Shown here: positions 1 to 64,000 of the stretch, piece by piece
How the letters are laid out: every line of letters begins with the position of its first letter
How positions within the stretch are numbered: position 1 is the stretch's first letter
Origin: Streptantibioticus ferralitis
GTDB lineage: Bacteria > Actinomycetota > Actinomycetes > Streptomycetales > Streptomycetaceae
Assembly: GCF_029223525.1 (NCBI RefSeq)
Contig: NZ_JARHTQ010000001.1
Location: 310,001-374,000, forward strand
Reading direction: 5' to 3'
DNA length: 64,000 nucleotides
Position numbers and translations under genes: made by a program
The notes under the pieces: model-generated
Database searches by the model: none
Seen by the model: only the letters and a program-made list of their open reading frames with translations
What the model was told of the DNA's origin: nothing

Positions 1-1
1 C

Positions 2-661
2 CGCAAGCACCACCACGGCGACATGACCTTCGCCATGGTCTACGCCTACTCGGAGAACTACGTGCTGCCGATCTCGCATGACGAGGTGGTCCACGGCAAG
101 CGCGCCCTGGTCGCCAAGGCGCCGGGCGACTGGTGGCAGCAGCGGGCCACCCATCGCGCCTACCTCGGCTTCATGTGGGCGCACCCGGGCAAGCAACTCC
201 TCTTCATGGGGCAGGAGTTCGCGCAGGGGGCGGAGTGGTCGCATGACACCGGTCCCGACTGGTGGCTCACCGACCCCGGGTACAGCGCCGCCGGGGACCA
301 CACCGGCGTCCGCGATCTGGTGCGGGACCTCAACACGTACTACCTGTCCACACCCGCGCTGTGGGAGTTGGACACCGATCCCGCGGGCTTCGCCTGGATC
401 GACGCGCACGCCGCCGACGACAACGTGCTGTCGTTCGTCCGCTATGGCACCGACGGCCGTCCGCTGGTCTGCGTCAGCAACTTCTCCCCCGTCGTACGCC
501 ATGACTACAAGGTCAACCCGCCGTCGGGGCACGGCGGCTGGCGCGAGGTGCTGAACACGGACAGCGCGGCGTACGGTGGCGGCGGGGTCGGCAACTCCGG
601 TGTGGTGTCGAGCGTGTTGACCCTGCCGCCGCTGGCCACCATCTGGCTGCGACCTGGTTGA
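2..661 (+). CDS. glgB: 1,4-alpha-glucan branching enzyme, C-terminal part
   Basis: Cytoplasmic glycogen branching enzyme (GH13), which transfers oligoglucan segments to form alpha-1,6 branches. The 5' end lies outside the window; the frame is open from base 2. Visible are the catalytic-domain motif ISHDEVVHGK, whose His-Asp pair is the conserved transition-state region of GH13 enzymes, and LFMGQEF, followed by the C-terminal all-beta domain ending in ATIWLRPG. About 219 residues remain. A hairpin follows the stop. Family assignment is secure; only the paralogue designation is uncertain because Streptomyces can carry two glgB genes. Confidence 0.95.
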   Translation, partial: RKHHHGDMTFAMVYAYSENYVLPISHDEVVHGKRALVAKAPGDWWQQRATHRAYLGFMWAHPGKQLLFMGQEFAQGAEWSHDTGPDWWLTDPGYSAAGDHTGVRDLVRDLNTYYLSTPALWELDTDPAGFAWIDAHAADDNVLSFVRYGTDGRPLVCVSNFSPVVRHDYKVNPPSGHGGWREVLNTDSAAYGGGGVGNSGVVSSVLTLPPLATIWLRPG

Positions 662-714
662 ATCCGATGTTGAATACGGCCTAGTCGAGCACCCCAAGCT
701 GTACGAAACTCCGA

Positions 715-742
715 AATCGGCGGCGATTTTCAGCCGCCGATT
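715..742 (+). terminator. Hairpin terminator after glgB
   Basis: A perfect 10-bp stem (AATCGGCGGC / GCCGCCGATT) with an 8-nt loop lies about 55 bp after the glgB stop and before the next gene on the same strand. As is usual in Streptomyces, there is no long T-tract. Confidence 0.6.
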
Positions 743-793
743 CATCGGTCCGCACGGTGCGTTACGCGGGGTGATCGGCCGTACTCTGACCGG

Positions 794-1456
794 GTGCCGC
801 CCCCCTTCGATGCTGCCGCCGCAAGGCGCATGCGCCAGCAGCTTGGAATGTCACACGCCCATGTTTCCCATGGAATATGGGCCTCATTTGGGCTGCAGAT
901 AGGGCCCGACACCGTGCTCTGCTGGGAGCAGGGAGACGCCGTCCCCACCGAACAGGAGCTGACCGCGCTGGCCGGTGCGCTGTGGTGCGCGCCTTCCGAT
1001 CTGCTCGGCGTGCCCACCACGCTGCGCGAGCACCGCTGGGCCCGTGGGCTGGCCGTCGAGGACGTGGCGTTCCGCACCGGCCTGCGCCCCCGGGAGTACC
1101 AGAAGATGGAGGAGCGCAACCGCTGGACCGGTGACGAGCGGCAGACCGCCGCGCTCGGCGCGGCCCTCGGCCTCACCCTGGCGCAGTTGGTCACCGTGAC
1201 CGGCCGGGACCGGAAGCTGGCCGAATACCTACGCTCGGCGGCTGCGGTGCGCTGGCAGGCGTACGTCAAGCCGGTCAACGCGATCGTCCCGCTGCCCAGA
1301 GAGCGGATCGAGCGGGCGCTCGGCCAACTGCACAACGACTACCAGTCGTTGATGACCTCCACCCTGAGCTGGAGCGCGACCGCTTCCGCGGAGGACAAGG
1401 GCGCACCGTACCTGGCGAAGATCCTCGACCACTTCTGGAAGCTCTTGGAGCCGTAG
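794..1456 (+). CDS. Helix-turn-helix DNA-binding protein
   Basis: A 220-residue cytoplasmic protein with XRE-like helix-turn-helix character. Residues about 10-75 contain RMRQQLGMSHAHVS and WEQGDAVPTEQELTALAGAL, typical of a lambda-repressor-like HTH. A second similar segment at about 85-135 (RGLAVEDVAFRTGLRPREYQKMEE) suggests tandem HTH units. No ligand domain is recognisable in the C-terminal 80 residues. The GTG start was chosen because the first HTH begins directly after it. It stands alone between glgB and a convergent exporter gene. A regulatory role is inferred; the target is unknown. Confidence 0.75.
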   Translation: MPPPFDAAAARRMRQQLGMSHAHVSHGIWASFGLQIGPDTVLCWEQGDAVPTEQELTALAGALWCAPSDLLGVPTTLREHRWARGLAVEDVAFRTGLRPREYQKMEERNRWTGDERQTAALGAALGLTLAQLVTVTGRDRKLAEYLRSAAAVRWQAYVKPVNAIVPLPRERIERALGQLHNDYQSLMTSTLSWSATASAEDKGAPYLAKILDHFWKLLEP

Positions 1457-1499
1457 GCTTGCGGACAGCCCCTCCGCCAGCGGGTTGTGGGCAGTCGTT

Positions 1500-1529
1500 C
1501 CTCCCCCACTGCCTTGAGGGCGTGGGAGG
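1500..1529. repeat. Small imperfect inverted repeat between convergent genes
   Basis: CCTCCCCCAC and GTGGGAGG flank a 12-nt loop between the stops of the HTH gene and the exporter gene. I recognise similar short G/C hairpins as common in Streptomyces intergenic DNA; it may act as a bidirectional terminator. Confidence 0.4.
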
Positions 1530-1584
1530 TGCCCCCCCGGCGGAACGGGCGGGCACAACCCTTGGCGGCGCTGAGCCTCCGGGG

Positions 1585-3177
1585 TTACCCCCGGACGGCT
1601 TCCAACTCCCGCTCCACGGCGGGTTCCGCGACCGCGGCCCGGCGGCGGCGCGGCAGCAGCACCGCGACCAGTACCGTGCCCGCGGCCAGCACAATCGCTC
1701 CGACCAGGCTGGTGTGCGCCACCGCTTCGGAGAACGCGGAGTGCACCGCGTGCACCATGGCGGCGCCCTGCTGCGGCCCGGCCTGCGCCGCGACCTTGCC
1801 CGCGACCGCGAGCCCCGCGCCCACCGAGTCCTGGGCGGTGGACAGTGCGGCGGCCGGAAGCTTGCCGTGCACGGCGTCGGCGAGGTGCGAGGAGTACGAA
1901 CCGGACAGCACCGAGCCGAGGATGGCGATGCCCAGCGAGCCGCCGAGTTCCAGCGAGGTGTCGTTGACCGCACCGCCGACGCCCAGTTCGGACTCCGGGA
2001 AGGCCCCCATGATCGCGTCGGTGCACGGCGACAGGCTGAGCCCGATCGCCAGGCCGAGCACCACCAGCGGGATGACCAGGTCCCCGTACGAGGAGCCCGC
2101 GTCCACCTTGGTCAGCAGCGCCAGCGCCACCGTGCCGCCGACCATGCCCGTGGTGACCGTCACCTTCATGCCGAGCCGCGGCGTCAGCACGCCGGTCAGC
2201 GCGGCGCCGACGAACACCGCCCCGGCGAGCGGCAGCATCCGCACCCCGGTGTCCAACGGGCTGTAGCCGAGCACGAACTGCAGATGCTGGGTGAGGAAGT
2301 AGAAGGCGCCGAAGACCGCCAGGAAGAACAGCGCCACGGCGAGGTTGGAACCTGCGAACCCGCGGTCGCGGTACCGCCGTACGTCGAGCACCGGGCGCGG
2401 GTGCCGCGACTCCCACAGCACGAAGGCGATCAGGCCGACGCCCGCGATGACGGCGGCGGTGATCGCCGCGGTGCCCCAGCCGAAGTGCGGGCCCTCGATG
2501 ATCATGTAGACCAGCGCGCCGAGCGAGACCACCGACAGCAGTCCGCCGACCACGTCGATCCGACCGTGGTGCGCCGCCTTGGACGGCGGGATCAGCACCA
2601 GTGCTCCGACCAGCGCGACGGCCGCCACCGGGACGTTGATCAGGAACGTCGAGGACCAGCTGTGGTTCTGCAGCAGCATCCCCGCGACCAGCGGTCCGAC
2701 CGCGATGGCCAGACCCGCGGTCGCCGTCCACAGCGTGATCGCCTTGGCCCGCTCGGCCTTGGGGAAGGTGGCGGCCAGCAGCGACAGCGTGGCGGGCATG
2801 ATCATGGCCGCGCCGACCCCCATCACCGCGCGCGCCGCGATCACTCCGGTGGCGCTGTGCACCAGCGACCCGGCGACGGACGCCGCGCCGAAGACCACAA
2901 GACCGAGCAGCAGCGCCCCACGGCGGCTGTACTTGTCGCCGATCGCGCCCAGCAGCAGCATCAGCGCCGCGTACGGGACGGTGTAACCGTCGATGACCCA
3001 CTGCAGGTCAGAACTGGTCAGGCCGAGGTCCGCGGTCATGTCGGGGGCCGCGACGGTGAGCGAGGTGTTCGCCATCACGATGATCAGCAGACTGAGACAC
3101 AACACCAGTAGCGCCCACCACCGGCGGGCGTACGGCCGGTCCATGGACTCGACCGGTTCGGTCAGGACGAGGCGCAC
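1585..3177 (-). CDS. DHA2-family MFS multidrug exporter
   Basis: A 530-residue proton-driven drug exporter of the major facilitator superfamily, 14-TM DHA2 (EmrB/QacA) type. The N-terminus has a TM1 ending NTSLTVAAPDM, motif A-like GAIGDKYSRRGAL at about 78-90, and motif C-like GPLVAGMLLQ. Length and even spacing of hydrophobic helices fit 14 segments. The GTG start has a GGGAGGG ribosome site just upstream; an internal ATG at 3144 is the alternative. It is divergent from a TetR gene, with three 18-bp palindromes between them, the nearest 22 bp before the start. Repression by that TetR protein is inferred. Substrate cannot be read from sequence. Confidence 0.92.
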   Translation of the reverse strand: MRLVLTEPVESMDRPYARRWWALLVLCLSLLIIVMANTSLTVAAPDMTADLGLTSSDLQWVIDGYTVPYAALMLLLGAIGDKYSRRGALLLGLVVFGAASVAGSLVHSATGVIAARAVMGVGAAMIMPATLSLLAATFPKAERAKAITLWTATAGLAIAVGPLVAGMLLQNHSWSSTFLINVPVAAVALVGALVLIPPSKAAHHGRIDVVGGLLSVVSLGALVYMIIEGPHFGWGTAAITAAVIAGVGLIAFVLWESRHPRPVLDVRRYRDRGFAGSNLAVALFFLAVFGAFYFLTQHLQFVLGYSPLDTGVRMLPLAGAVFVGAALTGVLTPRLGMKVTVTTGMVGGTVALALLTKVDAGSSYGDLVIPLVVLGLAIGLSLSPCTDAIMGAFPESELGVGGAVNDTSLELGGSLGIAILGSVLSGSYSSHLADAVHGKLPAAALSTAQDSVGAGLAVAGKVAAQAGPQQGAAMVHAVHSAFSEAVAHTSLVGAIVLAAGTVLVAVLLPRRRRAAVAEPAVERELEAVRG

Positions 3178-3198
3178 GGTTCCACCCTCCCAAGATCT

Positions 3199-3216
3199 TG
3201 CACACGCCTGTGCAAT
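3199..3216. promoter_or_regulatory. TetR operator copy 1
   Basis: Perfect inverted repeat TTGCACA-CGCC-TGTGCAA between the divergent exporter and TetR genes. It is the copy closest to the exporter start and directly abuts copy 2. Confidence 0.75.
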
Positions 3217-3234
3217 TACACAGCCATGTGCAAG
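3217..3234. promoter_or_regulatory. TetR operator copy 2
   Basis: Inverted repeat TTACACA-GCCA-TGTGCAA, differing from the perfect form at one base of one arm. It starts exactly where copy 1 ends, so the dyad centres are 18 bp apart. Confidence 0.7.
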
Positions 3235-3242
3235 TTACGCCA

Positions 3243-3260
3243 TTGCACATCGATGTGCAA
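3243..3260. promoter_or_regulatory. TetR operator copy 3
   Basis: Perfect inverted repeat TTGCACA-TCGA-TGTGCAA, centred 26 bp from copy 2 and on the TetR side. All three copies share the arm TTGCACA with a 4-bp spacer. Confidence 0.75.
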
Positions 3261-3344
3261 AATGAACGGAGGGCCCACACCCGTAGGATTCGCGGACCCC
3301 CGTTCCGCGGGAGCGTTCGCAGGGGACCCAGGAAGGAACCAGCC

Positions 3345-3944
3345 ATGACCGGCCGAGCCGACGCCAACCGCCGCCGACTGATGGACGTCGCGCTCGCCGA
3401 GCTGCTGCGCGACCCGGACGCGAGCATGGACCAGATCGCCCGCGCCGCGGGCGTCGTACGCCGCACCGTCTACGGACACTTCCCGAGCCGCGACGCGCTG
3501 ATCAGCGCGCTGACCGACGATGCCGCCGAGGCCGTGGCCGCCGCGCACTCCGCCGCCCTGCGCGACGTGGAGGATCCGGCCGAGGCGCTGGCCCGCAGCA
3601 TCCTCGCGGTCTGGGAGATCGCCGACCGCTACCGGCTGCTGGTCTCCCTCGCCCAGCGCAGCGTGACCGTCGAGGGCATCATGCGGCGCCTGGAGCCGGT
3701 CCGCCGCGCCTGCACCGAACTGCTGCAACACGGCCTGGACCAGGGCGTGTTCACCTCACCGCTGCCCGCCGAAGCCCTCGCCTACGTCCATGAGCAGGTG
3801 CTGTTCGGCCTGATGCAGGCGGTCAACGACGGCGCCCTGCCACCGCGAAAGGCGGGCAGCGCCGCCGCCGTCACCGCACTGACGGCAGCGGGCGTGCCCG
3901 CCGATCGGGCCGCGCGCCTCGCGGAGGCGGTCGCGGTCCGGTAG
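3345..3944 (+). CDS. TetR-family repressor of the adjacent exporter
   Basis: A 199-residue TetR/AcrR-type repressor. N-terminal HTH at about residues 20-60: MDQIARAAGVVRRTVYGHFPSRDALI, the classic TetR recognition-helix pattern. The remaining helices form the ligand-binding and dimerisation domain. An upstream in-frame extension is open, but the ATG at 3345 has GGAAGGA in front and places the HTH at its normal position. It is divergent from the DHA2 exporter across three TTGCACA-N4-TGTGCAA dyads, which are very likely its operators. It ends 10 bp from the convergent dicarboxylate transporter gene. Confidence 0.9.
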   Translation: MTGRADANRRRLMDVALAELLRDPDASMDQIARAAGVVRRTVYGHFPSRDALISALTDDAAEAVAAAHSAALRDVEDPAEALARSILAVWEIADRYRLLVSLAQRSVTVEGIMRRLEPVRRACTELLQHGLDQGVFTSPLPAEALAYVHEQVLFGLMQAVNDGALPPRKAGSAAAVTALTAAGVPADRAARLAEAVAVR

Positions 3945-3954
3945 CCCGAACGCG

Positions 3955-5316
3955 TCAGACGACCGCGGGCTCCTGCACGCCCCCGACACCCTCCGGCCGC
4001 GCCGCGGGCCGGCCGTCGTCGACCAACACCGTCTCGTCGAACGGCAGTTGACCGGCGAACACCGTACGCGCCCGATCGTGGTCGAACTCCTTGGTCAAGG
4101 TGCCGATGACCACCGTCGCGATCGCGTTGCCCGCGAAGTTCGTCAACGCCCGCGCCTCGCTCATGAAGCGGTCGATGCCGACGATCAGCCCCACCCCGTC
4201 GACCAGGTCCGGGCGGTGCGACTGCAGCCCGCCCGCCAGCGTCGCCAGACCCGCGCCGGTGACACCCGCCGCGCCCTTGGAGGCGATCACCATGAAGACC
4301 AGCAGCGAGATCTGCTGCCCGAGGGCCATCGGCTTGCCCAGCGCGTCGGCCACGAACAGCGAGGACATCGTCAGATAGATCGCGGTGCCGTCGAGGTTGA
4401 ACGAGTAGCCGGTGGGGACGGTGATGCCGACCACCGGGCGGCTCACGCCCAGGTGCTCCATCTTCGCGATCAGCCTCGGCAGCGCGGACTCCGACGAGGA
4501 GGTCGACAAGATCAGCAGGAACTCCCTGGCCAGGTACTTCAGCAGGGAGAACACGCTGACCCCGCAGACCAGCCGCAGCACGGCGCCGAGCACCACCACC
4601 ACGAACAGGAAACAGGTCGCGTAGAAGCCGACCATGATGACCGCCAGCGCCTTGAGCGCCCCGACGCCGGTCGCGCCGACCACCGCCGCCATCGCGCCGA
4701 ACGCCCCGACCGGCGCCGCCCACATGATCATTGACAGCACCCGGAAGGCCAGCTTCTGGAGGTGCCCGATACCGCGCAGCACCGGCTCCCCGGCGCCGCC
4801 CATGGCCTGCAGCGCGAAGCCCACGAGCAGCGCCACCAGCAGCGTCTGCAGCACCTGCCCGGTGGTGAACGCGGACAGCAGGGTCTTGGGGATGATCCCG
4901 AGGATGAAGTCCGTACCGCCCTGGCTGGCCCCCGCGGCCTGACCGTGCCCGGCGGCCTTCGCGGCGGCGGTCAGGTGCAGACCGCTGCCCGGGTGCAGGA
5001 AGTTGCCCACGACCAGCCCGATGGCCAGCGCCACCGTGGACATCACCAGGAAGTAGCCGAGCGCCAGCCCGCCCACCACGCCGACCTTCGCCGCCTTCCG
5101 CACCGAGCCGATGCCCAGCACGATGGTGCAGAAGATGACCGGCGAGATCATCATCGTGATCAGGCTGACGAAACCGGTGCCGAGCGGCTTGAGTTCCTTG
5201 GCCGCGCCCGGAGCGGCCAGCCCCAGCACGATTCCGGCCAGCACCGCCACGATGACGGCGAGATACAGAAAGTGGGTGCGGTCCCGGCGTGGGCGCGCGG
5301 GCGTCGGCTCTGCCAT
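3955..5316 (-). CDS. dctA: C4-dicarboxylate symporter, DctA type
   Basis: A 453-residue inner-membrane proton (or sodium) symporter of the DAACS family, importing succinate, fumarate and malate. Diagnostic stretches are LSTSSSESALPRLI (serine-rich re-entrant loop), GYSFNLDGTAIYLTM and the late FAGNAIATVVIGTL segment; length matches DctA. The long open frame extends further upstream, but the ATG at 5316 has AGGAGGA directly before it and begins just ahead of TM1. It is divergent from a CitA/DcuS-type sensor kinase and response regulator, the usual arrangement for substrate-induced dicarboxylate uptake. Glutamate or aspartate transport is the main alternative. Confidence 0.9.
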   Translation of the reverse strand: MAEPTPARPRRDRTHFLYLAVIVAVLAGIVLGLAAPGAAKELKPLGTGFVSLITMMISPVIFCTIVLGIGSVRKAAKVGVVGGLALGYFLVMSTVALAIGLVVGNFLHPGSGLHLTAAAKAAGHGQAAGASQGGTDFILGIIPKTLLSAFTTGQVLQTLLVALLVGFALQAMGGAGEPVLRGIGHLQKLAFRVLSMIMWAAPVGAFGAMAAVVGATGVGALKALAVIMVGFYATCFLFVVVVLGAVLRLVCGVSVFSLLKYLAREFLLILSTSSSESALPRLIAKMEHLGVSRPVVGITVPTGYSFNLDGTAIYLTMSSLFVADALGKPMALGQQISLLVFMVIASKGAAGVTGAGLATLAGGLQSHRPDLVDGVGLIVGIDRFMSEARALTNFAGNAIATVVIGTLTKEFDHDRARTVFAGQLPFDETVLVDDGRPAARPEGVGGVQEPAVV

Positions 5317-5344
5317 CGCTTCCTCCTGAGGTACCACCGGCGTC

Positions 5345-5356
5345 CCGACCGGTCGG
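5345..5356. promoter_or_regulatory. 12-bp palindrome upstream of dctA
   Basis: Perfect palindrome CCGACCGGTCGG, 29 bp upstream of the dctA start in the divergent intergenic region. It could bind the adjacent response regulator, but nothing proves it. Confidence 0.3.
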
Positions 5357-5378
5357 TTCCGGTGACTATGCGCGGTCG

Positions 5379-5396
5379 ACGTGACGGCGGTCACGT
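5379..5396. promoter_or_regulatory. Candidate response-regulator site between dctA and sensor kinase
   Basis: Perfect 7-bp arms ACGTGAC-GGCG-GTCACGT in the middle of the 121-bp divergent region. Position and symmetry suit a dimeric activator controlling both directions. Confidence 0.4.
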
Positions 5397-5437
5397 TTAC
5401 GTTCATAGAGTTCACGGAACCTGTGCACACTGACCCC

Positions 5438-7114
5438 ATGCCGATAGCCCGCCGTACCGGAACGCCCCGTGCCGGGCGAAGGGGTCCTGGGGTGAAACCC
5501 CCGGAGAAGAACACCCGACCCCCGCGCGGGAGGCGCCCCCGAAGCCTCGCCGGACAGCTGTTCGCGATGCAGGTCGTCGTGGTCGCCGTGGTGCTGGTCT
5601 GCTGCGCGGTGCTGGCATACACGTACACCCAGCGGCAGGCGGAGGACGACGCACGGGACAAGGTGACGGCCACCGCCCAGACCATCGCCGACTCGCCGCT
5701 GGTACACACCGCCGTCAGCGCCGCGAACCCCACCGCCGTACTCCAGCCGTACACCGAACGGGTGCGCCGCGACACCGGCGTCACCTTCATCACGATCATG
5801 AACCCGGCCGGTGTCCGCTGGACCCATCCCGACCCCCGCCAGATCGGCGGGCACTTCCTCGGCAGCACCGCGCCCGCGCTCCACGGCCGCACCTTCACCG
5901 AGACCTACACCGGCACCCTCGGCCGCTCGGTCCGGGTGGTGACCCCGGTCGAGGGCAACGGCAGGGTGACCGCACTGGTCAGCGTGGGCATCACGGTCGC
6001 CACCATCAGCAGCGAGGTGCGCGGCCACCTCGCCGCACTGGTCGGCGTAGCGCTGGCCGCGCTGGTGGTGGGCGGCGCGGGCACGTACCTCGTCAACCGG
6101 CGGCTGCGGCGGCACACCCACGGCCTCGGCGCCGAGGGCCTGAGCAGGATGTACGACTACCACCAGGCGACGCTGCACGCCGTACGTGAGGGCTTGGTGC
6201 TGCTGGACGCCGAACGGCGGCTCGCCCTGTGCAACGACGCGGCGCGGGAGCTGCTGGGCCTGCCGGAGGACGCGGTCGGGCGGTACGTGGCGGAACTCGG
6301 GCTTCCGCCGTCCCTGACCGGCGCCCTGCTGGCCGCCGAACCGCGGGTGGACGAACTGCACCTCACCGCCGAGCGGGTGGTGGTGATCAACACCCGGCCG
6401 GTGACCGGCGGGGAGCAGCGCGGCACCGTGGTCACCCTGCGCGACCACACGGATCTCCAGGCGCTCGCCGGGGAGTTGGACAACCAGCGCGGCTTCACCG
6501 AGGCGCTGCGCTCACAGGCGCACGAGGCGGCGAACCGTCTGCACACCGTCGTCTCGCTGATCGAACTGGGCCGGGTCGACGAAGCGGTCGAATTCGCCAC
6601 CGCGGAACTGGAGTTGGCCCAGGCGCTCACCGACCAGGTGGTGGCGGCGGTCGCCGAACCGGTGCTGGCCGCGCTGCTGCTCGGCAAGGCCGCCGAGGCG
6701 AGCGAACGCGGAGTGGAGTTCCGGATCACCCCCGACAGCCGCATCGTGGAGGGCGTCCCGCTGAACCCCCGCGATCTGGTGACCATCCTCGGCAACCTGG
6801 TCGACAACGCCCTGGACGCGGCGGTCGAGGGCGCGGGCACGGTCGCACGGCGCCCGTACGTCGAGGTCACCGCCCGCGTTGACGGCGGCGAACTGCTGCT
6901 GCGCGTGGCCGACTCGGGGCGCGGGGTGGATCCGCAGGCGCTGCGCGAGGTGTTCCGGCGCGGCTGGAGCACGAAGGAGGGCGGCGGTCGCGGAATCGGC
7001 CTGGCGCTGGTCGAGCAGGCCGCACGCCGATGCGGCGGAGCGGTCCGGGTCGACCGCGAGGAGGGTGCGGTCTTCACGGTCCGACTTCCGGTACGGGAGG
7101 CTGCCAGATCATGA
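5438..7114 (+). CDS. Sensor histidine kinase, CitA/DcuS family
   Basis: A 558-residue membrane sensor kinase. Basic N-terminus; TM1 about 41-61; extracytoplasmic PAS-like sensor about 65-195; TM2 about 197-218; cytoplasmic PAS about 240-345; then an H-box with phospho-acceptor His362 in RSQAHEAANRLH, the SpoB-like pattern of CitA/DcuS kinases. HATPase boxes follow: N-box GNLVDNALDAA (about 452) and G-boxes DSGRGVDP (about 492) and GGGRGIGLAL (about 515). ATG 5438 was chosen; the frame opens slightly earlier. Its stop overlaps the response regulator start (ATGA). Sensing of C4-dicarboxylates or citrate is inferred from the family and the divergent dctA. Confidence 0.92.
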   Translation: MPIARRTGTPRAGRRGPGVKPPEKNTRPPRGRRPRSLAGQLFAMQVVVVAVVLVCCAVLAYTYTQRQAEDDARDKVTATAQTIADSPLVHTAVSAANPTAVLQPYTERVRRDTGVTFITIMNPAGVRWTHPDPRQIGGHFLGSTAPALHGRTFTETYTGTLGRSVRVVTPVEGNGRVTALVSVGITVATISSEVRGHLAALVGVALAALVVGGAGTYLVNRRLRRHTHGLGAEGLSRMYDYHQATLHAVREGLVLLDAERRLALCNDAARELLGLPEDAVGRYVAELGLPPSLTGALLAAEPRVDELHLTAERVVVINTRPVTGGEQRGTVVTLRDHTDLQALAGELDNQRGFTEALRSQAHEAANRLHTVVSLIELGRVDEAVEFATAELELAQALTDQVVAAVAEPVLAALLLGKAAEASERGVEFRITPDSRIVEGVPLNPRDLVTILGNLVDNALDAAVEGAGTVARRPYVEVTARVDGGELLLRVADSGRGVDPQALREVFRRGWSTKEGGGRGIGLALVEQAARRCGGAVRVDREEGAVFTVRLPVREAARS

Positions 7115-7800
7115 TCCAGGTACTGGTGGTGGAGGACGATCCGGTCGCGGCGGCCGCACACCGGATGTACGTCGAGCGGCTGCCGGACTTCGAGGTGGCC
7201 GCCGTCGCGCACTCCGGCGCGGAGGCGTTGCGGTTCCTGGACCGCAGGGCCGTCGACCTGATCCTGCTCGACCTGCATCTGCCCGACGGCCACGGCCTTC
7301 AGGTCGTACGCTCGCTGCGCGCCGCGGGCCACACGGCCGACGTGATCGCGGTGACCTCGGCCCGCGACCTGGACGTGGTCCGGCAGGCGGTCTCGGTGGG
7401 CGTGGTCCAGTACCTGCTCAAGCCCTTCACGTTCCCGGCGCTGCGCGACCGGATGGAGCGATGGGCGCGCTTCCGCGACGAGTTGGCGGGCGGCGGCGAG
7501 GCGAGCGGCCAGGACGAGGTGGACCGCGCCCTGGCCGTACTGCGCAGCAGCTCGGAGGCGGCCACCCTGCCCAAGGGGCTGAGCGCCCCGACCCTGGACG
7601 CGGTGACGGCTGCGCTACGCGATGCCGCTGGTGACGGCCTGTCAGCGGGTGCCGCTGCGAGTACGGTTGGCGTCTCCCGCATCACCGCCCGCCGCTATCT
7701 GGAGCACCTGGTGGAGACGGGCCGGGCGGTCCGCAGCCCGCAGTACGGCCAGGTGGGGCGCCCGGAGCTGTGCTACCGCTGGTCAGCCGTCTCACCGTGA
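7111..7800 (+). CDS. Response regulator, CitB/DcuR family
   Basis: A 229-residue two-component regulator. Receiver domain 1-120 with acidic pair Asp9-Asp10, phospho-acceptor Asp54 (LLDLHLPDG), Thr82 and Lys104 (LLKPF). The C-terminal domain (about 165-225) has an HTH, SAGAAASTVGVSRITARRYLEHL, as in CitB/DcuR regulators. It is translationally coupled to the sensor kinase by ATGA overlap and probably activates the divergent dctA. Its 3' end overlaps a convergent micro-gene by 28 bp. Confidence 0.92.
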   Translation: MIQVLVVEDDPVAAAAHRMYVERLPDFEVAAVAHSGAEALRFLDRRAVDLILLDLHLPDGHGLQVVRSLRAAGHTADVIAVTSARDLDVVRQAVSVGVVQYLLKPFTFPALRDRMERWARFRDELAGGGEASGQDEVDRALAVLRSSSEAATLPKGLSAPTLDAVTAALRDAAGDGLSAGAAASTVGVSRITARRYLEHLVETGRAVRSPQYGQVGRPELCYRWSAVSP

Positions 7801-7925
7801 ACGGCTTGCTGGTGCCGCCGTGCCAGGACCCGGCAGTCCACGGCTCGGCTGTGGTCCCCTTCCCGGCGAGCGGCCACTTCTTCGGCCTTGAGTCGCTCAC
7901 ACTCCGCGCAGCCGGATTCGCTCAC
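7773..7925 (-). CDS. 50-residue conserved micro-protein with CxxC
   Basis: A small hydrophilic protein: VSESGCAECERLKAEE, then a GD-S-RAVD-RVL-RRH pattern. I recognise this pattern (Cys-x-x-Cys, acidic helix, RVL/RRH tail) as recurring next to Streptomyces XRE/DUF397 loci, but know no function. The GTG start at 7925 overlaps the stop of the preceding gene (GTGA), the best evidence that it is real. The two cysteines could bind metal with partners. Its 3' end overlaps the response-regulator gene on the other strand. Confidence 0.6.
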   Translation of the reverse strand: MSESGCAECERLKAEEVAARREGDHSRAVDCRVLARRHQQAVHGETADQR

Positions 7926-8131
7926 CGCCCCCACCCCGACCAGGCGTTGACCTCGGCCACCCGGGCCCGCAACTCCTCCATCGGACCCGCCGGACACACA
8001 TCCACCCGCCGCGCGCTCCACGGCGCCCCGCCACCCGCCGGTCGGAGGCTCACCCGCCCGTCATTCATCCCGATCACCACGCCGACGCGGTCGGTCTTCA
8101 CGTCCCGTACTACGGCCCCTGCTTCGAGCAC
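7922..8131 (-). CDS. 69-residue conserved micro-protein, SH3-like
   Basis: A small protein: GAVVRDVKTDRVGVVIGM, then GRVSLRPAGGG and WSARRVDVCPAG. The alternating beta-rich pattern is like a KOW/SH3-type barrel. I recognise homologues encoded beside WhiJ-like XRE-DUF397 pairs; the function is unknown. The GTG start lies 132 bp from the divergent XRE regulator. Its stop overlaps the next micro-gene start (GTGA), so the two are co-translated. Confidence 0.65.
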   Translation of the reverse strand: MLEAGAVVRDVKTDRVGVVIGMNDGRVSLRPAGGGAPWSARRVDVCPAGPMEELRARVAEVNAWSGWGR

Positions 8132-8174
8132 TTGTTACTCGCCTTTCCCGCTCGTTCCCGTTCCGAGCATCGGG

Positions 8175-8188
8175 GCGTAGCGCTACGC
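8175..8188. promoter_or_regulatory. 14-bp perfect palindrome in divergent promoter region
   Basis: GCGTAGCGCTACGC sits midway between the micro-gene operon and the XRE-DUF5753 gene, where autoregulation by the XRE protein would be expected. Confidence 0.4.
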
Positions 8189-8263
8189 TCACCAGGGGTA
8201 ACCGCTTCAACGGCCCCTCGCCATCTGGTGCTTGAAAACCCCTGAAACGAAGGACGACGACGG

Positions 8264-9124
8264 ATGGCCGCACCAAAGGAACTCGACCCCACGGTTTCTC
8301 TGGCCGCCTTGCTGGGCAAGAAGGTCCGCAAACACCGGGAGCGGTTGGGCTGGACCCAACGCGAGGTCGGCAACCGCCTCAACTACTCCCACAACCGCAT
8401 CGCCCAGGTGGAGTTGGGAACGGATCCCCCGACCTGGGACATGTGCGTCGCGCTGGACGCTGCGCTGGGTGCCGGTGGCGAACTCACCGAGCTGTGGGAG
8501 CACATGGTCCGGGAGAGGGCGCGGGAGGAATTTCCGGACTGGGTGCAGAAGTATGTACTTCTGGAGGCCAAGGCCACCAAGATCTATCGGTATTCGCCCC
8601 AGATCGTGCCCGGGTTGCTGCAAACGGAGGCGTACGCTCGCGCGGCGTTGCGCAAAGGTCTCCCTCGGGCGTCTCAGGAGGAGATCGAAGAGAAGGTGGC
8701 GGCCCGAATGAGCCGTCAGCAACTGTTGGGGAAGACACCTCCGCCGCTCCTATGGGCGGTTCTCGATGAGGCCGTGATCCGCCGACCAGTCGGCGGCCCG
8801 CACACCATGCACGACCAACTGGCCCGCATCGTTGACGCGGCACAGGCTCCCGATGTCACGGTGCAGGTGATGCCGTTCGACCGAGGCGAGTACGCAATCA
8901 TGGGCGGTTCACTCACGCTGCTGTCTTTCGCGGATGGCCCAGATGTGGCCTATCTGGAAGGCATCGGCCCGGGCATCCTCGTAGAGCAACCGGATCAGGT
9001 GACGGAACACTCGCTGACCTACGATCTTGCTCAGGTCCAAGCCTTGCCGCCGGATGATTCACTGGCCCTGATCAAGACCGCGATGGAGGAGTGCTACGCA
9101 TGCACACGCCACGACCCGACCTGA
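8264..9124 (+). CDS. WhiJ-like XRE regulator with DUF5753
   Basis: A 286-residue regulator of the large Streptomyces WhiJ/Scr1-type family. N-terminal XRE HTH at about residues 13-70: KVRKHRERLGWTQREVGNRLNYSHNRIAQVE is split by the usual turn. C-terminal DUF5753 domain at about 100-280, including YSPQIVPGLLQTEAYARA, VLDEAVIRRPVGG and VQVMPF, all standard for the family. The ATG has GAAGGA upstream. It overlaps the following DUF397 gene by 25 nt, the standard operon. Relatives act in development (whiJ) and some pairs behave like toxin-antitoxin modules; which applies here is unknown. Confidence 0.93.
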   Translation: MAAPKELDPTVSLAALLGKKVRKHRERLGWTQREVGNRLNYSHNRIAQVELGTDPPTWDMCVALDAALGAGGELTELWEHMVRERAREEFPDWVQKYVLLEAKATKIYRYSPQIVPGLLQTEAYARAALRKGLPRASQEEIEEKVAARMSRQQLLGKTPPPLLWAVLDEAVIRRPVGGPHTMHDQLARIVDAAQAPDVTVQVMPFDRGEYAIMGGSLTLLSFADGPDVAYLEGIGPGILVEQPDQVTEHSLTYDLAQVQALPPDDSLALIKTAMEECYACTRHDPT

Positions 9125-9318
9125 GCGGCGCCAGATGGCGCAAGTCCACGTATAGCAACAACCAGGGTGGCGAGTGCATCGAAGTAGCCGACAGCACAAC
9201 CGGGCTCGTCCCCGTCCGGGACTCGAAAGACCCCCAAGGCCCTGCCCTGGTCTTCACAGCAGACGCGTGGACGGCCTTCATATCGGCCGTCAAAGCAGGG
9301 GACTTCGCCGCCTCCTAG
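9100..9318 (+). CDS. DUF397 protein
   Basis: A 72-residue DUF397 protein: SGARWRKSTYSNNQGGECIEVAD, then VPVRDSKDPQGPALVFTADAW, covering the whole domain. The ATG at 9100 is preferred over GTG 9091 because GGAGGA ends 9 nt before it. The gene begins inside the end of the XRE-DUF5753 gene, implying translational coupling. DUF397 proteins are small partners of WhiJ-like regulators; some are proposed toxin-like effectors antagonised by the XRE partner. Confidence 0.93.
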   Translation: MHTPRPDLSGARWRKSTYSNNQGGECIEVADSTTGLVPVRDSKDPQGPALVFTADAWTAFISAVKAGDFAAS

Positions 9319-9339
9319 CCGGTGGCCGTCCGCTCTCCG

Positions 9340-9708
9340 TCAGTGGTGGCCGGTGTCGATGACGCAGAAGCGGTTGCCCTCGGGATCGGCGAGTACGACG
9401 AAGTCGGGATCATCTGGATAAAGATCCCAGTCGACGCGCTCGGCGCCCAGGGACACCAACCGCTCGACCTCGGCGGTCTGTTCGGCCGCGTCTCTGACGT
9501 ACAGGTCCAGATGGCTCCGCGGATGTTCCTGGAGCGGCGTCTCGCTGAGACCCAGTGCCAGCGGCACCCCGGCCCCTTCCGACGGCACCAGCACCACCCA
9601 GTCGTCTTCCGTTTCCTCACGCGGGACGTAGCCGAGGGCCGCCATCCAGAACGAGGCCGCACGCGACACATCCGAGACACCCAGAACAACAGATCCGACT
9701 CGCAACAT
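9340..9708 (-). CDS. VOC-family (glyoxalase-like) protein
   Basis: A 122-residue vicinal-oxygen-chelate protein with two beta-alpha-beta-beta-beta halves: LRVGSVVLGVSDVSRAASFW at the start and DFVVLADPEGNRFCVIDTGHH at the end, the typical DPEGN turn. The ATG at 9708 is used; the open frame extends upstream without a better start. It could be a small-molecule resistance or lyase protein, but substrate residues are not diagnostic. It is convergent with DUF397 and divergent from the TPR gene. Confidence 0.85.
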   Translation of the reverse strand: MLRVGSVVLGVSDVSRAASFWMAALGYVPREETEDDWVVLVPSEGAGVPLALGLSETPLQEHPRSHLDLYVRDAAEQTAEVERLVSLGAERVDWDLYPDDPDFVVLADPEGNRFCVIDTGHH

Positions 9709-9788
9709 GCTCCGATTCTGACGGACGGCGCCGCACCGACGGCACTGCCCCCAACGAACGGGACCTCGGAGCCCCAGTGAGGTAGGAC

Positions 9789-10811
9789 ATGAACCCATCC
9801 CGCCGCAGCGTCCTCGGCGCGGGTCTTTTCTCCGTCGCTCTCACCGTGCCCGGCTGGCAGGACGTGGTCGGCCGCATGGAAGCCATCCAAACCGGCCATA
9901 CGCAACGCATCGGCATGCCCGAAGTCGAGATGGTCATGGCAATGACCGAGCGTGTATCCGAACTGGACGACCAGTTCGGCGGACGGCACGCGCGCCCCAT
10001 GGCCGCTGCGTTTCTCGTGAATACCGTCGCGCCCTACCTACGGGCAGACGCTCCCGAACACGTCCGCAAAGCGATGATGTCGGCCGCGTCAGACCTGTGC
10101 TACCTCACCGGATACATGGCGGTGGACGAAGGCGTTCATGGCCTCGCGCAGCAGTACTACCTCAAGGCGCTGGAACTCGCCGGAGCGTCAGAAGACCATC
10201 TGACGTACTGCACGACGCTGCGCGGAATGAGCGTCCAGGCAGTCGACTTGGGGCACGGCCGAGAAGCGATGCGGCTGGCGGACGCCGCAGCCGCCGCGTC
10301 CCCGCAGGCCGGCCCCAGGATGCGCGCCTTCCTCGCGGGCCAGCAGGCCCACTCCGCCGCGCAGATCGGGGACCGCAGCAGCGCCCTCATGTACCTCCGG
10401 CAGGCCGAAGTGGCCATGGATAAGGCGGAATCCAGGGAAAAGGCTTTCGGCTCATACGACCCCGCGGCCCTGAACTACCACACGAGCCAAGTCCGGTACG
10501 AGTTGGGCGACATGCACGGCGCCGTCGAAGCGATGCAGCAGTCCGACAAGTTGCGGTACGCCGTCTATCGACGCACCCGCGTGAAGGAGCGCGCACTTCT
10601 CGCCGAGCGCCAATTCGCGGTCGGTCATGTGGAAGCCGCGTGCGCCACATGGCATCTGGTTCTGGATGACTACCCCCTGGTCCAGTCCGGACGCGCGGAC
10701 CAGCGAGTCCGAACGATGTACCAGCTGATCCGCCCCTGCCAGAAATCCCCCGCCGCCCGTGAACTCTACGAGCGCGCCCGGCTCGTCACCCCGGCCTCGC
10801 TGCTGGCTTGA
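9789..10811 (+). CDS. TPR protein resembling the C-terminal half of XRE regulators
   Basis: A 340-residue alpha-helical protein. Residues 1-23 (MNPSRRSVLGAGLFSVALTVPG) look like a Tat signal, and relatives are often labelled Tat-pathway signal proteins. The remainder has tetratricopeptide-like helices (LAQQYYLKALELAG, AMRLADAAAAASP, LMYLRQAEVAM, LAERQFAVGHVEAACATW). The same architecture forms the region after the HTH in many long Streptomyces XRE proteins, where SRR-FL is not a true export signal. Here no HTH is encoded in front. It may be a stand-alone TPR partner or a truncated regulator. No operon partner is visible. Confidence 0.65.
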   Translation: MNPSRRSVLGAGLFSVALTVPGWQDVVGRMEAIQTGHTQRIGMPEVEMVMAMTERVSELDDQFGGRHARPMAAAFLVNTVAPYLRADAPEHVRKAMMSAASDLCYLTGYMAVDEGVHGLAQQYYLKALELAGASEDHLTYCTTLRGMSVQAVDLGHGREAMRLADAAAAASPQAGPRMRAFLAGQQAHSAAQIGDRSSALMYLRQAEVAMDKAESREKAFGSYDPAALNYHTSQVRYELGDMHGAVEAMQQSDKLRYAVYRRTRVKERALLAERQFAVGHVEAACATWHLVLDDYPLVQSGRADQRVRTMYQLIRPCQKSPAARELYERARLVTPASLLA

Positions 10812-11402
10812 CGGAGCCGGGACGCCCGTGTTCCGCCGAGCGGGAACCTCGCCGCACCGCCTACAGCAACGCACCGGGGGCACGTCCTCAGCCGAACCGC
10901 AAGCTACCGGTCCGCTCCCGCTTCAGCTCGAAGAAGTCCGGGTGTGCCGAGAGCGTCTGCACCGCACAGGGCAGCGCGCCTGATCGTGAGCGCTACGTGA
11001 ACTCCTGAGCTCAGCACGACCAGGTCGTCGCCCCGCGACTGGACCCCTTGGACAGCTCGATGACGACCGTGGGAACGGCCAGATCAACTCTCCCACTCAG
11101 TCGGGCCACCTGAAGCGCTCATGGGCCAAGGCAGGCGCTCAGTCACAAGGCCACGAGATCATCCGGCGACCGGTGGCCAACTAGGAATCGGATTGGCCAA
11201 CTACCGCTCGACGTCACACCAATCCCCACGCCTACCCGCACCACCCCGGGTGAGCACTGCAAGCGCGTTGGCAGTCAACCAGGCATATGAATCCGCCGGC
11301 CAGGCCCTGGTCCCGGCCCGTCAACACGCTCTTGCCGCCGGGGATCTCCATCCTGAATCGTAGAGCCACCCGTGCGACCGCGAGAGCGAGGGAGCCAGAG
11401 AC
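10812..11402. other. Gene-poor accessory spacer
   Basis: A 591-bp stretch with no convincing gene. On the minus strand around 10896-10998 a stop-bounded peptide contains CAVQTLSAHPDFFELKRE, which reads like a fragment of a real protein but has no start. Plus-strand frames near 11280-11362 are short and unrecognisable. It looks like degraded DNA between accessory genes. Confidence 0.4.
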
Positions 11403-11801
11403 ATGCACGCAAGCATCGGTGACCGCATCCGTGTCAGCGGGCGAATCGTCGGGACGAACGAGCACGTCGGCGAGATCATCGAGGTCCGTGGCGCCCAGGG
11501 CGGGCCGCCTTACCGCGTGCGGTTCGATGACGGCCACGAGTCCCTGATCTTCCCGGGCCCCGACTCCCACATCGAGTCGCGCCGCCAGGTTTGGCCCAAA
11601 GGGCAAGCCCCGCCCCTTCGGGGATCGAGGGACTTGCCCGTCCTCTCGGTCCTCATCTCCCCGGCCGAGCTCGAAGACCTTGAGGACGCACTCGCGCTCG
11701 CCCGCCTTGAGCGTGATCGCGCTCTCGGCCGAACAGATGCCCCCATACTCCACGACGAGGCACGCCGCGCCCTTCTTGAGGCTGCCGGGAGGGGCGAGTG
11801 A
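11403..11801 (+). CDS. Chimera: DUF1918 domain fused to a Phd/YefM antitoxin tail
   Basis: A 132-residue ORF of two unrelated parts. Residues 1-57 match the small beta-barrel DUF1918 family: HASIGDRIRVSG, GEIIEVRGAQGGPPYRVRF, DDGHESLIFPGPD. Residues about 79-132 (SVLISPAELEDLEDALALAR, then RDRALGRTDAP-HDEARRALL) match the C-terminal half of Phd/YefM-type antitoxins, which normally neutralises the toxin. The antitoxin's own N-terminal DNA-binding half is missing. Its stop overlaps the GTG of a RelE-type toxin relic (GTGA), as in intact modules. It was probably created by a deletion joining two genes; whether it is expressed is unknown. Confidence 0.7.
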   Translation: MHASIGDRIRVSGRIVGTNEHVGEIIEVRGAQGGPPYRVRFDDGHESLIFPGPDSHIESRRQVWPKGQAPPLRGSRDLPVLSVLISPAELEDLEDALALARLERDRALGRTDAPILHDEARRALLEAAGRGE

Positions 11802-12038
11802 CCTGGCAGGTTCTATGGGAGCCGACAGCCCTGAACGCCGCCGCCAGTCAGCTCAAAGTCGACCCTGGCGGTGTTGACGCCCTCCTCCGGGCGACCGACC
11901 AACTTGCCGAGAATCCCCCTGCCCAAAGAGTCCCGCCCGTGGGGCACCGACCATCGCCGCCTCCGCCACGGTCCGTGGCGCATCCTCTACCCGCCCCCGG
12001 GAAATGGCCCACGCTTCATAACCCACAGGAGTGGCTAG
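11798..12038 (+). pseudogene. Frameshifted RelE/ParE-type toxin
   Basis: The GTG start reads TWQVLWEPTALNAAASQLK and then LLRATDQLAENP, the N-terminal half of a RelE-family ribonuclease toxin. After a run of five C at 11915-11919 the matching continuation lies in another frame: LPKESRPWGTDHRRLRHGPW, then RILY, containing the conserved basic and tryptophan residues. One surplus C explains the shift. The tail after RILY (PPPGNGPRFITHRSG, stop at 12036-12038) is shorter than usual, so a second lesion is likely. The start overlaps the antitoxin-like tail upstream. Confidence 0.65.
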
Positions 12039-12060
12039 CATCTCCCCCCAAGCCGAGGCC

Positions 12061-12430
12061 CTACTGCTCCCATGCGATGGTGCGCCACGGACTGTTGGGA
12101 TCGGACATGAGGAGCCGGTGCGGCTCAAGGACGGTTTCGTACCATTCCCCGAACCCCTCATCATCGAAACGGATCACGCGCCCCAGCGCGTACCCGGCTG
12201 AGAGCTCCGCCCAAGAGGAGTAGTGCTTCCGGCACAGCGCGCCCGTCTGGCGAATCGCCGATTCGGCGACCTCGAACGAGCAGTACCGCGCGCCGAATCC
12301 CCAACGGGCCATGTTGACCGCACGCCCGAAGTCGTAGCCGACGGGCGAACGCGTGGGCCAGCTCCCCGACCAACGGACCGGTGCTCTTCGTCAGCAGAGC
12401 CGTAGGCTGGGGCCACCACCGGAAGGCCAT
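12061..12430 (-). pseudogene. DUF1266-like fragment, frameshifted
   Basis: The readable C-terminal part (12061-12312 and a little upstream) contains GYDFGRAVNMARWGFGARYC, LCRKHYSSWAELSAGYALGR and FGEWYETVLEPHRLLMSDP, ending near SPWRTIAW, resembling the DUF1266 family. The preceding GPLVGELAHAF is in a different frame, so a 1-nt shift lies near 12345-12355 and no full-length frame exists. Intact family members are much longer. Function is unknown. It is convergent with the toxin relic. Confidence 0.5.
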
Positions 12431-12473
12431 GCGTCCCGCAGCTCTCCGACGTGGGACCGCTGAGCCTCACGAG

Positions 12474-13046
12474 CTACCCCAGTGAAGAGGTAGAGCTTGC
12501 CGGAATTTTGTATGCAGCCGCCATGGATTCTTCAAAAATAACAACAAGAGAATCCGGCATATAAGTAAAACCGCCGCCCTTCGATTCACCAAGCGCGATG
12601 ACGACGCTCGATGAATTACAGAAATCAAGACGGAAAGACCAGGGCATCTCCACGCAACCCTCATTAGGAACATGCCATACTGGGGTGATGTCCGTAATAG
12701 TTTTTCCCAAAAACCTCGCCCATTCGACGTGATTGCTCACGTCGACAGCCTCACCCATCGGCCTAGCCCCCTGTTCACCATGACCCCTAAGCTCAATCGC
12801 CAAGCCTTCGTTGAGGCCATCCATGGCCCAGTCGAAGGCCAATACGGCGCCGCTGGCCATGACCAGTTCCACAGCCAGGTCGACTTCATGAGCCCGATCC
12901 GCCCTATGACCTTCGGGCCAGCTTTCGCCCTGCAGTGCCGCATACCGGACTTCGACCAGAACCTCACGCGACACTGCGGCCACTAGAGTCGCAAACTCAG
13001 TCCCATTATTCGACTGCGCACACCATGGCTGAATTGCAATTACCAC
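12474..13046 (-). CDS. Candidate immunity protein for the Rhs toxin
   Basis: A 190-residue soluble, acidic protein of no family I can name. It contains HEVDLAVELVMASGAVLAFDW, WARFLGKTITDITPVWHVP, SVVIALGE and FTYMPDSLVVIFEE, an alternating alpha/beta pattern like small immunity proteins. Its GTG start shares one base with the stop of the Rhs gene (TAGTG), so it is translationally coupled. Composition is clearly AT-richer than neighbours, typical of horizontally swapped toxin/immunity tips. Position directly after the toxin end is the main evidence for immunity; proof would be neutralisation of the toxin. Confidence 0.65.
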   Translation of the reverse strand: MVIAIQPWCAQSNNGTEFATLVAAVSREVLVEVRYAALQGESWPEGHRADRAHEVDLAVELVMASGAVLAFDWAMDGLNEGLAIELRGHGEQGARPMGEAVDVSNHVEWARFLGKTITDITPVWHVPNEGCVEMPWSFRLDFCNSSSVVIALGESKGGGFTYMPDSLVVIFEESMAAAYKIPASSTSSLG

Positions 13047-16000
13047 TAATACCGCCCAAAGTACTGGAAATTTCCACTGGCATCGAACGTCGCCCCAAAT
13101 CCTCGCCCACCAGCAGGATCCGGCATGATGTAGCGCGTTCCTCCTGCAAAGTTTCCGGAGGTCACCGACACCTGCACAGTATCGGGGCTATTCAGGATAT
13201 CATCAAGGAGGCCCTGGCCGGTCGAATCCAATTGTTTGCCGGGTACGACGGGTAGGTCACCGCGGTTCATGTGCTTCTGGTACTCGCGTCCCGCTCGGGT
13301 TAGCCTCCCCTTGTCTGGACGCTGCCCACTCTTTGACAATTCTTCTGGACACGGAGAAAGCCCAAGGAAGTCGGCTTCTACACACGGGTTTGTGACGTAC
13401 GCGTGATGGTTGGGCGCCGGGACGAGGCCCAGCGGATCCGGAGAGATGTACCGCCCGGTTTCCGGGTCATAGTAGCGAAAGTAGTTATAGTTCAGGCCTG
13501 TTTCAGGATCTTGATACTGGCCAGGAAAGCGTAGGGGGCAATCGGCAGAGAAATCTGTCTTTGGCGAGGGGAGTTGGGGTCCCCACAGCGTAGTGCGGGC
13601 TTGCCAGGCGATCTCACCGTTGAGCGTGAGCAGCTCCGTCGGACTGCCGATGGAGTCCGTCAAGACGGCGTGGAAGCGGGCCGGTTCGCCCAGGCGGGCG
13701 ATCAGGGAACCCGGGTCTGCCGGGGTTGCTCGGTCGGATTGGGTTAGGGGGCGGTGGGTTCCCGGGGCGTAGTCCCACGTCGTCGTGTGGCCGTCGTCGG
13801 CGGTCTGCTCCGCGACGCGGGTGTCGTCCCAGGTGAAGACGGTCTCGTCGGCCACCGAGCCGTCCTCGACCAGCCGCCGCTTCGCCACACGGCGGCCCAG
13901 TGGGTCGTACGCGTAGTGCCAGCGTTCGCCGTCAGGCGTTACCGCGTCCGTTAGGCGGTCTTCCGCGTTCCAGGAGAATGACCATGTTCGGGTTTGGCCG
14001 TTGAGGAGTTTGCGGGTCTTGCGGGTCAGGCGGCCTTGTGCGTCGTGTTCGTATGTGGTGCGGCCTGCGCGGTGGATGAGGGTGCCGGTGAATTCCCGGT
14101 CGCCTGCGGCGGGGTGGGCGGGGGCTTCGGCGCTGGTGAGGTTGCCTGCTTCGTCGTAGGCGTAGGTCTCGGTCCAGCCGTGCGCCGTAACTGCGGTTAC
14201 TCGGCCCGATTTGTTGAGGGTGAAGCGCCTTGTGCCTGCTGTCAGTTCGCGGATTTCGGTGAGCAGGCCGTCGGGGCGGTAGGCGTATGTGCGGTGTTGG
14301 AGGAGGAGTTCCTCCTCGCCGCTCGGCCGGTGCGTAACGGTTTGGGTGGTGAGGCGGTCTGTGCTGTCCCAGGCCTGGGTGAGGCGTAGGTCTTCGCCTA
14401 GGCGCCGTTCCACCTCGCGGCCCGCCGCGTCGTATGTGAGGGCCAGGGAACCGGCGTCCGTGCGCAGCTCGTTCGGGCGGCCCGCCGCGTCGTATGTCCA
14501 GTGGGAGACCGCGCCGCCGGGGGTCGTGCGCCGGACGCGGCGGCCGGTCGCGTCGTACGCGTACGTCATCGCGCGGCCGTTGACCGTCTCCGTCAGGACG
14601 CGGCCCAGCGCGTCCCGCTCCCACACCAGCTCCGCGTCGGGATTCGCGGCCCGGGCCAGTTGACCCGCCGCGTCGTACGCGAAGGTCGTCTCCGTGCCGT
14701 CATCCGTCGCCGTCGCCACGGTGCGGCCCAGTGCGTCGCGCGTGAACGACAGGCTCTCGCCCGCGCCGTTCGTGCGCGAGCTCAACTGACCTGCGGCGTC
14801 GTGCGCGTACGTCAGCCTGCGGCCGTTGAAGTCGGTTTCCGCTACCAGGCGGCCCGCCGCGTCGTACTCGTACGTCCACGTCAGGCCCTGCGGGTTGGTG
14901 ACGCCGGTCAGGTGTAGGTCCGTGTCGTACGTGAAGGCGTAGACCGTGCCGTCAGGGTCGGTGCGGGAGGCCGTGAGGTCGAAGTGGGTGGTGGTGTGGC
15001 GAACCGTGTTGCCCACGGGGTCGGTGTGGGAGACGAGGTTGCCCTCGCCGTCCCATTCCCAGCTCTCCCGTGCGCCGTCCGGCTGCTCGCGCCACTTGGG
15101 CTTGCCCTCGGTCGTCCAGCCCATGCGGGTGGCGTGACCCAGCGGGTCGGTGACTTCGACGACGCGGCCGAAGACGTCGCGGGTGACCGTGGTCGTGTTG
15201 CCGAGCGGATCCGTGACCGCGAGGGGCAGGCCAGCCGCGTCGCACGTGGCGCGCTGGACGTTGCCGAGGGCGTCGGTGATCGACGTGATGTGGCCGGACC
15301 CGTCGTAGGCGTACCGGGTCTCGGCGCCCGTCGGGTCGATCGAAACAAGCAGGTTGCCGGAGTCGTCGTACGTGTGGCGCCACACCGTGCCGCCGGGCTC
15401 GGTGACCTGTGTCGGTAGGTTCAGGGCGTTGTACGCGGCCTGGCCGATGGAGCCGTCCGGCAGGGTGACGGCGAGCAGGTTGCCCGCCTCGTCGTACGCG
15501 TAGCGCGTCGTGCGGCCCAGCGGGTCGGTGACCGACAGCCGGTGCTGGCCGTTGGGGTCCCACTCGGTGGTCGTGGTGTGGCCCAGTGGGTCGGTTTCGG
15601 CGGCCACCCGGCATGCGTCGTTGTAGCGGTAAACGCTCGTCTCGCCAAGCGAGTTGGTGTACGTGTTCGTACGGGTCTGCTCGTCGTAGGTGAAGGCCCC
15701 GGACATGAAGCCATCGGTGCCCTCGGTCCGCACCACCCGGCCGCGCTCGTCGTAGACGTACTCGAACCTCGTGCCGTTGCGGTCGGTCCAGGAGGTGATC
15801 CGGCCGTCCGCGTCGTATCCGAACCGCAGCGGCCTACCGCTGGAGTTGATGACCTCGGCCAGGTTTCCCGCTGCGTCATAGCCGTAGCGGACCAGGACCG
15901 TGCCCGGGGAGTCCGCGACCGGCCGGTACGGCGAGGGCGCCTCGTGGAGCAGCCGTAGCGCGGTGATGCGCGCGCCGTGGATGTCGACGGCGATGTGGTA

Positions 16001-17389
16001 GCCGCCGGAGTGCCGGATCGCGGTGGGGATTCCGGATGCGGTGCGGTCGATGTCGATGCGGTGGCCGTTGCGGTCCTCCATGGACTCCAGCGGTAGATCG
16101 ACGGTGTCGCCCGGCCTGACCGACGACGGGTGGGTGAAGGTGCGCACCACGCCGGTTGCCGGGTCCGTGATGGTCATCGCGCCGTCCGGGCGGCCGTCCC
16201 AGGCCAGCGCCAGCCGCGGGCCCCGCTCGGGCAGCACCGGTTGCCCGGCCCGCGGTACGGGATAGACCAGACGCTTGCCGTCCGTGGCCGCGAACACCAC
16301 ACCCCGGGCGTCGAGTTGCAGCCGTTCGTCCAGCGTCGAGGCCCATGAACGGCCGAACCAGCCACCAGCCCGGTACGAGGACAGGTGTGTCCGCTCGATC
16401 ACCAACGGGAGCTGACCCGGCAGGGTGACGTCGGTCTGCGTCATGAACATCGTGCCGGTCGCGATGTCGACCGGGTCGTTGCACGCCTCGGTCGAATTGG
16501 TGTCCCGCGCGTTCGCGGGCAGTTCGGTGTCGTCGGGGCGGATCGGGTCGGACGGCGGCTTTTCAACGTCCACAGTCGGCGGCTTGCCCGTCCCGCCGAG
16601 TCCGTCCAGATCGGTTGGCAGACCGGACAGCAGCGACGGGTCGACCCCGTCACCGAACACCCTCGGAAACGCCCCCGCCTCGATCGCCGCCTTCGTGGCA
16701 CCAGCCGCGCCACCGAAGATCGCCCCGGAGATCATCCCGTCCTTGGCGGAGGAGTTGAGCTCGTCCAAACTGAAGTGGTCCTGCAGACCAGCGGCCATCC
16801 GCAACGGCTGTGCGATCGCCGCGTCGACCGCCACCGACTCCACCCCGCCGAAGGCGGCGGAGGCCACCGCGGTGCCCAGGACCCCGGCGGCGGCCGCCGA
16901 GACCTCGATCCCCACGGTTCCCGCCAGTGTGATCACCTCGTCGGCCACCGCCAGCGCAGCACCCGACAGCGCGCCGCCGGACAAAGCCGCCGCCCCGATC
17001 GCCACGGCCAGCACGGCGATGTCGATCTCGATCCGATGCTCGATCTTCTTCCGAGCATGCTCCACGGCATCGGCATACTTCTCGAGCATCTCCGCCATCT
17101 GCTCGGACGCCTTGGCCACATCGTCCAACCAGCCCTTGTCCTTGCCACCGTGATAGCGGTGCCAGAACTTGGCGTAGGCGTCGACCGCCTCACCCTTGTT
17201 GTTGTGGATCAGCGCGCTCGACTTGCCGTCCGTCGCATGGCACACACCATCCACGGCCTTGGAGAACGTCCGCCAAGCCGTCGCCGCCTGCCGGCACTTG
17301 CCCGGATCACCCTCCGGCCACTGCATCCCCATGTGCTTGGCAAGCCAGCCACAACAGTCCTCGATGCTCGGCAGACCCAGGAAACTCAC
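13046..17389 (-). CDS. Rhs/YD-repeat polymorphic toxin
   Basis: A 1447-residue polymorphic toxin. Residues about 1-120 are a helical WXG-like N-domain; about 120-235 an Ala/Gly-rich hydrophobic stretch; about 305-380 a DUF6531-like domain (DPVDIATGTMFMTQTDVTLP). About 480-1240 holds many YD repeats (RYGYDAAGNL, TYAYDATGR and similar), which form a toxin-enclosing shell in known structures. The Rhs core motif GLNYNYFRYYDPETGRYISP is followed by DPLGL. The variable tip (about 1348-1447; DNA 13046-13348) is about 100 residues: RLTRAGREYQKH, GQGLLDDIL, GGRGFGATFDASGNFQYF. I cannot name the toxin family; a small nuclease is plausible. The GTG start overlaps the upstream WXG100-like gene. Confidence 0.92.
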   Translation of the reverse strand: MSFLGLPSIEDCCGWLAKHMGMQWPEGDPGKCRQAATAWRTFSKAVDGVCHATDGKSSALIHNNKGEAVDAYAKFWHRYHGGKDKGWLDDVAKASEQMAEMLEKYADAVEHARKKIEHRIEIDIAVLAVAIGAAALSGGALSGAALAVADEVITLAGTVGIEVSAAAAGVLGTAVASAAFGGVESVAVDAAIAQPLRMAAGLQDHFSLDELNSSAKDGMISGAIFGGAAGATKAAIEAGAFPRVFGDGVDPSLLSGLPTDLDGLGGTGKPPTVDVEKPPSDPIRPDDTELPANARDTNSTEACNDPVDIATGTMFMTQTDVTLPGQLPLVIERTHLSSYRAGGWFGRSWASTLDERLQLDARGVVFAATDGKRLVYPVPRAGQPVLPERGPRLALAWDGRPDGAMTITDPATGVVRTFTHPSSVRPGDTVDLPLESMEDRNGHRIDIDRTASGIPTAIRHSGGYHIAVDIHGARITALRLLHEAPSPYRPVADSPGTVLVRYGYDAAGNLAEVINSSGRPLRFGYDADGRITSWTDRNGTRFEYVYDERGRVVRTEGTDGFMSGAFTYDEQTRTNTYTNSLGETSVYRYNDACRVAAETDPLGHTTTTEWDPNGQHRLSVTDPLGRTTRYAYDEAGNLLAVTLPDGSIGQAAYNALNLPTQVTEPGGTVWRHTYDDSGNLLVSIDPTGAETRYAYDGSGHITSITDALGNVQRATCDAAGLPLAVTDPLGNTTTVTRDVFGRVVEVTDPLGHATRMGWTTEGKPKWREQPDGARESWEWDGEGNLVSHTDPVGNTVRHTTTHFDLTASRTDPDGTVYAFTYDTDLHLTGVTNPQGLTWTYEYDAAGRLVAETDFNGRRLTYAHDAAGQLSSRTNGAGESLSFTRDALGRTVATATDDGTETTFAYDAAGQLARAANPDAELVWERDALGRVLTETVNGRAMTYAYDATGRRVRRTTPGGAVSHWTYDAAGRPNELRTDAGSLALTYDAAGREVERRLGEDLRLTQAWDSTDRLTTQTVTHRPSGEEELLLQHRTYAYRPDGLLTEIRELTAGTRRFTLNKSGRVTAVTAHGWTETYAYDEAGNLTSAEAPAHPAAGDREFTGTLIHRAGRTTYEHDAQGRLTRKTRKLLNGQTRTWSFSWNAEDRLTDAVTPDGERWHYAYDPLGRRVAKRRLVEDGSVADETVFTWDDTRVAEQTADDGHTTTWDYAPGTHRPLTQSDRATPADPGSLIARLGEPARFHAVLTDSIGSPTELLTLNGEIAWQARTTLWGPQLPSPKTDFSADCPLRFPGQYQDPETGLNYNYFRYYDPETGRYISPDPLGLVPAPNHHAYVTNPCVEADFLGLSPCPEELSKSGQRPDKGRLTRAGREYQKHMNRGDLPVVPGKQLDSTGQGLLDDILNSPDTVQVSVTSGNFAGGTRYIMPDPAGGRGFGATFDASGNFQYFGRY

Positions 17390-17766
17390 TTGCCGCCCTT
17401 ACCCCCACCAGCGGGCGGAAGCTTCGCCCCCGCCTTCCTGAACATCTCCGCGACCTGATGGTCATTGCCCGCATGACCATCCGCCATGTCCTTCAATGCC
17501 TCGAAAATGCTCTCCAAGCCCTGCACCAGGATGCCGACCGCCTTGTCGATCGACGTCTTGCTGGGACCGTACGAGTCATGGAAGTTCCTGCCGATGTCGT
17601 CATGGCCCCACGGCGAACCCACGTCATCCAACGACTTCTTCAACGCCGACGCCGCATCCCCCAGCGCCTTGCTCTGCGTCTGGAACGTCGGCGCCGACGA
17701 CTTCAGATCAGCCACAGATATATGCAGGTCCGGTTCCTTGCCGCCCACGGCTCCCCCGTTTCCCAT
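17386..17766 (-). CDS. WXG100-like secretion partner
   Basis: A 126-residue helical protein starting MGNGGAVGGKEPDLHISVADL, with a helix-turn-helix hairpin: AASALKKSLDDVGSPWGHDD carries a Trp-Gly at the turn, and ALKDMADGHAGNDHQVAEMF follows. The layout and size fit ESX/WXG100-type proteins encoded before type VII-exported toxins. The ATG at 17766 has a purine-rich AGGGG before it; the open frame extends further upstream. Its TGA overlaps the GTG of the Rhs gene. It probably helps present the Rhs protein for export; this is inference. Confidence 0.7.
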   Translation of the reverse strand: MGNGGAVGGKEPDLHISVADLKSSAPTFQTQSKALGDAASALKKSLDDVGSPWGHDDIGRNFHDSYGPSKTSIDKAVGILVQGLESIFEALKDMADGHAGNDHQVAEMFRKAGAKLPPAGGGKGGK

Positions 17767-17854
17767 CCCCTGCGGATCCCCGCGAAAGTACCCGGACGAC
17801 CCTAGGCCACGCCCCCACGTGGCGCACATCGCACCGCCGTTCCACCGTTGCCCA

Positions 17855-17864
17855 ACAACGTTGT
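17855..17864. promoter_or_regulatory. LacI-like operator candidate before sugar ABC operon
   Basis: Perfect palindrome ACAACGTTGT inside TTG-N4-ACAACGTTGT-CAT-CAA, about 105 bp upstream of the binding-protein start. LacI/GalR-family sites have a central CG and this symmetry. No LacI gene is in the window. Confidence 0.35.
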
Positions 17865-17967
17865 CATCAAGGCCCCGCACGCCCATTGACCCGGCCCTGA
17901 CCCGCCCTTACCGTCACGGGCAACCCGCAGCATCCCCTTCCGTCCCGCACCGAAGGAGGACTTGCCC

Positions 17968-19338
17968 ATGCGCCCCGTCGGCCGTTCCGTCCGTCTCCTT
18001 GCCGCCGCCTCGGTCATCGCCCTCGCCGCCACCGCCCTTACCTCGTGCGGTGGTTCCACCGAGGACAAGAACACGATCAAGGTCGCCTACCAGCGCGTGC
18101 CCGCCGACAACGTCCGGGTGATGGATGACTATCTCGCGCTGGTGAAGGGCCAGTTCGAGAAGGCCAACCCCGGCAGGCACATCGATCTGATCCCCATCAC
18201 CGCCGCCGAGAACGACTACTACGCCAAGCTCCAGCAGATGATGCGCTCCCCGAAGACCGCGCCGGATCTGGCCTACGAGGACACGTTCCTCATCAACTCC
18301 GACATCAAGGCGGGGTATCTGCGCCCGCTGGACGACTATCTGTCGGGCTGGCCCGCGTGGAGCCAGTTCGTGGACACCGCGAAGGCGGCGGCGAGAGCGC
18401 AGGACGGCAAGACGTACGGGGTGCCGGACGGCACCGACACCCGTGGGCTGTGGTTCAACAAGGACATCTTCAAGAAGGCGGGCCTGCCCGCCGACTGGCA
18501 GCCGAAGGACTGGAACGACATCCTGACCGCCGCCCGTACGGTCAAGGCCAAGGTGCCCGGGGTCATCCCGCTCAACCTCTACACCGGTAAGGCCCCCGGT
18601 GAGGCGGCGGTGATGCAGGGCTTCGAGATGCTCGCGTACGGGACGGGCGCCGATCCGCTGTACGACCCGCAGTCCAAGAAGTGGGTCCAGTCCGGCAAGG
18701 GCTTCTCCGACGCACTGGACTTCGTACGGACCGTGTACACCGAGAAGCTGGGGCCGGACATCTCCGACGCCCTCGATCCCAACATCCAGCCGGTGGTCGG
18801 TACGGAGTGGATCCCGTCCGGCAAGCTGGCCATCGACCTCGACGGCTCGTGGCTCGGCAACAACTGGATCAAGACCGGTGGCAAGCCGTGGCCGCAGTGG
18901 TCGCAGGTGATGGGCACCGCGGCCATGCCGACGCAGAACGGTCAGGCGCCCGGCGCGGTCAGCATGTCCGGCGGGTGGACCTGGGCGATCACAGCCAAGG
19001 CCCAGCATCCCGCCATGGCCTGGGACTTCATCAAGGCGCTGCAGAGCGAGTCGAACGCGGCGGAGTACGACATCCGCAGCGCGAACATCGCCGTGCGCAA
19101 GGACGTCGCCGCCGATCACCGGTATCTGACCTCGATGCCGGGCATCGACTTCTTCACCAAGCTGGTGCAGTACACCCACTACCGCCCGGCGCTGCCGGCC
19201 TATCCGCAGGTCTCCACCGCCATCGGCACGGCGATGGAGTCGGTGTCCACCGGCCAGTCCTCGACGGCGTCCGCCGCCAAGTCGTACGACCAGCAGTTGT
19301 CGTCGATCACGGCCGGGGCCGTGGAGAACGCGCGGTGA
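17968..19338 (+). CDS. Carbohydrate ABC transporter substrate-binding lipoprotein
   Basis: A 456-residue family-1 extracellular solute-binding protein. A basic N-terminus and hydrophobic segment end in the lipobox LTSC (Cys near residue 29), so it is membrane-anchored on the outside. The mature part has the usual landmarks: YAKLQQMMRSPKTAPDLAYED, YGVPDGTDTRGLWFNKDIFKKAGL and GKLAIDLDGSWLGNNW. The ATG at 17968 has GAAGGAGGA upstream and is preferred to the TTG two codons earlier. GTGA overlap with the first permease starts the operon. Sugar specificity is not readable. No ATPase gene is present; Streptomyces importers of this class usually share MsiK. Confidence 0.93.
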   Translation: MRPVGRSVRLLAAASVIALAATALTSCGGSTEDKNTIKVAYQRVPADNVRVMDDYLALVKGQFEKANPGRHIDLIPITAAENDYYAKLQQMMRSPKTAPDLAYEDTFLINSDIKAGYLRPLDDYLSGWPAWSQFVDTAKAAARAQDGKTYGVPDGTDTRGLWFNKDIFKKAGLPADWQPKDWNDILTAARTVKAKVPGVIPLNLYTGKAPGEAAVMQGFEMLAYGTGADPLYDPQSKKWVQSGKGFSDALDFVRTVYTEKLGPDISDALDPNIQPVVGTEWIPSGKLAIDLDGSWLGNNWIKTGGKPWPQWSQVMGTAAMPTQNGQAPGAVSMSGGWTWAITAKAQHPAMAWDFIKALQSESNAAEYDIRSANIAVRKDVAADHRYLTSMPGIDFFTKLVQYTHYRPALPAYPQVSTAIGTAMESVSTGQSSTASAAKSYDQQLSSITAGAVENAR

Positions 19339-20201
19339 GGGGAGCCCGACGCACCCTGTTGCGGGGGCTGCCGGTGCTGCCGTCCGTGCTCCTGCTGCTG
19401 TTGTTCCTGGCCGGGCCGATCGCGTACTGCGCGTACATCGCCTTCACCGACATGCAGTTGACCGGTGCGTCGGGCACCCACTTCGTGGGCCTGGCCAACT
19501 TCCGGCACGCCTTCGCCGACCCCGGGTTCCGCAACGCGGTGGTGCTCACCCTGGTCTTCACCGTGCTGTCCTCGATCATCGGGCAGAACACGCTGGGCCT
19601 CGGCCTCGCCGCCGCGATGCGCCGTGCCTCCCGGCCGGTGCGTACCGTCACCGGAGCGGTGGTGATCGCCGCGTGGGTGCTGCCGGAGATCGTGGCGGGG
19701 TTCTTGCTCTACGCGTTCTTCCGGCGCGAGGGGACGCTGAACGCGATCCTCGGCTGGCTGCATCTGCCCAGCCAGAACTGGCTGTTCACGTTGCCCATCC
19801 TGGCCGTCTCACTGGCCAACGTCTGGCGCGGCACCGCGTTCTCGATGCTGGTGTACTCCGCCGCGCTCGCCGAGATCCCGCAGGACATCGCCGAGCAGGC
19901 GGAGGTCGACGGTGCGAGCGCGGTGCAGCGGATGTGGCATGTGACGCTGCCGATGATCCGCCGCTCGATCGGCACCAATCTGATGCTGAACACCCTCCAG
20001 ACGCTGTCGGTCTTCGGTCTGGTGTGGGCGATGACCCGCGGCGGTCCCGGTGCCAGAAGCCAGACGCTGCCGCTGTTCATGTACGAGAAGGCGTTCCAGC
20101 AGAGCCTGATCGGCTACGGCACGGCGGTGGCGCTGCTGCTCCTGGTGGTGGGGGCGCTGTTCTCGGTGGTGTATCTGCGGCTGCTGCGGACGGAGGTCTG
20201 A
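19335..20201 (+). CDS. Sugar ABC permease, MalF type
   Basis: A 288-residue inner-membrane permease with six predicted helices. The EAA loop is clear: IAEQAEVDGASAVQRMWHVTLP (A, G and LP at expected spacing), which contacts the ATPase. It starts with GTG overlapping the stop of the lipoprotein gene (GTGA). The long open frame upstream of 19335 runs antiparallel to nothing real and only shadows the lipoprotein. It pairs with the permease at 20623. Confidence 0.92.
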   Translation: MRGARRTLLRGLPVLPSVLLLLLFLAGPIAYCAYIAFTDMQLTGASGTHFVGLANFRHAFADPGFRNAVVLTLVFTVLSSIIGQNTLGLGLAAAMRRASRPVRTVTGAVVIAAWVLPEIVAGFLLYAFFRREGTLNAILGWLHLPSQNWLFTLPILAVSLANVWRGTAFSMLVYSAALAEIPQDIAEQAEVDGASAVQRMWHVTLPMIRRSIGTNLMLNTLQTLSVFGLVWAMTRGGPGARSQTLPLFMYEKAFQQSLIGYGTAVALLLLVVGALFSVVYLRLLRTEV

Positions 20202-20306
20202 TGGGTCTGATCTGGGATCTTCGGGGTGCCGGGGGTGCTGCCCGGCGTGCGTCGCCGGTGGCAGAGGGCGACCATGGAGGTGGAGGAGAGTGCGAGGAGG
20301 ATCGCC

Positions 20307-20576
20307 ATGGCGCAGAAGACTCTCACCATCGAGGTCAACATCAACGAGGTCGATCGGATGACCCAGGCCCAGGCCCAGCTGACCGGCGCGGGCATGACGC
20401 CGATGACCGGCGACGGAACGGCGCACTGCAACCCGAGCGACGAGAACATCGCCGACATCGGGGACGAGCTGGCCACCGCACGGGCGCTGTCCGACCTGGC
20501 TCATCAACTGCTGCACGCGGCCGTCGAGGACATCGAGGCCCATACGCACCGGAAGGTCGAGCGACTGACGGTCTGA
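20307..20576 (+). CDS. DUF1876 (Rv2632c-like) small protein
   Basis: An 89-residue protein matching the DUF1876 family: KTLTIEVNINEVDRMTQAQAQL, then IGDELATARALSDLAHQLL and a DIEAHTH motif. It includes the family's conserved GDELA-ARALSDLAH block. The ATG at 20307 has GAGGAGG 6 nt before it. The mycobacterial members Rv2632c and Rv1738 are small stress proteins; Rv1738 resembles ribosome hibernation factors (established for that protein, not tested here). It lies between the two permease genes of a sugar importer, an unusual position. Confidence 0.8.
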   Translation: MAQKTLTIEVNINEVDRMTQAQAQLTGAGMTPMTGDGTAHCNPSDENIADIGDELATARALSDLAHQLLHAAVEDIEAHTHRKVERLTV

Positions 20577-20622
20577 TCCGGACACCGCATGCGCGGGACC
20601 ACACGCGGGCGGGGGCACGCCG

Positions 20623-21489
20623 ATGACGTCCGCCCGGCGCGGGGGAAGGCCGCGCTCGTTCCGCTCCGCCCGGCGGGTCCGGCACCGGCTGGCGGCGGAC
20701 CTCGCGCTGCTGCTGGTCGCCGTCGCGTTCGCCGTCCCGCTCGGCTGGCTGGCGCTGGCCTCGTTCAATGAGCACGCGGGGCTGCGCACCTCGTTGCCGC
20801 ACCCCTTCACGCTCGGCAACTTCCAGGCGGTCCTCACCCCGGACACCACCTACACCCCGATGTTCAACAGCCTGTTGCTGTGCGGCAGCGCCACCGCGCT
20901 GACGGTGGCCGCCGCCACGCTGGCCGCCTATCCGCTGTCCCGCTACCGCTCCCGGTTCAATCGCCCGTTCCTGCTGACCATCCTGTTCGCCACCTGCCTG
21001 CCGATCACCGCGATCATGGTCCCGGTCTACGGGCTGTTCGTGCAGGTCAATCTGATCGACACGCTGTGGGGCACCGCACTGTTCCTGGCCACCGCCCAAC
21101 TCCCGTTCGCCATCTGGCTGATGCGGAACTTCATGGACGGGGTGCCGACCGTGCTGGAGGAGGCGGCCTGGACCGACGGCGCGTCGTCCATGCAGGCGCT
21201 GTGGCGGGTGGTGCTGCCGCTGATGGGGCCGGGGGTCGGGGTGGTGACCGTCTTCACCTTCATCGCCATGTGGGGCAACTTCTTCGTGCCCTTCATGCTG
21301 CTGCTCTCCCCCGACCAACTCCCGGCCTCGGTCAGCATCTACACGTTCTTCGGCTCCTACGGGACCGTGGTGTACGGCCAGTTGGCGGCGTTCTCGGTGC
21401 TGTACTCGGCGCCGGTGGTGGTGCTCTACGTGGCCATCGCGCGGCGGCTGGGCGGCGGGTTCGCGCTGGGCGGCGCGGTCAAGGGGTGA
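20623..21489 (+). CDS. Sugar ABC permease, MalG type
   Basis: A 288-residue permease with a basic N-terminus and six helices. EAA loop: LEEAAWTDGASSMQALWRVVLP, with the family pattern. MalG-type features are TLGNFQAVL after TM1 and AAYPLSRYRS in the first cytoplasmic loop. It starts 46 bp after the DUF1876 gene and completes the importer of 17968-20201. It ends convergent with pfkA. Confidence 0.92.
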   Translation: MTSARRGGRPRSFRSARRVRHRLAADLALLLVAVAFAVPLGWLALASFNEHAGLRTSLPHPFTLGNFQAVLTPDTTYTPMFNSLLLCGSATALTVAAATLAAYPLSRYRSRFNRPFLLTILFATCLPITAIMVPVYGLFVQVNLIDTLWGTALFLATAQLPFAIWLMRNFMDGVPTVLEEAAWTDGASSMQALWRVVLPLMGPGVGVVTVFTFIAMWGNFFVPFMLLLSPDQLPASVSIYTFFGSYGTVVYGQLAAFSVLYSAPVVVLYVAIARRLGGGFALGGAVKG

Positions 21490-21540
21490 ATCGAACCGCC
21501 GCGGGTCCGGGGGCCGACCGGGGCGGACGATCGCCGTGGG

Positions 21541-22566
21541 TCAGAAGACCGACTCCGCCTCGCGGATCCGGTCCTCGGGCACCCGCTTCAGTTCGGTGAT
21601 CGCGTCCTTGAGCGGCACCATCTCGATGCTGGTGCCGCGCAGCCCGGTCATATGGCCGAACGCGCCCTCATGGGCGGCCTCCACCGCGTGCCAGCCGAAG
21701 CGGGTGGCCAGCACCCTGTCGTACGCGGTGGGCACGCCGCCGCGCTGCACATGGCCCAGGATGACCGGGCGGGCCTCCTTGCCGAGGCGGTTGGCCAGTT
21801 CCTCGGCGAGCCGGGTGCCGATGCCCATGAAGCGCTCGTGGCCGTACGCGTCGATCTCGCCGTAGCCGTAGGCCATGCTGCCCTGGATCGGGTGCGCGCC
21901 CTCGGCGACGCAGATCACGGCGAACTTCTTGCCGCGGGCGAACCGCTCCTCGATCATGGCGACCAGATCGGCGGGGTCGAACGGGCGCTCCGGGATGCAG
22001 ATGCCGTGCGCGCCGCCCGCCATACCGGACTCCAGGGCGATCCAGCCCGCGTGGCGTCCCATCACCTCGACGACCATGACCCGCTGGTGCGATTCGGCGG
22101 TGGTCTTGAGCCGGTCGATGGCCTCGGTGGCGACCGTGACGGCGGTGTCGAAGCCGAAGGTGCGGTCGGTCGCCGAGATGTCGTTGTCGATGGTCTTGGG
22201 CACGCCGACCACCGGCATTCCGGCGTCGGCGAGCATCCGGGCGGCGGTCAGGGTGCCCTCGCCGCCGATCGGGATGAGCACGTCGATGCCGTAGGTCTGG
22301 CACAGCTCCTCGGCGTTGTCGGCGGCCTCGTGCAGTCGGGCCCGCTCCAGCCGGGCGGAGCCGAGGATGGTGCCGCCGCGGGCCAGGATGCCGCTGACCG
22401 CGTTGAGGTCCAGCGGGCGGTAGCGCCCTTCCAGCAGGCCCTTGAAGCCGTCCTCGAAGCCGATGATCTCGTCGCCGTGCCCGGTCAGGCCGCGGTGTAC
22501 CACCGACCGGATCACGGCGTTCAGCCCTGGGCAGTCACCGCCGGCGGTCAGGACTCCGATGCGCAT
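21541..22566 (-). CDS. pfkA: ATP-dependent 6-phosphofructokinase
   Basis: A 341-residue glycolytic kinase converting fructose 6-phosphate to fructose 1,6-bisphosphate, the usual actinomycete PfkA length. It starts MRIGVLTAGGDCPGLNAVIR; the catalytic motif PKTIDNDI and substrate motif VMGRHAGW are present. The nucleotide loop reads GGEGT: glycine at the position that is Asp in pyrophosphate-dependent enzymes, indicating ATP use. ATG 22566 is chosen over the TTG three codons earlier. It is divergent from pta, placing upper glycolysis beside acetate metabolism. Confidence 0.95.
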   Translation of the reverse strand: MRIGVLTAGGDCPGLNAVIRSVVHRGLTGHGDEIIGFEDGFKGLLEGRYRPLDLNAVSGILARGGTILGSARLERARLHEAADNAEELCQTYGIDVLIPIGGEGTLTAARMLADAGMPVVGVPKTIDNDISATDRTFGFDTAVTVATEAIDRLKTTAESHQRVMVVEVMGRHAGWIALESGMAGGAHGICIPERPFDPADLVAMIEERFARGKKFAVICVAEGAHPIQGSMAYGYGEIDAYGHERFMGIGTRLAEELANRLGKEARPVILGHVQRGGVPTAYDRVLATRFGWHAVEAAHEGAFGHMTGLRGTSIEMVPLKDAITELKRVPEDRIREAESVF

Positions 22567-22628
22567 GGCGGTCAATCTCCTGTGTAGGTGGCGGCCTTTC
22601 GTACGCGTCTGCGCAGACGGTCACGATG

Positions 22629-22649
22629 GGTAATCGTGACCGGATTACC
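22629..22649. promoter_or_regulatory. Inverted repeat between pfkA and pta
   Basis: GGTAATC-N7-GATTACC, 63 bp upstream of the pfkA start in the divergent region. The symmetry suggests an operator; the regulator is unknown. Confidence 0.4.
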
Positions 22650-22747
22650 ACATCCTTCATACCTTATGAGAACTTTGCGGTGGCGGGGACAGGAACACAT
22701 CCATAGTCCGGCGCGCGCCGCCCAGGGGCCCGGGTTAGCTTCGAAGG

Positions 22748-22803
22748 GCAGAACAGGCGCAGTACGGCAGAGCAGGCGCAGTACGGCAGAGCAGGCGCGA
22801 TAC
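22748..22803 (+). repeat. Three 19-bp direct repeats upstream of pta
   Basis: Units GCAGAACAGGCGCAGTACG, GCAGAGCAGGCGCAGTACG and a truncated third GCAGAGCAGGCGCGATAC lie head to tail, ending 31 bp before the pta start. They may be iterated binding sites or an expansion in the leader. Confidence 0.7.
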
Positions 22804-22834
22804 ATCGGATCGCGACGAAGGACGGAGAACGCGC

Positions 22835-24946
22835 GTGACGCGCAGCGTGTACGTGACCGGCATCGGACGCGGCGACGGCCGCCAGGTCGTGGAACTGGGG
22901 GTCATGGAGCTGCTGACCCGCCAGGTCGACCGGGTGGGGGTGTTCCGGCCACTGATGCACGAGGGGCCCGACCGTCTGTTCGAGTTGCTGCGCGCCCGCT
23001 ATCGGCTCTCCCAGGACCCGGCGACGGTCTACGGCCTCGGCTATGACGAGGCCGCGCGGCTGCAGGCCGAGCAGGGTACCGACGAGTTGGTCTCCCAGCT
23101 GGTCGACCGCTTTCACGCGGTGGCCCGCGAGTACGAGTTCGTCCTCGTCCTCGGCTCCGACTACGCCGACACCCAGCTGCCCGCCGAGCTGAACCTCAAC
23201 GCACGGCTGGCCAACGAGTTCGGCGCCTCCGTACTGCCGGTCGTCGGCGGCCTCGACCAGAGCGCGGACTCCGTCGTCGCCGAGGTGCACAACGCCCACC
23301 GGGCCTACGCCGACGAGGGCTGCTACATCCTGGCCATGATCGCCAACCGGGTCGCCCCGGACGCCGTCAAGATCGCCGTCGACCAGCTCGGCAGCAGGCT
23401 GCCGGTCCCGGTCTACCTGCTGCCCGAGGAGCCGTCGCTGTCCGCGCCCACCGTGGCGCAGGTCGTCCAGAAGCTGCAGGCCGATGTGCTGCTCGGCGAT
23501 GACGCGGGGCTGGCCCGCAACGTGATGCACTTCGTCTTCGGCGGGGCGATGCTGCCGGCGTTCCTGCCCGCGCTGACCCCCGGCTGCCTGGTGGTCACGC
23601 CCGGAGACCGGGCGGACCTGATCATCGGCTCGCTCGCGGCGCACTCGGCGGGCGCGCCGAGCATCGCGGGTGTACTGCTCACCCTGGACGAGCGCCCCGG
23701 TCCCGACATCGTCGCGCTGGCCGAGCGGCTGGCGCCGGGCACGCCGGTGATCGCGGTGCCGGGCGGCTCGTTCCCGACCGCCGCCGAGCTGTTCTCCCTG
23801 GAGGGCAAGCTGACCGCGGCCACTCCCCGCAAGGCGGAGACCGCGCTCGGCCTGTTCGAACTGCACGTCGACACCGGCGAGTTGACCGACCGGCTGTCGG
23901 TCGCCCGCAGCGGCCGGGTGACCCCGATGATGTTCGAGCACGAGCTGATCGAGCGGGCCCGCTCCGGCCGTCGCCATGTCGTACTGCCCGAGGGCACCGA
24001 GGAGCGGATCCTGCGCGCCGCCGAGGTGCTGCTGCGCCGCAACGTCTGCGACCTGACCCTGCTCGGCGACCCGGGCGCGATCCGCAAGCGCGCCGGTGAG
24101 CTGGGCGTCAACCTCGGCCTGGACGTCGAGGACCACGGTTCCGGCGCGATCGCCCGGGTCGTGGACCCGCAGACCTCGCCGCTGCGCGAGAACTTCGCCG
24201 AGCTGTACGCGAAGCTGCGCGCCCACAAGGGCATGACGGTGGAGCTGGCGCACGACGTGGTCGCCGACGTGTCGTACTTCGGCACGCTGATGGTCCAGGA
24301 GGGACTGGCCGACGGCATGGTCTCCGGCGCGGTGCACTCCACCGCGGCCACCATCCGGCCCGCCTTCGAGATCATCAAGACCTCCCCGGGGGCCTCGATC
24401 GTCTCGTCGGTCTTCTTCATGTGCCTGGCCGACAAGGTGCTGGTCTACGGCGACTGCGCGGTCAACCCCGACCCGGACGCCGAGCAGTTGGCGGACATCG
24501 CGATCCAGGCGGCCACCACCGCCGCCCAGTTCGGCGTCGAGCCGCGGGTGGCGATGCTGTCGTACTCCACCGGCACCTCGGGTTCGGGCGCGGACGTGGA
24601 CAAGGTGCGCCGGGCCACCGAGTTGGTCCGCGAACGCCGCCCCGACCTGGCGGTCGAGGGCCCGATCCAGTACGACGCGGCGGTCGACCCCGCGGTCGCG
24701 GCGACCAAGCTGCCGGGCTCGGCGGTCGCGGGGCAGGCGACGGTACTGATCTTCCCCGACCTGAACACCGGCAACAACACCTACAAGGCCGTGCAGCGCT
24801 CGGCGGGCGCGATCGCGGTCGGCCCGGTGCTGCAGGGCCTGCGCAAGCCGGTCAACGACCTGTCGCGCGGCGCGCTGGTCCAGGACATCGTCAACACCGT
24901 CGCCATCACGGCCATCCAGGCCCAGGGCGACGCCGTCATCTCGTGA
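22835..24946 (+). CDS. pta: Phosphate acetyltransferase
   Basis: A 703-residue long-form phosphotransacetylase, interconverting acetyl-CoA and acetyl phosphate. N-terminal P-loop-like domain (about 1-200, VTGIGRGDGRQVVELGVMEL), central DRTGG domain (about 210-330) and C-terminal PTA/PTB catalytic domain (about 375-695) with VLPEGTEERILRAA, SYSTGTSGSGADVDKVR and LIFPDLNTGNNTYKAVQR. The GTG start is supported by the domain start. ackA follows directly, giving the canonical Pta-AckA pathway. Confidence 0.96.
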   Translation: MTRSVYVTGIGRGDGRQVVELGVMELLTRQVDRVGVFRPLMHEGPDRLFELLRARYRLSQDPATVYGLGYDEAARLQAEQGTDELVSQLVDRFHAVAREYEFVLVLGSDYADTQLPAELNLNARLANEFGASVLPVVGGLDQSADSVVAEVHNAHRAYADEGCYILAMIANRVAPDAVKIAVDQLGSRLPVPVYLLPEEPSLSAPTVAQVVQKLQADVLLGDDAGLARNVMHFVFGGAMLPAFLPALTPGCLVVTPGDRADLIIGSLAAHSAGAPSIAGVLLTLDERPGPDIVALAERLAPGTPVIAVPGGSFPTAAELFSLEGKLTAATPRKAETALGLFELHVDTGELTDRLSVARSGRVTPMMFEHELIERARSGRRHVVLPEGTEERILRAAEVLLRRNVCDLTLLGDPGAIRKRAGELGVNLGLDVEDHGSGAIARVVDPQTSPLRENFAELYAKLRAHKGMTVELAHDVVADVSYFGTLMVQEGLADGMVSGAVHSTAATIRPAFEIIKTSPGASIVSSVFFMCLADKVLVYGDCAVNPDPDAEQLADIAIQAATTAAQFGVEPRVAMLSYSTGTSGSGADVDKVRRATELVRERRPDLAVEGPIQYDAAVDPAVAATKLPGSAVAGQATVLIFPDLNTGNNTYKAVQRSAGAIAVGPVLQGLRKPVNDLSRGALVQDIVNTVAITAIQAQGDAVIS

Positions 24947-24981
24947 AGCCCGTGACGTCCCCGAAGGAAGACCCCACTCCA

Positions 24982-26184
24982 GTGACCGCCTCCCGCGTCC
25001 TCGTCCTCAACTCCGGCTCCTCGTCGCTGAAGTACCAGCTGCTCGACATGTCCCGCCCGTCGCCCGCCACCACTCTCAACGGAGCGGCTACGCCGCACGG
25101 CGACGATTCCGGCTCCCGCCTCGCCTCCGGCATCGTGGAGCGGATCGGCGAGGAGGGCAGCGTGGCCGACCACTCCGAGGCGCTGGGCGTGGTCTCCAAG
25201 GAGCTGCGGGCCCGGGGCCTGGGCCTGGACTCCCCCGAACTGGCCGCCGTCGGGCACCGCGTGGTGCACGGCGGCAGCCGGTTCACCGAGCCGACGCTGA
25301 TCACCGACGAGGTGGTCGCCGAGATCGAGAAGCTGGTGCCGCTCGCCCCGCTGCACAACCCCGCGAACGTCACCGGCATCAAGGTCGCCCGTGAGCTGCG
25401 CCCCGATCTGCCGCAGGTCGCGGTGTTCGACACCGCCTTCCACGCCACGATGCCGGAGGCGGCCGCCCGGTACGCCATCGACCGGGCCACGGCCGACCGG
25501 TACGGGGTGCGGCGGTACGGCTTCCACGGCACCTCGCACGCGTACGTCTCCCGGGCGACCGCCAAGCTGCTGGGCAAGGAGCCGTCCGAGGTCAACGTGG
25601 TGGTGCTGCACCTGGGCAACGGCGCCTCCGCCTCGGCCGTGCGCGGCGGGGTGTGCGTGGACACGTCCATGGGGCTCACCCCGTTGGAGGGCCTGGTCAT
25701 GGGCACCCGCTCGGGTGACATCGACCCGGCGGTGATCTTCCATCTGTCGCGGGTCGGCGCGATGGACGTCGACGAGATCGACGACCTGCTCAACAAGCGC
25801 AGCGGCCTGGTCGGGCTGTGCGGTGACAACGACATGCGCGAGATCGGCCGCCGAATGGCGGAGCGCGACGCCTCCGCCCAACTCGCCTTCGACATCTACG
25901 TCCATCGGCTGCGCAAGTACGTCGGCGCCTATTCGGCGGTACTCGGACGGGTGGACGCGATCGCTTTCACAGCCGGAGTGGGCGAGAATTCGGCCGCGGT
26001 GCGCGAGGCCGCCCTGCGTGGCCTCGAACCCCTCGGCATCGAGATCGACGCGGTACGCAATGCTGTGCGCGGCACGGTGGCACGGGTGGTCTCCACAGAG
26101 ACCAGCCGGGTCGCGGTCGCCGTCGTCCCCACCGACGAGGAACTGGAGATCGCACAGCAGGCCTACTCGCTGGTCCGCCCGTAA
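24982..26184 (+). CDS. ackA: Acetate kinase
   Basis: A 400-residue cytoplasmic kinase forming ATP and acetate from acetyl phosphate. Signatures are VLVLNSGSSSLKYQLL at the N-terminus, FDTAFHATMP with GFHGTSH (active-site His), and TPLEGLVMGTRSGDIDP. GTG 24982 is chosen with GAAGGAAG upstream; an in-frame GTG at 24943 overlapping the pta stop would add 13 residues and remains possible. It is co-transcribed with pta. Confidence 0.96.
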   Translation: MTASRVLVLNSGSSSLKYQLLDMSRPSPATTLNGAATPHGDDSGSRLASGIVERIGEEGSVADHSEALGVVSKELRARGLGLDSPELAAVGHRVVHGGSRFTEPTLITDEVVAEIEKLVPLAPLHNPANVTGIKVARELRPDLPQVAVFDTAFHATMPEAAARYAIDRATADRYGVRRYGFHGTSHAYVSRATAKLLGKEPSEVNVVVLHLGNGASASAVRGGVCVDTSMGLTPLEGLVMGTRSGDIDPAVIFHLSRVGAMDVDEIDDLLNKRSGLVGLCGDNDMREIGRRMAERDASAQLAFDIYVHRLRKYVGAYSAVLGRVDAIAFTAGVGENSAAVREAALRGLEPLGIEIDAVRNAVRGTVARVVSTETSRVAVAVVPTDEELEIAQQAYSLVRP

Positions 26185-26266
26185 ACCGGGCCGGAACGGG
26201 AGGCCTCCGTAGCGGGGCCACCCGGTAAATTCCGGACCGGAACAAAATATCGATAGGATCGTCCAC

Positions 26267-27697
26267 ATGCGCCGAGCGAAAATCGTCTGCACCCTGGGTC
26301 CCGCCGTCGACTCCTACGACCAGCTCAAGGCACTGGTCGAGGCCGGAATGAACGTGGCCCGTTTCAACTTCAGCCACGGCACCCACGCCGAACACGAGGA
26401 GCGCTACCACCGGGTGCGCAAGGTCTCCGAGGAGACCGGCCGCGTCGTGGGCACCCTCGCCGACCTGCAGGGCCCCAAGATCCGTCTGGAGACCTTCGCC
26501 GACGGACCGGTGGAGTTGGTGGCGGGTGACGAGTTCACCATCACCACCGAGGACGTTCCCGGTGACCGGCACATCTGCGGCACGACGTACAAGGGCCTGC
26601 CCGGGGACGTCCGGCAGGGCGATCCGGTACTGATCAACGACGGCAACGTCGCACTGCGGGTCATCGAGGTGGACGGCCCGCGGGTGCGCTGCCTGGTGGT
26701 CGAGGGCGGCATCATCTCCGACCACAAGGGCATCAACCTGCCCGGCGCCGCCGTCAACGTCCCTGCGCTGTCCCAGAAGGACATCGAGGACCTGCGGTTC
26801 GCGCTGCGGATGGGCATCGACATGGTCGCGCTGTCCTTCGTCCGGGACGCCAAGGACGTACGCGACGTCCACCGCGTCATGGACGAGGAGGGCCGCCGGG
26901 TCCCGGTCATCGCCAAGGTGGAGAAGCCGCAGGCGGTGGAGAACATGGAGGCCGTCGTCGCCGCCTTCGACGCGGTGATGGTGGCTCGCGGTGACCTGGC
27001 GGTCGAGTACCCGCTGGAGAAGGTGCCGATCGTCCAGAAGCGGCTGATCGAGCTGTGCCGCCGCAACGCCAAGCCGGTGATCGTCGCGACCCAGATGATG
27101 GAGTCGATGATCACCAACTCCCGGCCCACCCGGGCCGAGGCGTCCGACGTCGCCAACGCCATCCTGGACGGCGCGGACGCGGTCATGCTGTCCGCCGAGT
27201 CCTCGGTCGGCAAGTACCCGATCGAGACCGTCAAGACGATGTCCCGGATCGTCGAGGCGGCCGAGGAGGAGCTGCTCAAGCGGGGTCTGCAGCCGCTGGC
27301 GCCGGGGAAGAAGCCGCGCACCCAGGGCGGTGCGGTGGCCCGCGCCGCCGCCGAGCTGGCCGACTTCCTGGACGCCAAGACGCTGGTCGCCTTCACCAAG
27401 TCCGGCGACACCGCGCGCCGTCTGGCCCGCTACCGGGTGCCGGTGCCGGTGCTGGCCTTCACCACGGACGTCGCCACCCGCAACCAGCTCGCGCTGACCT
27501 GGGGCGTGCAGAGCCACCTGGTCAAGCACGTCGACCACACCGACGCGATGGTGGACCTGGTCGACCAGGAGATGCTGAAGCTCAGCGAGTACGACAAGGG
27601 CGACACCGTGATCATTACGGCGGGCTCCCCGCCCGGCGTCCCCGGCACCACGAACATGATCCGGGTGCACCACCTGGGCGGCGGCCGCCTGGACTAG
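26267..27697 (+). CDS. pyk: Pyruvate kinase
   Basis: A 476-residue pyruvate kinase making pyruvate and ATP from phosphoenolpyruvate. It starts MRRAKIVCTLGPA; FNFSHG, LADLQGPKIR, active-site Lys segment VIAKVEKPQAVENM and the metal-binding MVARGDLAVEYPLEKVP are all intact, with a C-terminal allosteric domain to residue 476. The gap to ackA is only 82 bp. A -10-like TAGGAT lies at 26254, very close to the start codon, so promoter assignment is uncertain. Confidence 0.96.
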   Translation: MRRAKIVCTLGPAVDSYDQLKALVEAGMNVARFNFSHGTHAEHEERYHRVRKVSEETGRVVGTLADLQGPKIRLETFADGPVELVAGDEFTITTEDVPGDRHICGTTYKGLPGDVRQGDPVLINDGNVALRVIEVDGPRVRCLVVEGGIISDHKGINLPGAAVNVPALSQKDIEDLRFALRMGIDMVALSFVRDAKDVRDVHRVMDEEGRRVPVIAKVEKPQAVENMEAVVAAFDAVMVARGDLAVEYPLEKVPIVQKRLIELCRRNAKPVIVATQMMESMITNSRPTRAEASDVANAILDGADAVMLSAESSVGKYPIETVKTMSRIVEAAEEELLKRGLQPLAPGKKPRTQGGAVARAAAELADFLDAKTLVAFTKSGDTARRLARYRVPVPVLAFTTDVATRNQLALTWGVQSHLVKHVDHTDAMVDLVDQEMLKLSEYDKGDTVIITAGSPPGVPGTTNMIRVHHLGGGRLD

Positions 27698-27801
27698 CTC
27701 CGGCCCAGCCGGCCTCAGCCCTGGCCAGCGGTCCCGGCCAGCCGGTTCCGGCAGCCGTGGGCAGCGGATTTTTGCCGGGCGACACGCCCGACCTAAGGTG
27801 A

Positions 27802-27829
27802 GGCCCGTCCGTCGGCAGACGGACGGGCC
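27802..27829 (+). terminator. Terminator after pyk
   Basis: A perfect 12-bp stem GGCCCGTCCGTC / GACGGACGGGCC with a 4-nt loop, 104 bp downstream of the pyk stop and upstream of the next gene. Confidence 0.75.
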
Positions 27830-27881
27830 ATCGCCTTGGTGATGCCGCTTTCCCCCGACGTATGACGCACGGAGTGTCCCC

Positions 27882-29129
27882 ATGGTCGACGTAGCCCCGC
27901 CGCCCGACAGTCCCGCCGCCGCGAGCGGGCCGGGGACCGAGGGAGCGGGCGAGGCGGTCGCCAGATGGCGGGAACGGCTCACCGAGCTACTGCGCCGCGA
28001 ACCGGTGACGATACGTTTCGTCCGCCGCGAGGCACTGAACGCGGCCGGCATCTACCTCGCGGTGTCGGCGCTCGCCTTCGCCCTTCTGCTGCTGATCTCG
28101 CACCACCTCGACTACGGCGTCGAGGAGGTCCTGCGCAAATGGGACAGCAAGAACTACCTGAGCGTCGCCGAGCACGGCTACCCCCACCACCTCAGCTATC
28201 TGCCCACCGGCATACCGTCCTGGTCCACACTCGCCTTCTTCCCACTGGTCCCCGGGCTGATAAGAGCCGTCCACCTGATGACCGGGCTGGGCTACCCGTA
28301 CGCGGGCGTGGTGGTCTCCTGGCTGGCGGCGACCACGGCCGCGGTCGGGGTGCACACCCTGGCCCGCTCGGTGGTGGGACGGCGCGCGGGGTATGCGTGC
28401 GTCGGGCTGTGGGCCTGCTCCCCGTACGCCTTCGCGCTGTGGGTGCCGTACTCCGAGGCCTGCTTCAGCGCGGCGCTGATGTGGGCGCTGATCGCGATCA
28501 TCGCTCGGCGCTGGGTGGCGGCGGGCGCGCTGACCGCGCTGGCCGGGACGATCCGGCCGACGGCCTCGGTGCTGGTCGGCGTGCTCGTGCTGAGCGCCGG
28601 GTGGGCGATCGCACGGCGCCGGGACGGCTGGCGGCCGTGGCTCGCGCTGCTGCTGGCCCCGCTCGGGCTGGTCTTCAGCTGGCTGTACCTGGGCAGCCGG
28701 GTGGGCCGGGTGGACGGCTGGTTCGAGGCGGAGAAGGCCTGGGGGCAGTCCTTCGACTTCGGGCACGGCACACTGCACTTCCTCAAGCAGGTGGCGACCT
28801 ACGCGCACATCGACATCCGCTATCCGGTGGTGCTGGCGCTGATCCTGCTGGTCGCGGTGGCCGTGGTGGCGCTGGCGATGGACCGCAAGGTGCCCTGGCC
28901 GCTGGTGATCGCGCTGGCCGGAGCGTGGGAGCTGATGTTCGGCACCCCGGGATCGCCGCTGTCCAAGCCGCGCTTCATGCTGCCGTTCCTGCCGATCCTG
29001 CTCCTGCTGGTGGCACGCCCCGTGGCCCGGTTGCCACGGCTGGTGCAGGCGTGTCTGTACGGTTGCGGCGCGGTGTTCGCCGGGTGGTACGCGGTCGGGC
29101 TGCTGATGCTGTTCAGGTGGTCGCCATGA
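27882..29129 (+). CDS. PIG-V-like GT-C mannosyltransferase family protein
   Basis: A 415-residue integral membrane protein with a cytoplasmic N-terminus and about nine helices. After TM1 it has the GT-C-type loop LRKWDSKNYLSVAEHGYP (acidic residue in the first external loop), then FFPLVPGLIRAVH, as in PIG-V-like mannosyltransferases using polyprenyl-phosphate-mannose. The neighbours at 29344 and 30453 could make the sugar donor. Acceptor unknown; catalytic activity is inferred from family only. Confidence 0.75.
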   Translation: MVDVAPPPDSPAAASGPGTEGAGEAVARWRERLTELLRREPVTIRFVRREALNAAGIYLAVSALAFALLLLISHHLDYGVEEVLRKWDSKNYLSVAEHGYPHHLSYLPTGIPSWSTLAFFPLVPGLIRAVHLMTGLGYPYAGVVVSWLAATTAAVGVHTLARSVVGRRAGYACVGLWACSPYAFALWVPYSEACFSAALMWALIAIIARRWVAAGALTALAGTIRPTASVLVGVLVLSAGWAIARRRDGWRPWLALLLAPLGLVFSWLYLGSRVGRVDGWFEAEKAWGQSFDFGHGTLHFLKQVATYAHIDIRYPVVLALILLVAVAVVALAMDRKVPWPLVIALAGAWELMFGTPGSPLSKPRFMLPFLPILLLLVARPVARLPRLVQACLYGCGAVFAGWYAVGLLMLFRWSP

Positions 29130-29343
29130 GGCGATCCGGTGAAGACTCCTTTAATTCCGGTGAGAACTCTCTCAGACCGGCCGCGTGTCCCGGCCACCCA
29201 TAGCGCCGTTCACTACGATGCCCGGCACGTTGTTCCACGCGGTGTCACGACCGACCGGCCGCCCCTCGTGGACATCCCCCAACAAAGGCGTAGGTAGTAT
29301 CCCTACCCGTCCGTCGACCCGTAAGTGATTGAGGTACTAGTCA

Positions 29344-30423
29344 GTGGAAGCGATCCTCCTGGTCGGCGGGAAGGGTTCCCGTCTGCGCCCCGTCACGGAA
29401 TACACGCCCAAGCCGATGGTTCCGACCGCCGGTGTCCCGTTCCTGGCGCACCAGCTCGCCAAGGCCCGGGCCGCGGGCGTCACCCACGTGGTGCTCGCCA
29501 CCTCCTACCTGGCCGAGGTCTTCGAGCCGTACTTCGGTGACGGCGCGGACCTGGACCTGCGCATCACGTACATCCACGAGAACGAGCCGCTGGGCACCGG
29601 TGGCGCGATCCGCAACGCGGCCGACGCGCTGACCTGCGGCCCCGACGAGCCGGTGCTGATCTTCAACGGTGACATCCTCACCGGCCTGGACATCGCCGGT
29701 CTGGTCGACAGCCACCGTGCGGCCGGAGCCGATGTCTCGCTGCACCTGACCCGGGTCGAGGACCCCAGCGCCTTCGGCCTGGTCCCCACCGACGAGACCG
29801 GGCGGGTGCTGGCGTTCACAGAGAAGCCGCAGCGCCCCGAGGAGATCGTCACCGACCAGGTCAACGCCGGTTGCTACGTCTTCCGCCGCTCGGTGATCGA
29901 CACCATCCCGGCGGGCCGGGTGGTCTCCGTGGAGCGCGAGACCTTCCCCGGGCTGCTGGAGTCCGGTGCGCATCTGCACGGTGTGGTCGACCAGACGTAC
30001 TGGCTGGACCTCGGCCGTCCGGCCGCGCTGATCCAGGCCTCCGCGGATCTGGTCCGCGGCGTCGTACGGTCCCCCGCGCTGCCCGGGAAGACCGGTGAGT
30101 ACCTGGTGCTGCCGGGAGCCACCGTGGAGGACGGTGCGAAGCTGTCCGGTGGAACTGTCGTGGGCGCCGGTTCGTTCATCGCGGCGGACGCGGTGGTCGA
30201 GGGCTCCATCGTGCTGGACGGCGCCCGTGTCGAGGCCGGTGCTCAGGTGCGTGCCTCCTTCGTGGGCGCCGGTGCCCGTGTCGGCTCGCGTACCGTACTG
30301 GACAACGCCGTGATCGGAGACCGGGCCGAGGTCGGCGAGGACAACGAACTGCAGGGCGGAGCGCGAGTGTGGTGCCACTCGACGCTTCCCGACGCCGCGA
30401 TCCGCTTCTCTCCGAAGCCCTGA
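29344..30423 (+). CDS. NDP-sugar pyrophosphorylase (mannose-1-phosphate guanylyltransferase-like)
   Basis: A 359-residue two-domain enzyme making an NDP-sugar from NTP and sugar 1-phosphate. The N-terminal nucleotidyltransferase (about 1-240) carries the signature LVGGKGSRLRPVTEYTPKPM, LGTGGAIRNA, metal-binding FNGDIL and FTEKP. The C-terminal left-handed beta-helix (about 260-350) shows hexapeptide repeats (VVGAGSFIAADAVVEGSIVL). Length and sequence fit actinomycete GDP-mannose pyrophosphorylases; a glucose-1-phosphate enzyme is the alternative. It is followed 29 bp later by a mannosyltransferase-like gene. Confidence 0.85.
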   Translation: MEAILLVGGKGSRLRPVTEYTPKPMVPTAGVPFLAHQLAKARAAGVTHVVLATSYLAEVFEPYFGDGADLDLRITYIHENEPLGTGGAIRNAADALTCGPDEPVLIFNGDILTGLDIAGLVDSHRAAGADVSLHLTRVEDPSAFGLVPTDETGRVLAFTEKPQRPEEIVTDQVNAGCYVFRRSVIDTIPAGRVVSVERETFPGLLESGAHLHGVVDQTYWLDLGRPAALIQASADLVRGVVRSPALPGKTGEYLVLPGATVEDGAKLSGGTVVGAGSFIAADAVVEGSIVLDGARVEAGAQVRASFVGAGARVGSRTVLDNAVIGDRAEVGEDNELQGGARVWCHSTLPDAAIRFSPKP

Positions 30424-30452
30424 GGTCGCGGCCCGATAGAGAAGACCACTCA

Positions 30453-31277
30453 ATGACGACGACGACCCCCCAGGCAGTCCCGACCACCGCCGCGCTGCGT
30501 CGGCCGGTACAGCTCCCGCCGGAGTGGAGCGGCATCCCGCTGACCGTGGTGATGCCCACGTACAACGAGGCCGAGAACCTGCCCGGGATGGCCGAGAAGC
30601 TGATGGCGCTCGACCTGCCGGGACTGCGGCTGCTCGTGGTGGACGACAACAGCCCCGACGGCACCGGCGAGGTCGCCGAGCGGCTGGCCGAGCAGTACAA
30701 CGAACCGGACCGCACCCGCATCTCGGTGCTGCACCGCACCGCCAAGGACGGCCTCGGCCGCGCCTACGCGGCGGGCATGGACCAGGCGGTCGCGGACGGC
30801 GCGCAGTACGTGCTGCAGATGGACGCCGACGGCAGCCACCCGGTCGAGTACGTTCCGCAGATGCTGGGTACGGCGCTGGCCACCGGCGCCGGGTTCGTCG
30901 TCGGCAGCCGCTATGTCTGCGGCGGTCGGCTCGCGGAGGAGTGGGGCCTGCACCGCAAGCTGCTCTCCCGCTGGGCCAACGCCTATGTGAGCACGGTGCT
31001 GCGCACCGGGCTGCGCGATGTGACCGCGGGCTTCGCCATGTGGCGGGCCGACACGGTCACCGAGATGCGGCTGTCCGAGGTGCGCAGCAACGGCTACAGC
31101 TTCCAGGTGGAGCTCAAGTACCAGGCGGTGCGTGCCGGTTACACGGGTGTCGAGATCCCGATCCACTTCGAGGAGCGGCAGATCGGCGCCTCCAAGATGA
31201 CCATGGCCGTGCAGCTCGAGTCGGCGGTCCTGCCCTGGCGTCTGCGACTGGACTCTTCGCGTGCCCGCCGCGGCTGA
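30453..31277 (+). CDS. Polyprenyl-phosphate mannosyltransferase-like GT2
   Basis: A 274-residue GT2 enzyme like dolichol-phosphate mannose synthase. It has VVMPTYNEAENLPGM at about 32, VVDDNSPDGTG at about 64, the metal-binding MDADGSH at about 127, GSRYVCGG, and HFEERQIGASKM typical of the family. There is no C-terminal membrane domain, so it would be peripheral. The ATG at 30453 is used. It overlaps the next membrane-protein gene by 17 nt. Product is probably polyprenyl-phosphate-mannose, the donor for GT-C enzymes. Confidence 0.88.
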   Translation: MTTTTPQAVPTTAALRRPVQLPPEWSGIPLTVVMPTYNEAENLPGMAEKLMALDLPGLRLLVVDDNSPDGTGEVAERLAEQYNEPDRTRISVLHRTAKDGLGRAYAAGMDQAVADGAQYVLQMDADGSHPVEYVPQMLGTALATGAGFVVGSRYVCGGRLAEEWGLHRKLLSRWANAYVSTVLRTGLRDVTAGFAMWRADTVTEMRLSEVRSNGYSFQVELKYQAVRAGYTGVEIPIHFEERQIGASKMTMAVQLESAVLPWRLRLDSSRARRG

Positions 31278-32826
31278 GCACGCCACGGCGGGGCCGGGCA
31301 GACCGACCGGGCGCATAGCGCGCCTGGGCCGGTCTGCCCGGACGCGCTGGCAGGACACCAGCCTGCTGGAGAAGGCGGTGGCCGCCGCCGCACTGCTGGT
31401 CGTCGTACTGCTCGCGCTGATGGTGGTGAAGCTGCCGTGGGCGGGCGATCTCGGAATCCACGCCGCCACCGTCGAGCGGCTCCGGCATGACCTCGGCAAT
31501 CCGGGCGATCCGCTGGTCAAGGCGGACGTCAACAGCCCGTACTACTCGCCGTGGATGCTGTTCCTGGCGCTGGTCGCGAAGGTCAGCGGAGCGACCACGT
31601 TCCACGTCCTGCATCTCGCCGCCGCCATCAACCTCGTTCTACTGATCACCGGTATCCGGCAGTTCGTCCGTACGCTCACCACGCGGCCGGCCGCGGTGCC
31701 GCTGGCGATCCTGTGCGTCACGCTGCTGTACGGCTGGGAGCTGTTCACCTGGAGCGGCTTCCCCGGGGCCACCTCGCTGGCGCTGTGCATCGCCTACCCC
31801 AGTACGTTCGCGCTGGGAGTGGCGTTCCACCTGTGGGCGCTGCTGCGTACCGCGCTGTCCAGGGACTGGGGATGGCTGCCGTACCTCGGGCTCGGCGCGC
31901 TGCTGGCGGTGGTACTGCTCAGCCACCAGTTCACCGGTGTGGTGACCGTGCTGGGGCTGCTGGCGATACTGCTCGGCGCGCGGCCCTGGCCGGGCCGTGC
32001 GGTGTGGTTGCGGATCGCCGCGGCCGTGGCGCTGTCGCTGGTGATCGTGCTGGCCTGGCCGTACTACTCGTTCTTCTCCCTGCTCAGTGTCGGCGGCCTG
32101 GAGGAGATCCACCGGCCGCTCTACGACCACCTGGTCTCGCGGTTCGGCCTGCTGTCGCTGGGGATCGTGGCACTGGCGCTGCGGTTCCGGCGGGACCGGC
32201 GCGATCCGCTGGCGCTGTTCTTCGCCTTCGGCGCGCTGGTGTACGCGCTCGGCGGGCTGACCCAGCACTGGTCGTACGGCAGGGTGCTGCCCGCGCTGTT
32301 CGTCTCCGCCCAGGTCGCCCTGGCGGTCGAGCTGGCGGGCGAGTCCGGGCGCCGGGTACGCCGGGTCCTGGTGCCGGTGACCGCCGTGGCGCTGCTGGTC
32401 GGCTGCTGGTCGCAGGCGGGGGCGCTCAGCTACGTGATGTCCACGCGCTCGATCCCGGTGGTGCGCAGCGCCCCGACCCAGCATGAGTGGGGCGGCTACG
32501 AGTGGATCACGCCGTATGTGAAGTACGGCGACGTGATCATGACGAAGGACTACTTCGCGCTGCGGCAGAGCCCGGCGTACGGCCCGTACACCGTCGAGCC
32601 CGGTTACCCGGACTTCTTCCTCAAGGACGAGGCGCAGCGGACGAAGGACACCAAGGCGTTCTTCGCCAGGAACACCTCGCGCGACGAGCGGTTGAGGTTG
32701 CTGCGCAAGTACGACGTGCGGTGGGTGATCCAGTTCCGTAGCGACGGGGGCTTCGCGCCCGGCGACCCCGCGCTCCGGGCGGTGGCCTCCGGCCCGGATG
32801 GCGAGAAGCTGCTGAAGGTGGTCTGA
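31261..32826 (+). CDS. GT-C-like integral membrane protein
   Basis: A 521-residue polytopic protein with about eleven helices. An acidic loop after TM1 (LPWAGDLGIHAATVERLRHDL) and NSPYYSPWMLFLALVAKVSG are GT-C-like; the soluble C-terminal part (about 400-521) contains EWGGYEWITPYVKYGD. The GTG start lies inside the end of the mannosyltransferase-like gene, so translation is coupled. It may use lipid-linked mannose to glycosylate a surface polymer or protein. I cannot assign a specific family. Confidence 0.65.
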   Translation: MPAAAEHATAGPGRPTGRIARLGRSARTRWQDTSLLEKAVAAAALLVVVLLALMVVKLPWAGDLGIHAATVERLRHDLGNPGDPLVKADVNSPYYSPWMLFLALVAKVSGATTFHVLHLAAAINLVLLITGIRQFVRTLTTRPAAVPLAILCVTLLYGWELFTWSGFPGATSLALCIAYPSTFALGVAFHLWALLRTALSRDWGWLPYLGLGALLAVVLLSHQFTGVVTVLGLLAILLGARPWPGRAVWLRIAAAVALSLVIVLAWPYYSFFSLLSVGGLEEIHRPLYDHLVSRFGLLSLGIVALALRFRRDRRDPLALFFAFGALVYALGGLTQHWSYGRVLPALFVSAQVALAVELAGESGRRVRRVLVPVTAVALLVGCWSQAGALSYVMSTRSIPVVRSAPTQHEWGGYEWITPYVKYGDVIMTKDYFALRQSPAYGPYTVEPGYPDFFLKDEAQRTKDTKAFFARNTSRDERLRLLRKYDVRWVIQFRSDGGFAPGDPALRAVASGPDGEKLLKVV

Positions 32827-32860
32827 GGGGGTTTTGGGGGCTCCGCCTCCAAACCCCCTT

Positions 32861-32955
32861 TGGGGCTTCGCCCCTGGACCCGCTCGTGGCTGTGCCCCCG
32901 ATTCCCGAGCAGGGAGCGGGGGCACAGCCATCGGTGGGGGTCCGGGGGCGAAGCC
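32861..32955. terminator. Nested bidirectional terminator
   Basis: Inner perfect 14-bp stem TGGCTGTGCCCCCG / CGGGGGCACAGCCA (32887-32900 and 32917-32930). Outer arms GGGGCTTCGCCCCTGGACCC and its near-complement just outside it differ at one base. It sits between converging genes, fitting termination on both strands. Confidence 0.75.
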
Positions 32956-32969
32956 CCCGGATGAACGCC

Positions 32970-34649
32970 CTACTTCGCCAGACCTCGGACGAGGCCGGTG
33001 ACCTTGCGTAGGCCCGGGCCCGCCACGCGGGCGATCGCGGGGAGGTGCGGCTCGGCCTTCGCCAGCAGACCCGCGCGTTCCCAGCGGACCTGGATGCGGC
33101 CCGCGCCATGGCCCTCGGGCTCGACCGTCACCGTGTGCTCCGCCATGCCGCGGTGGTAGGCGATCCGCTTGCTGAGCTTCGGGAACTCCAGCGGCGCCAG
33201 CAGCAGGCTGGTGTTGTGCTGGCGGTGCTGGGTGATGGCGAGCACCGGGTGACGTACCCCGGCGAAGCCGTGCGGCGGCAGCGGGACCGTGGACAGGTCG
33301 ATGGTGACCGTGCCCTCGAACAGGCCGGGTCGGACCGGGTCCAGCCGGAAGGACGCGCTCAACCGCTTGGTCGTGGGCGCCAGATGCACGGTGGCCACCA
33401 CCGGCGCCATCGGCAGCTGGTTGCCCGGGTCGTAGGTGCGCACGTCCAGCGTGATGCGCGAGCCCGACTCGGGTGCGACGCGCGTGATCTCGTGCCGCAG
33501 CAGCGCGTTCTTGAACGGACGGGTCCGCAGGTCGAGGTCGGCGACCTCCAGCTCGCGCGCGGACTCCGGGTCGGCCGGGACCACCGAGCCCCAGTAGACA
33601 CGCCCGGCGCCGTCCTCGGTCACCTCGCGCGGCGCCGCCTCGCGGCCCATGCCGCGCGAGGCCGACTGCGCCTCCTCGTACCGGCCGTCGCGCACCAGCT
33701 GGATGACGACGCGCTGGTCGCGCGGCAGACGGCGGAACGCCTCGGGGGCGAGCGTCTCCAGGTACGGGGAGACCTCGTCGGCGAACTGCTTGATCCACTC
33801 ATGGCCGCGGTACGGCAGGTCGCCGGTGTACATCCGCAGGTCGTGCTTGAGGAACTTGAAGTCCTTGTCGGCCTTGATGCCCTGGTGACCGCTCTCCACG
33901 AGGAAGTCGTCGATCAGCCGGGCGACGTTGATCCGGTCGCGGACGTTCTCGATCCGGTGGCGCTGGTTGGAGATGGACAGCGCGCCCACGGCCTCGTACG
34001 GCGAGATGTACCAGCGGTAGCACGGGTCCGGCACGATCGTGAAGGCCCGCGCCAGGCAGTACGCCTGGGCCGAGAACAGCTGGTCCTCGTAGTGGATGCC
34101 CTCGGGGAAGCGCAGTGTGTGCCGGTCGATGAACTCCCGGCGGTACATCTTGTTGGTCGACAGATGCTCGAACAGCACCCCGGGGTGCTCCTCGATGCCG
34201 CGCACCGTGCGCTTGCCGGTGAACAGGTGCGGGTGCCAGTACGAGACGGAACCGGTGTCGGTGCGCACCCGCTCCACGGCGCCCATCGCGAAGTCGACGG
34301 TGTCGTCGGAGCGCAGCTCGTCCAGCAGGATCTCGCAGGCGCGCTCCGGCAGTTCGTCGTCGCTGTCGAGGAACATCAGGAACGGCGCCTTGGCGATACC
34401 GATCGCCGAGTTGCGCGGGGCGCTGCAACCGCCGCTGTTCTGCGGCAGGCGGTTGTAGACGATGCGGTCGTCCTGCGCCGCCAACGCACGGGCCACCTCG
34501 GGGGTGTGGTCCGTCGAGTGGTCGTCGCTGATGATGATCTCGATGTTGCGCAGCGTCTGACGGCGCAACGACTCCACCGCACGCGGCAGTCGGTCGGCGT
34601 CGTTGTAGACGATCACCGTGACGGTGACGTCGGGGGCCGTCGGGGCCAT
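32970..34649 (-). CDS. GT2 glycosyltransferase with long C-terminal region
   Basis: A 559-residue cytoplasmic enzyme. GT-A domain (about 1-240): VTVIVYNDADRLPRAVESL, IIISDDHSTDHTPE, NSGGCSAPRNSAI and the DxD-like FLDSDDELP; HYEDQLFSAQAY later supplies the base-type acidic pair. The C-terminal 300 residues are beta-rich, as in teichoic-acid-type glycosyltransferases. ATG 34649 is chosen for its GGAGGA ribosome site. It lies 89 bp downstream of the GT2/CDP-glycerol fusion on the same strand and resembles the GT2 at 38538. Confidence 0.88.
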   Translation of the reverse strand: MAPTAPDVTVTVIVYNDADRLPRAVESLRRQTLRNIEIIISDDHSTDHTPEVARALAAQDDRIVYNRLPQNSGGCSAPRNSAIGIAKAPFLMFLDSDDELPERACEILLDELRSDDTVDFAMGAVERVRTDTGSVSYWHPHLFTGKRTVRGIEEHPGVLFEHLSTNKMYRREFIDRHTLRFPEGIHYEDQLFSAQAYCLARAFTIVPDPCYRWYISPYEAVGALSISNQRHRIENVRDRINVARLIDDFLVESGHQGIKADKDFKFLKHDLRMYTGDLPYRGHEWIKQFADEVSPYLETLAPEAFRRLPRDQRVVIQLVRDGRYEEAQSASRGMGREAAPREVTEDGAGRVYWGSVVPADPESARELEVADLDLRTRPFKNALLRHEITRVAPESGSRITLDVRTYDPGNQLPMAPVVATVHLAPTTKRLSASFRLDPVRPGLFEGTVTIDLSTVPLPPHGFAGVRHPVLAITQHRQHNTSLLLAPLEFPKLSKRIAYHRGMAEHTVTVEPEGHGAGRIQVRWERAGLLAKAEPHLPAIARVAGPGLRKVTGLVRGLAK

Positions 34650-34738
34650 GGGTCCTCCGGTAGGAACTTCCTCGGCTGGCGGTCCGGGGGTGGTCCCCCG
34701 GGAAAATCCTGTGGCGAAGCCGTCCGGCTCGGAACCGC

Positions 34739-36961
34739 TCACCGTGCGGGCAGTACGAGTTCGGCGGCGAGCTCGGGCGCGGGCGCCGGGGTGCGCTGCT
34801 CCAGCGGTATCACCGGCGGTACGTTCGCCTGCCCGAGGAAGACATGGCGCACCACCCGCTCGGCGGCGTGGCCGTCGTCGAAGTCGCAGAACCTCCGGCG
34901 GAACTCGGCCCGCTTGGCGGTCGCGTGCTCATCGCGCCAGCCGCCGTCCAGGAACAGCCGCTCCATCTCCTGCTGGGTACGGCCGACCGCGCCGGGCGAG
35001 AGCTCGGTGAGGTCGAAGTAGACACCGCGGGTGACCGAGTAGGTCTCCCAGTCGTCCGCGAAGACCACTATCGGCCGGTCCAGGTTGGCGTAGTCGAACA
35101 TCACCGAGGAGTAGTCGGTGATCAACGCGTCGGAGGCCAGGCCGAGTTCCTCCACCGAGTCGTACCGGGAGACGTCGATGATCAGGCCGCGCCGGTGCAA
35201 CTCCTCCAGCGGGGACAGGCCCCGGTCGTAGAAGTAGTGGCCGCGCACCAGCAGGACGAAGTCCTCGCCGAGGTTGCGGGCCATCCGCTCCAGATCGAGC
35301 CGCGGCGTCCAGGCGGCCTCGTAGTCGCGGTGCGTCGGCGCGTACAGCAGCGCCTTGCGGCCCGGGGCGATGCCCAGCCGCTCGCGGATGCGCAGTACGT
35401 CCTCGGCGGTCGCGGTGTAGTAGACGTCGTTGCGCGGGTAGCCGTAGTCGAGCGAGGTGAACGGCACCGGGTAGGCGCGCTCCCAGGTCTCGGTCGAATG
35501 CGAGTTGGCCGAAACGCTGTAGTCCCAGCGGGCGCAGCGCTCCAGCAGTGCTTCGTAGTCGACACCGCGCGAGGTGGCCGGGAACGGGATCTGGTCGGTG
35601 CCCATCCGCTTCAGCGGGGTGCCGTGGTGGGTCTGTACGTGGATCTGGCCGGGCCGCTTGGTCACCGAGTCGGGGAAGTTGACGTTGTTGACCAGGTACT
35701 TGGCGCGCGCCATGACGCTCCAGTAGCGGCGGCTGCCCGGCACCACGTAGTCGACACCGGCCGGCACCAGCGGCACGTCCGCCCGCCGCACCACCCACAC
35801 CTGCCGGATGTTCGGGGCGAGTTCGGCGAGCTTGGCCGAGATCGCCGCCGGGCTGCAGGTGACGCCGCGGTCCCAGTACGCGGAGAAGACCGCGAGGTCC
35901 TCCTCGATGGGGTGCCGCAGCTGCTCGCGGTAGGCGCTCTCCTTGGCCAGGTCAACGGCCTTGCGCTTGGCCTTGACTGCGAGCGTACGGACGGTACGGC
36001 GCTTGCGGTTGGCGGACTGCAGGGCGCGGTAGCCGGAGTAGGAGTTGCGCTCCAGCATGGCGTGCCGCACACCGTTGAGGTTCGACGGGCGCTGGTAGCC
36101 GTGCGGCTTGTAGCGCAGGAAGTGCTCGGAGGCGCGGTGGAAGAACGCCGCCTGCTCCCGCTCGTCCGGGCCGGGCAGGGTGAGCACCTTCAGATAGCGG
36201 CGGATCATGCCGCTGAAGACGATGGCCCGGTGCTCGGGCAGCACCGAGCGGCGGCCCAGCAGCTCCCACAGCGCGTCGTACTGCTCGAAGAGGTTGAACT
36301 GGCCGCGCTCGCGGACCGGCGTCTCGGGCTCGCGGCGGCGCAGGCAGACCTTGTCGAGTATGGCGATCCGGTCGGCGGCCAGCAGGCTGCCGATGGCGGG
36401 CAGCACCTCGGCGTACTCGTCCTTGTCGAACAGCTCGCGGTGCGCCTCGTAGAAGTCGGCGCGCAGCACGCGGTTGCTGACCGTGGGGGTCAGGTGCAGC
36501 GTCTCGGGCTGCTGGTAGACGGAGAAGACCTCGCGCCCCGGCGCGATGAACAGCCGACCGTCACCACTGGCGATCGCGTCGTTCCACCAGTGCGAGCGGA
36601 CGTGGTCGAAGACGACCACGTCCGGTTCACCGGTCCCGGCGATCCGCTGGGCCAGCGCGCTGAGCGAGCCCTCGGTGAGGCAGTCCCGGCCGTCGATGAA
36701 GAGAAGGTAGTCACCCTTCGCCTGCTTCGCCGCGATTTCCCGCGCGGCGCCGGTGGGCAGCGGCTTGGGCAGGTGGACGGCGTGTACGCGGTCGTCCCGC
36801 TCGGCGTACTCGTCGACGATGGCTCTCGTGGCATCGGTCGAACCGTTGTCCACGGCGATGACCTCGACCCCCTCGGCGGGCAGGGCGAGGGCGCTGTCGA
36901 GGCACTCCCGGAGGTAGCCCTGGGCGTCGAGGGCGGTGACGATGACGCTGAACGTTGTCAT
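34739..36961 (-). CDS. GT2 fused to CDP-glycerol glycerophosphotransferase
   Basis: A 740-residue bifunctional-looking wall-polymer enzyme. Residues 1-240 are a GT2 fold: FSVIVTALDAQGYLRECLDS, VIAVDNGSTDATR. The metal motif reads FIDGRDCL instead of the usual FLDSDD. Residues about 370-710 match CDP-glycerol:poly(glycerophosphate) glycerophosphotransferases (TagB/TagF type): QTHHGTPLKRMG, YGYPRNDVYY, LYAPTHRDYEAAW, LITDYSSVMFDYA. It probably polymerises or primes a teichoic-acid-like surface polymer. The GT2 part may be altered or inactive. Confidence 0.88.
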   Translation of the reverse strand: MTTFSVIVTALDAQGYLRECLDSALALPAEGVEVIAVDNGSTDATRAIVDEYAERDDRVHAVHLPKPLPTGAAREIAAKQAKGDYLLFIDGRDCLTEGSLSALAQRIAGTGEPDVVVFDHVRSHWWNDAIASGDGRLFIAPGREVFSVYQQPETLHLTPTVSNRVLRADFYEAHRELFDKDEYAEVLPAIGSLLAADRIAILDKVCLRRREPETPVRERGQFNLFEQYDALWELLGRRSVLPEHRAIVFSGMIRRYLKVLTLPGPDEREQAAFFHRASEHFLRYKPHGYQRPSNLNGVRHAMLERNSYSGYRALQSANRKRRTVRTLAVKAKRKAVDLAKESAYREQLRHPIEEDLAVFSAYWDRGVTCSPAAISAKLAELAPNIRQVWVVRRADVPLVPAGVDYVVPGSRRYWSVMARAKYLVNNVNFPDSVTKRPGQIHVQTHHGTPLKRMGTDQIPFPATSRGVDYEALLERCARWDYSVSANSHSTETWERAYPVPFTSLDYGYPRNDVYYTATAEDVLRIRERLGIAPGRKALLYAPTHRDYEAAWTPRLDLERMARNLGEDFVLLVRGHYFYDRGLSPLEELHRRGLIIDVSRYDSVEELGLASDALITDYSSVMFDYANLDRPIVVFADDWETYSVTRGVYFDLTELSPGAVGRTQQEMERLFLDGGWRDEHATAKRAEFRRRFCDFDDGHAAERVVRHVFLGQANVPPVIPLEQRTPAPAPELAAELVLPAR

Positions 36962-37130
36962 GGAGTGACGGTTCCTGGTGGGCGCGGCGGGTATGAGGCG
37001 GCGGTGAGATCTGGGTGAATTTTTAGCTCTGAAATCCTACGGTAGGTAGTCCATGCCCCGCACATGTGTGTGCCCGGGCTTATCACGGACCGGCCACACC
37101 CTACGGGAGCCGCCCCTTAGGGTGTCTGCC

Positions 37131-38123
37131 ATGACGTGGATGATTACAGGCGGTGCGGGGTACATCGGCGCGCATGTGGCGCGGGCCATGGCGGAGGCCG
37201 GGGAGCCGGTCGTCGTCCTGGACGACCTGTCCACCGGCTTCCCCGAGCGGCTGCCGCGGGAGATCCCGCTGGTGACCGGTTCCACACTGGACCGGGACGT
37301 ACTGGACCGCACCATCGCGGAACACGGCGTGACCGGGGTGGTCCACCTCGCCGCGAAGAAGCAGGTGGCGGAGTCCGTCGAGCAGCCGCTGATGTACTAC
37401 CGCGAGAACATCCACGGCCTGGAGGTCCTGCTCGGCGCCTGCGCGGCGGCCGGGGTCAGGCACTTCGTCTTCTCCTCCTCCGCCGCCGTCTACGGGATGC
37501 CGGATGTGGACCTCGTCACGGAGGACACCCCCTGCGTGCCGATCAACCCGTACGGCGAGACCAAGCTGGCCGGCGAGTGGCTGGTACGGGCGGCCGGGGC
37601 CGCGTACGGCATGGGCACGACCTGTCTGCGGTACTTCAACGTGGCCGGGGCCGCCCGCCCGGAACTGGCCGATGTGGGCGTGTTCAACCTGGTCCCGATG
37701 GTCTTCGAGAAACTGGACGCGGGGGCGCCGCCGATGGTCTTCGGCGCCGACTACCCGACCCCCGACGGCACCTGCGTCCGTGACTTCATCCACGTCCAGG
37801 ACATCGCCTCCGCCCACCTCGCCGCCGCGCGCCGCCTCGCGGCCGGGGCGAGCGGCGACCTGACGGTGAACATCGGGCGCGGCGAGGGGGTGTCGGTCAG
37901 CGAGATGGTGGAACGCATCTGCGCCGTCACCGGACACCACGACGTAGAGCCGAAGGTCATGGACCGGCGCCCCGGCGACCCCGCCCGCGTGGTGGCGTCG
38001 GCGGACCGGATCAGCAGGGAACTGGACTGGTCGGCGCGGTACGACGTGGAGGAAATGATCGCCTCCGCATGGTCCGGCTGGCGCCTGCGCCGGGACGCCT
38101 CCCACGGGGTCGCCTCCCGCTGA
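37131..38123 (+). CDS. galE: UDP-glucose 4-epimerase
   Basis: A 330-residue short-chain dehydrogenase/reductase interconverting UDP-glucose and UDP-galactose. NAD-binding MITGGAGYIGAHVA, catalytic SSSAAVYG and YGETK (Tyr-x-x-x-Lys), and TPDGTCVRDFIHVQD are present; length is standard. The ATG at 37131 is the start consistent with the Rossmann motif. It is divergent from the GT2/CDP-glycerol gene and probably feeds surface-glycan synthesis; Streptomyces also has a galactose-operon galE elsewhere, so this may be the glycan paralogue. Confidence 0.92.
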   Translation: MTWMITGGAGYIGAHVARAMAEAGEPVVVLDDLSTGFPERLPREIPLVTGSTLDRDVLDRTIAEHGVTGVVHLAAKKQVAESVEQPLMYYRENIHGLEVLLGACAAAGVRHFVFSSSAAVYGMPDVDLVTEDTPCVPINPYGETKLAGEWLVRAAGAAYGMGTTCLRYFNVAGAARPELADVGVFNLVPMVFEKLDAGAPPMVFGADYPTPDGTCVRDFIHVQDIASAHLAAARRLAAGASGDLTVNIGRGEGVSVSEMVERICAVTGHHDVEPKVMDRRPGDPARVVASADRISRELDWSARYDVEEMIASAWSGWRLRRDASHGVASR

Positions 38124-38537
38124 GGGTTCGCTCGCTACCGGGGTGGCCGGGTCCGCCGCGCCGCTGGCGGGCTCGGCTGCGTTGCGGCGGTCCTTCGGGC
38201 GGTCGCGCCCGTGCGGCGGGTCTCCCGACCGGGTTGCGGTCGTCTCCACACCCGCCGGTCCACACCGTCATGGTTGCTCGCCGTCGCGGCGGAGAAGAAT
38301 CCGGTCCCTGGCGGACCTCGTCGTAGCGGCCGAATCCCATCCGGCGAACCACGTCGTTGGGAACCTCGTCCCCGGCAACGCCTTCGCGTGGAAGGAAGCG
38401 CCGCCGTCGCAGCGTGAAAACCCTCCGCCGCGACGGCGAACAACCACGACGCCGGACTCCGGCGGTGCCGAACCCGCCGCGAGTGGGGCGGGGCGCGGGG
38501 CGGGCCGCAGCCCCACCCGAAACCCCGCCGGGAGGGC
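38124..38537. other. Non-coding GC-rich spacer with inverted-repeat element
   Basis: 414 bp between galE and a convergent GT2 gene. Open frames occur on all strands but none has a ribosome site or recognisable protein. The stretch is dominated by a long inverted repeat described separately. Confidence 0.6.
38266..38451. repeat. Dispersed inverted-repeat element, copy A
   Basis: 29-bp arms at 38266-38294 and 38423-38451 (left arm contains TGGTTGCTCGCCGTCGCGGC) match with two mismatches and enclose 128 bp. The same arm sequence forms another inverted repeat at 45535-45625. Confidence 0.7.
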
Positions 38538-40118
38538 CTACCGCTTGAGGCGGCGTTGGAGTACCGACCAGGCGCCGCGCAGGCCGGGGGCGATTCGGAG
38601 CGCCATTGCGCCGTCGACCGTGGCGTAGGGCTGGACGAGGAGGGCGCCACCGTGCCGGCTGGGCACCATTGTGCGCCGTAGGCCGCCCTTGACCGCCTGC
38701 GCGGCGGTCAAGGTCTGCTCGCCGTCCGCGAAGTGCACGACCAGTCGTAGGTCCCGTACCGCAAGTTCGCCGCCGGCGAGCGCGGCCAGATCGACCGGCA
38801 CCTCGGCCGTCCAGGCCGACTCCAACGCGCTGAGCCCGGTGGTGCTGGAGGTGATGGTGCGGCCGGTGTGGCGGTCGGTCCACTCGACGTCGACCGCCAC
38901 CGGACGGGCGGCAGCGACCCGCCCGTACAGGTCGTACAGCCGCAGCCGCAGCGTGCTGCGCAGCGCACCGGTGGCCAGCAACGCCTCGGCGGCCAGCGGG
39001 AGTTCACCGACCGGGCGCTCCACCAGGTCGCCAAGGGCGACCTGCGGCAGCTCCGCGCTCCACACCTCCCCTCGCGGGTACGGCGGCAGCAACCGCGCGG
39101 GCCGGGCGGCCAGCCCGGCCAGCCTGGGCAGATCACGCGGTTCCGGCGCGGCCAGCACGACCTGGGCGATGATCCGCGCCGGGGCCGGGGCGGCGGCCAG
39201 GTCGCCCTCCTCGAAACCGCCGAGGTACTCCCGAGCCAACCGCCACCACTCACGGCGGTACTCGGCGCCGCGTCCGCCCAGTTCGCGTACGTACATCCGC
39301 ACCGAGCGGTCGAGGAAACTCGCGCGGGCCGCGCGGGCCAGCGTCTTCTCCCCCGCTTCGGTGTGGATCGCGACCACCTGGCGGTGCGCTTCGATACGGG
39401 AGCGCCAGTTGTCGATCCCGGCGCGGTCAAGGGAGATCGACAACCGCTTGGCGGCGCGCCGCACATGCCACACGTACACGGTGTCGGGTACCAGGGCGAC
39501 GCGCGGAGCGGCGGCCAGCACGCGGGCGGTGAAGACGAAGTCCTCGTAGATGAAACGGCCTTCGGGGAAGGCGATGGCGTGCTCGCGCAGGAATTCCGTG
39601 CGGTAGAGCTTGTTGACGCACAAGGTGTCGTCCACCAGGCGCGGTTCGGCGTCCGGGCGCTCGATCACGGCCGACGTCGCGTAGAGCTCCGGGCGCCAGC
39701 GGGTCTCGCGCCCCTCGGGCAGTTCACGGCGTACGCACTGGCCCGCGGTGACGTCCGCGTGAGTCATGCGGGCGGCGGCGAGCAGTGCGTCGACGGCGCC
39801 CGGCGGCAGTACGTCGTCGCTGTCCAGGAACATCAGATACGGGGAGGTGGCGGCGCGCACGCCGTCGTTGCGGGGGGTGCCGCAGCCACCGCTGTTCTCG
39901 GTCCGCCGCAGCACGCGCAGCCGGGGCTCGTCGGCGGCCAGCCGCTCCAGCACGTCACCCGTGCCGTCCGACGAGCAGTCGTCCACGGCGATCACCTCGG
40001 CGACGGCCGGGCCCTGGGCGAGCGAGGAGCGCACCGCGTCGCTGATGTACGCGGCGTCGTTGTAGCCGATCACCACGACGGTCACGGCGCCGCCACTGGA
40101 CGTTTCGCTGGTCGTCAT
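38538..40118 (-). CDS. GT2 glycosyltransferase
   Basis: A 526-residue GT2 enzyme of the same architecture as the one at 32970. It has VVVIGYNDAAYISDAV, IAVDDCSSDGTGD, NSGGCGTPRNDGV, metal-binding FLDSDDVLP and FIYEDFVFTARVL, then a beta-rich C-terminus ending at LQRRLKR. The ATG is preceded by a purine-poor leader. It likely adds a sugar or phosphosugar to the wall polymer made by the neighbouring enzymes; substrate unknown. Confidence 0.86.
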   Translation of the reverse strand: MTTSETSSGGAVTVVVIGYNDAAYISDAVRSSLAQGPAVAEVIAVDDCSSDGTGDVLERLAADEPRLRVLRRTENSGGCGTPRNDGVRAATSPYLMFLDSDDVLPPGAVDALLAAARMTHADVTAGQCVRRELPEGRETRWRPELYATSAVIERPDAEPRLVDDTLCVNKLYRTEFLREHAIAFPEGRFIYEDFVFTARVLAAAPRVALVPDTVYVWHVRRAAKRLSISLDRAGIDNWRSRIEAHRQVVAIHTEAGEKTLARAARASFLDRSVRMYVRELGGRGAEYRREWWRLAREYLGGFEEGDLAAAPAPARIIAQVVLAAPEPRDLPRLAGLAARPARLLPPYPRGEVWSAELPQVALGDLVERPVGELPLAAEALLATGALRSTLRLRLYDLYGRVAAARPVAVDVEWTDRHTGRTITSSTTGLSALESAWTAEVPVDLAALAGGELAVRDLRLVVHFADGEQTLTAAQAVKGGLRRTMVPSRHGGALLVQPYATVDGAMALRIAPGLRGAWSVLQRRLKR

Positions 40119-40129
40119 GCCCTAGACCG

Positions 40130-40254
40130 TACAGCGGCGCGAAGCGCCCCGATTGAGGGCGGTGGCGGGCGACGGGCGGGAGTACAGCGGCGCGAAGCGC
40201 CCCGATCGAGGGTGGTGGCGGGCGACGGGCGGGAGTACAGCGGCGCGCAGCGCC
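40130..40254. repeat. 53-bp tandem repeat
   Basis: Two full 53-bp units (40130-40182 and 40183-40235, starting TACAGCGGCGCGAAGCGCCC) differ at only two positions and are followed by a partial third copy from 40236. They lie directly upstream of the GT2 gene at 38538-40118. Confidence 0.75.
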
Positions 40255-40262
40255 TACAGATA

Positions 40263-40310
40263 CAGCGGTGGGCGCCGGTCCCCTTGTGGGGATCTCGGCG
40301 CCCACCGCTG
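40263..40310 (-). terminator. Strong terminator of the DUF6230/DUF6114 operon
   Basis: A perfect 14-bp stem CAGCGGTGGGCGCC / GGCGCCCACCGCTG continues inward with GGTCCCC / GGGGATC (one mismatch). It begins 28 bp after the stop of the Ser/Pro-rich protein gene. Confidence 0.8.
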
Positions 40311-40337
40311 TTGTGCGGCTCCCGGAATGGTCCTGGG

Positions 40338-41570
40338 TCAGCTCCGGTACACGTGCATACCGGGGATGGTCAGGGTGCCGCCGAACTGCCCGGCCTGGGT
40401 CACCGTGCAGTTGCTGAAGATGGCCAGCGGGACGTTGATCGGCGGCGGGCTCTGCGGGCTGAAGGTGACCGGGATCAGCCCGAAGAGGTTGCCGGAGATC
40501 TTCTCGGTGTACATGGTCACCGTGCCGTTGCGGATGGTCGACGTACTGCCGTCGCGCGCCTGCACGTTGTAGTGCGCGCCGAGCGACGCCTCCGTGATCT
40601 GGTGGAGGTTCTTGATGTCGACACCGGAGGAGGTGAACTTCAGGACGTCCTTGACGGTGCCATTGGCCGTCTTGACCTTCACGATGCCCTTGTAGTCCAG
40701 CCCCATCAGGGTCAGCAGATCCGTCTTGAGGATCCACGGCTGGTTCGGCAGCAGCGACGGCGTCTGCTCAAGTCCCGCCTCCGCCAGCGCCTTGGCGTTG
40801 TACGTCGGACACGGGAACGGCTGCGGGCCGGTGGACGACGACGGCGAGGGGGCGGTGGACGGGCTGTCCGACGGCGACGCCGAGGGCGCCGCGGACTTGG
40901 CCGCGTTGGCGGCGTTGTCCACGGTGCTCTTGACGGCACCGGTCGCCCCCTGGACCGTCCCGCCGCCCGAGCCCGCCGAGCCGTTGGCCGTGGGGCTGCT
41001 GCTCGGCGTGGGCGTGGCGCTGGGGGTGGGCGTCGCGGTGGGCGCCGACGTGGAACCGGACCCGGTGACGCCGCCCAGCAGACCCTTGAGGGCGTTGCCC
41101 ACACCCAGCGGATCCAGGGGGTTCTGCGACTGGGTGGCCGACGGGGGCGGACTGGCGGCCGGCTGCGGCGCGTTGCCCGGCTTGGTGCCCTGGGTGGTGG
41201 CGCCGTGCGTCGGGCCGGCGGTCGGCTGACTGCTCTTGGATGTGTCGGCCTTCGGCGTGGCCGAAGCGCTGGCCGACGGCGACGGTGTGGCGGACGGCGA
41301 CGCGGAGGGCGAGCTGTCCGGCGACGGGCTGTCGGACTGGCTGACGCAGTGGTCACCGCTGAACGGGTTCTTCGGCAGTTCGTCGGCCTGCGCGAGCCGG
41401 GGTGTCAGCCCCATGCCCATCAGGACGGCGGTGGGCATCGCGGCCAGGGCGATGGCCTTGCCGACGGGGGCACGGTTGAGCAGCGACCTACGCGGAGCCG
41501 CGTGGCGCGGCCCCGTTCTGGCACGAGGAGCGCTGCTCTCCTTCTCGGGTTGAGCCTCGTCACCCCGCAC
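40338..41570 (-). CDS. Secreted Ser/Pro/Thr-rich surface protein
   Basis: A 410-residue exported protein. N-terminal basic segment, then a signal-like hydrophobic stretch (KAIALAAMPTAVLMGMG) ending LAQA-DELP. Residues about 70-260 are a low-complexity Ser/Pro/Ala/Thr linker (many SPSASPS and TPTPSATP units). The folded C-terminus (about 265-410) has CPTYNAKALAEAG and CTVTQAGQFGGTLTIPGM, with two cysteines. GTG 41570 overlaps the DUF6114 gene by 11 nt and has a GGGAGG site. I know no function; the context is a three-gene envelope operon with DUF6114 and DUF6230. Confidence 0.75.
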   Translation of the reverse strand: MRGDEAQPEKESSAPRARTGPRHAAPRRSLLNRAPVGKAIALAAMPTAVLMGMGLTPRLAQADELPKNPFSGDHCVSQSDSPSPDSSPSASPSATPSPSASASATPKADTSKSSQPTAGPTHGATTQGTKPGNAPQPAASPPPSATQSQNPLDPLGVGNALKGLLGGVTGSGSTSAPTATPTPSATPTPSSSPTANGSAGSGGGTVQGATGAVKSTVDNAANAAKSAAPSASPSDSPSTAPSPSSSTGPQPFPCPTYNAKALAEAGLEQTPSLLPNQPWILKTDLLTLMGLDYKGIVKVKTANGTVKDVLKFTSSGVDIKNLHQITEASLGAHYNVQARDGSTSTIRNGTVTMYTEKISGNLFGLIPVTFSPQSPPPINVPLAIFSNCTVTQAGQFGGTLTIPGMHVYRS

Positions 41571-42066
41571 GGTTCCTCCCGTTCGTTGTCTCGTCGTCCA
41601 ACCCGTTGCCGGAGAGCACGGGTCCGGCGATGACCGGCTCGGGTTCCGCTTCGGCGCCGGGCTGCGTCGGCGGCACACCGGGCGCCCACGCTACGGACAG
41701 GCCGCCGCCGATCAGGGCTAGCAGGAAGCCCATGAGGAAGCCGCCGAAGTTGGAGACCACCAGCGACACCAGGCCCAGCAGGATGGCGGCCACACCGGCG
41801 AAGACCCGGGCCGTCGACTGGAACCACATGGTGAAGCCGAGCACCACCAGCAGCACGCCGATGATCAGCGAGCCGGAACCGGCGGTGGTGGCCATCCGAA
41901 CGGTCAACTGGCCGACGGTGAGGTTGGCATAGGGGAAGTACATGATCGGCAGTCCGCCCAGCAGCGTCAGCAGGCCCGCCCAAAAGGGGCGTTGGCCACG
42001 CCACGTACGGAAGGACCGGCGCCAACTGCCGATTCGGTCACGCAGTCCTCGCGACTCGGCGCTCAT
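41560..42066 (-). CDS. DUF6114 membrane protein
   Basis: A 168-residue protein with four predicted membrane helices (FWAGLLTLLGGLPIMYFP, GSLIIGVLLVVLGFTMW, VFAGVAAILLGLVSLVVSN, GGFLMGFLLALIGGGLSV) and an acidic C-tail. The helix pattern and neighbours fit DUF6114, a Streptomyces family of unknown function. The ATG at 42066 has AGGGAG upstream. Co-translated with the Ser/Pro-rich protein gene. Confidence 0.8.
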   Translation of the reverse strand: MSAESRGLRDRIGSWRRSFRTWRGQRPFWAGLLTLLGGLPIMYFPYANLTVGQLTVRMATTAGSGSLIIGVLLVVLGFTMWFQSTARVFAGVAAILLGLVSLVVSNFGGFLMGFLLALIGGGLSVAWAPGVPPTQPGAEAEPEPVIAGPVLSGNGLDDETTNGRNRAG

Positions 42067-42166
42067 TGAAAACAGCTCCCTGCGACCGGCGATCGGTGAA
42101 TCGATGGGGATGGCCGAGCGAGGGACAGCGGACCGTCCCCCACTCGCCCTTCTCAGTGCGAGTGCG

Positions 42167-42793
42167 TCAGTAGCACTCTTGGTCGCCCTTGAGGACGTGC
42201 ATGGACAGGCCACTGAGCTTGAAGGTGCCCGCGCTGGTGGCCCAAGCGGTCTGCTTGACGCCGGTGAGCGTCGCAGAGTCGGCTTCCTGGGCGAAGCCGC
42301 CCGGGTCCGCGTGCTCGCCGCCGCCCTTCATGCCGGGGCCCTTGGTGCTGTCCCCGGCGGCGACGCCGATGTTGATGTTGTTGAACTGGGCGTCGGCGTT
42401 CAGGTTGTCCAGGTCGATGTAGAGGTTCTTCGCCTCGACCGCGGTCCCGTTACCACCCGCCTGCAGCTTCATCGTCACATCGCCGACCAGCGGGATGCCC
42501 GGAATGACCACGGACTGGCACATACCGGTGATGCTGGCGCTCTTGAACGACGAGACGGCGATGGGGATGTTCTTCCCACCGTGCTGGACGTCGTAGGCGC
42601 CGTACTGCAGGAAGCCGGTGCCCTCAAGCTTGTTGGCGCTGACCTTGAACTGCTGGCCGGAGACGCTGAACGACGCGGCGAGCGCGCCCTGCGCCAGCGC
42701 GACGCCGATCGCGGCGGTGGCCGCGACGCTCGGCACCATGACGACGGCGAACCGCTTCCATCTGGTACCGCCACGAGTCTGCTCTGACTGCAT
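42167..42793 (-). CDS. DUF6230 exported protein
   Basis: A 208-residue protein with a signal or anchor (KRFAVVMVPSVAATAAIGVALAQGA is split here at AQ-GALAAS) and an extracellular beta-rich domain: FSVSGQQFKVSANKLEGTGF, MCQSVVIPGIPL, ATSAGTFKLSGLSMHV. This matches DUF6230, which regularly precedes DUF6114 in Streptomyces. First gene of the operon running to 40338. Function unknown; an envelope role is inferred. Confidence 0.82.
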   Translation of the reverse strand: MQSEQTRGGTRWKRFAVVMVPSVAATAAIGVALAQGALAASFSVSGQQFKVSANKLEGTGFLQYGAYDVQHGGKNIPIAVSSFKSASITGMCQSVVIPGIPLVGDVTMKLQAGGNGTAVEAKNLYIDLDNLNADAQFNNINIGVAAGDSTKGPGMKGGGEHADPGGFAQEADSATLTGVKQTAWATSAGTFKLSGLSMHVLKGDQECY

Positions 42794-43428
42794 GACATTC
42801 CTCCTTCTCGGACGTACATCTCCGGTCCGGATCGACAGAGGATCCTGACCTGGGATGGGAGAAGTGCTACGTCCTCGGGAAGGAGAGCGCCGTCATCGGC
42901 GGCCGTCGCGTGCAGGCGGACGACGCGTCCGAAGTATCGGCGATCACCCCCGAGCGACAACCACTGGCCACGCTCTCGCGCAACCTTGCGGACAGGCCCT
43001 GCCCGGGTGAGGCGGGGACCCCCCTGTCCAAGAGCGGCGGCGGGTGGCCGCGCGCCCTGCTCGGTGGGGAATCCTTCACATGGCGCCGACTGGCTGCCGG
43101 GCTGTGTGACGGACCGAGCGTGCGCCTGATCGTGGTCCATTCGCGGCCGGGGCACAAGGCCTTTCATTACCAGCGAGTAACGCCGAGATATCCGCGGTGC
43201 GACCGAGCAGCATAGTGCAGACACGGAGAGTGTCCGAGGGGCGGTCGCCAGAGCCCGACATGAAGGGGCATAGCGGGACAGAAAAACTCGCTTGACTTAC
43301 TAGGGGTAATGGCAGCCGCCTTTCATCAAGATTTGATAAAGGCGGCTACCGATCGCTATCCCACCCCGGCCCCTAGTGGCGCGGGGTGCCCGGACGTTGA
43401 CGCCCGGTCATCAACTGCCGATGTCCGG
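42794..43428. other. Non-coding region upstream of DUF6230
   Basis: 635 bp between the DUF6230 start and the thioredoxin-like gene end. It must hold the operon promoter. Frames such as 42910-43215 on the plus strand have no ribosome site or recognisable content. Apart from the hairpin at 43314 I see nothing definite. Confidence 0.5.
43314..43347 (-). terminator. Terminator after thioredoxin-like gene
   Basis: AGCCGCCTTT-C-ATCAA pairs with TTGATAAAGGCGGCT across a 3-nt loop (15 bp, one bulged C), about 80 bp past the stop of the gene ending at 43429. Confidence 0.7.
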
Positions 43429-44391
43429 TCAGAACAGCACGCGGGCCAGTGCGGCGCGCGCCGACACCACCCGCGGCTCCTCGGCGCCGACCACGTCGAA
43501 CAGTTCGAGCAGATGGAGCCGGGCGCGCTCCCGGTCCTCACCCACGGTGCGCTTGACGGTGTCCACCAGCCGCCCGAAGGCGTCCTCGACATGGCCACCG
43601 ACCAGGTCGAGATCGGCCGCCGCGATCTGGGCCTCCGGGTCGGCGGGGCTGTCGGCCGCCGCCTTCCGTACCGCCTGCGGGTCCGCGTCCTGCACCCGGC
43701 GCAGCAACTCGGCCTGCGCCAGCGCCAACTTGGCCTCGATGTTGCCCGGGTCACCGGACAGCACGTTCTTGTACGCCTGGATGGCGCCGCCCAGGTCACC
43801 GCGGTCCAGCGCGTCATGGCCGGCGGCCAGCGCCGGGTCGATCGGCGGCTCGTGCTCGGCGGCCGGAGCGGCGCCCTCGACCGGGATACCGGTGATGCCG
43901 AAGCGCTGCTCGGCCACCGCGATCAGTTGGTCGAACACCTCGCGGATCTGCGCCTCCGGCGCCGCGCCCTGGAACAGCGGCATCATCTGGCCGCCGATGA
44001 CCGCGAAGACCGCGGGGATTCCCTGGACACCGAACTGCTGGAAGAGGAGCTGGTTGGCGTCGACGTCGATCTTGGCGAGCAGGATCCGGCCCGCGTACGA
44101 CTCGGTGAGGCGCTCCAGCAGTGGACCGAGCTGCTTGCAGGGCTCGCACCACTCCGCCCAGAAGTCGATGACCACCGGGACCTCGTTGGAGCGCTCAAGC
44201 ACATCGCGCTCGAAGGTCGCCTCGGTGACATCGATCACCAGCTGGGAGGGGGCGACGCCCTGGTCGTTCTGACCGGCTCCGCGGGCGGCCTGCTCCCGGC
44301 GGGCCTGCTCCGCCTTCTGCTTGGCCTCACCGGCCGCCTTCACCGCGGCGAGGTCGACCACGCCGCTCATGGACATGTTCCGTGGCTGCAT
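43429..44391 (-). CDS. Thioredoxin-domain/TPR protein, YbbN type
   Basis: A 320-residue cytoplasmic protein. A charged helix (about 15-40) is followed by a thioredoxin fold at about 50-155 with the redox motif WCEPC (FWAEWCEPCKQL) and cis-Pro in GIPAVF. TPR-like helices run from about 190 to the end (AIQAYKNVLSGDPGNIEAKLALAQAELL). This architecture is that of YbbN/CnoX-like chaperone-redox proteins, except that E. coli CnoX lacks the second Cys. The function is probably protein folding or protection under oxidative stress. Confidence 0.9.
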   Translation of the reverse strand: MQPRNMSMSGVVDLAAVKAAGEAKQKAEQARREQAARGAGQNDQGVAPSQLVIDVTEATFERDVLERSNEVPVVIDFWAEWCEPCKQLGPLLERLTESYAGRILLAKIDVDANQLLFQQFGVQGIPAVFAVIGGQMMPLFQGAAPEAQIREVFDQLIAVAEQRFGITGIPVEGAAPAAEHEPPIDPALAAGHDALDRGDLGGAIQAYKNVLSGDPGNIEAKLALAQAELLRRVQDADPQAVRKAAADSPADPEAQIAAADLDLVGGHVEDAFGRLVDTVKRTVGEDRERARLHLLELFDVVGAEEPRVVSARAALARVLF

Positions 44392-44643
44392 GAGGCCAAT
44401 CCTCCCCCCTCGCCGGGATAAGCGTGAACAGCCCCTGGATACCCCACCGGAATGCGGGATATCCGTAAACCGCTCACCTTGTTCGTCGCGTTTGCGTTAT
44501 GCGCGGATCCCCACCCGCGCGCGTGGTTGTCGCTCTTTCGCTACGGGTCGTAGCGTAACTGGCCGGTACCCCGCCGCCGCAAGGGGGGACCGTGACTTTC
44601 ACGTGATCTCCCTCACTGTCTACTTGGCGGTAGTGTCCGATGG

Positions 44644-45288
44644 GTGACCAGAACCGGACGCCCGCGCAGCGCGGAGACCGATCTGGCGATCCTGGAGGCG
44701 ACCCGGGCCGCGCTGGTGGAGCTCGGCTGGGGCAAGCTCACGATGGGCGACGTCGCGGCGCGCGCCGGGGTCGCCAAGACCACGCTCTACCGTCGCTGGG
44801 CCAACAAGAACGAGTTGGTGCTCGACGCCGTCGCCGCGCTCTTCGACGAACTCCAACTGCCGGACAGGGGAAGCCTGTTGGCGGACGTCGAGGGTGTCGT
44901 CATGGAGTTCGCGGAGCTGCTGGAGCGGCCGGAGACCAAGACGGCGCTGATGGCGGTGATCGCCGAGTCCACGCATGACGAGGCGCTGCGGGTACGGATC
45001 CGCGAGGCCATCGTCGACCGGCAGAAACGCTTGGTCGTACTGGGGCGCCAGCGGGCCCAGGCCCGTGGCGAGCTGCCGCCGGACGTGCCGCCCGACGGCG
45101 GTCCGGACAGTCCGCTCGCCGAGCAGGCCGCCGCGCGCAACGCGGATCTGATCTTCGACGTGATCGCCGGGGCGGTAGTGCACCGCATTCTGGTCAGCGG
45201 CGAGCGGGTGGACTTCGCCTGGGCACGTATGTTTTCGGCCCTCCTGGTAGGCGGCCTCCCAGCGGCGATGGCCGTCGCCGCACGGTAA
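44644..45288 (+). CDS. TetR-family regulator
   Basis: A 214-residue regulator. HTH at about 10-60: AILEATRAALVELGWGKLTMGD, then VAARAGVAKTTLYRRWANKNELV, strongly TetR-like. The C-terminal domain has TetR_C-like helices. GTG 44644 is chosen; its upstream DNA contains CTACTTGGCGGTAG, a possible site. The last codon and stop run into a 52-bp tandem repeat array. Target unknown; icmA lies convergent beyond the repeats. Confidence 0.9.
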   Translation: MTRTGRPRSAETDLAILEATRAALVELGWGKLTMGDVAARAGVAKTTLYRRWANKNELVLDAVAALFDELQLPDRGSLLADVEGVVMEFAELLERPETKTALMAVIAESTHDEALRVRIREAIVDRQKRLVVLGRQRAQARGELPPDVPPDGGPDSPLAEQAAARNADLIFDVIAGAVVHRILVSGERVDFAWARMFSALLVGGLPAAMAVAAR

Positions 45289-45497
45289 CGCCTGCGGCGG
45301 GCGGGGGTGCGGTATCGCCTGCGGCGGGCGGAGGTACGCGCAGTTGCGGCGAGCCCCGGCGCGGTAACGCCCGCGGCAGGCGGAGGTACGCGCAGTTGCG
45401 GCGAGCCCCGGCGCGGTAACGCCCGCGGCAGGCGGAGGTACGCGCAGTTGCGGCGAGCCCCGGCGCGGTAACGCCCGCGGCGGGCGGGCGGGTTGCG
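45285..45497. repeat. 52-bp tandem repeat array
   Basis: Three full 52-bp units (45312-45363, 45364-45415, 45416-45467) starting GTAACGCCCGCGGCAGGCGG (first unit GTATCGCC) are flanked by partial copies at 45285 and 45468. Units two and three are identical. The array begins inside the stop codon of the TetR gene. Confidence 0.85.
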
Positions 45498-45794
45498 ATT
45501 GGGTTGCGGCGGGATCGACAGCGCCGAGCCACGCCGTTGTGGTTGCTCGCCATCGCGGCGGAGATCTTGTTTGCCGTCGCTGTGACGGCACTCACATCCC
45601 GCCGCGACGGCGAGCAACAACGACGCTCCAGACCGGCGGTCGTCGACTACCGCAGCCCAGGACCCCGACCGCCGACGCCCAACCAGCCGCAACCGGCCCG
45701 CTCCGCCCCCGATCCGCCGTGCCGGAACCGGCGCGAACGCCCCGCGATCCGGCCCGCCCCGGGCCGTAGGTGACCGGAACCCGCCGTACCGGCC
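45289..45794. other. Repeat-filled intergenic region
   Basis: 506 bp between TetR and convergent icmA, made up of the 52-bp array, an inverted-repeat element and GC-rich DNA. No frame shows a ribosome site or known protein. Confidence 0.7.
45535..45625. repeat. Dispersed inverted-repeat element, copy B
   Basis: 27-bp arms at 45535-45561 and 45599-45625 (three mismatches) share the GGTTGCTCGCC-TCGCGGCGG core of copy A at 38266. The 37-bp loop contains a second small hairpin TGCCGTC / GACGGCA. Confidence 0.7.
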
Positions 45795-47495
45795 CTAAAA
45801 GCGCGCCGGTTCCGTGTAGCTGCCCCACAGGTCGCGCAAGGCGTCGCAAATCTCGCCCAGTGTCGCCTCGGCGCGAACCGCGTCCAGCATGGGCGCGATC
45901 ATGTTGCCGTCCCCGCGCGCTGCGGCCACCATGGCCGCCAGCGCGGAGCGCACCGCCGCGTCGTCGCGTGCGGCCTTGCGCGCCGCGAGGACGCGGACCT
46001 GTTCGCGCTCCACCTCATGGCTGACCCGAAGGATCTCCAGGTCCCCGGTGACCGATCCGCTGTGGCAGTTGACGCCGACCACTCGCTTGTCGCCCTTCTC
46101 CAGGGCCTGTTGGTACTGGAAGGCGGACTCGGCGATCTCGCCGGTGAAGAAGCCGTCCTCGATACCGCGCAGGATGCCGGAGGTGATGGGCCCGATGTGG
46201 TGCTCCCCGGTCGGCACGGCGCGGGCGCCGAGCTCCTTGATCTTGTCGAAGATCCGTTCCGCATCGGCCTCGATGCGGTCGGTCAGCGCCTCGACGTACC
46301 ACGAACCGCCCAGCGGGTCCGCCACGTTGGCGACGCCGGTCTCCTCCATCAGCACCTGCTGGGTGCGCAGCGCGATCTCCGCGGCCTGTTCGCTGGGCAG
46401 CGCGAGGGTCTCGTCCAACGCGTTCGTGTGCAGCGAGTTGGTGCCGCCGAGCACCGCGGCCAGCGCCTCCACCGCGGTCCGCACCACGTTGTTGTACGGC
46501 TGCTGCGCGGTGAGCGAGACACCCGCCGTCTGGGTGTGGAACCGCAGCCACTGCGCCTTGTCGGACGTGGCGCCGTACACGTCCCGCATCCAGCGGGCCC
46601 AGATGCGGCGCGCCGCGCGGAACTTGGCGATCTCCTCGAAGAAGTCGACATGCGCGTCGAAGAAGAAGGACAGTCCGGGGGCGAAGGAGTTCACGTCCAG
46701 GCCGCGGGACAGGCCCAGTTCCACGTAACCGAAGCCGTCGGCGAGGGTGTAGGCGAGTTCCTGCGCGGCCGTCGCCCCGGCTTCGCGGATGTGGTACCCG
46801 GAGACCGAGAGCGGCTTGTACGCGGGGATACCGGCCGCGCAGTGCTCCATCAGGTCGCCGATCAGCCGCAGGTGCGGCTCGGGTGAGAACAGCCACTCCT
46901 TCTGGGCGATGTACTCCTTGAAGATGTCGGTCTGCAGGGTGCCGTTCAGGACCGAGGGGTCGACGCCCTGGCGTTCGGCGGCGACCAGGTACATGCAGAA
47001 GACCGGGACCGCGGGGCCGCTGATGGTCATCGAGGTGGTGACGTCGCCGAGCGGGATGTCCCTGAAGAGGATCTCCATGTCGGCGGCGGAGTCGATGGCG
47101 ACGCCGCAGTGCCCGACCTCGCCCAGCGAGCGCGGGTCGTCGGAGTCGCGGCCCATCAGGGTCGGCATGTCGAAGGCGACCGACAGGCCGCCGCCACCGG
47201 CGGCCAGGATCATCTTGTAGCGCTCGTTGGTCTGCTCGGCGTTGCCGAAGCCCGCGAACTGGCGGATGGTCCAGGTCCGGCCGCGGTAGCCGGTCGGATG
47301 CAGGCCCCGGGTGAACGGGTACTCACCGGGCCAGCCGATCCGTTCGAACCCGGGCACCACGGCGCCCGTCGGCGGCCCGTACACCGGGTCCACGGGGTCC
47401 CCGGACAGCGTGCTGAAGTCGGCCTCGCGCTTCTTGGCCTGGTCGTAGCGGGCCTGCCAGCGACGGCGGCCTTCCGCAATGGCTTCGGCGTCCAT
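45795..47495 (-). CDS. icmA: Isobutyryl-CoA mutase large subunit
   Basis: A 566-residue methylmalonyl-CoA-mutase-family alpha/beta-barrel subunit, exactly the IcmA length. It carries TRGLHPTGYRGRTWTIRQFAGF, GLSVAFDMPTLMGRDSDD, TSMTISGPAVPVFCMY and LTAQQPYNNVVRTAVEALAAVLGGTNSLHTN. There is no B12-binding C-terminal domain, so a separate small subunit (IcmB) is needed and is not in this window. It interconverts isobutyryl- and n-butyryl-CoA, linking valine catabolism to polyketide precursors. An ethylmalonyl- or other acyl-CoA mutase large subunit is the alternative. Confidence 0.88.
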   Translation of the reverse strand: MDAEAIAEGRRRWQARYDQAKKREADFSTLSGDPVDPVYGPPTGAVVPGFERIGWPGEYPFTRGLHPTGYRGRTWTIRQFAGFGNAEQTNERYKMILAAGGGGLSVAFDMPTLMGRDSDDPRSLGEVGHCGVAIDSAADMEILFRDIPLGDVTTSMTISGPAVPVFCMYLVAAERQGVDPSVLNGTLQTDIFKEYIAQKEWLFSPEPHLRLIGDLMEHCAAGIPAYKPLSVSGYHIREAGATAAQELAYTLADGFGYVELGLSRGLDVNSFAPGLSFFFDAHVDFFEEIAKFRAARRIWARWMRDVYGATSDKAQWLRFHTQTAGVSLTAQQPYNNVVRTAVEALAAVLGGTNSLHTNALDETLALPSEQAAEIALRTQQVLMEETGVANVADPLGGSWYVEALTDRIEADAERIFDKIKELGARAVPTGEHHIGPITSGILRGIEDGFFTGEIAESAFQYQQALEKGDKRVVGVNCHSGSVTGDLEILRVSHEVEREQVRVLAARKAARDDAAVRSALAAMVAAARGDGNMIAPMLDAVRAEATLGEICDALRDLWGSYTEPARF

Positions 47496-47510
47496 GAGGC
47501 AAATTTACTT

Positions 47511-47518
47511 GGACGTCC
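47511..47518. promoter_or_regulatory. Palindrome GGACGTCC before icmA
   Basis: GGACGTCC, embedded in the partly symmetric AATTTACTTGGACGTCCTAC region, lies 16-23 bp upstream of the icmA start. The position suits a repressor site. The TetR promoter at 44610-44640 contains a similar TACTTGGCGG. Confidence 0.4.
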
Positions 47519-47566
47519 TACTAATTGTCGATGGCTAACGCTCCCTGACTGGCAGGGAGCGTGTCG

Positions 47567-47902
47567 TCAGGCCTGGACCGGCTCCGCGACAGCCTCGAAC
47601 TGCGGCTCCAGCTCGCGGGTGATCCGGCGCTCGACAAAGAACGCGGCGGTCGGGATGGTCCCGGCGAGCAGCATCCACAGCATCTTGCCGAACGGCATCT
47701 TGGCCTTGCTGCCCAGGTCGAAGGCGAGCACCAGGTAGATCACATAGAGCCAGCCGTGCGCGATACCCACGATGCTGACGAACCCGGTCGCCCCGCTGAC
47801 GTTGAGCAGGTACTTCGCGACGCAGCCGATCGTCAGCAGGATCAAAAGGACACCGGTCACATACGCCATCACGCGGTACCGGGTCAGGACACTCCGCTTC
47901 AT
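47567..47902 (-). CDS. DUF3817 membrane protein
   Basis: A 111-residue protein with three membrane helices: VMAYVTGVLLILLTIGCVAKYLL is the first, then the conserved IVGIAHGWLYVIYLVLAFDL and KAKMPFGKMLWMLLAGTIP. The HGWLYVIY-L block and final GTIP-F-E-R are the DUF3817 pattern. ATG 47902 is chosen. It sits between icmA and a MarR gene; a second member is at 48838. Function unknown. Confidence 0.85.
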   Translation of the reverse strand: MKRSVLTRYRVMAYVTGVLLILLTIGCVAKYLLNVSGATGFVSIVGIAHGWLYVIYLVLAFDLGSKAKMPFGKMLWMLLAGTIPTAAFFVERRITRELEPQFEAVAEPVQA

Positions 47903-47975
47903 GACAGACGAGCGTACGCGGCCCTGGAAGCGATCTTTCCGCCAGCCCCACCCGGCGGCGCGGAGCGTTCGCGAC

Positions 47976-48485
47976 TCACTCCTGCGTGAAGTCACCCGCC
48001 GCTATCCGCAGCGGCCGCAGCAGCGCGAAGATCTCCCCGCACTCGTGCGCACCGTAGGTACCCAGCCCGAAGTCCATCGCCATCAGGTCGCGGGTGGCGG
48101 CCTCGACGACCTCGCGGCCCTTGTCGGTGACGGAGGCGAGCGTGCCGCGCCCGTCGTTGGGGTTGGGGCGCTTGTCCACCAGTCCGGAACGCACCAGCCG
48201 GTCCACGGTGTTGGTGACCGAGGTCGGGTGGACCATCAGCCGTTCACCGATCTTGGACATGGGGAGTTCCCCGGCCTTGCTGAAGGTGAGCAGCACCAGC
48301 GCCTCGTAGCGGGCGAAGGTCAGCCCGTACGGCTTGACGACCGCGTCGACCTGACCGAGCAGAATTTGCTGGGCACGCATGATCGAGGTGATGGCGGCCA
48401 TGGAAGGCACCGAACCCCACCTTTGCTGCCACAGTTCGTCGGCACGTGCGATGGGGTCGAAGGGCAGGCTCAACGGCTTTGGCAC
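47976..48485 (-). CDS. MarR-family regulator
   Basis: A 169-residue winged-helix regulator: MAAITSIMRAQQILLGQVD, FARYEALVLLTFSKAGELPM, IGERLMVHPTSVTNTVDRLV and RSGLVDKRPNPNDGRGTLAS form the HTH and wing. It lies upstream of the DUF3817 gene on the same strand with a 73-bp gap. Ligand and targets unknown. Confidence 0.92.
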   Translation of the reverse strand: MPKPLSLPFDPIARADELWQQRWGSVPSMAAITSIMRAQQILLGQVDAVVKPYGLTFARYEALVLLTFSKAGELPMSKIGERLMVHPTSVTNTVDRLVRSGLVDKRPNPNDGRGTLASVTDKGREVVEAATRDLMAMDFGLGTYGAHECGEIFALLRPLRIAAGDFTQE

Positions 48486-48547
48486 GCCCAGAGCCTACCC
48501 GGCGGCCACATGGCGGTCAGGTCCGTTCCGCGATCCGGGACGGACGG

Positions 48548-48841
48548 CTACCGTGCGAGATGCCGCTCGACCGTTTCGACCTTGCCGGTGAGCGCGTCGG
48601 TCACGCCCGGCCGGATGTCGGCCTTGAGCACCAGGGAGACCCGCGGGGCGCGGGCCTCCACCGCGGCGACGGCGCGCTTGACGACGTCCATCACCTCGTC
48701 CCACTCGCCCTCGATCGAGGTGAACATGGCGTCGGTACGGTTCGGCAGCCCGGACTCGCGGACCACCCGTACCGCGTCCGCGACGTACTCGCCGACGTCC
48801 TCGCCGACGCCGAGCGGGGTGACGGAGAAGGCGACGATCAC
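48548..48841 (-). CDS. Thiamine-binding-family protein (MTH1187/YkoF type)
   Basis: A 97-residue ferredoxin-fold protein: [59 protein letters not shown]. It matches the small MTH1187-like family (formerly DUF77), members of which bind thiamine. The GTG start overlaps the stop of the upstream DUF3817 gene (GTGA). A ligand role here is not proven. Confidence 0.85.
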
Positions 48842-49185
48842 GCGTTGATCACGCCTTCCTTGCGGGCCCTGGTGGCGATCACTCCGGCCTCCTCCTCCTT
48901 CTTGATCATGCGGTCACCGAAGAAGCCGCCGGTCGGAAGGACGGAGAGCAGGAAGAACAGGCCGACCCGGCCGCGCGTCCACTTGGCCTTGCTCCACACA
49001 TCGGCGAGGAAGACCAGGTAGAGGATGAACAGCACGCCGTGGATCATGCCCAGCGGCATCACCAGGTTGATGCTGGAGACCCGGCTGAGCACCGAGCCGA
49101 GAAGCAGCAGCGCGAGGAAGGAGATGGCCTCGGCGATCGAGATGATGCGCAGGCGGCGCATGGCGGCGGCGGTCTTCACGTCCAC
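48838..49185 (-). CDS. DUF3817 membrane protein, second copy
   Basis: A 115-residue protein with three helices: [40 protein letters not shown] and [19 protein letters not shown]. It is more divergent from the copy at 47567 but keeps the HG-LF-YLV and PTGGF-DR positions. GTG 49185 ([14 protein letters not shown]) is preferred; the ATG at 49161 is an alternative. Coupled to the thiamine-binding-family gene by GTGA overlap. Confidence 0.82.
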
Positions 49186-49381
49186 GAGGTACCTCGTCTG
49201 GAAGCTGGGGCAGTGGTCCGGTCGATCTTGTGAACGGGGGTTCCCCATGCCGAAGGCCAGGGGCGCACAAGCTCAGCCATTGTCGCAGTCCGGTACCAGC
49301 CCGCCCGACAGGGGTCGGCTGTCGCCGCCCGCCACTAGCATCGTCCCGGAAAGTGATCTACGGCCCACGGGGGACGACCCA

Positions 49382-50185
49382 ATGAAGCACGACTGGAACC
49401 GCCGCACCTGCGCCCGGCGCGGCCACATCACGTACGCGCCGCAGGAGCGGACGCTGCGCGAGCGGCTGCAGGCGACGACCGCCGCGGGCGAGGCGTGGCG
49501 CTGCCTGCGCTGCGGCGACTTCGCCCTGGGCGCGCCGCACGGCTCCGGTCCGGCGGACCAGGCACCGCAGGTGCTGCGCGGGCGGGCGCTGCGGGACCTG
49601 TTCATCCTGCGGCTGCTGGCCTTCGAGCGGGCGGTGCGCGGGGTGTTCATCGTGCTGGCCGCGGCGGCGGTGTGGAAGTTCAGCAACTCGCAGACGGCCG
49701 TGCACCAGTTCTTCGAGCAGAACCTGACCGTCATGCGGCCGGTCGCCCAGCACTTCGGTTACGACGTCGACCACTCCCCCATCGTCGACACCATCCGCAA
49801 GACCTTCGACTACAAGCACTCGACGCTGGTCATCGTGGCGGCCGCGCTGCTCGCCTACGCGCTGATCGAGCTGGTCGAGGGCGTGGGGCTGTGGTTCGCC
49901 AAGCGCTGGGCGGAGTATCTGACGGTGGTGGCCACCGCCGCGTTCCTGCCGCTGGAGATCTACGAGCTGGCCGACAAGGTCAGCGGCCTCAAGATCGCCA
50001 CACTGGCCCTCAACGTCATCGCGGTGCTCTACATCGCCTTCGCCAAGCGGTTGTTCGGGCTGCGCGGCGGCGCCAGGGCCTTCGAGGCTGAGCGGCGCGG
50101 CGCCTCGCTGCTTGAGGTCGAGCAGGCCGCGGGGACGGTCGGCGAGCCCGGAGCGGCCGGTGCGCAGGGCGCGGCGATGGCTTGA
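49382..50185 (+). CDS. DUF2127 membrane protein
   Basis: A 267-residue protein. The N-terminus carries two Cys pairs (CARRGH and CLRCGDF), a possible zinc site. Three to four helices follow (LLAFERAVRGVFIVLAAAAV, LVIVAAALLAYALIELVEGV, ALNVIAVLYIAFAKRLFG), with WAEYLTVVATAAFLPLEIYE, the DUF2127 signature region. ATG 49382 is chosen. It is monocistronic between divergent and downstream genes. Function unknown. Confidence 0.82.
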   Translation: MKHDWNRRTCARRGHITYAPQERTLRERLQATTAAGEAWRCLRCGDFALGAPHGSGPADQAPQVLRGRALRDLFILRLLAFERAVRGVFIVLAAAAVWKFSNSQTAVHQFFEQNLTVMRPVAQHFGYDVDHSPIVDTIRKTFDYKHSTLVIVAAALLAYALIELVEGVGLWFAKRWAEYLTVVATAAFLPLEIYELADKVSGLKIATLALNVIAVLYIAFAKRLFGLRGGARAFEAERRGASLLEVEQAAGTVGEPGAAGAQGAAMA

Positions 50186-50290
50186 TCGACCATGCTCCGG
50201 GACAGCCGGCACGGCTTCGGATTGTGAGGAGTGGCCTGCGGAGTGTAATGTCGAACAATTGTCGGCATGATCACTTACCGGTACGCCATT

Positions 50291-50312
50291 TATTCAAAAT
50301 TCAACTTAATTG
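50291..50312. promoter_or_regulatory. AT-rich candidate MarR operator/promoter
   Basis: TATTCAAAATTCAACTTAAT forms an imperfect dyad with repeated TTCAA half-sites just before the MarR start, in an otherwise GC-rich context. Confidence 0.4.
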
Positions 50313-50327
50313 GGTAGACTGGACGCT

Positions 50328-50804
50328 ATGGAGACCGAGAACGGCGCCCGCTGGCTCAGCGACGAGGAACAGCGCACCTGGCGGACCCACCTTGAGGTGT
50401 CGCGGCTGCTCACGTACCAGCTCGAACGGGATCTGCAGCCATTCGACCTGACCTACAACGACTACGAGATCCTGGTCAACCTCTCCGAGGCCGAAGACCA
50501 CCAGATGCGGATGAGCGACCTGGCGCGCGCCACGCTCCAGTCCAAGAGCCGTCTGTCGCACCAGATCACCCGGATGGAGAACGCCGGGCTGGTCCGGCGG
50601 GAGAACTGCGAGTCCGACCGCCGCGGACTGTTCGCGGTGCTCACCGACTTCGGCTGGGAGACCATGAAGCGGGTGGCACCGCATCATGTCGCCGCGGTGC
50701 GCGAGCACTTCATCGACCTGCTGTCGGCTGATGGGCTCATGGCGTTGCAGGAGGCGTTGGAGCCGGTCGCCAAGCATCTGCGCGCCACGCGCGGGCGGGG
50801 TTGA
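50328..50804 (+). CDS. MarR-family regulator
   Basis: A 158-residue winged-helix protein: LTYQLERDLQPFDLTYNDYEIL, MRMSDLARATLQSKSRLSHQ, ITRMENAGLVRRENCESDRRG. The upstream 50 bp are strikingly AT-rich (ATTCAAAATTCAACTTAAT), typical of MarR autoregulatory operators. The ATG at 50328 is preferred over a TTG six codons earlier. Targets unknown. Confidence 0.9.
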   Translation: METENGARWLSDEEQRTWRTHLEVSRLLTYQLERDLQPFDLTYNDYEILVNLSEAEDHQMRMSDLARATLQSKSRLSHQITRMENAGLVRRENCESDRRGLFAVLTDFGWETMKRVAPHHVAAVREHFIDLLSADGLMALQEALEPVAKHLRATRGRG

Positions 50805-50882
50805 CCGCCCGCCCCCGCACGCGTTGCGAACGTTCCCGCCCGCCCGTTGACCGTGACGGGCAGGCGGCATGGGAACCGGGAC

Positions 50883-51842
50883 CTACGACCCGTTCGTCAG
50901 GCCCTCGATGAGCTCGTCGGCCGCCGTGTAGGGGTCCGTCTCCCCGGAGATGATCCGCTCGGCCAGCGCGTCCAGTCGGCGGTCGCCGTGCAGGTCGCCG
51001 ATTCGCCGGCGCAAGGCCGTGACCGCGATGTGCTCCACCTCGAGCGCGGCCCGCCGCCGTCGCCGGTCCGCCAGGACCCCCCGCTCCTCCATCCAGGCCC
51101 GGTGCTTCTCCAGCGCCTCGACCACCTCGTCGATGCCCTCACCGCGCGCGGCGACGGTCTTGACGATGGGCGGCCGCCAGTCGCCGGGCCCGCGGGCCTC
51201 GCCCAGACCCAGCATGTGGTTCAGCTCCCGCGCCGTCGCGTCCGCGCCGTCCCGGTCGGCCTTGTTGACCACGTAGACATCGCCGATCTCCAGGATTCCG
51301 GCCTTGGCCGCCTGGATGCCGTCGCCCATTCCGGGCGCGAGCAGCACCACCGAGGTGTCCGCCTGTGCGGCGATCTCGACCTCGGACTGGCCGACGCCGA
51401 CCGTCTCCACGAGGATCACCTCGCAGCCCGCCGCGTCCAGCACCCGGATCGCCTGCGGCGCGGCCCAGGCCAGGCCGCCGAGATGGCCGCGGGTCGCCAT
51501 GGAGCGGATGTAGACACCGGGGTCGGAGGCGTGGTCCGACATCCGGACCCGGTCGCCCAGCAGCGCGCCGCCGGAGAACGGCGAGGACGGGTCCACCGCC
51601 AGCACCCCGACCCGCTTGCCGCGCTTGCGGTACGCGGTCACCAGCGCCGACGTCGAGGTGGACTTGCCGACGCCCGGCGACCCGGTGAGCCCGACCACGT
51701 ACGCGCCGCCGGTCAGCGGCGCGAGCGCGGCCATCACCTCGCGCAGTTGCGGGGACGCCCCCTCCACCAGTGAGATCAGCCGGGCCACAGCGCGCGGCCT
51801 ACCGTCGCGCGCCTGCTCGACCAGCGTGGGGACGTCCGCCAT
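50883..51842 (-). CDS. meaB: Methylmalonyl-CoA-mutase-associated GTPase MeaB
   Basis: A 319-residue G3E-family GTPase that loads and protects B12 in acyl-CoA mutases. P-loop GSPGVGKSTSTSAL (about 53), LAVDPSSPFSGGALLGDRVRM, VETVGVGQSEVEIA and the guanine-specificity NKAD are intact; the C-terminal helices are dimerisation-type. Partners are probably IcmA (45795) and methylmalonyl-CoA mutase encoded elsewhere. It lies 31 bp downstream of the thiolase gene, probably one operon. Confidence 0.94.
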   Translation of the reverse strand: MADVPTLVEQARDGRPRAVARLISLVEGASPQLREVMAALAPLTGGAYVVGLTGSPGVGKSTSTSALVTAYRKRGKRVGVLAVDPSSPFSGGALLGDRVRMSDHASDPGVYIRSMATRGHLGGLAWAAPQAIRVLDAAGCEVILVETVGVGQSEVEIAAQADTSVVLLAPGMGDGIQAAKAGILEIGDVYVVNKADRDGADATARELNHMLGLGEARGPGDWRPPIVKTVAARGEGIDEVVEALEKHRAWMEERGVLADRRRRRAALEVEHIAVTALRRRIGDLHGDRRLDALAERIISGETDPYTAADELIEGLTNGS

Positions 51843-51873
51843 CGGTGCTCCGTTCCTGAAAGGGACTGGCCGC

Positions 51874-53073
51874 TTACTTGGCCGGTACGTGGATGATCAG
51901 CGCGTCGCCCTGACCACCGCCGCCGCACAGTGCCGCCGCGCCGGTCCCGCCGCCGCGCCGCTTGAGCTCCAGCGCGAGATGCAGCACCAGACGCGCACCG
52001 GACATCCCGATGGGGTGGCCGAGCGCGATGGCGCCGCCGTTGACGTTCACCGTTTCGACGGAAACGCCCAGGTCCTTCATTGACTGCACGGCGACGGCCG
52101 CGAACGCCTCGTTGATCTCGATCAGATCGAGGTCGTCAACCGTCAGCCCGGCCTTGGTCAGCGCGTGCTTGATCGCGTTGGACGGCTGCGACTGCAGCGA
52201 GTTGTCGGGACCCGCCACGTTGCCGTGCGCGCCGATCTCGGCGATCCAGTCCAGGCCCAGCTCCTGCGCCTTGGCCTTGCTCATCACGACCACGGCGGCG
52301 GCGCCGTCGGAGATCTGCGAGGCGGAGCCCGCGGTGATGGTGCCGTCCTTGCTGAACGCCGGGCGCAACTTGCCGAGCGATTCGGTGGTGGTCTCGGCGC
52401 GGATGCCCTCGTCCTTGCTGAAGACGACGGGCTCACCCTTGCGCTGCGGGATCTCCACCGGAGTGATCTCGGCCTCGAACAGGCCGTTCTTCTGGGCGGC
52501 CGCGGCCCGCTGGTGGGAGAGGGCGGCGATCTCGTCCTGCTCGGCACGACCGATGCCCAGGCGGGTGTTGTGCTTCTCGGTCGACTCGCCCATCGGGATG
52601 TTCTCCCACGGGTCGGTCAGACCGTCGTACGCCATCGCGTCGAGCATCTCGACGGCGCCGTACTTGAAGCCCTCACGGGACTTCGGCAGCAGGTGCGGGG
52701 CGTTGGTCATGGACTCCTGGCCGCCGGCGACCACGATGTCGAACTCGCCGGCGCGGATGAGCTGGTCGGCCAGCGCGATCGCGTCGAGGCCGGAGAGGCA
52801 GACCTTGTTGATGGTGAGCGCGGGAACGCTCATCGGGATCCCGGCCTTCACCGCGGCCTGCCGGGCCGGGATCTGGCCCGTGCCCGCCTGCAGCACCTGG
52901 CCCATGATCACGTACTCGACCTGGTCGCCGCCGATGCCCGCCCGGTCCAGCGCCGCCTTGATGGCGAGACCGCCGAGATCCGATCCGGAGAAGCTGCGCA
53001 GGGATCCGAGGAGACGGCCCATGGGTGTCCGCGCACCGGCGACGATCACGGACGTACCTGACTGGCTGGTCAT
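51874..53073 (-). CDS. Acetyl-CoA C-acetyltransferase (thiolase)
   Basis: A 399-residue thiolase condensing or cleaving acyl-CoAs. Acylated Cys92 in [28 protein letters not shown], active-site His in [10 protein letters not shown], and C-terminal [11 protein letters not shown] are all present. Length is standard for biosynthetic thiolases. It is upstream of meaB and divergent from the epimerase, fitting the short-chain acyl-CoA module. Confidence 0.94.
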
Positions 53074-53209
53074 GGCGCTGACCCCTTTGCGATGGGGAGT
53101 TAACGAGGGTTAAGGCCAATGTACTTACGGGTAGGACGCCGGTCACCGGCGATTCGATGTGATCGCGCGCACGTTGCGTGATCGCGCGTGTGAGCGGTGC
53201 ACTGGAGCC

Positions 53210-53650
53210 ATGCTGACGCGTATCGACCACATCGGGATCGCCTGCTTCGACCTCGACAAGACCGTCGAGTTCTACCGTGCCACGTACGGCTTCGAGGTGT
53301 TCCACACCGAGGTCAACGAGGAGCAGGGCGTTCGCGAGGCCATGTTGAAGATCAACGAGACCTCCGACGGCGGCGCCTCCTACCTCCAGTTGCTGGAGCC
53401 GACCCGCGAGGACTCCGCGGTCGGCAAGTGGCTGGCCAAGAACGGCGAGGGCGTCCACCACATCGCCTTCGGCACCGCGGACGTGGACGGGGATGCCAGT
53501 GACATCCGCCAGAAGGGCGTGCGCGTCCTCTATGATCAGCCCCGCACCGGATCCATGGGATCCCGGATCACCTTCCTGCACCCCAAGGACTGCCACGGGG
53601 TCCTCACCGAGCTGGTGACATCGGCCCAGGACCCCGCCGAAGATCACTGA
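53210..53650 (+). CDS. mce: Methylmalonyl-CoA epimerase
   Basis: A 146-residue VOC-fold racemase of (2R)/(2S)-methylmalonyl-CoA. Metal-ligand landmarks: IDHIGIAC (His7), LQLLEP (Glu), GEGVHHIAFG (His) and HPKDCHGVLTELV (Glu near the end). ATG 53210 is chosen inside a slightly longer open frame. It provides the correct epimer for methylmalonyl-CoA mutase or polyketide extension, and is divergent from the thiolase/meaB operon. Confidence 0.94.
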   Translation: MLTRIDHIGIACFDLDKTVEFYRATYGFEVFHTEVNEEQGVREAMLKINETSDGGASYLQLLEPTREDSAVGKWLAKNGEGVHHIAFGTADVDGDASDIRQKGVRVLYDQPRTGSMGSRITFLHPKDCHGVLTELVTSAQDPAEDH

Positions 53651-53842
53651 CCGGTCGGGCCACCGCCCAGGTTCACTGACCGGGAGGGTCCCGCCCCGGT
53701 ACTGTGTCCCCCGGGGCTGGGTGCCGGGGGACGGGCCCGGACTGCGGTGAAGATCTGACACCATTCTCCTGAATGGCTATGTTCACCGGAGAGCTCACCC
53801 GGTTGGCGGGTGGGCAGTCCAGGAGACGGATGGGACCGCGGA

Positions 53843-56800
53843 GTGCGGGGCTACGACCGCTACGAGGCTGACGACCACCTCTCGCAGTTCGAGGCCGAGA
53901 TGGAGCGGCTGAGGACGGAGCGGGACAAGGCCGTCGACCACGCAGACGATCTCGGCTACCAGGTCGAGGTGCTGCGCGCCAAGCTGCACGAGGCGCGGCG
54001 TCAGCTTGCCCAGCCGCGGGCGTACGAGAACGTCAGCCACCAGGCCGAGCAGTTGCTGCGCAACGCGCAGATCCAGGCCGACCAACTGCGTGCGGACGCC
54101 GAGCGCGAGTCGCGTGAGGCCCGCGCCAACACCCAGCGGATGCTCCAGGAGCAGGCCGAGCGGCAGTCCCAGCTGGAGGCCGAGTGGCATGCCGAGGCGG
54201 TCGCCCGGCGCCGCCGCCTCGACGAGGAACTGGCCGAACGCCGCAGCACTGTCGAGACCCACGTCAACGAAAACGTGGCGTGGGCCGAGCAGTTGCGCGC
54301 CCGCTCCGAGTCGCAGGCGCGCCGTCTGATGGACGAGTCGCGCACCGAGGCCGAGGCGGCACTGACCGCCGCCCGCACGGAAGCGGCCAGACTGGCCGAA
54401 CAGGCCCGCGATCGGCTGGAGTCGGCCGCCGTCGAGGCCCGCACCGAGGCCGAGACGATCTTGCGCCGGGCCCGTACCGACGCCGAGCGGCTGCTGACCC
54501 TCGCCGGGACGCAGGCCCAGGAAGCCACCGACCACGCCGAGCAGTTGCGCACCGGGGCGCGTACCGAGTCCGAGGAGGCGCGCCGCGAGGCCGCCGAGCT
54601 GGGCCGCCGCTCCGAACAGGCGCTGGCCGAGGCGGAGAGCGCCCTGCGGGAGGCGCGCGCCGAGGCCGAGCGGCTGCGGTCCGAGGCCGAGGAGACCGCC
54701 GCCAAGCGGCTGGCCAACGCCGAGGCGGACAACGAACAGCGCACCCGTACCGCGCGCGCCCAGATCGCCCGACTGGTGGCCGAGGCCACCAAGGAGGCGG
54801 AGGCACTCAAGGCGGAGGCCGAGCAGGCCCGCGACGACGCCCGCGCACAGGCCGAGCGGGCGGTCGCCGAGGCCCAGGAGGCGGCCCGGTCCGCGGCGGC
54901 CGAGGAGGCCACGGAACGGCTGGCCAAGGCCGCCCGTAGCGCCGAGGAGATCCTCGCCAAGGCCTCGCACGACGCCGAGGCGACCACCAAGTCGGCGGCA
55001 GAGGAGGCCGAACGGATCCGGCGCGAGGCCGACGCCGAGGCCGAACGGCTGCGCGCCGAGGCCGCGGAGACCGCCGAGCAGCTCAAGGGCGCGGCCAAGG
55101 ACGACACCAAGGAATACCGCGCAAAGACCGTCGAGTTGCAGGAGGAGGCGCGCCGACTGCGCGGCGAGGCCGAGCAGTTGCGCGCCGAGGCCGTCGCCGA
55201 GGGCGAGCGGATCCGCGGTGAGGCACGCCGGGAGGCGCTGCAGCAGATCGAGGAGGCGGCGGGCACCGCCGAGGAACTGCTCGCCAAGGCCCGTACCGAC
55301 GCCGACGAGCTGCGCCAAGGCGCCGCCACCGAGGCCGACCGGGTACGCGCCGAGGCCGTCGAGCGCGCCGCGACGCTGCGCCGCCAGGCCGAGGAGGCGC
55401 TGGAGCGGGCGGGCGGCGAGGCCGAGGAATTGCGCGGCGAGGCCGAGGAGGCCGCCGGGCAGCTCAGGGACGACGCCGAGCGGGCGGCCCAGCAGGTGCG
55501 CGAGGACGCCGAGGAGGCGGCGCGCCGGCTGCACGAGGATGCCCGCGCGGACCTCGAACGGCAACGTGCCGAGCTCCAGCAGCGGTTGACCGCGGCTGAG
55601 GAGGCCCTGCACGCCGCGGGTGACGAGGCGGACCGGCTGCGTCGCGAGGCGGCCGAGGAGGCCGAGCGGCTGCGCACCGAGGCGGCTGAGCGGGCCCGGG
55701 CGCTCAGCACCGAGGCCGAGGAGGAGGCCGAGCGGCTGCGCACCGAGGCGGCGGCCGACGCCTCCCAGGCGCGCGCCGAAGGCGAGGCGATCGCGGTACG
55801 GCTGCGCGGTGAAGCCACCGCGGAGGCCGAGGAGTTGCGTACCCAGGCGCGCGAGGCGGCCGACCGGCTGCGCACCGAGGCGGCGGCCACCGCGGAGCGG
55901 ACCGAGGCCGAGGCGGCCGAGGCGCTGGCGGCGGCCCGCGAGGAGGCGGCCAGGCGCCGCCGGGAGGCCGAGGAGCTGCTCGCCGACGCGCGCGCCGAGG
56001 CGGAGCAGGAGCGCGGCCAGGCACGCGAGCAGAGCGAGGAGTTGCTGGCCGCCGCCCGCAAGCGGGTGGAGGACGCGGACGCGGAGGCCGAGCGGCTGGT
56101 CGCCGAGGCGGAGCAGCGTGCCGCGGAGCTGGTGGCGGCGGCCGAGCAGACCGCCCAGCAGGTACGGGAAGCGGTCGCCGGGCTGCACGAGCAGGCCGAG
56201 GAGGAGATCGCCGGGCTGCGGTCGGCGGCCGAGCACGCCGCGGAGCGGCTGCGCATCGAGGCCCGCGAGGACGCCGACCGGCTGCACGCCGAGGCCAACG
56301 CCGAGCGGGAGCGGGCGGGTTCGGACGCGGTACGCATCCGGAGCGAGGCCCACGAGGAGGCCCAGCTCGCCAAGGCGCTCGCCGAGCGGACCGTCACCGA
56401 GGCTCTCGCCGAGGCCGAGCGGATCCGCGACGAGGCCCGCGAGGACGCCAACCGCAAGCGCAGCGAAGCCGCGCAGCAGGCCGACGAGTTGGTCTCCGGC
56501 GCCGCCACCGAGGCCGAGCGGCTGCACGCCGAGGCCGAGGAGCGGGTGGCGCGCGCGGAGCGGGACGCCGAGCGCATCACCATCGGGGCGGAGAAGCTGC
56601 GTGAGGCGGCCGAGGAGCACGCCGCGCAGACCCGCGCCGAGACCGAGCGGGCGGCGGCAGCGGCGACCGCCGAAGCCGAGCGCATCGTCGACGAGGCCCG
56701 CGAGGTGGCCAACCGCAAGCGCAGCGAAGCCGCCGAGCAGGCCGACGAGTTGATCGGCAAGGCGACCACCGAGGCCGAGCGGATCAGCAACGAGGCGCAG

Positions 56801-57580
56801 GAGGCGGCGGTCAGGGCCGCCGCCACCGCGGAGGAGCAGGCGGACGCCATGGTCGGCGCCGCCCGCGCCGAGGCCGAACGCGTCATCACCGAGGCGCGCG
56901 GCGAGGCCAACGCCATGGTGGAGCAGTCCCGCACCGACGCGGACACGCTGCTGGCCGAGGCCCGCAGGGACGCCACCTCCACCAGGGAGCGGACCGACGA
57001 GCTACGCGCCCGGGTGGAGGCCGAGGTCGAGGAGTTGCACGAGCGGGCCCGCAAGGAGTCCGCGGAGGCGATGAAGTCGGCGGGCGAGCGGGTCGACAGG
57101 CTGGTGACCGTCGCCACCGAGCAGTTGACGGAGGCCGAGGAGAAGGCCCGCAAGCTCGTCGCGGACGCCGAGGAGGCGGCCGAGGAACTGTCGACGGCGG
57201 CGAACAGCGAGGCGAGCAAGGTCCGCATCGCGGCGGTGAAGAAGGCCGAGGGGCTGATCAAGGAAGCCGGTCAGAAGAAGACCGAGGCCGAGCGGACCGC
57301 GGAGCGCACCATCGCCGAGGCCCGCGCCGAGGCGGAGCGTATTGTCGACGAGGGCCGTCGCGAGCTCGATGTCCTCAAGCGCCGCCGCGAGGACATCAAC
57401 GCGGAGATCTCCCGAGTTCAGGATGTGTTGGAGGCACTGGAGTCGTTCGAGGGAACCGGGTCCGGCGGGAGCAAGAAGTCGGGTGACCGCAGGGACGGAC
57501 AGGGCGCGGTAAAGGCGGGTGCCGGCGCCGGTGTCACTCGTTCGGGTGGCAAGCGCTCCGATGACACGCCACTCGATTGA
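53843..57580 (+). CDS. scy: Scy, polarisome coiled-coil scaffold
   Basis: A 1245-residue, almost wholly helical protein that organises hyphal tip growth with DivIVA and FilP in Streptomyces (established). The N-terminus RGYDRYEADDHLSQFEAEMERL and YQVEVLRAKLHEARRQLAQP matches Scy. From about residue 60 to 1220 the sequence is Ala/Glu/Arg-rich coiled coil with recurring EAERLR, AEELR, AEAERI units, consistent with the published 51-residue coiled-coil repeat. The end is KRRREDINAEISRVQDVLEAL plus a basic Gly-rich tail. GTG 53843 is my choice; GTG 53810 would add 11 residues. Known Scy is slightly longer. Tandem Scy-FilP order is typical. Confidence 0.92.
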   Translation: MRGYDRYEADDHLSQFEAEMERLRTERDKAVDHADDLGYQVEVLRAKLHEARRQLAQPRAYENVSHQAEQLLRNAQIQADQLRADAERESREARANTQRMLQEQAERQSQLEAEWHAEAVARRRRLDEELAERRSTVETHVNENVAWAEQLRARSESQARRLMDESRTEAEAALTAARTEAARLAEQARDRLESAAVEARTEAETILRRARTDAERLLTLAGTQAQEATDHAEQLRTGARTESEEARREAAELGRRSEQALAEAESALREARAEAERLRSEAEETAAKRLANAEADNEQRTRTARAQIARLVAEATKEAEALKAEAEQARDDARAQAERAVAEAQEAARSAAAEEATERLAKAARSAEEILAKASHDAEATTKSAAEEAERIRREADAEAERLRAEAAETAEQLKGAAKDDTKEYRAKTVELQEEARRLRGEAEQLRAEAVAEGERIRGEARREALQQIEEAAGTAEELLAKARTDADELRQGAATEADRVRAEAVERAATLRRQAEEALERAGGEAEELRGEAEEAAGQLRDDAERAAQQVREDAEEAARRLHEDARADLERQRAELQQRLTAAEEALHAAGDEADRLRREAAEEAERLRTEAAERARALSTEAEEEAERLRTEAAADASQARAEGEAIAVRLRGEATAEAEELRTQAREAADRLRTEAAATAERTEAEAAEALAAAREEAARRRREAEELLADARAEAEQERGQAREQSEELLAAARKRVEDADAEAERLVAEAEQRAAELVAAAEQTAQQVREAVAGLHEQAEEEIAGLRSAAEHAAERLRIEAREDADRLHAEANAERERAGSDAVRIRSEAHEEAQLAKALAERTVTEALAEAERIRDEAREDANRKRSEAAQQADELVSGAATEAERLHAEAEERVARAERDAERITIGAEKLREAAEEHAAQTRAETERAAAAATAEAERIVDEAREVANRKRSEAAEQADELIGKATTEAERISNEAQEAAVRAAATAEEQADAMVGAARAEAERVITEARGEANAMVEQSRTDADTLLAEARRDATSTRERTDELRARVEAEVEELHERARKESAEAMKSAGERVDRLVTVATEQLTEAEEKARKLVADAEEAAEELSTAANSEASKVRIAAVKKAEGLIKEAGQKKTEAERTAERTIAEARAEAERIVDEGRRELDVLKRRREDINAEISRVQDVLEALESFEGTGSGGSKKSGDRRDGQGAVKAGAGAGVTRSGGKRSDDTPLD

Positions 57581-57682
57581 GCGCACATTCTCCAGATCCC
57601 TAGCGCAATGACTCGATGACACGCCGTCCTCACCCCTAGGATTCCCTCTATCACCTCACCGGCCTGAATTGACAGGAACCCC

Positions 57683-58618
57683 ATGAGCGACACTTCCTCC
57701 CCCTTCGGCTTCGAGCTCGTGCGGCGTGGTTACGACCGCGGACAGGTGGACGACCGCATCACAAAGCTCGTCGCCGACCGAGACAGTGCACTGGCCCGGA
57801 TCAGCGCCCTGGAGAAGCGCATCGAGGAACTGCACCTCGAAACCCAGAACGCGCAGGCCCAGATCAACGACGCCGAACCGTCGTACGCCGGTCTCGGCGC
57901 CCGCGTAGAGAAGATCCTCCGGCTCGCCGAGGAGGAGGCCAAGGACCTGCGCGAGGAGGCCCGTCGCGCCGCCGAGCAGCACCGTGAGTTGGCGGAGGGG
58001 GCCGCCAACCAGGTGCGCGCGGATGCCGAGTCGTTCGCCGCCGAGCGCAAGCAGAAGGCCGAGGACGAGGGCTCGCGGATCGTCGAGAAGGCCAAGACCG
58101 ACGCGAGCCAGCTGCGGGCCGAGGCGAACAAGGACGCGCAGAACAAGCGCGAGGAGGCGGACGCCCTCTTCGAGGAGACTCGCGCCAAGGCCGCCCAGGC
58201 CGCCGCCGACTTCGAGACCAACCTCGCCAAGCGCCGCGAGCAGTCCGAGCGCGACCTCGCCTCGCGTCAGGCCAAGGCGGAGAAGCGTCTCGCCGAGATC
58301 GAGCACCGCGCCGAGCAGCTGCGCTTGGAGGCGGAGAAGCTGCGTACCGACGCCGAGCGCCGGGCCCGCCAGACGGTGGAGACCGCGCAGCGCCAGGCGG
58401 AGGACATCGTGGCCGACGCCAACGCGAAGGCGGACCGTATCCGCAGCGAATCCGAGCGCGAGCTGGCGGCGCTCACCAACCGCCGCGACAGCATCAACGC
58501 CCAGCTGACGAACGTCCGAGAGATGCTGGCCACGCTGACCGGCGCGGCGGTGGCGGCAGCCGCCGCCCCCGACGACGAACCGATCTCCCGCGGCGTGCCC
58601 GCACAGCAGAGCCGCTGA
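57683..58618 (+). CDS. filP: FilP, intermediate-filament-like protein
   Basis: A 311-residue coiled-coil cytoskeletal protein forming a network at hyphal tips and giving stiffness (established in S. coelicolor). It has a short DivIVA-like head FGFELVRRGYDRGQVDDRI, an early coiled coil (RISALEKRIEELHLE), then an Ala/Glu/Arg coiled coil (about 70-285) like that of Scy, and a small tail. Length matches FilP. ATG with AGGAA upstream; it follows scy by 102 bp and ends in a strong terminator. Confidence 0.95.
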   Translation: MSDTSSPFGFELVRRGYDRGQVDDRITKLVADRDSALARISALEKRIEELHLETQNAQAQINDAEPSYAGLGARVEKILRLAEEEAKDLREEARRAAEQHRELAEGAANQVRADAESFAAERKQKAEDEGSRIVEKAKTDASQLRAEANKDAQNKREEADALFEETRAKAAQAAADFETNLAKRREQSERDLASRQAKAEKRLAEIEHRAEQLRLEAEKLRTDAERRARQTVETAQRQAEDIVADANAKADRIRSESERELAALTNRRDSINAQLTNVREMLATLTGAAVAAAAAPDDEPISRGVPAQQSR

Positions 58619-58639
58619 CGCCCGGTCCAGTCCAGTCCA

Positions 58640-58666
58640 GAAGCCCCCGCCTTCGGCGGGGGCTTC
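58640..58666 (+). terminator. Terminator after filP
   Basis: A perfect 12-bp stem GAAGCCCCCGCC / GGCGGGGGCTTC with a TTC loop, 22 bp past the filP stop and followed by TTGC. One of the clearest intrinsic terminators in the window. Confidence 0.9.
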
Positions 58667-58787
58667 TTGCTGGGGTTGCGGGTTCCTTCCGGGGGCAAGC
58701 CCCCGGACGCCCTGAAGGGTGGGTGGGAAGAACCCGCCGCAGGCGAAAAGCTCGCGACCGCGGCCCCGCCCCCTTAGCGTGTTGAAC

Positions 58788-59759
58788 ATGATCGAGCTGC
58801 AAGCTCTGACCAAGCACTTCGGCGACAAGGTGGCCGTGGACCACCTCACGTTCACCGTGCGGCCCGGCATCGTCACCGGCTTCCTCGGCCCCAACGGCGC
58901 GGGCAAGTCGACCACCATGCGGATGATGCTGGGGCTGGACCTGCCCACCGCCGGTGATGTGCGGATCAACGGCAAGCACTACGCGGATCTGCGGGAGCCG
59001 CTGACCTACATCGGCGCGCTGCTGGAGGCCAAGGCCTGGCACCCGGGGCGCAGCGCGTACCACCATCTGCTCTGCCTGGCGCAGTCCAACCGCATCCCGG
59101 CGCCACGGGTGCGCGAGGTACTCGACACCGTGGGGCTGACCTCGGTGGCCAAGAAGCGCACCAAGGGCTTCTCGCTCGGTATGGGCCAGCGCCTCGGCAT
59201 CGCCGCCGCACTGCTCGGCGACCCGCGGGTGCTGCTCTTCGACGAACCGGTCAACGGCCTTGACCCCGAGGGCATCCACTGGATCCGCAACATGATGAAG
59301 GGTCTCGCGGCGCAGGGCCGTACGGTGTTCGTCTCCAGCCACCTGATGAGCGAGATGGCGCTCACCGCCGAACACCTGGTGGTGATCGGCCAGGGCAGGC
59401 TGCTGGCGGACACCTCGATGGCGGAGTTCATCGCGCAGAACGCACGCTCGTTCGTACGGATCCGCACCCCGCAGCCCGAGGCGTTGCGCGACGCCCTGCA
59501 TTCGACCGGGATCACCGCGATGGCCTCGTCCGACGGCGCGTTCGAGGTCTCCGACGCGAGGGCGGCGCAGCTGGGCGAGCTGGCCGCCGAGCACCGGATC
59601 GTGCTGCATGAGCTGTCACCGCAGCAGGCCTCGTTGGAGGAGGCGTTCATGCGGCTCACCGCGGAGACGGTGGAGTACCACGCACACGACGGCGAGGAGC
59701 CGCCCGCCGAGGGGCGACCCGCCTGGGGCGAGGGCTGGAAGCAGAGCGAGGGAGCTTGA
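58788..59759 (+). CDS. ABC transporter ATP-binding protein (ABC-2 exporter)
   Basis: A 323-residue ATPase. Walker A FLGPNGAGKSTTMRM (about 37), signature LGMGQRLGIAAALLG, Walker B VLLFDEPVNGLDPEG and H-loop VFVSSHLMSEM are intact, with a C-terminal accessory domain as in DrrA/EcrA-type exporters. ATG 58788 is preferred. The following permease starts 3 nt after its stop. A decayed paralogue lies at 61438. Substrate unknown; drug or lipid export is likely. Confidence 0.93.
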   Translation: MIELQALTKHFGDKVAVDHLTFTVRPGIVTGFLGPNGAGKSTTMRMMLGLDLPTAGDVRINGKHYADLREPLTYIGALLEAKAWHPGRSAYHHLLCLAQSNRIPAPRVREVLDTVGLTSVAKKRTKGFSLGMGQRLGIAAALLGDPRVLLFDEPVNGLDPEGIHWIRNMMKGLAAQGRTVFVSSHLMSEMALTAEHLVVIGQGRLLADTSMAEFIAQNARSFVRIRTPQPEALRDALHSTGITAMASSDGAFEVSDARAAQLGELAAEHRIVLHELSPQQASLEEAFMRLTAETVEYHAHDGEEPPAEGRPAWGEGWKQSEGA

Positions 59760-59761
59760 CG

Positions 59762-60532
59762 ATGGCGGCGACAGCGGCGGTCCTGAAGTCGGAGTGGACC
59801 AAGATCCGGTCAGTACGGTCCACGGTGTGGACACTCTCGCTCGCGGCGGTCATCACCATCGGACTCGGTCTGCTGATCTCGCTGCTCGCCAACAACGAGT
59901 TCCGCAAGATGCCGCTGCAGGAGCGGCTGACCTTCGACCCTACGTACATCAGCTTCGCGGGGATGGGTATCGGCCAGTTGCTGATGATCGTCTTCGGTGT
60001 CCTGGTGGTCTCCAACGAGTACTCCACCGGCATGATCCGCAGCTCGCTGGCGGCGGTACCGCAGCGCGGCCAGTTCCTCTTCGGCAAGATCACTATCGCC
60101 ACCCTGCTGGCCCTGGTGGTCGGGGAGATCACCTCCTTCATCGCCTTCTTCGTCGGCCAGGCGATGCTGGGCAGTCACCGTACCCAGATCAGCAACCCCG
60201 GAGTGCTGCGCGCGGTGGTCGGCGGCGGGCTGTACATGGCGCTGATCGCGATGTTCGCGATGGGCTGCGCGGCGATGCTGCGCAGCCCGCTGCTGTCGCT
60301 GTCGATCCTGATGCCGTTCTTCTTCCTGATCTCCAACATCCTCGGCAGCGTCAGCGCCACCAAGAAGGTCGCCCGCTATCTGCCGGACCAGGCGGGCCAG
60401 AAGATCATGATGGTGGTCACCCGCAACGACGGGCGGCCGTACGGGCCTTGGGTGGGCCTGCTGATCATGGCGGCCTGGGTGGCCGCCGCGTTGCTCGGCG
60501 GATACGCGCTGTTGAAGAAGCGCGACGCCTGA
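59762..60532 (+). CDS. ABC-2 transporter permease
   Basis: A 256-residue membrane protein with six helices: a cytoplasmic start VLKSEWTKIRSVRSTVWTL, the ABC-2 motif GVLVVSNEYSTGMIRSSLAAVP, and later AVVGGGLYMALIAMFAMGCAAMLR. The ATG at 59762 is used rather than the TTG two codons before. It pairs with the ATPase directly upstream. Confidence 0.92.
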   Translation: MAATAAVLKSEWTKIRSVRSTVWTLSLAAVITIGLGLLISLLANNEFRKMPLQERLTFDPTYISFAGMGIGQLLMIVFGVLVVSNEYSTGMIRSSLAAVPQRGQFLFGKITIATLLALVVGEITSFIAFFVGQAMLGSHRTQISNPGVLRAVVGGGLYMALIAMFAMGCAAMLRSPLLSLSILMPFFFLISNILGSVSATKKVARYLPDQAGQKIMMVVTRNDGRPYGPWVGLLIMAAWVAAALLGGYALLKKRDA

Positions 60533-60548
60533 GCGCTACGCTCCCGGT

Positions 60549-61391
60549 GTGGTGACACAACCGCGGCCGCGCAGCCTGGAGGCGCTCGGGCTGGACACCA
60601 TCGCCGCGCAACAGCCGCTCAGCTACCCCGGCACGCCGGTCCACGAGCCCGGCCTGCTGCACCGCGGCGAACTGCTGCCGCTGCGCCCGCTGCCCGGCCC
60701 GGTGGGCCACTGGCGCGTCGACCCGCCGGGCCGCCGACTGGACGAACTGCTGGCGGAGTTGGAGCTGCCGCCGGTCGCCGAACGCGTCCCGGTCATGGCG
60801 GTCGGCTCCAACGGCTCCCCCGGCCAGCTGCGGAACAAGCTCACCTCGGCCGGGCTCGTCGCGACGGTCCCCATGATCCCGGTCCGGATCACCGGCATCG
60901 CGGTCGGTGTCTCCGCGCACATCAGCGTTCTGGGGTACGTCAGCGCCTCCCCGTACCTGGACAGCGGACGGGAGTCGACGCTGGTCGCCTCCTGGCTGGA
61001 CGTCGATCAGCTCAGCACGATCGACGCCTCCGAAGCGCTCAACTTCCGCCGGATCGAGGTCTCCGGCGATCGCTTCCCGATGCGGCTGCCGTCCGGAGAC
61101 GCACTGGCGGTGGCGTATTTGTACGCCAACATCCACGGCGTCCTCGCGCTGAACGGCCGCACCCCGCACCCCACCGGGAAACAGCGGGCCCTGCTGACCG
61201 AACTGCTGCGCGCCTCGGACCGGTTGCGTGAGCTGTTCGGACCCGATCCGGGCAGCTGGGTGGAGCGGGCCGCCGCGGATCCCCGGGCGCGCGCCGAGGG
61301 CAAACGGGTCTTCGTCGAGGAGGGCTGGACGCTACCCCAGCCCGGGCTGCTCGCCTTGCCGGGAACCACCACGCCCCCGGTAGCCTCCTAG
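60549..61391 (+). CDS. Conserved actinomycete protein of unknown function
   Basis: A 280-residue soluble protein I cannot name. It starts VTQPRPRSLEALGLDTIAAQQ; distinctive stretches are ERVPVMAVGSNGSPGQLRNKL, IPVRITGIAVGVSAHISVLGYV and DALAVAYLYANIHGVLALNG. Early residues AVGSNG-P-QL recall gamma-glutamylcyclotransferase-like folds (YGSN loop), but the match is weak. The GTG start follows the ABC permease by 16 bp, so it may belong to that operon. Confidence 0.6.
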   Translation: MVTQPRPRSLEALGLDTIAAQQPLSYPGTPVHEPGLLHRGELLPLRPLPGPVGHWRVDPPGRRLDELLAELELPPVAERVPVMAVGSNGSPGQLRNKLTSAGLVATVPMIPVRITGIAVGVSAHISVLGYVSASPYLDSGRESTLVASWLDVDQLSTIDASEALNFRRIEVSGDRFPMRLPSGDALAVAYLYANIHGVLALNGRTPHPTGKQRALLTELLRASDRLRELFGPDPGSWVERAAADPRARAEGKRVFVEEGWTLPQPGLLALPGTTTPPVAS

Positions 61392-61892
61392 GCACGGGGG
61401 GACGGGGGGCATCGCCCCATCTGCCGGTAGCGGGCGGAGCACGATCGAGGCACCGGGCCATACCAAGCGATACGGCGAGAAGACGGCCGTCTACACCCTG
61501 TCGTTCCAGGTACGTCCGGACACCGTCACCGGCTTCCCGGTCCCAACAGCGGGACCCGGGGCCGCAGCCCCAAAGCGGGGACCCAGAGCCGCAACCCCCA
61601 AAACAGGCCCGGGGGCGCAGCCCCAAAGCGGGGGCCAGGGGGCGCAGCCCCAAAGCGGGGGCCAGGGGGCGCAGCCCCAAAGCGGGGGCCAGGGGGCGCA
61701 GCCCCAAAGCGGGGGCCAGGGGCGCAGCCCCGAAGCGGGGGCCAGGGGGCGCAGCCCCAAAGCGGGGGCCAGGGGCGCAGCCCCCAAAGCGAGGCCGGGG
61801 CCGGAGCCCCCAAGCGAGGCCGGGGGGCGCAGCCCCCAAGCGGGGCCCGGGGCCGGAGCCCCCAAGCGGGGGCCCGGGGGCGCAGCCCCCGG
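61392..61892. other. Intergenic region with ABC relic and 27-bp array
   Basis: 501 bp with no intact gene. It holds the remains of an ABC ATPase N-terminus (61438-61564) and a 27-bp repeat array (61556-61893). Minus-strand frames across the array encode only 9-residue repeats such as GAAPPGPRF and are not considered genes. Confidence 0.75.
61438..61564 (+). pseudogene. Relic of an ABC transporter ATPase N-terminus
   Basis: One frame reads STIEAPGHTKRYGEKTAVYT, then LSFQVRPDTVTGF, clearly the first strand region of an ABC-2-type ATPase like the one at 58788. A 1-nt shift then gives GPNSGT in place of GPNGAGKST, so the sequence is lost inside Walker A and runs into the tandem array. No start codon remains. 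It is probably a duplicated fragment. Confidence 0.7.
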
Positions 61893-61893
61893 T
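61556..61893. repeat. 27-bp G/C tandem repeat array
   Basis: About 13 imperfect copies of a 27-bp unit containing GCCCCAAAGCGGGGGCCAGG. The central copies (61618-61725) are identical. Each unit boundary GGGGGCGCAGCCCC can form a hairpin. It lies between the ABC relic and the CxxC protein gene, ending at that gene's stop. Confidence 0.85.
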
Positions 61894-62207
61894 TAATGGC
61901 GTGGTGCATTACGGGACCGCTGGAGCTTCGCACTCCGGCGGTCCCTCGCATTCCAGCAAGCCCGATGCCAGTGCCGTCGGTCGTCCACTCCCCCGTACTC
62001 CGGCCAGGCCACGACATGGCCGACGCCCGGCGGGATCTCCTGGTCGCAACCGGGGCAACGGTAGGTCTTGCCGACGCTCCCCGCGACCGGGCGCATCACC
62101 CACTCCTCGCCCTGCCAACTCTCGGTGCGTTCAAGGCCGTGCCGGTCGCCCTCCGGCCGCGGATCGAGCTTGTCGGCCCGGTACGGGCGATTTCGGCGCG
62201 GCGACAC
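61893..62207 (-). CDS. Small CxxC...HxxC protein
   Basis: A 104-residue protein conserved in Streptomyces (often labelled ATP/GTP-binding, without support). It has YRCPGCDQEIPPGVGHVVAW, then DDRRHWHRACWNARDRR and SRNAPRH; CxxC with HxxHxxC looks like a zinc ribbon. The N-terminal half is basic and disordered. GTG 62207 with GAGGTG upstream is chosen; the frame extends to 62315. Nucleic-acid binding is possible but unproven. Confidence 0.78.
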   Translation of the reverse strand: MSPRRNRPYRADKLDPRPEGDRHGLERTESWQGEEWVMRPVAGSVGKTYRCPGCDQEIPPGVGHVVAWPEYGGVDDRRHWHRACWNARDRRSAKLQRSRNAPRH

Positions 62208-62412
62208 GGGACACCTCACGGACAGGCGGCTTTCAACGGGTCCCCACCAGCGTACGCGGCACCGTCCCGCCCGGGTAACCAGCGGAATCCCGATCGACAC
62301 CGGTCGGACAATCACGCAGTCACGAAATAACGGCGCTCACCCGTGCCTTCGGCACGTGTCGCGCGTTAATGCCACTGGGGAGCCTCGTCGGGCAGGGAAG
62401 AGGTGAATCACA

Positions 62413-63438
62413 ATGCGCGTAGGGGTATTCGCGCTCTCGGCCCAGTTCCCGGGCCAGGGCCATCTGGAAGCGCTGCACCGCACGCTGCGGACCGCGGGTG
62501 CCGCCGAAGCCGCCGGACTCGACGCCGTATGGCTGGCCGAACACCACTTCATGCCATACGGGGTGTGCCCACAAGCCGCCACGCTGGCCGCGATGCTGCT
62601 GGGCCGTACCCGGCGGATCGGCGTCGGCACCGCGGTCAGCGTGCTGCCGACCGCACACCCGGTCACCCTCGGCGAGCAGGCGGCACTGCTGCATCTGACC
62701 TCCGGCGGGCGGTTCACGCTGGGGATCGGTCGCGGCGGTCCATGGCAGGACCTGGAGGTCTTCGGCACCGGCGTCGGAGCGTACGAGGAGGGCTTCCCCG
62801 AAGCACTTGACCTGCTGCTGCGCTGGCTGCGGGAACCGCGCGTCGGCGCGGACGGGCCGCGCTTCCGGTTCCGCGAGGTCCCGGTGGTGCCCCGCGCCGA
62901 TGAGTTGGAGGAGTCATCGGGCCCGCCCGTGGTGATCGCCTGTACCTCGCCCGCGAGCGTGCGGCTCGCGGCGCAGCGGGGTCTGCCGATGCTGCTCGGC
63001 ATGCACTGCGGGGACGAGGAGAAGGCGGAGATGACCGCGCTGTGGCGCAACACCGCGCTGGCGCTGGGACGTTCACCCGAAGAGGTGGCACAGGTAGCGC
63101 ATGTCTCCGCCGGAGTCGTCCAGTTGGCGGACACCGAACGGGACGCCGTCGAGACGCTGAGCAAGGCGATGCCGGAGTGGCTGCGGCAGGGTCTGGCCGC
63201 TCATGTGACGGTGGACGGGCGGGTACGGCCGAAGCGTGACGCGGACGCGTACACGGAGTTGCTCTGCCGGCTGCACCCGGTGGGCACTCCCCGGCTGTGC
63301 GCCGACCGGCTCGCGGCGACCGCGGAGCGCACCGGAATCAGCCGTTTCGCGCTGCTCGCCGAGGGCTCCGGCGATCTGACCGGTACTGAGTTGAACGTCG
63401 CACGGCTGGGCAGTGAAGTGCTCCCGCTGCTGACGTAG
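62413..63438 (+). CDS. LLM-class flavin-dependent oxidoreductase
   Basis: A 341-residue luciferase-like monooxygenase, alpha/beta barrel. Landmarks: AAEAAGLDAVWLAEHHFMPYG near residue 30 to 55, IGVGTAVSVLPTAHPVTLGEQ, SGGRFTLGIGRGGPW and GTPRLCADRLAATAERTGI. It probably uses FMN or F420 supplied by a reductase; substrate unknown. The stop codon lies within a terminator hairpin. Monocistronic. Confidence 0.9.
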   Translation: MRVGVFALSAQFPGQGHLEALHRTLRTAGAAEAAGLDAVWLAEHHFMPYGVCPQAATLAAMLLGRTRRIGVGTAVSVLPTAHPVTLGEQAALLHLTSGGRFTLGIGRGGPWQDLEVFGTGVGAYEEGFPEALDLLLRWLREPRVGADGPRFRFREVPVVPRADELEESSGPPVVIACTSPASVRLAAQRGLPMLLGMHCGDEEKAEMTALWRNTALALGRSPEEVAQVAHVSAGVVQLADTERDAVETLSKAMPEWLRQGLAAHVTVDGRVRPKRDADAYTELLCRLHPVGTPRLCADRLAATAERTGISRFALLAEGSGDLTGTELNVARLGSEVLPLLT

Positions 63439-63448
63439 CAGCGGGAGC
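63420..63448 (+). terminator. Terminator spanning the LLM stop codon
   Basis: A perfect 12-bp stem GCTCCCGCTGCT / AGCAGCGGGAGC with a 5-nt loop; the TAG stop (63436-63438) is in the loop/right arm. It also lies 21 bp past the stop of the convergent SCO5389-family gene, so it may serve both. Confidence 0.75.
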
Positions 63449-63468
63449 GTCAAGAGTGCACAGGAGTC

Positions 63469-63861
63469 TCAGCAGTCCCTCAACTCCGGGGACTGGTTGA
63501 GCAGTTGTGCCCGCACCGAGGTGAAACGGGCATACGTCGGGTCGACGGAGGAGTCGAGCGGGAAGACGGCGACCCGATGGCAGTTCTGGAATGCGAGCCG
63601 GACCCCGAAGTGCCGCTGCAGAGCGCCTCGTATGGCGTCGCTGGCAAGCGCGCGCAGCAGCTGGCCACGCGCCTGCTCATCCGGCGGCGGAACCTGGTTG
63701 TCGGCGAACTCGCCGCCGTCCACCTTCAGTTGGGCCACCAGTGAGCTGATCATCTCCCATGCGAACGGCAGGGAGGTCCGGACGCAGTCGACGAATTGGG
63801 CTTCGTCGACCTCGCCTCGCTCGGCCTGTTCGAGGAGGGCCGGTGAGACGTCGAGCGACAT
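63469..63861 (-). CDS. SCO5389-family protein
   Basis: A 130-residue soluble protein that I recognise as the SCO5389 family: MSLDVSPALLEQAERGEVDE, FVDCVRTSLPFAWEMISSLV, LKVDGGEFADNQVPPPDEQAR, IRGALQRHFGVRLAFQNCHRVAVFP. ATG 63861 has AGAGGAGAA upstream. No known fold or function; the high conservation in Streptomyces suggests a housekeeping role. Confidence 0.88.
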   Translation of the reverse strand: MSLDVSPALLEQAERGEVDEAQFVDCVRTSLPFAWEMISSLVAQLKVDGGEFADNQVPPPDEQARGQLLRALASDAIRGALQRHFGVRLAFQNCHRVAVFPLDSSVDPTYARFTSVRAQLLNQSPELRDC

Positions 63862-64000
63862 GGGGTTCTCCTCTCGCGACCCCGCGCGGCGCACGGGGCC
63901 TAACGGGTGTCGGAGGGAAGCCGCCGAAAAATCTCCCGCACGGCGGACTCCCGCTACCCACCGTAGGGGGATCGGTACTGCCGCACCAGAAGCTTGCGCC

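Follow-up and report, generated by a model that had tools for sequence, protein, structure and literature searches.

Three overlapping genes on the minus strand of a 64,000-nucleotide window, by which we mean the whole stretch of DNA analysed here, raise the question as to whether they encode a helper, a toxin and its antidote and, if so, whether the toxin and the putative antidote can be assigned to any known family. The host, a soil actinobacterium, has a genome 8.8 Mb in size and belongs to the actinobacterial family that includes Streptomyces. The gene order is a WXG100-like gene, then an Rhs gene, then a gene for a 190-aa protein. All three open reading frames described in an earlier note on this sequence are present on that strand with the overlaps it had reported, the TGA of the WXG100-like gene being overlapped by the GTG start of the Rhs gene (GTGA, 4 nt) and the TAG of the Rhs gene having one base in common with the GTG of the 190-aa gene (TAGTG). 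The features referred to throughout are as follows.

17386..17766, minus strand: WXG100-like small protein of 126 aa, probable T7SS partner or helper (PF06013 E=4.8e-4, under the curated cut-off)
13046..17389, minus strand: Rhs polymorphic toxin of 1447 aa with a GTG start (RHS repeats, DUF6531, WXG100_2, Rhs_assc_core)
16955..17350, minus strand: N-terminal WXG100-like domain, Rhs residues 14-145 (PF25547 match)
13358..13558, minus strand: RHS repeat-associated core (TIGR03696), Rhs residues 1278-1344, which marks the conserved boundary ahead of the variable tip
13049..13348, minus strand: C-terminal toxin tip, residues 1348-1447, predicted to be colicin D/CdiA-CT PABL017-like (BECR-type), with a conserved AGxxxxKHxxR motif
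12474..13046, minus strand: candidate immunity gene, 190 aa with a GTG start, belonging to a family that the libraries searched do not model
12070..12339, minus strand: frameshifted DUF1266 remnant immediately following the immunity gene (PF06889 E=1.3e-25, read through with a stop)

Conservation of the gene junctions

Overlaps this short are common in dense bacterial operons, so that the overlap alone indicates only that the genes are coupled. In order to determine whether the overlaps mean more than chance we looked at the conservation of the junctions across genomes. The helper/Rhs junction is GTGA in a sister species (G002:C52, L097) and ATGA in S. caatingaensis (L017), where the TAGTG junction between tip and immunity gene also recurs. 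It is these conserved junctions, together with the presence of the 190-aa gene after the tip in 14 of 14 genomes with a full-length close tip, that lift the operon above chance.

The Rhs carrier and its putative T7SS partner

The long open reading frame encodes some twenty RHS repeats (PF05593, E=3.6e-103) and a DUF6531 domain (E=6.8e-24), and its Rhs core (TIGR03696, Rhs_assc_core, E=3.4e-19) ends at residue 1344 and is followed by a separate tip of 100 aa. RHS/YD repeats with a core that ends at a variable tip identify it as an Rhs polymorphic toxin. At the N-terminus a WXG100-like domain (WXG100_2, PF25547) scores above the cut-off with E=7e-16, and the upstream helper matches PF06013 (WXG100) below the Pfam cut-off, its position being conserved in both L017 and L097, where homologues with 45% and 72% identity respectively precede an Rhs gene of this type. 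A WXG100-like partner gene ahead of a protein that begins with a WXG100-like domain is the layout expected of a T7SS effector, and the operon has it. The host genome contains three T7SS EccC genes above the TIGR03924 cut-off, on contigs other than that of the operon. Export of the Rhs protein via T7SS is therefore plausible given the WXG100-like parts, the helper conserved in place and the three EccC genes in the genome.

There are three Rhs loci in the host genome. A second intact Rhs gene lies approximately 96 kb away (L079, G000:C22:222500-232500); its tip is deaminase-like and the gene that follows encodes 337 aa, and a tip and partner similar to this pair occur in G101 (L069).

Relatives and likely class of the toxin tip

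According to the earlier note the tip/immunity pair was not one that could be named. The tip (residues 1348-1447) matches no model in Pfam, NCBIfam, PHROGs or PADLOC, its distant relatives match no Pfam or NCBIfam family, and a single-sequence search of the tip against the PDB gave no match. Colicin_D (PF11429) matched no member of the tip family and was absent from 198 Actinomycetota genomes. Relatives close to the tip (64-80% identity) come from Streptomyces, Actinopolyspora and Bailinhaonella, and distant ones (30-55%) from Herbiconiux, Protochlamydia and Leptospira as well as from further genomes of the host's family. No tip relatives were found in phage records and a single one among viral contigs, where positions 2401-3330 of L037 encode a phage head-like (MuF-type) protein that ends in a distant relative of the tip; a small ORF after this fusion may be its immunity gene. 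Ten diverse members have A19, K25, H26, R29, A86 and F97 (tip numbering) in common, and the window tip retains every residue that is invariant in the alignment.

A profile of these ten diverse members (A2) matched 6d7y_A, the PABL017 CdiA-CT toxin, with E=6.8e-6. When compared using hhalign, the profile of the close family (A1) matched five independent distant members at 98.8% and those distant members matched 6d7y at 96.9%. In a direct profile comparison the close family alone gave no match to 6d7y, and the link between the tip and PABL017 is thus a transitive one. At the level of sequence profiles the tip is homologous, via intermediates, to the CdiA-CT tRNase of P. aeruginosa PABL017, which a review places among the BECR toxins, with tRNA-Gln and tRNA-Pro as targets, H3372 as active-site residue and colicin D as nearest relative outside CDI (PMC9086364). 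As judged from these distant relatives, tRNA would also be the substrate of the tip. The tip can now be placed as CdiA-CT PABL017/colicin D-like.

Structure prediction of residues 1348-1447, which the earlier note had proposed as a check, gave an AlphaFold model of moderate quality (pLDDT 71) with the last 60 residues at 83-92. The order of elements is two helices, a short strand, a further helix and four strands, and the model has the layout of the BECR fold, in which N-terminal helices precede a four-stranded meander. Colicin D accounts for each of the four best structural matches (Z 4.9-5.5, 61-67 residues aligned), values that are low in absolute terms, the unrelated AvrB reaching Z 4.2, at most 1.3 below the best. 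Foldseek alone returned no significant match for either the tip model or the immunity model; that 6d7y is missing from the structural matches to the tip does not exclude it. The KH pair is invariant in the ten diverse relatives and lies in a segment with pLDDT below 50, so that the active site is not placed in the model. Taken together, the homology to 6d7y via intermediates and colicin D as the best structural match make a BECR-type tRNase the most likely identity of the tip.

The BECR fold also includes rRNases and mRNases, and with an active site that lacks a confident model the tip might share the fold and act on rRNA or mRNA, or as a broad RNase, the pair being otherwise alike. We regard this as rather unlikely given that the nearest solved relative of the tip and its top structural matches are all tRNases.

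Linkage of the candidate immunity gene to the tip

In all 14 genomes that carry a full-length close tip (at least 64% identical), the tip is followed by a gene homologous to the 190-aa gene (49-65% identical), which starts between -4 and +3 nt from the tip stop. The carriers differ: a WXG-Rhs protein carries the pair in the window and in L017, L023 has a different T7SS-like Rhs protein, and most of the others are of HINT type. On a Herbiconiux plasmid a tip with 55% identity is followed 3 nt on by a 182-aa homologue (hhalign E=9e-6) that is missing from the gene table of the record. The tip and the 190-aa gene are inherited together on carriers that are unrelated, and within one carrier they are replaced together, in the manner of a cassette.

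Close homologues of the 190-aa gene away from any Rhs gene had been named beforehand as evidence against the pairing. What we found of this kind is limited to remnants and one remote relative. In L028 and G124 a homologue is kept beside a truncated tip, the L028 copy being intact next to a broken tip; just 47 residues of the homologue remain in G216; and on a Deinococcus plasmid a remote homologue (26%) lies amid small genes, with no Rhs gene in the stretch read. Homologues without an Rhs gene are to be expected where immunity genes become orphaned, and every one of the full-length close tips is paired.

From its place in the operon and its linkage to the tip, the 190-aa protein would neutralise the tip by binding. 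Because its predicted fold is RNA-associated and not a known immunity fold, and because binding to the tip is itself a prediction, the protein could instead be a passenger, acting on the tip for instance as adaptor, activator or chaperone. We consider this very unlikely, for the gene sits directly after the tip in the standard position of an immunity gene, where another tip takes that slot in the operon it has a different, unrelated small gene after it, and the intact copy beside the broken tip in L028 fits protection better than activation.

Family and predicted fold of the immunity protein

The immunity family is what is new here, with no model matching it in Pfam, NCBIfam, PHROGs or PADLOC. 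Searched as a single sequence against the PDB the 190-aa protein gave no match, nor did a profile of the family (A4) against PDB sequences, and comparison of its two halves for a sequence duplication was negative (hhalign E=0.27).

The AlphaFold model of this partner, the second structure prediction that had been suggested, is also of moderate quality (pLDDT 73, pTM 0.79; the other four models have pLDDT 39-66) and appears NFACT-N-like. Its best structural matches are NFACT-N of Rqc2, PavA, NEMF and an S. aureus homologue (Z 8.4, 8.1, 8.1 and 7.7), all four of them NFACT proteins. They are followed by MutM, which has a related fold, at Z 4.2, and the next unrelated match is at 3.4. A search for NFACT_N across 119 Actinomycetota genomes found none over the cut-off, with weak sub-cut-off matches confined to profile positions 166-262. 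The resemblance of the predicted fold to the tRNA/ribosome-associated NFACT-N domain is a lead of moderate strength.

The literature searched held no text linking 'immunity protein' with NFACT, and none linking an immunity protein with formamidopyrimidine, toxin and fold; NFACT-N/Fpg-N is a tRNA- or nucleic-acid-binding fold that is unreported for immunity proteins in that literature. It is conceivable, though unlikely, that the family uses such a fold both to plug the toxin and to recognise or shield the tRNA, either as substrate or in complex with the toxin.

Exchange of the tip/immunity cassette

Compared with the window, the sister species (G002:C52, L097) has a helper that is 72% identical and an Rhs N-terminus that is 79% identical, followed in L097 by a tip and an immunity gene unrelated to those of the window. 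The same delivery end with another tip/immunity pair is the pattern that exchange of a toxin/immunity cassette leaves. In none of the 29 related Rhs loci examined does the window's tip follow the core, the tips after the core being different, and the small gene behind such a tip is likewise a different, unrelated one. The immunity gene of G002:C52 has homologues elsewhere, in L017 1.6 kb downstream of a window-type tip (48%) and in G001 downstream of a third tip (42%). Homologues of the G002:C52 type behind other tips, at L017 7941-8375 and L098 3644-4078, are displaced or orphan immunity genes. Directly downstream of the operon, the DUF1266 remnant is possibly a decayed orphan immunity gene, and no other copy of it was found among the loci compared.

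GC content is approximately 0.70 in the Rhs body and falls to 0.60-0.62 in the part that holds the tip and immunity gene (12-14 kb), a drop that is in line with separate acquisition. This same fall, along with the frameshift in the downstream DUF1266 gene, might suggest a recent or degenerate acquisition and an operon that is decayed or silent, which is highly improbable in view of three intact, tightly coupled ORFs and a tip with all alignment-invariant residues. The helper, toxin and antidote order that had been proposed is borne out by the domains found, by the joint travel of the tip and 190-aa gene across carriers and by the sister species with a different tip/immunity pair.

Proposed mechanism

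In Rhs proteins the RHS repeats form a shell around the C-terminal toxin. Here the helper and the WXG100-like domain that opens the Rhs protein would probably pair and direct export by T7SS, the RHS-repeat shell presumably enclosing the last 100 residues until the tip is released into a competitor. The tip would then act as a metal-independent ribonuclease of the colicin D/CdiA-CT PABL017 type and cut tRNA, cleavage being attributed to the conserved KH...R residues in its N-terminal part. The co-translated 190-aa protein would bind and block the tip in the producing cell and its siblings, and comparison between genomes shows that the tip and immunity gene move between carriers as one exchangeable cassette. 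That the locus as a whole is such a WXG100/T7SS-associated Rhs operon, with a tRNase tip, a blocking 190-aa immunity protein and an exchangeable cassette, we hold to be likely.

Other features of the window

Outside the operon the window contains a tandem array at 61542-61889 (6.5 copies of a 53-base GC-rich unit), shorter tandem arrays at 45309-45487 and 40129-40254, and a region of strong AT skew (0.42-0.52) with 33-base repeats at 54001-57000, probably the gene of a coiled-coil protein. A match to the Rfam che1 sRNA (92.5 bits) lies at 42938-43030 on the minus strand.

Significance and comparison with known systems

The type of weapon is ordinary; the tip/immunity pair is unnamed in the libraries searched and the unusual part is the predicted immunity fold. 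An unannotated actinobacterial Rhs tip is tied to a tRNA-cutting toxin family with a solved member, and through the tip and the unmodelled immunity family genes annotated as 'hypothetical' gain a testable function. The swap in the sister species and the displaced downstream immunity gene illustrate how warheads change and the delivery end stays. Were the NFACT-like fold to be true, a fold of RNA quality control would have been recruited as an antidote. In its predicted fold (model pLDDT 73), without a sequence match, the immunity protein would be like NFACT-N (PavA, Rqc2, NEMF) and the N-terminal domain of Fpg/MutM.

Among T7SS-linked toxins of Gram-positive bacteria, the Listeria EssC-variant Rhs toxin (PMC10327511) and the LXG toxins of B. 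subtilis (PMC8321402) likewise have a large T7SS-linked carrier, a C-terminal toxin and an immunity gene; the window differs in its actinobacterial host, in the fusion of WXG100_2 to Rhs and in a tip/immunity pair that lies outside the family libraries. The C-terminal tRNase domain of colicin D gives the best structural matches to the tip model, as described above, although the window tip has no PF11429 match and delivery differs. The CdiA-CT/CdiI system of PABL017 (PDB 6d7y) is unlike the window in its CDI two-partner delivery in a Gram-negative and in its immunity protein, whose order of secondary structure elements is not that of the 190-aa protein, whereas its toxin domain is homologous to the tip via intermediates over most of its length, with a KH-R motif and a C-terminal GxF...F motif common to both.
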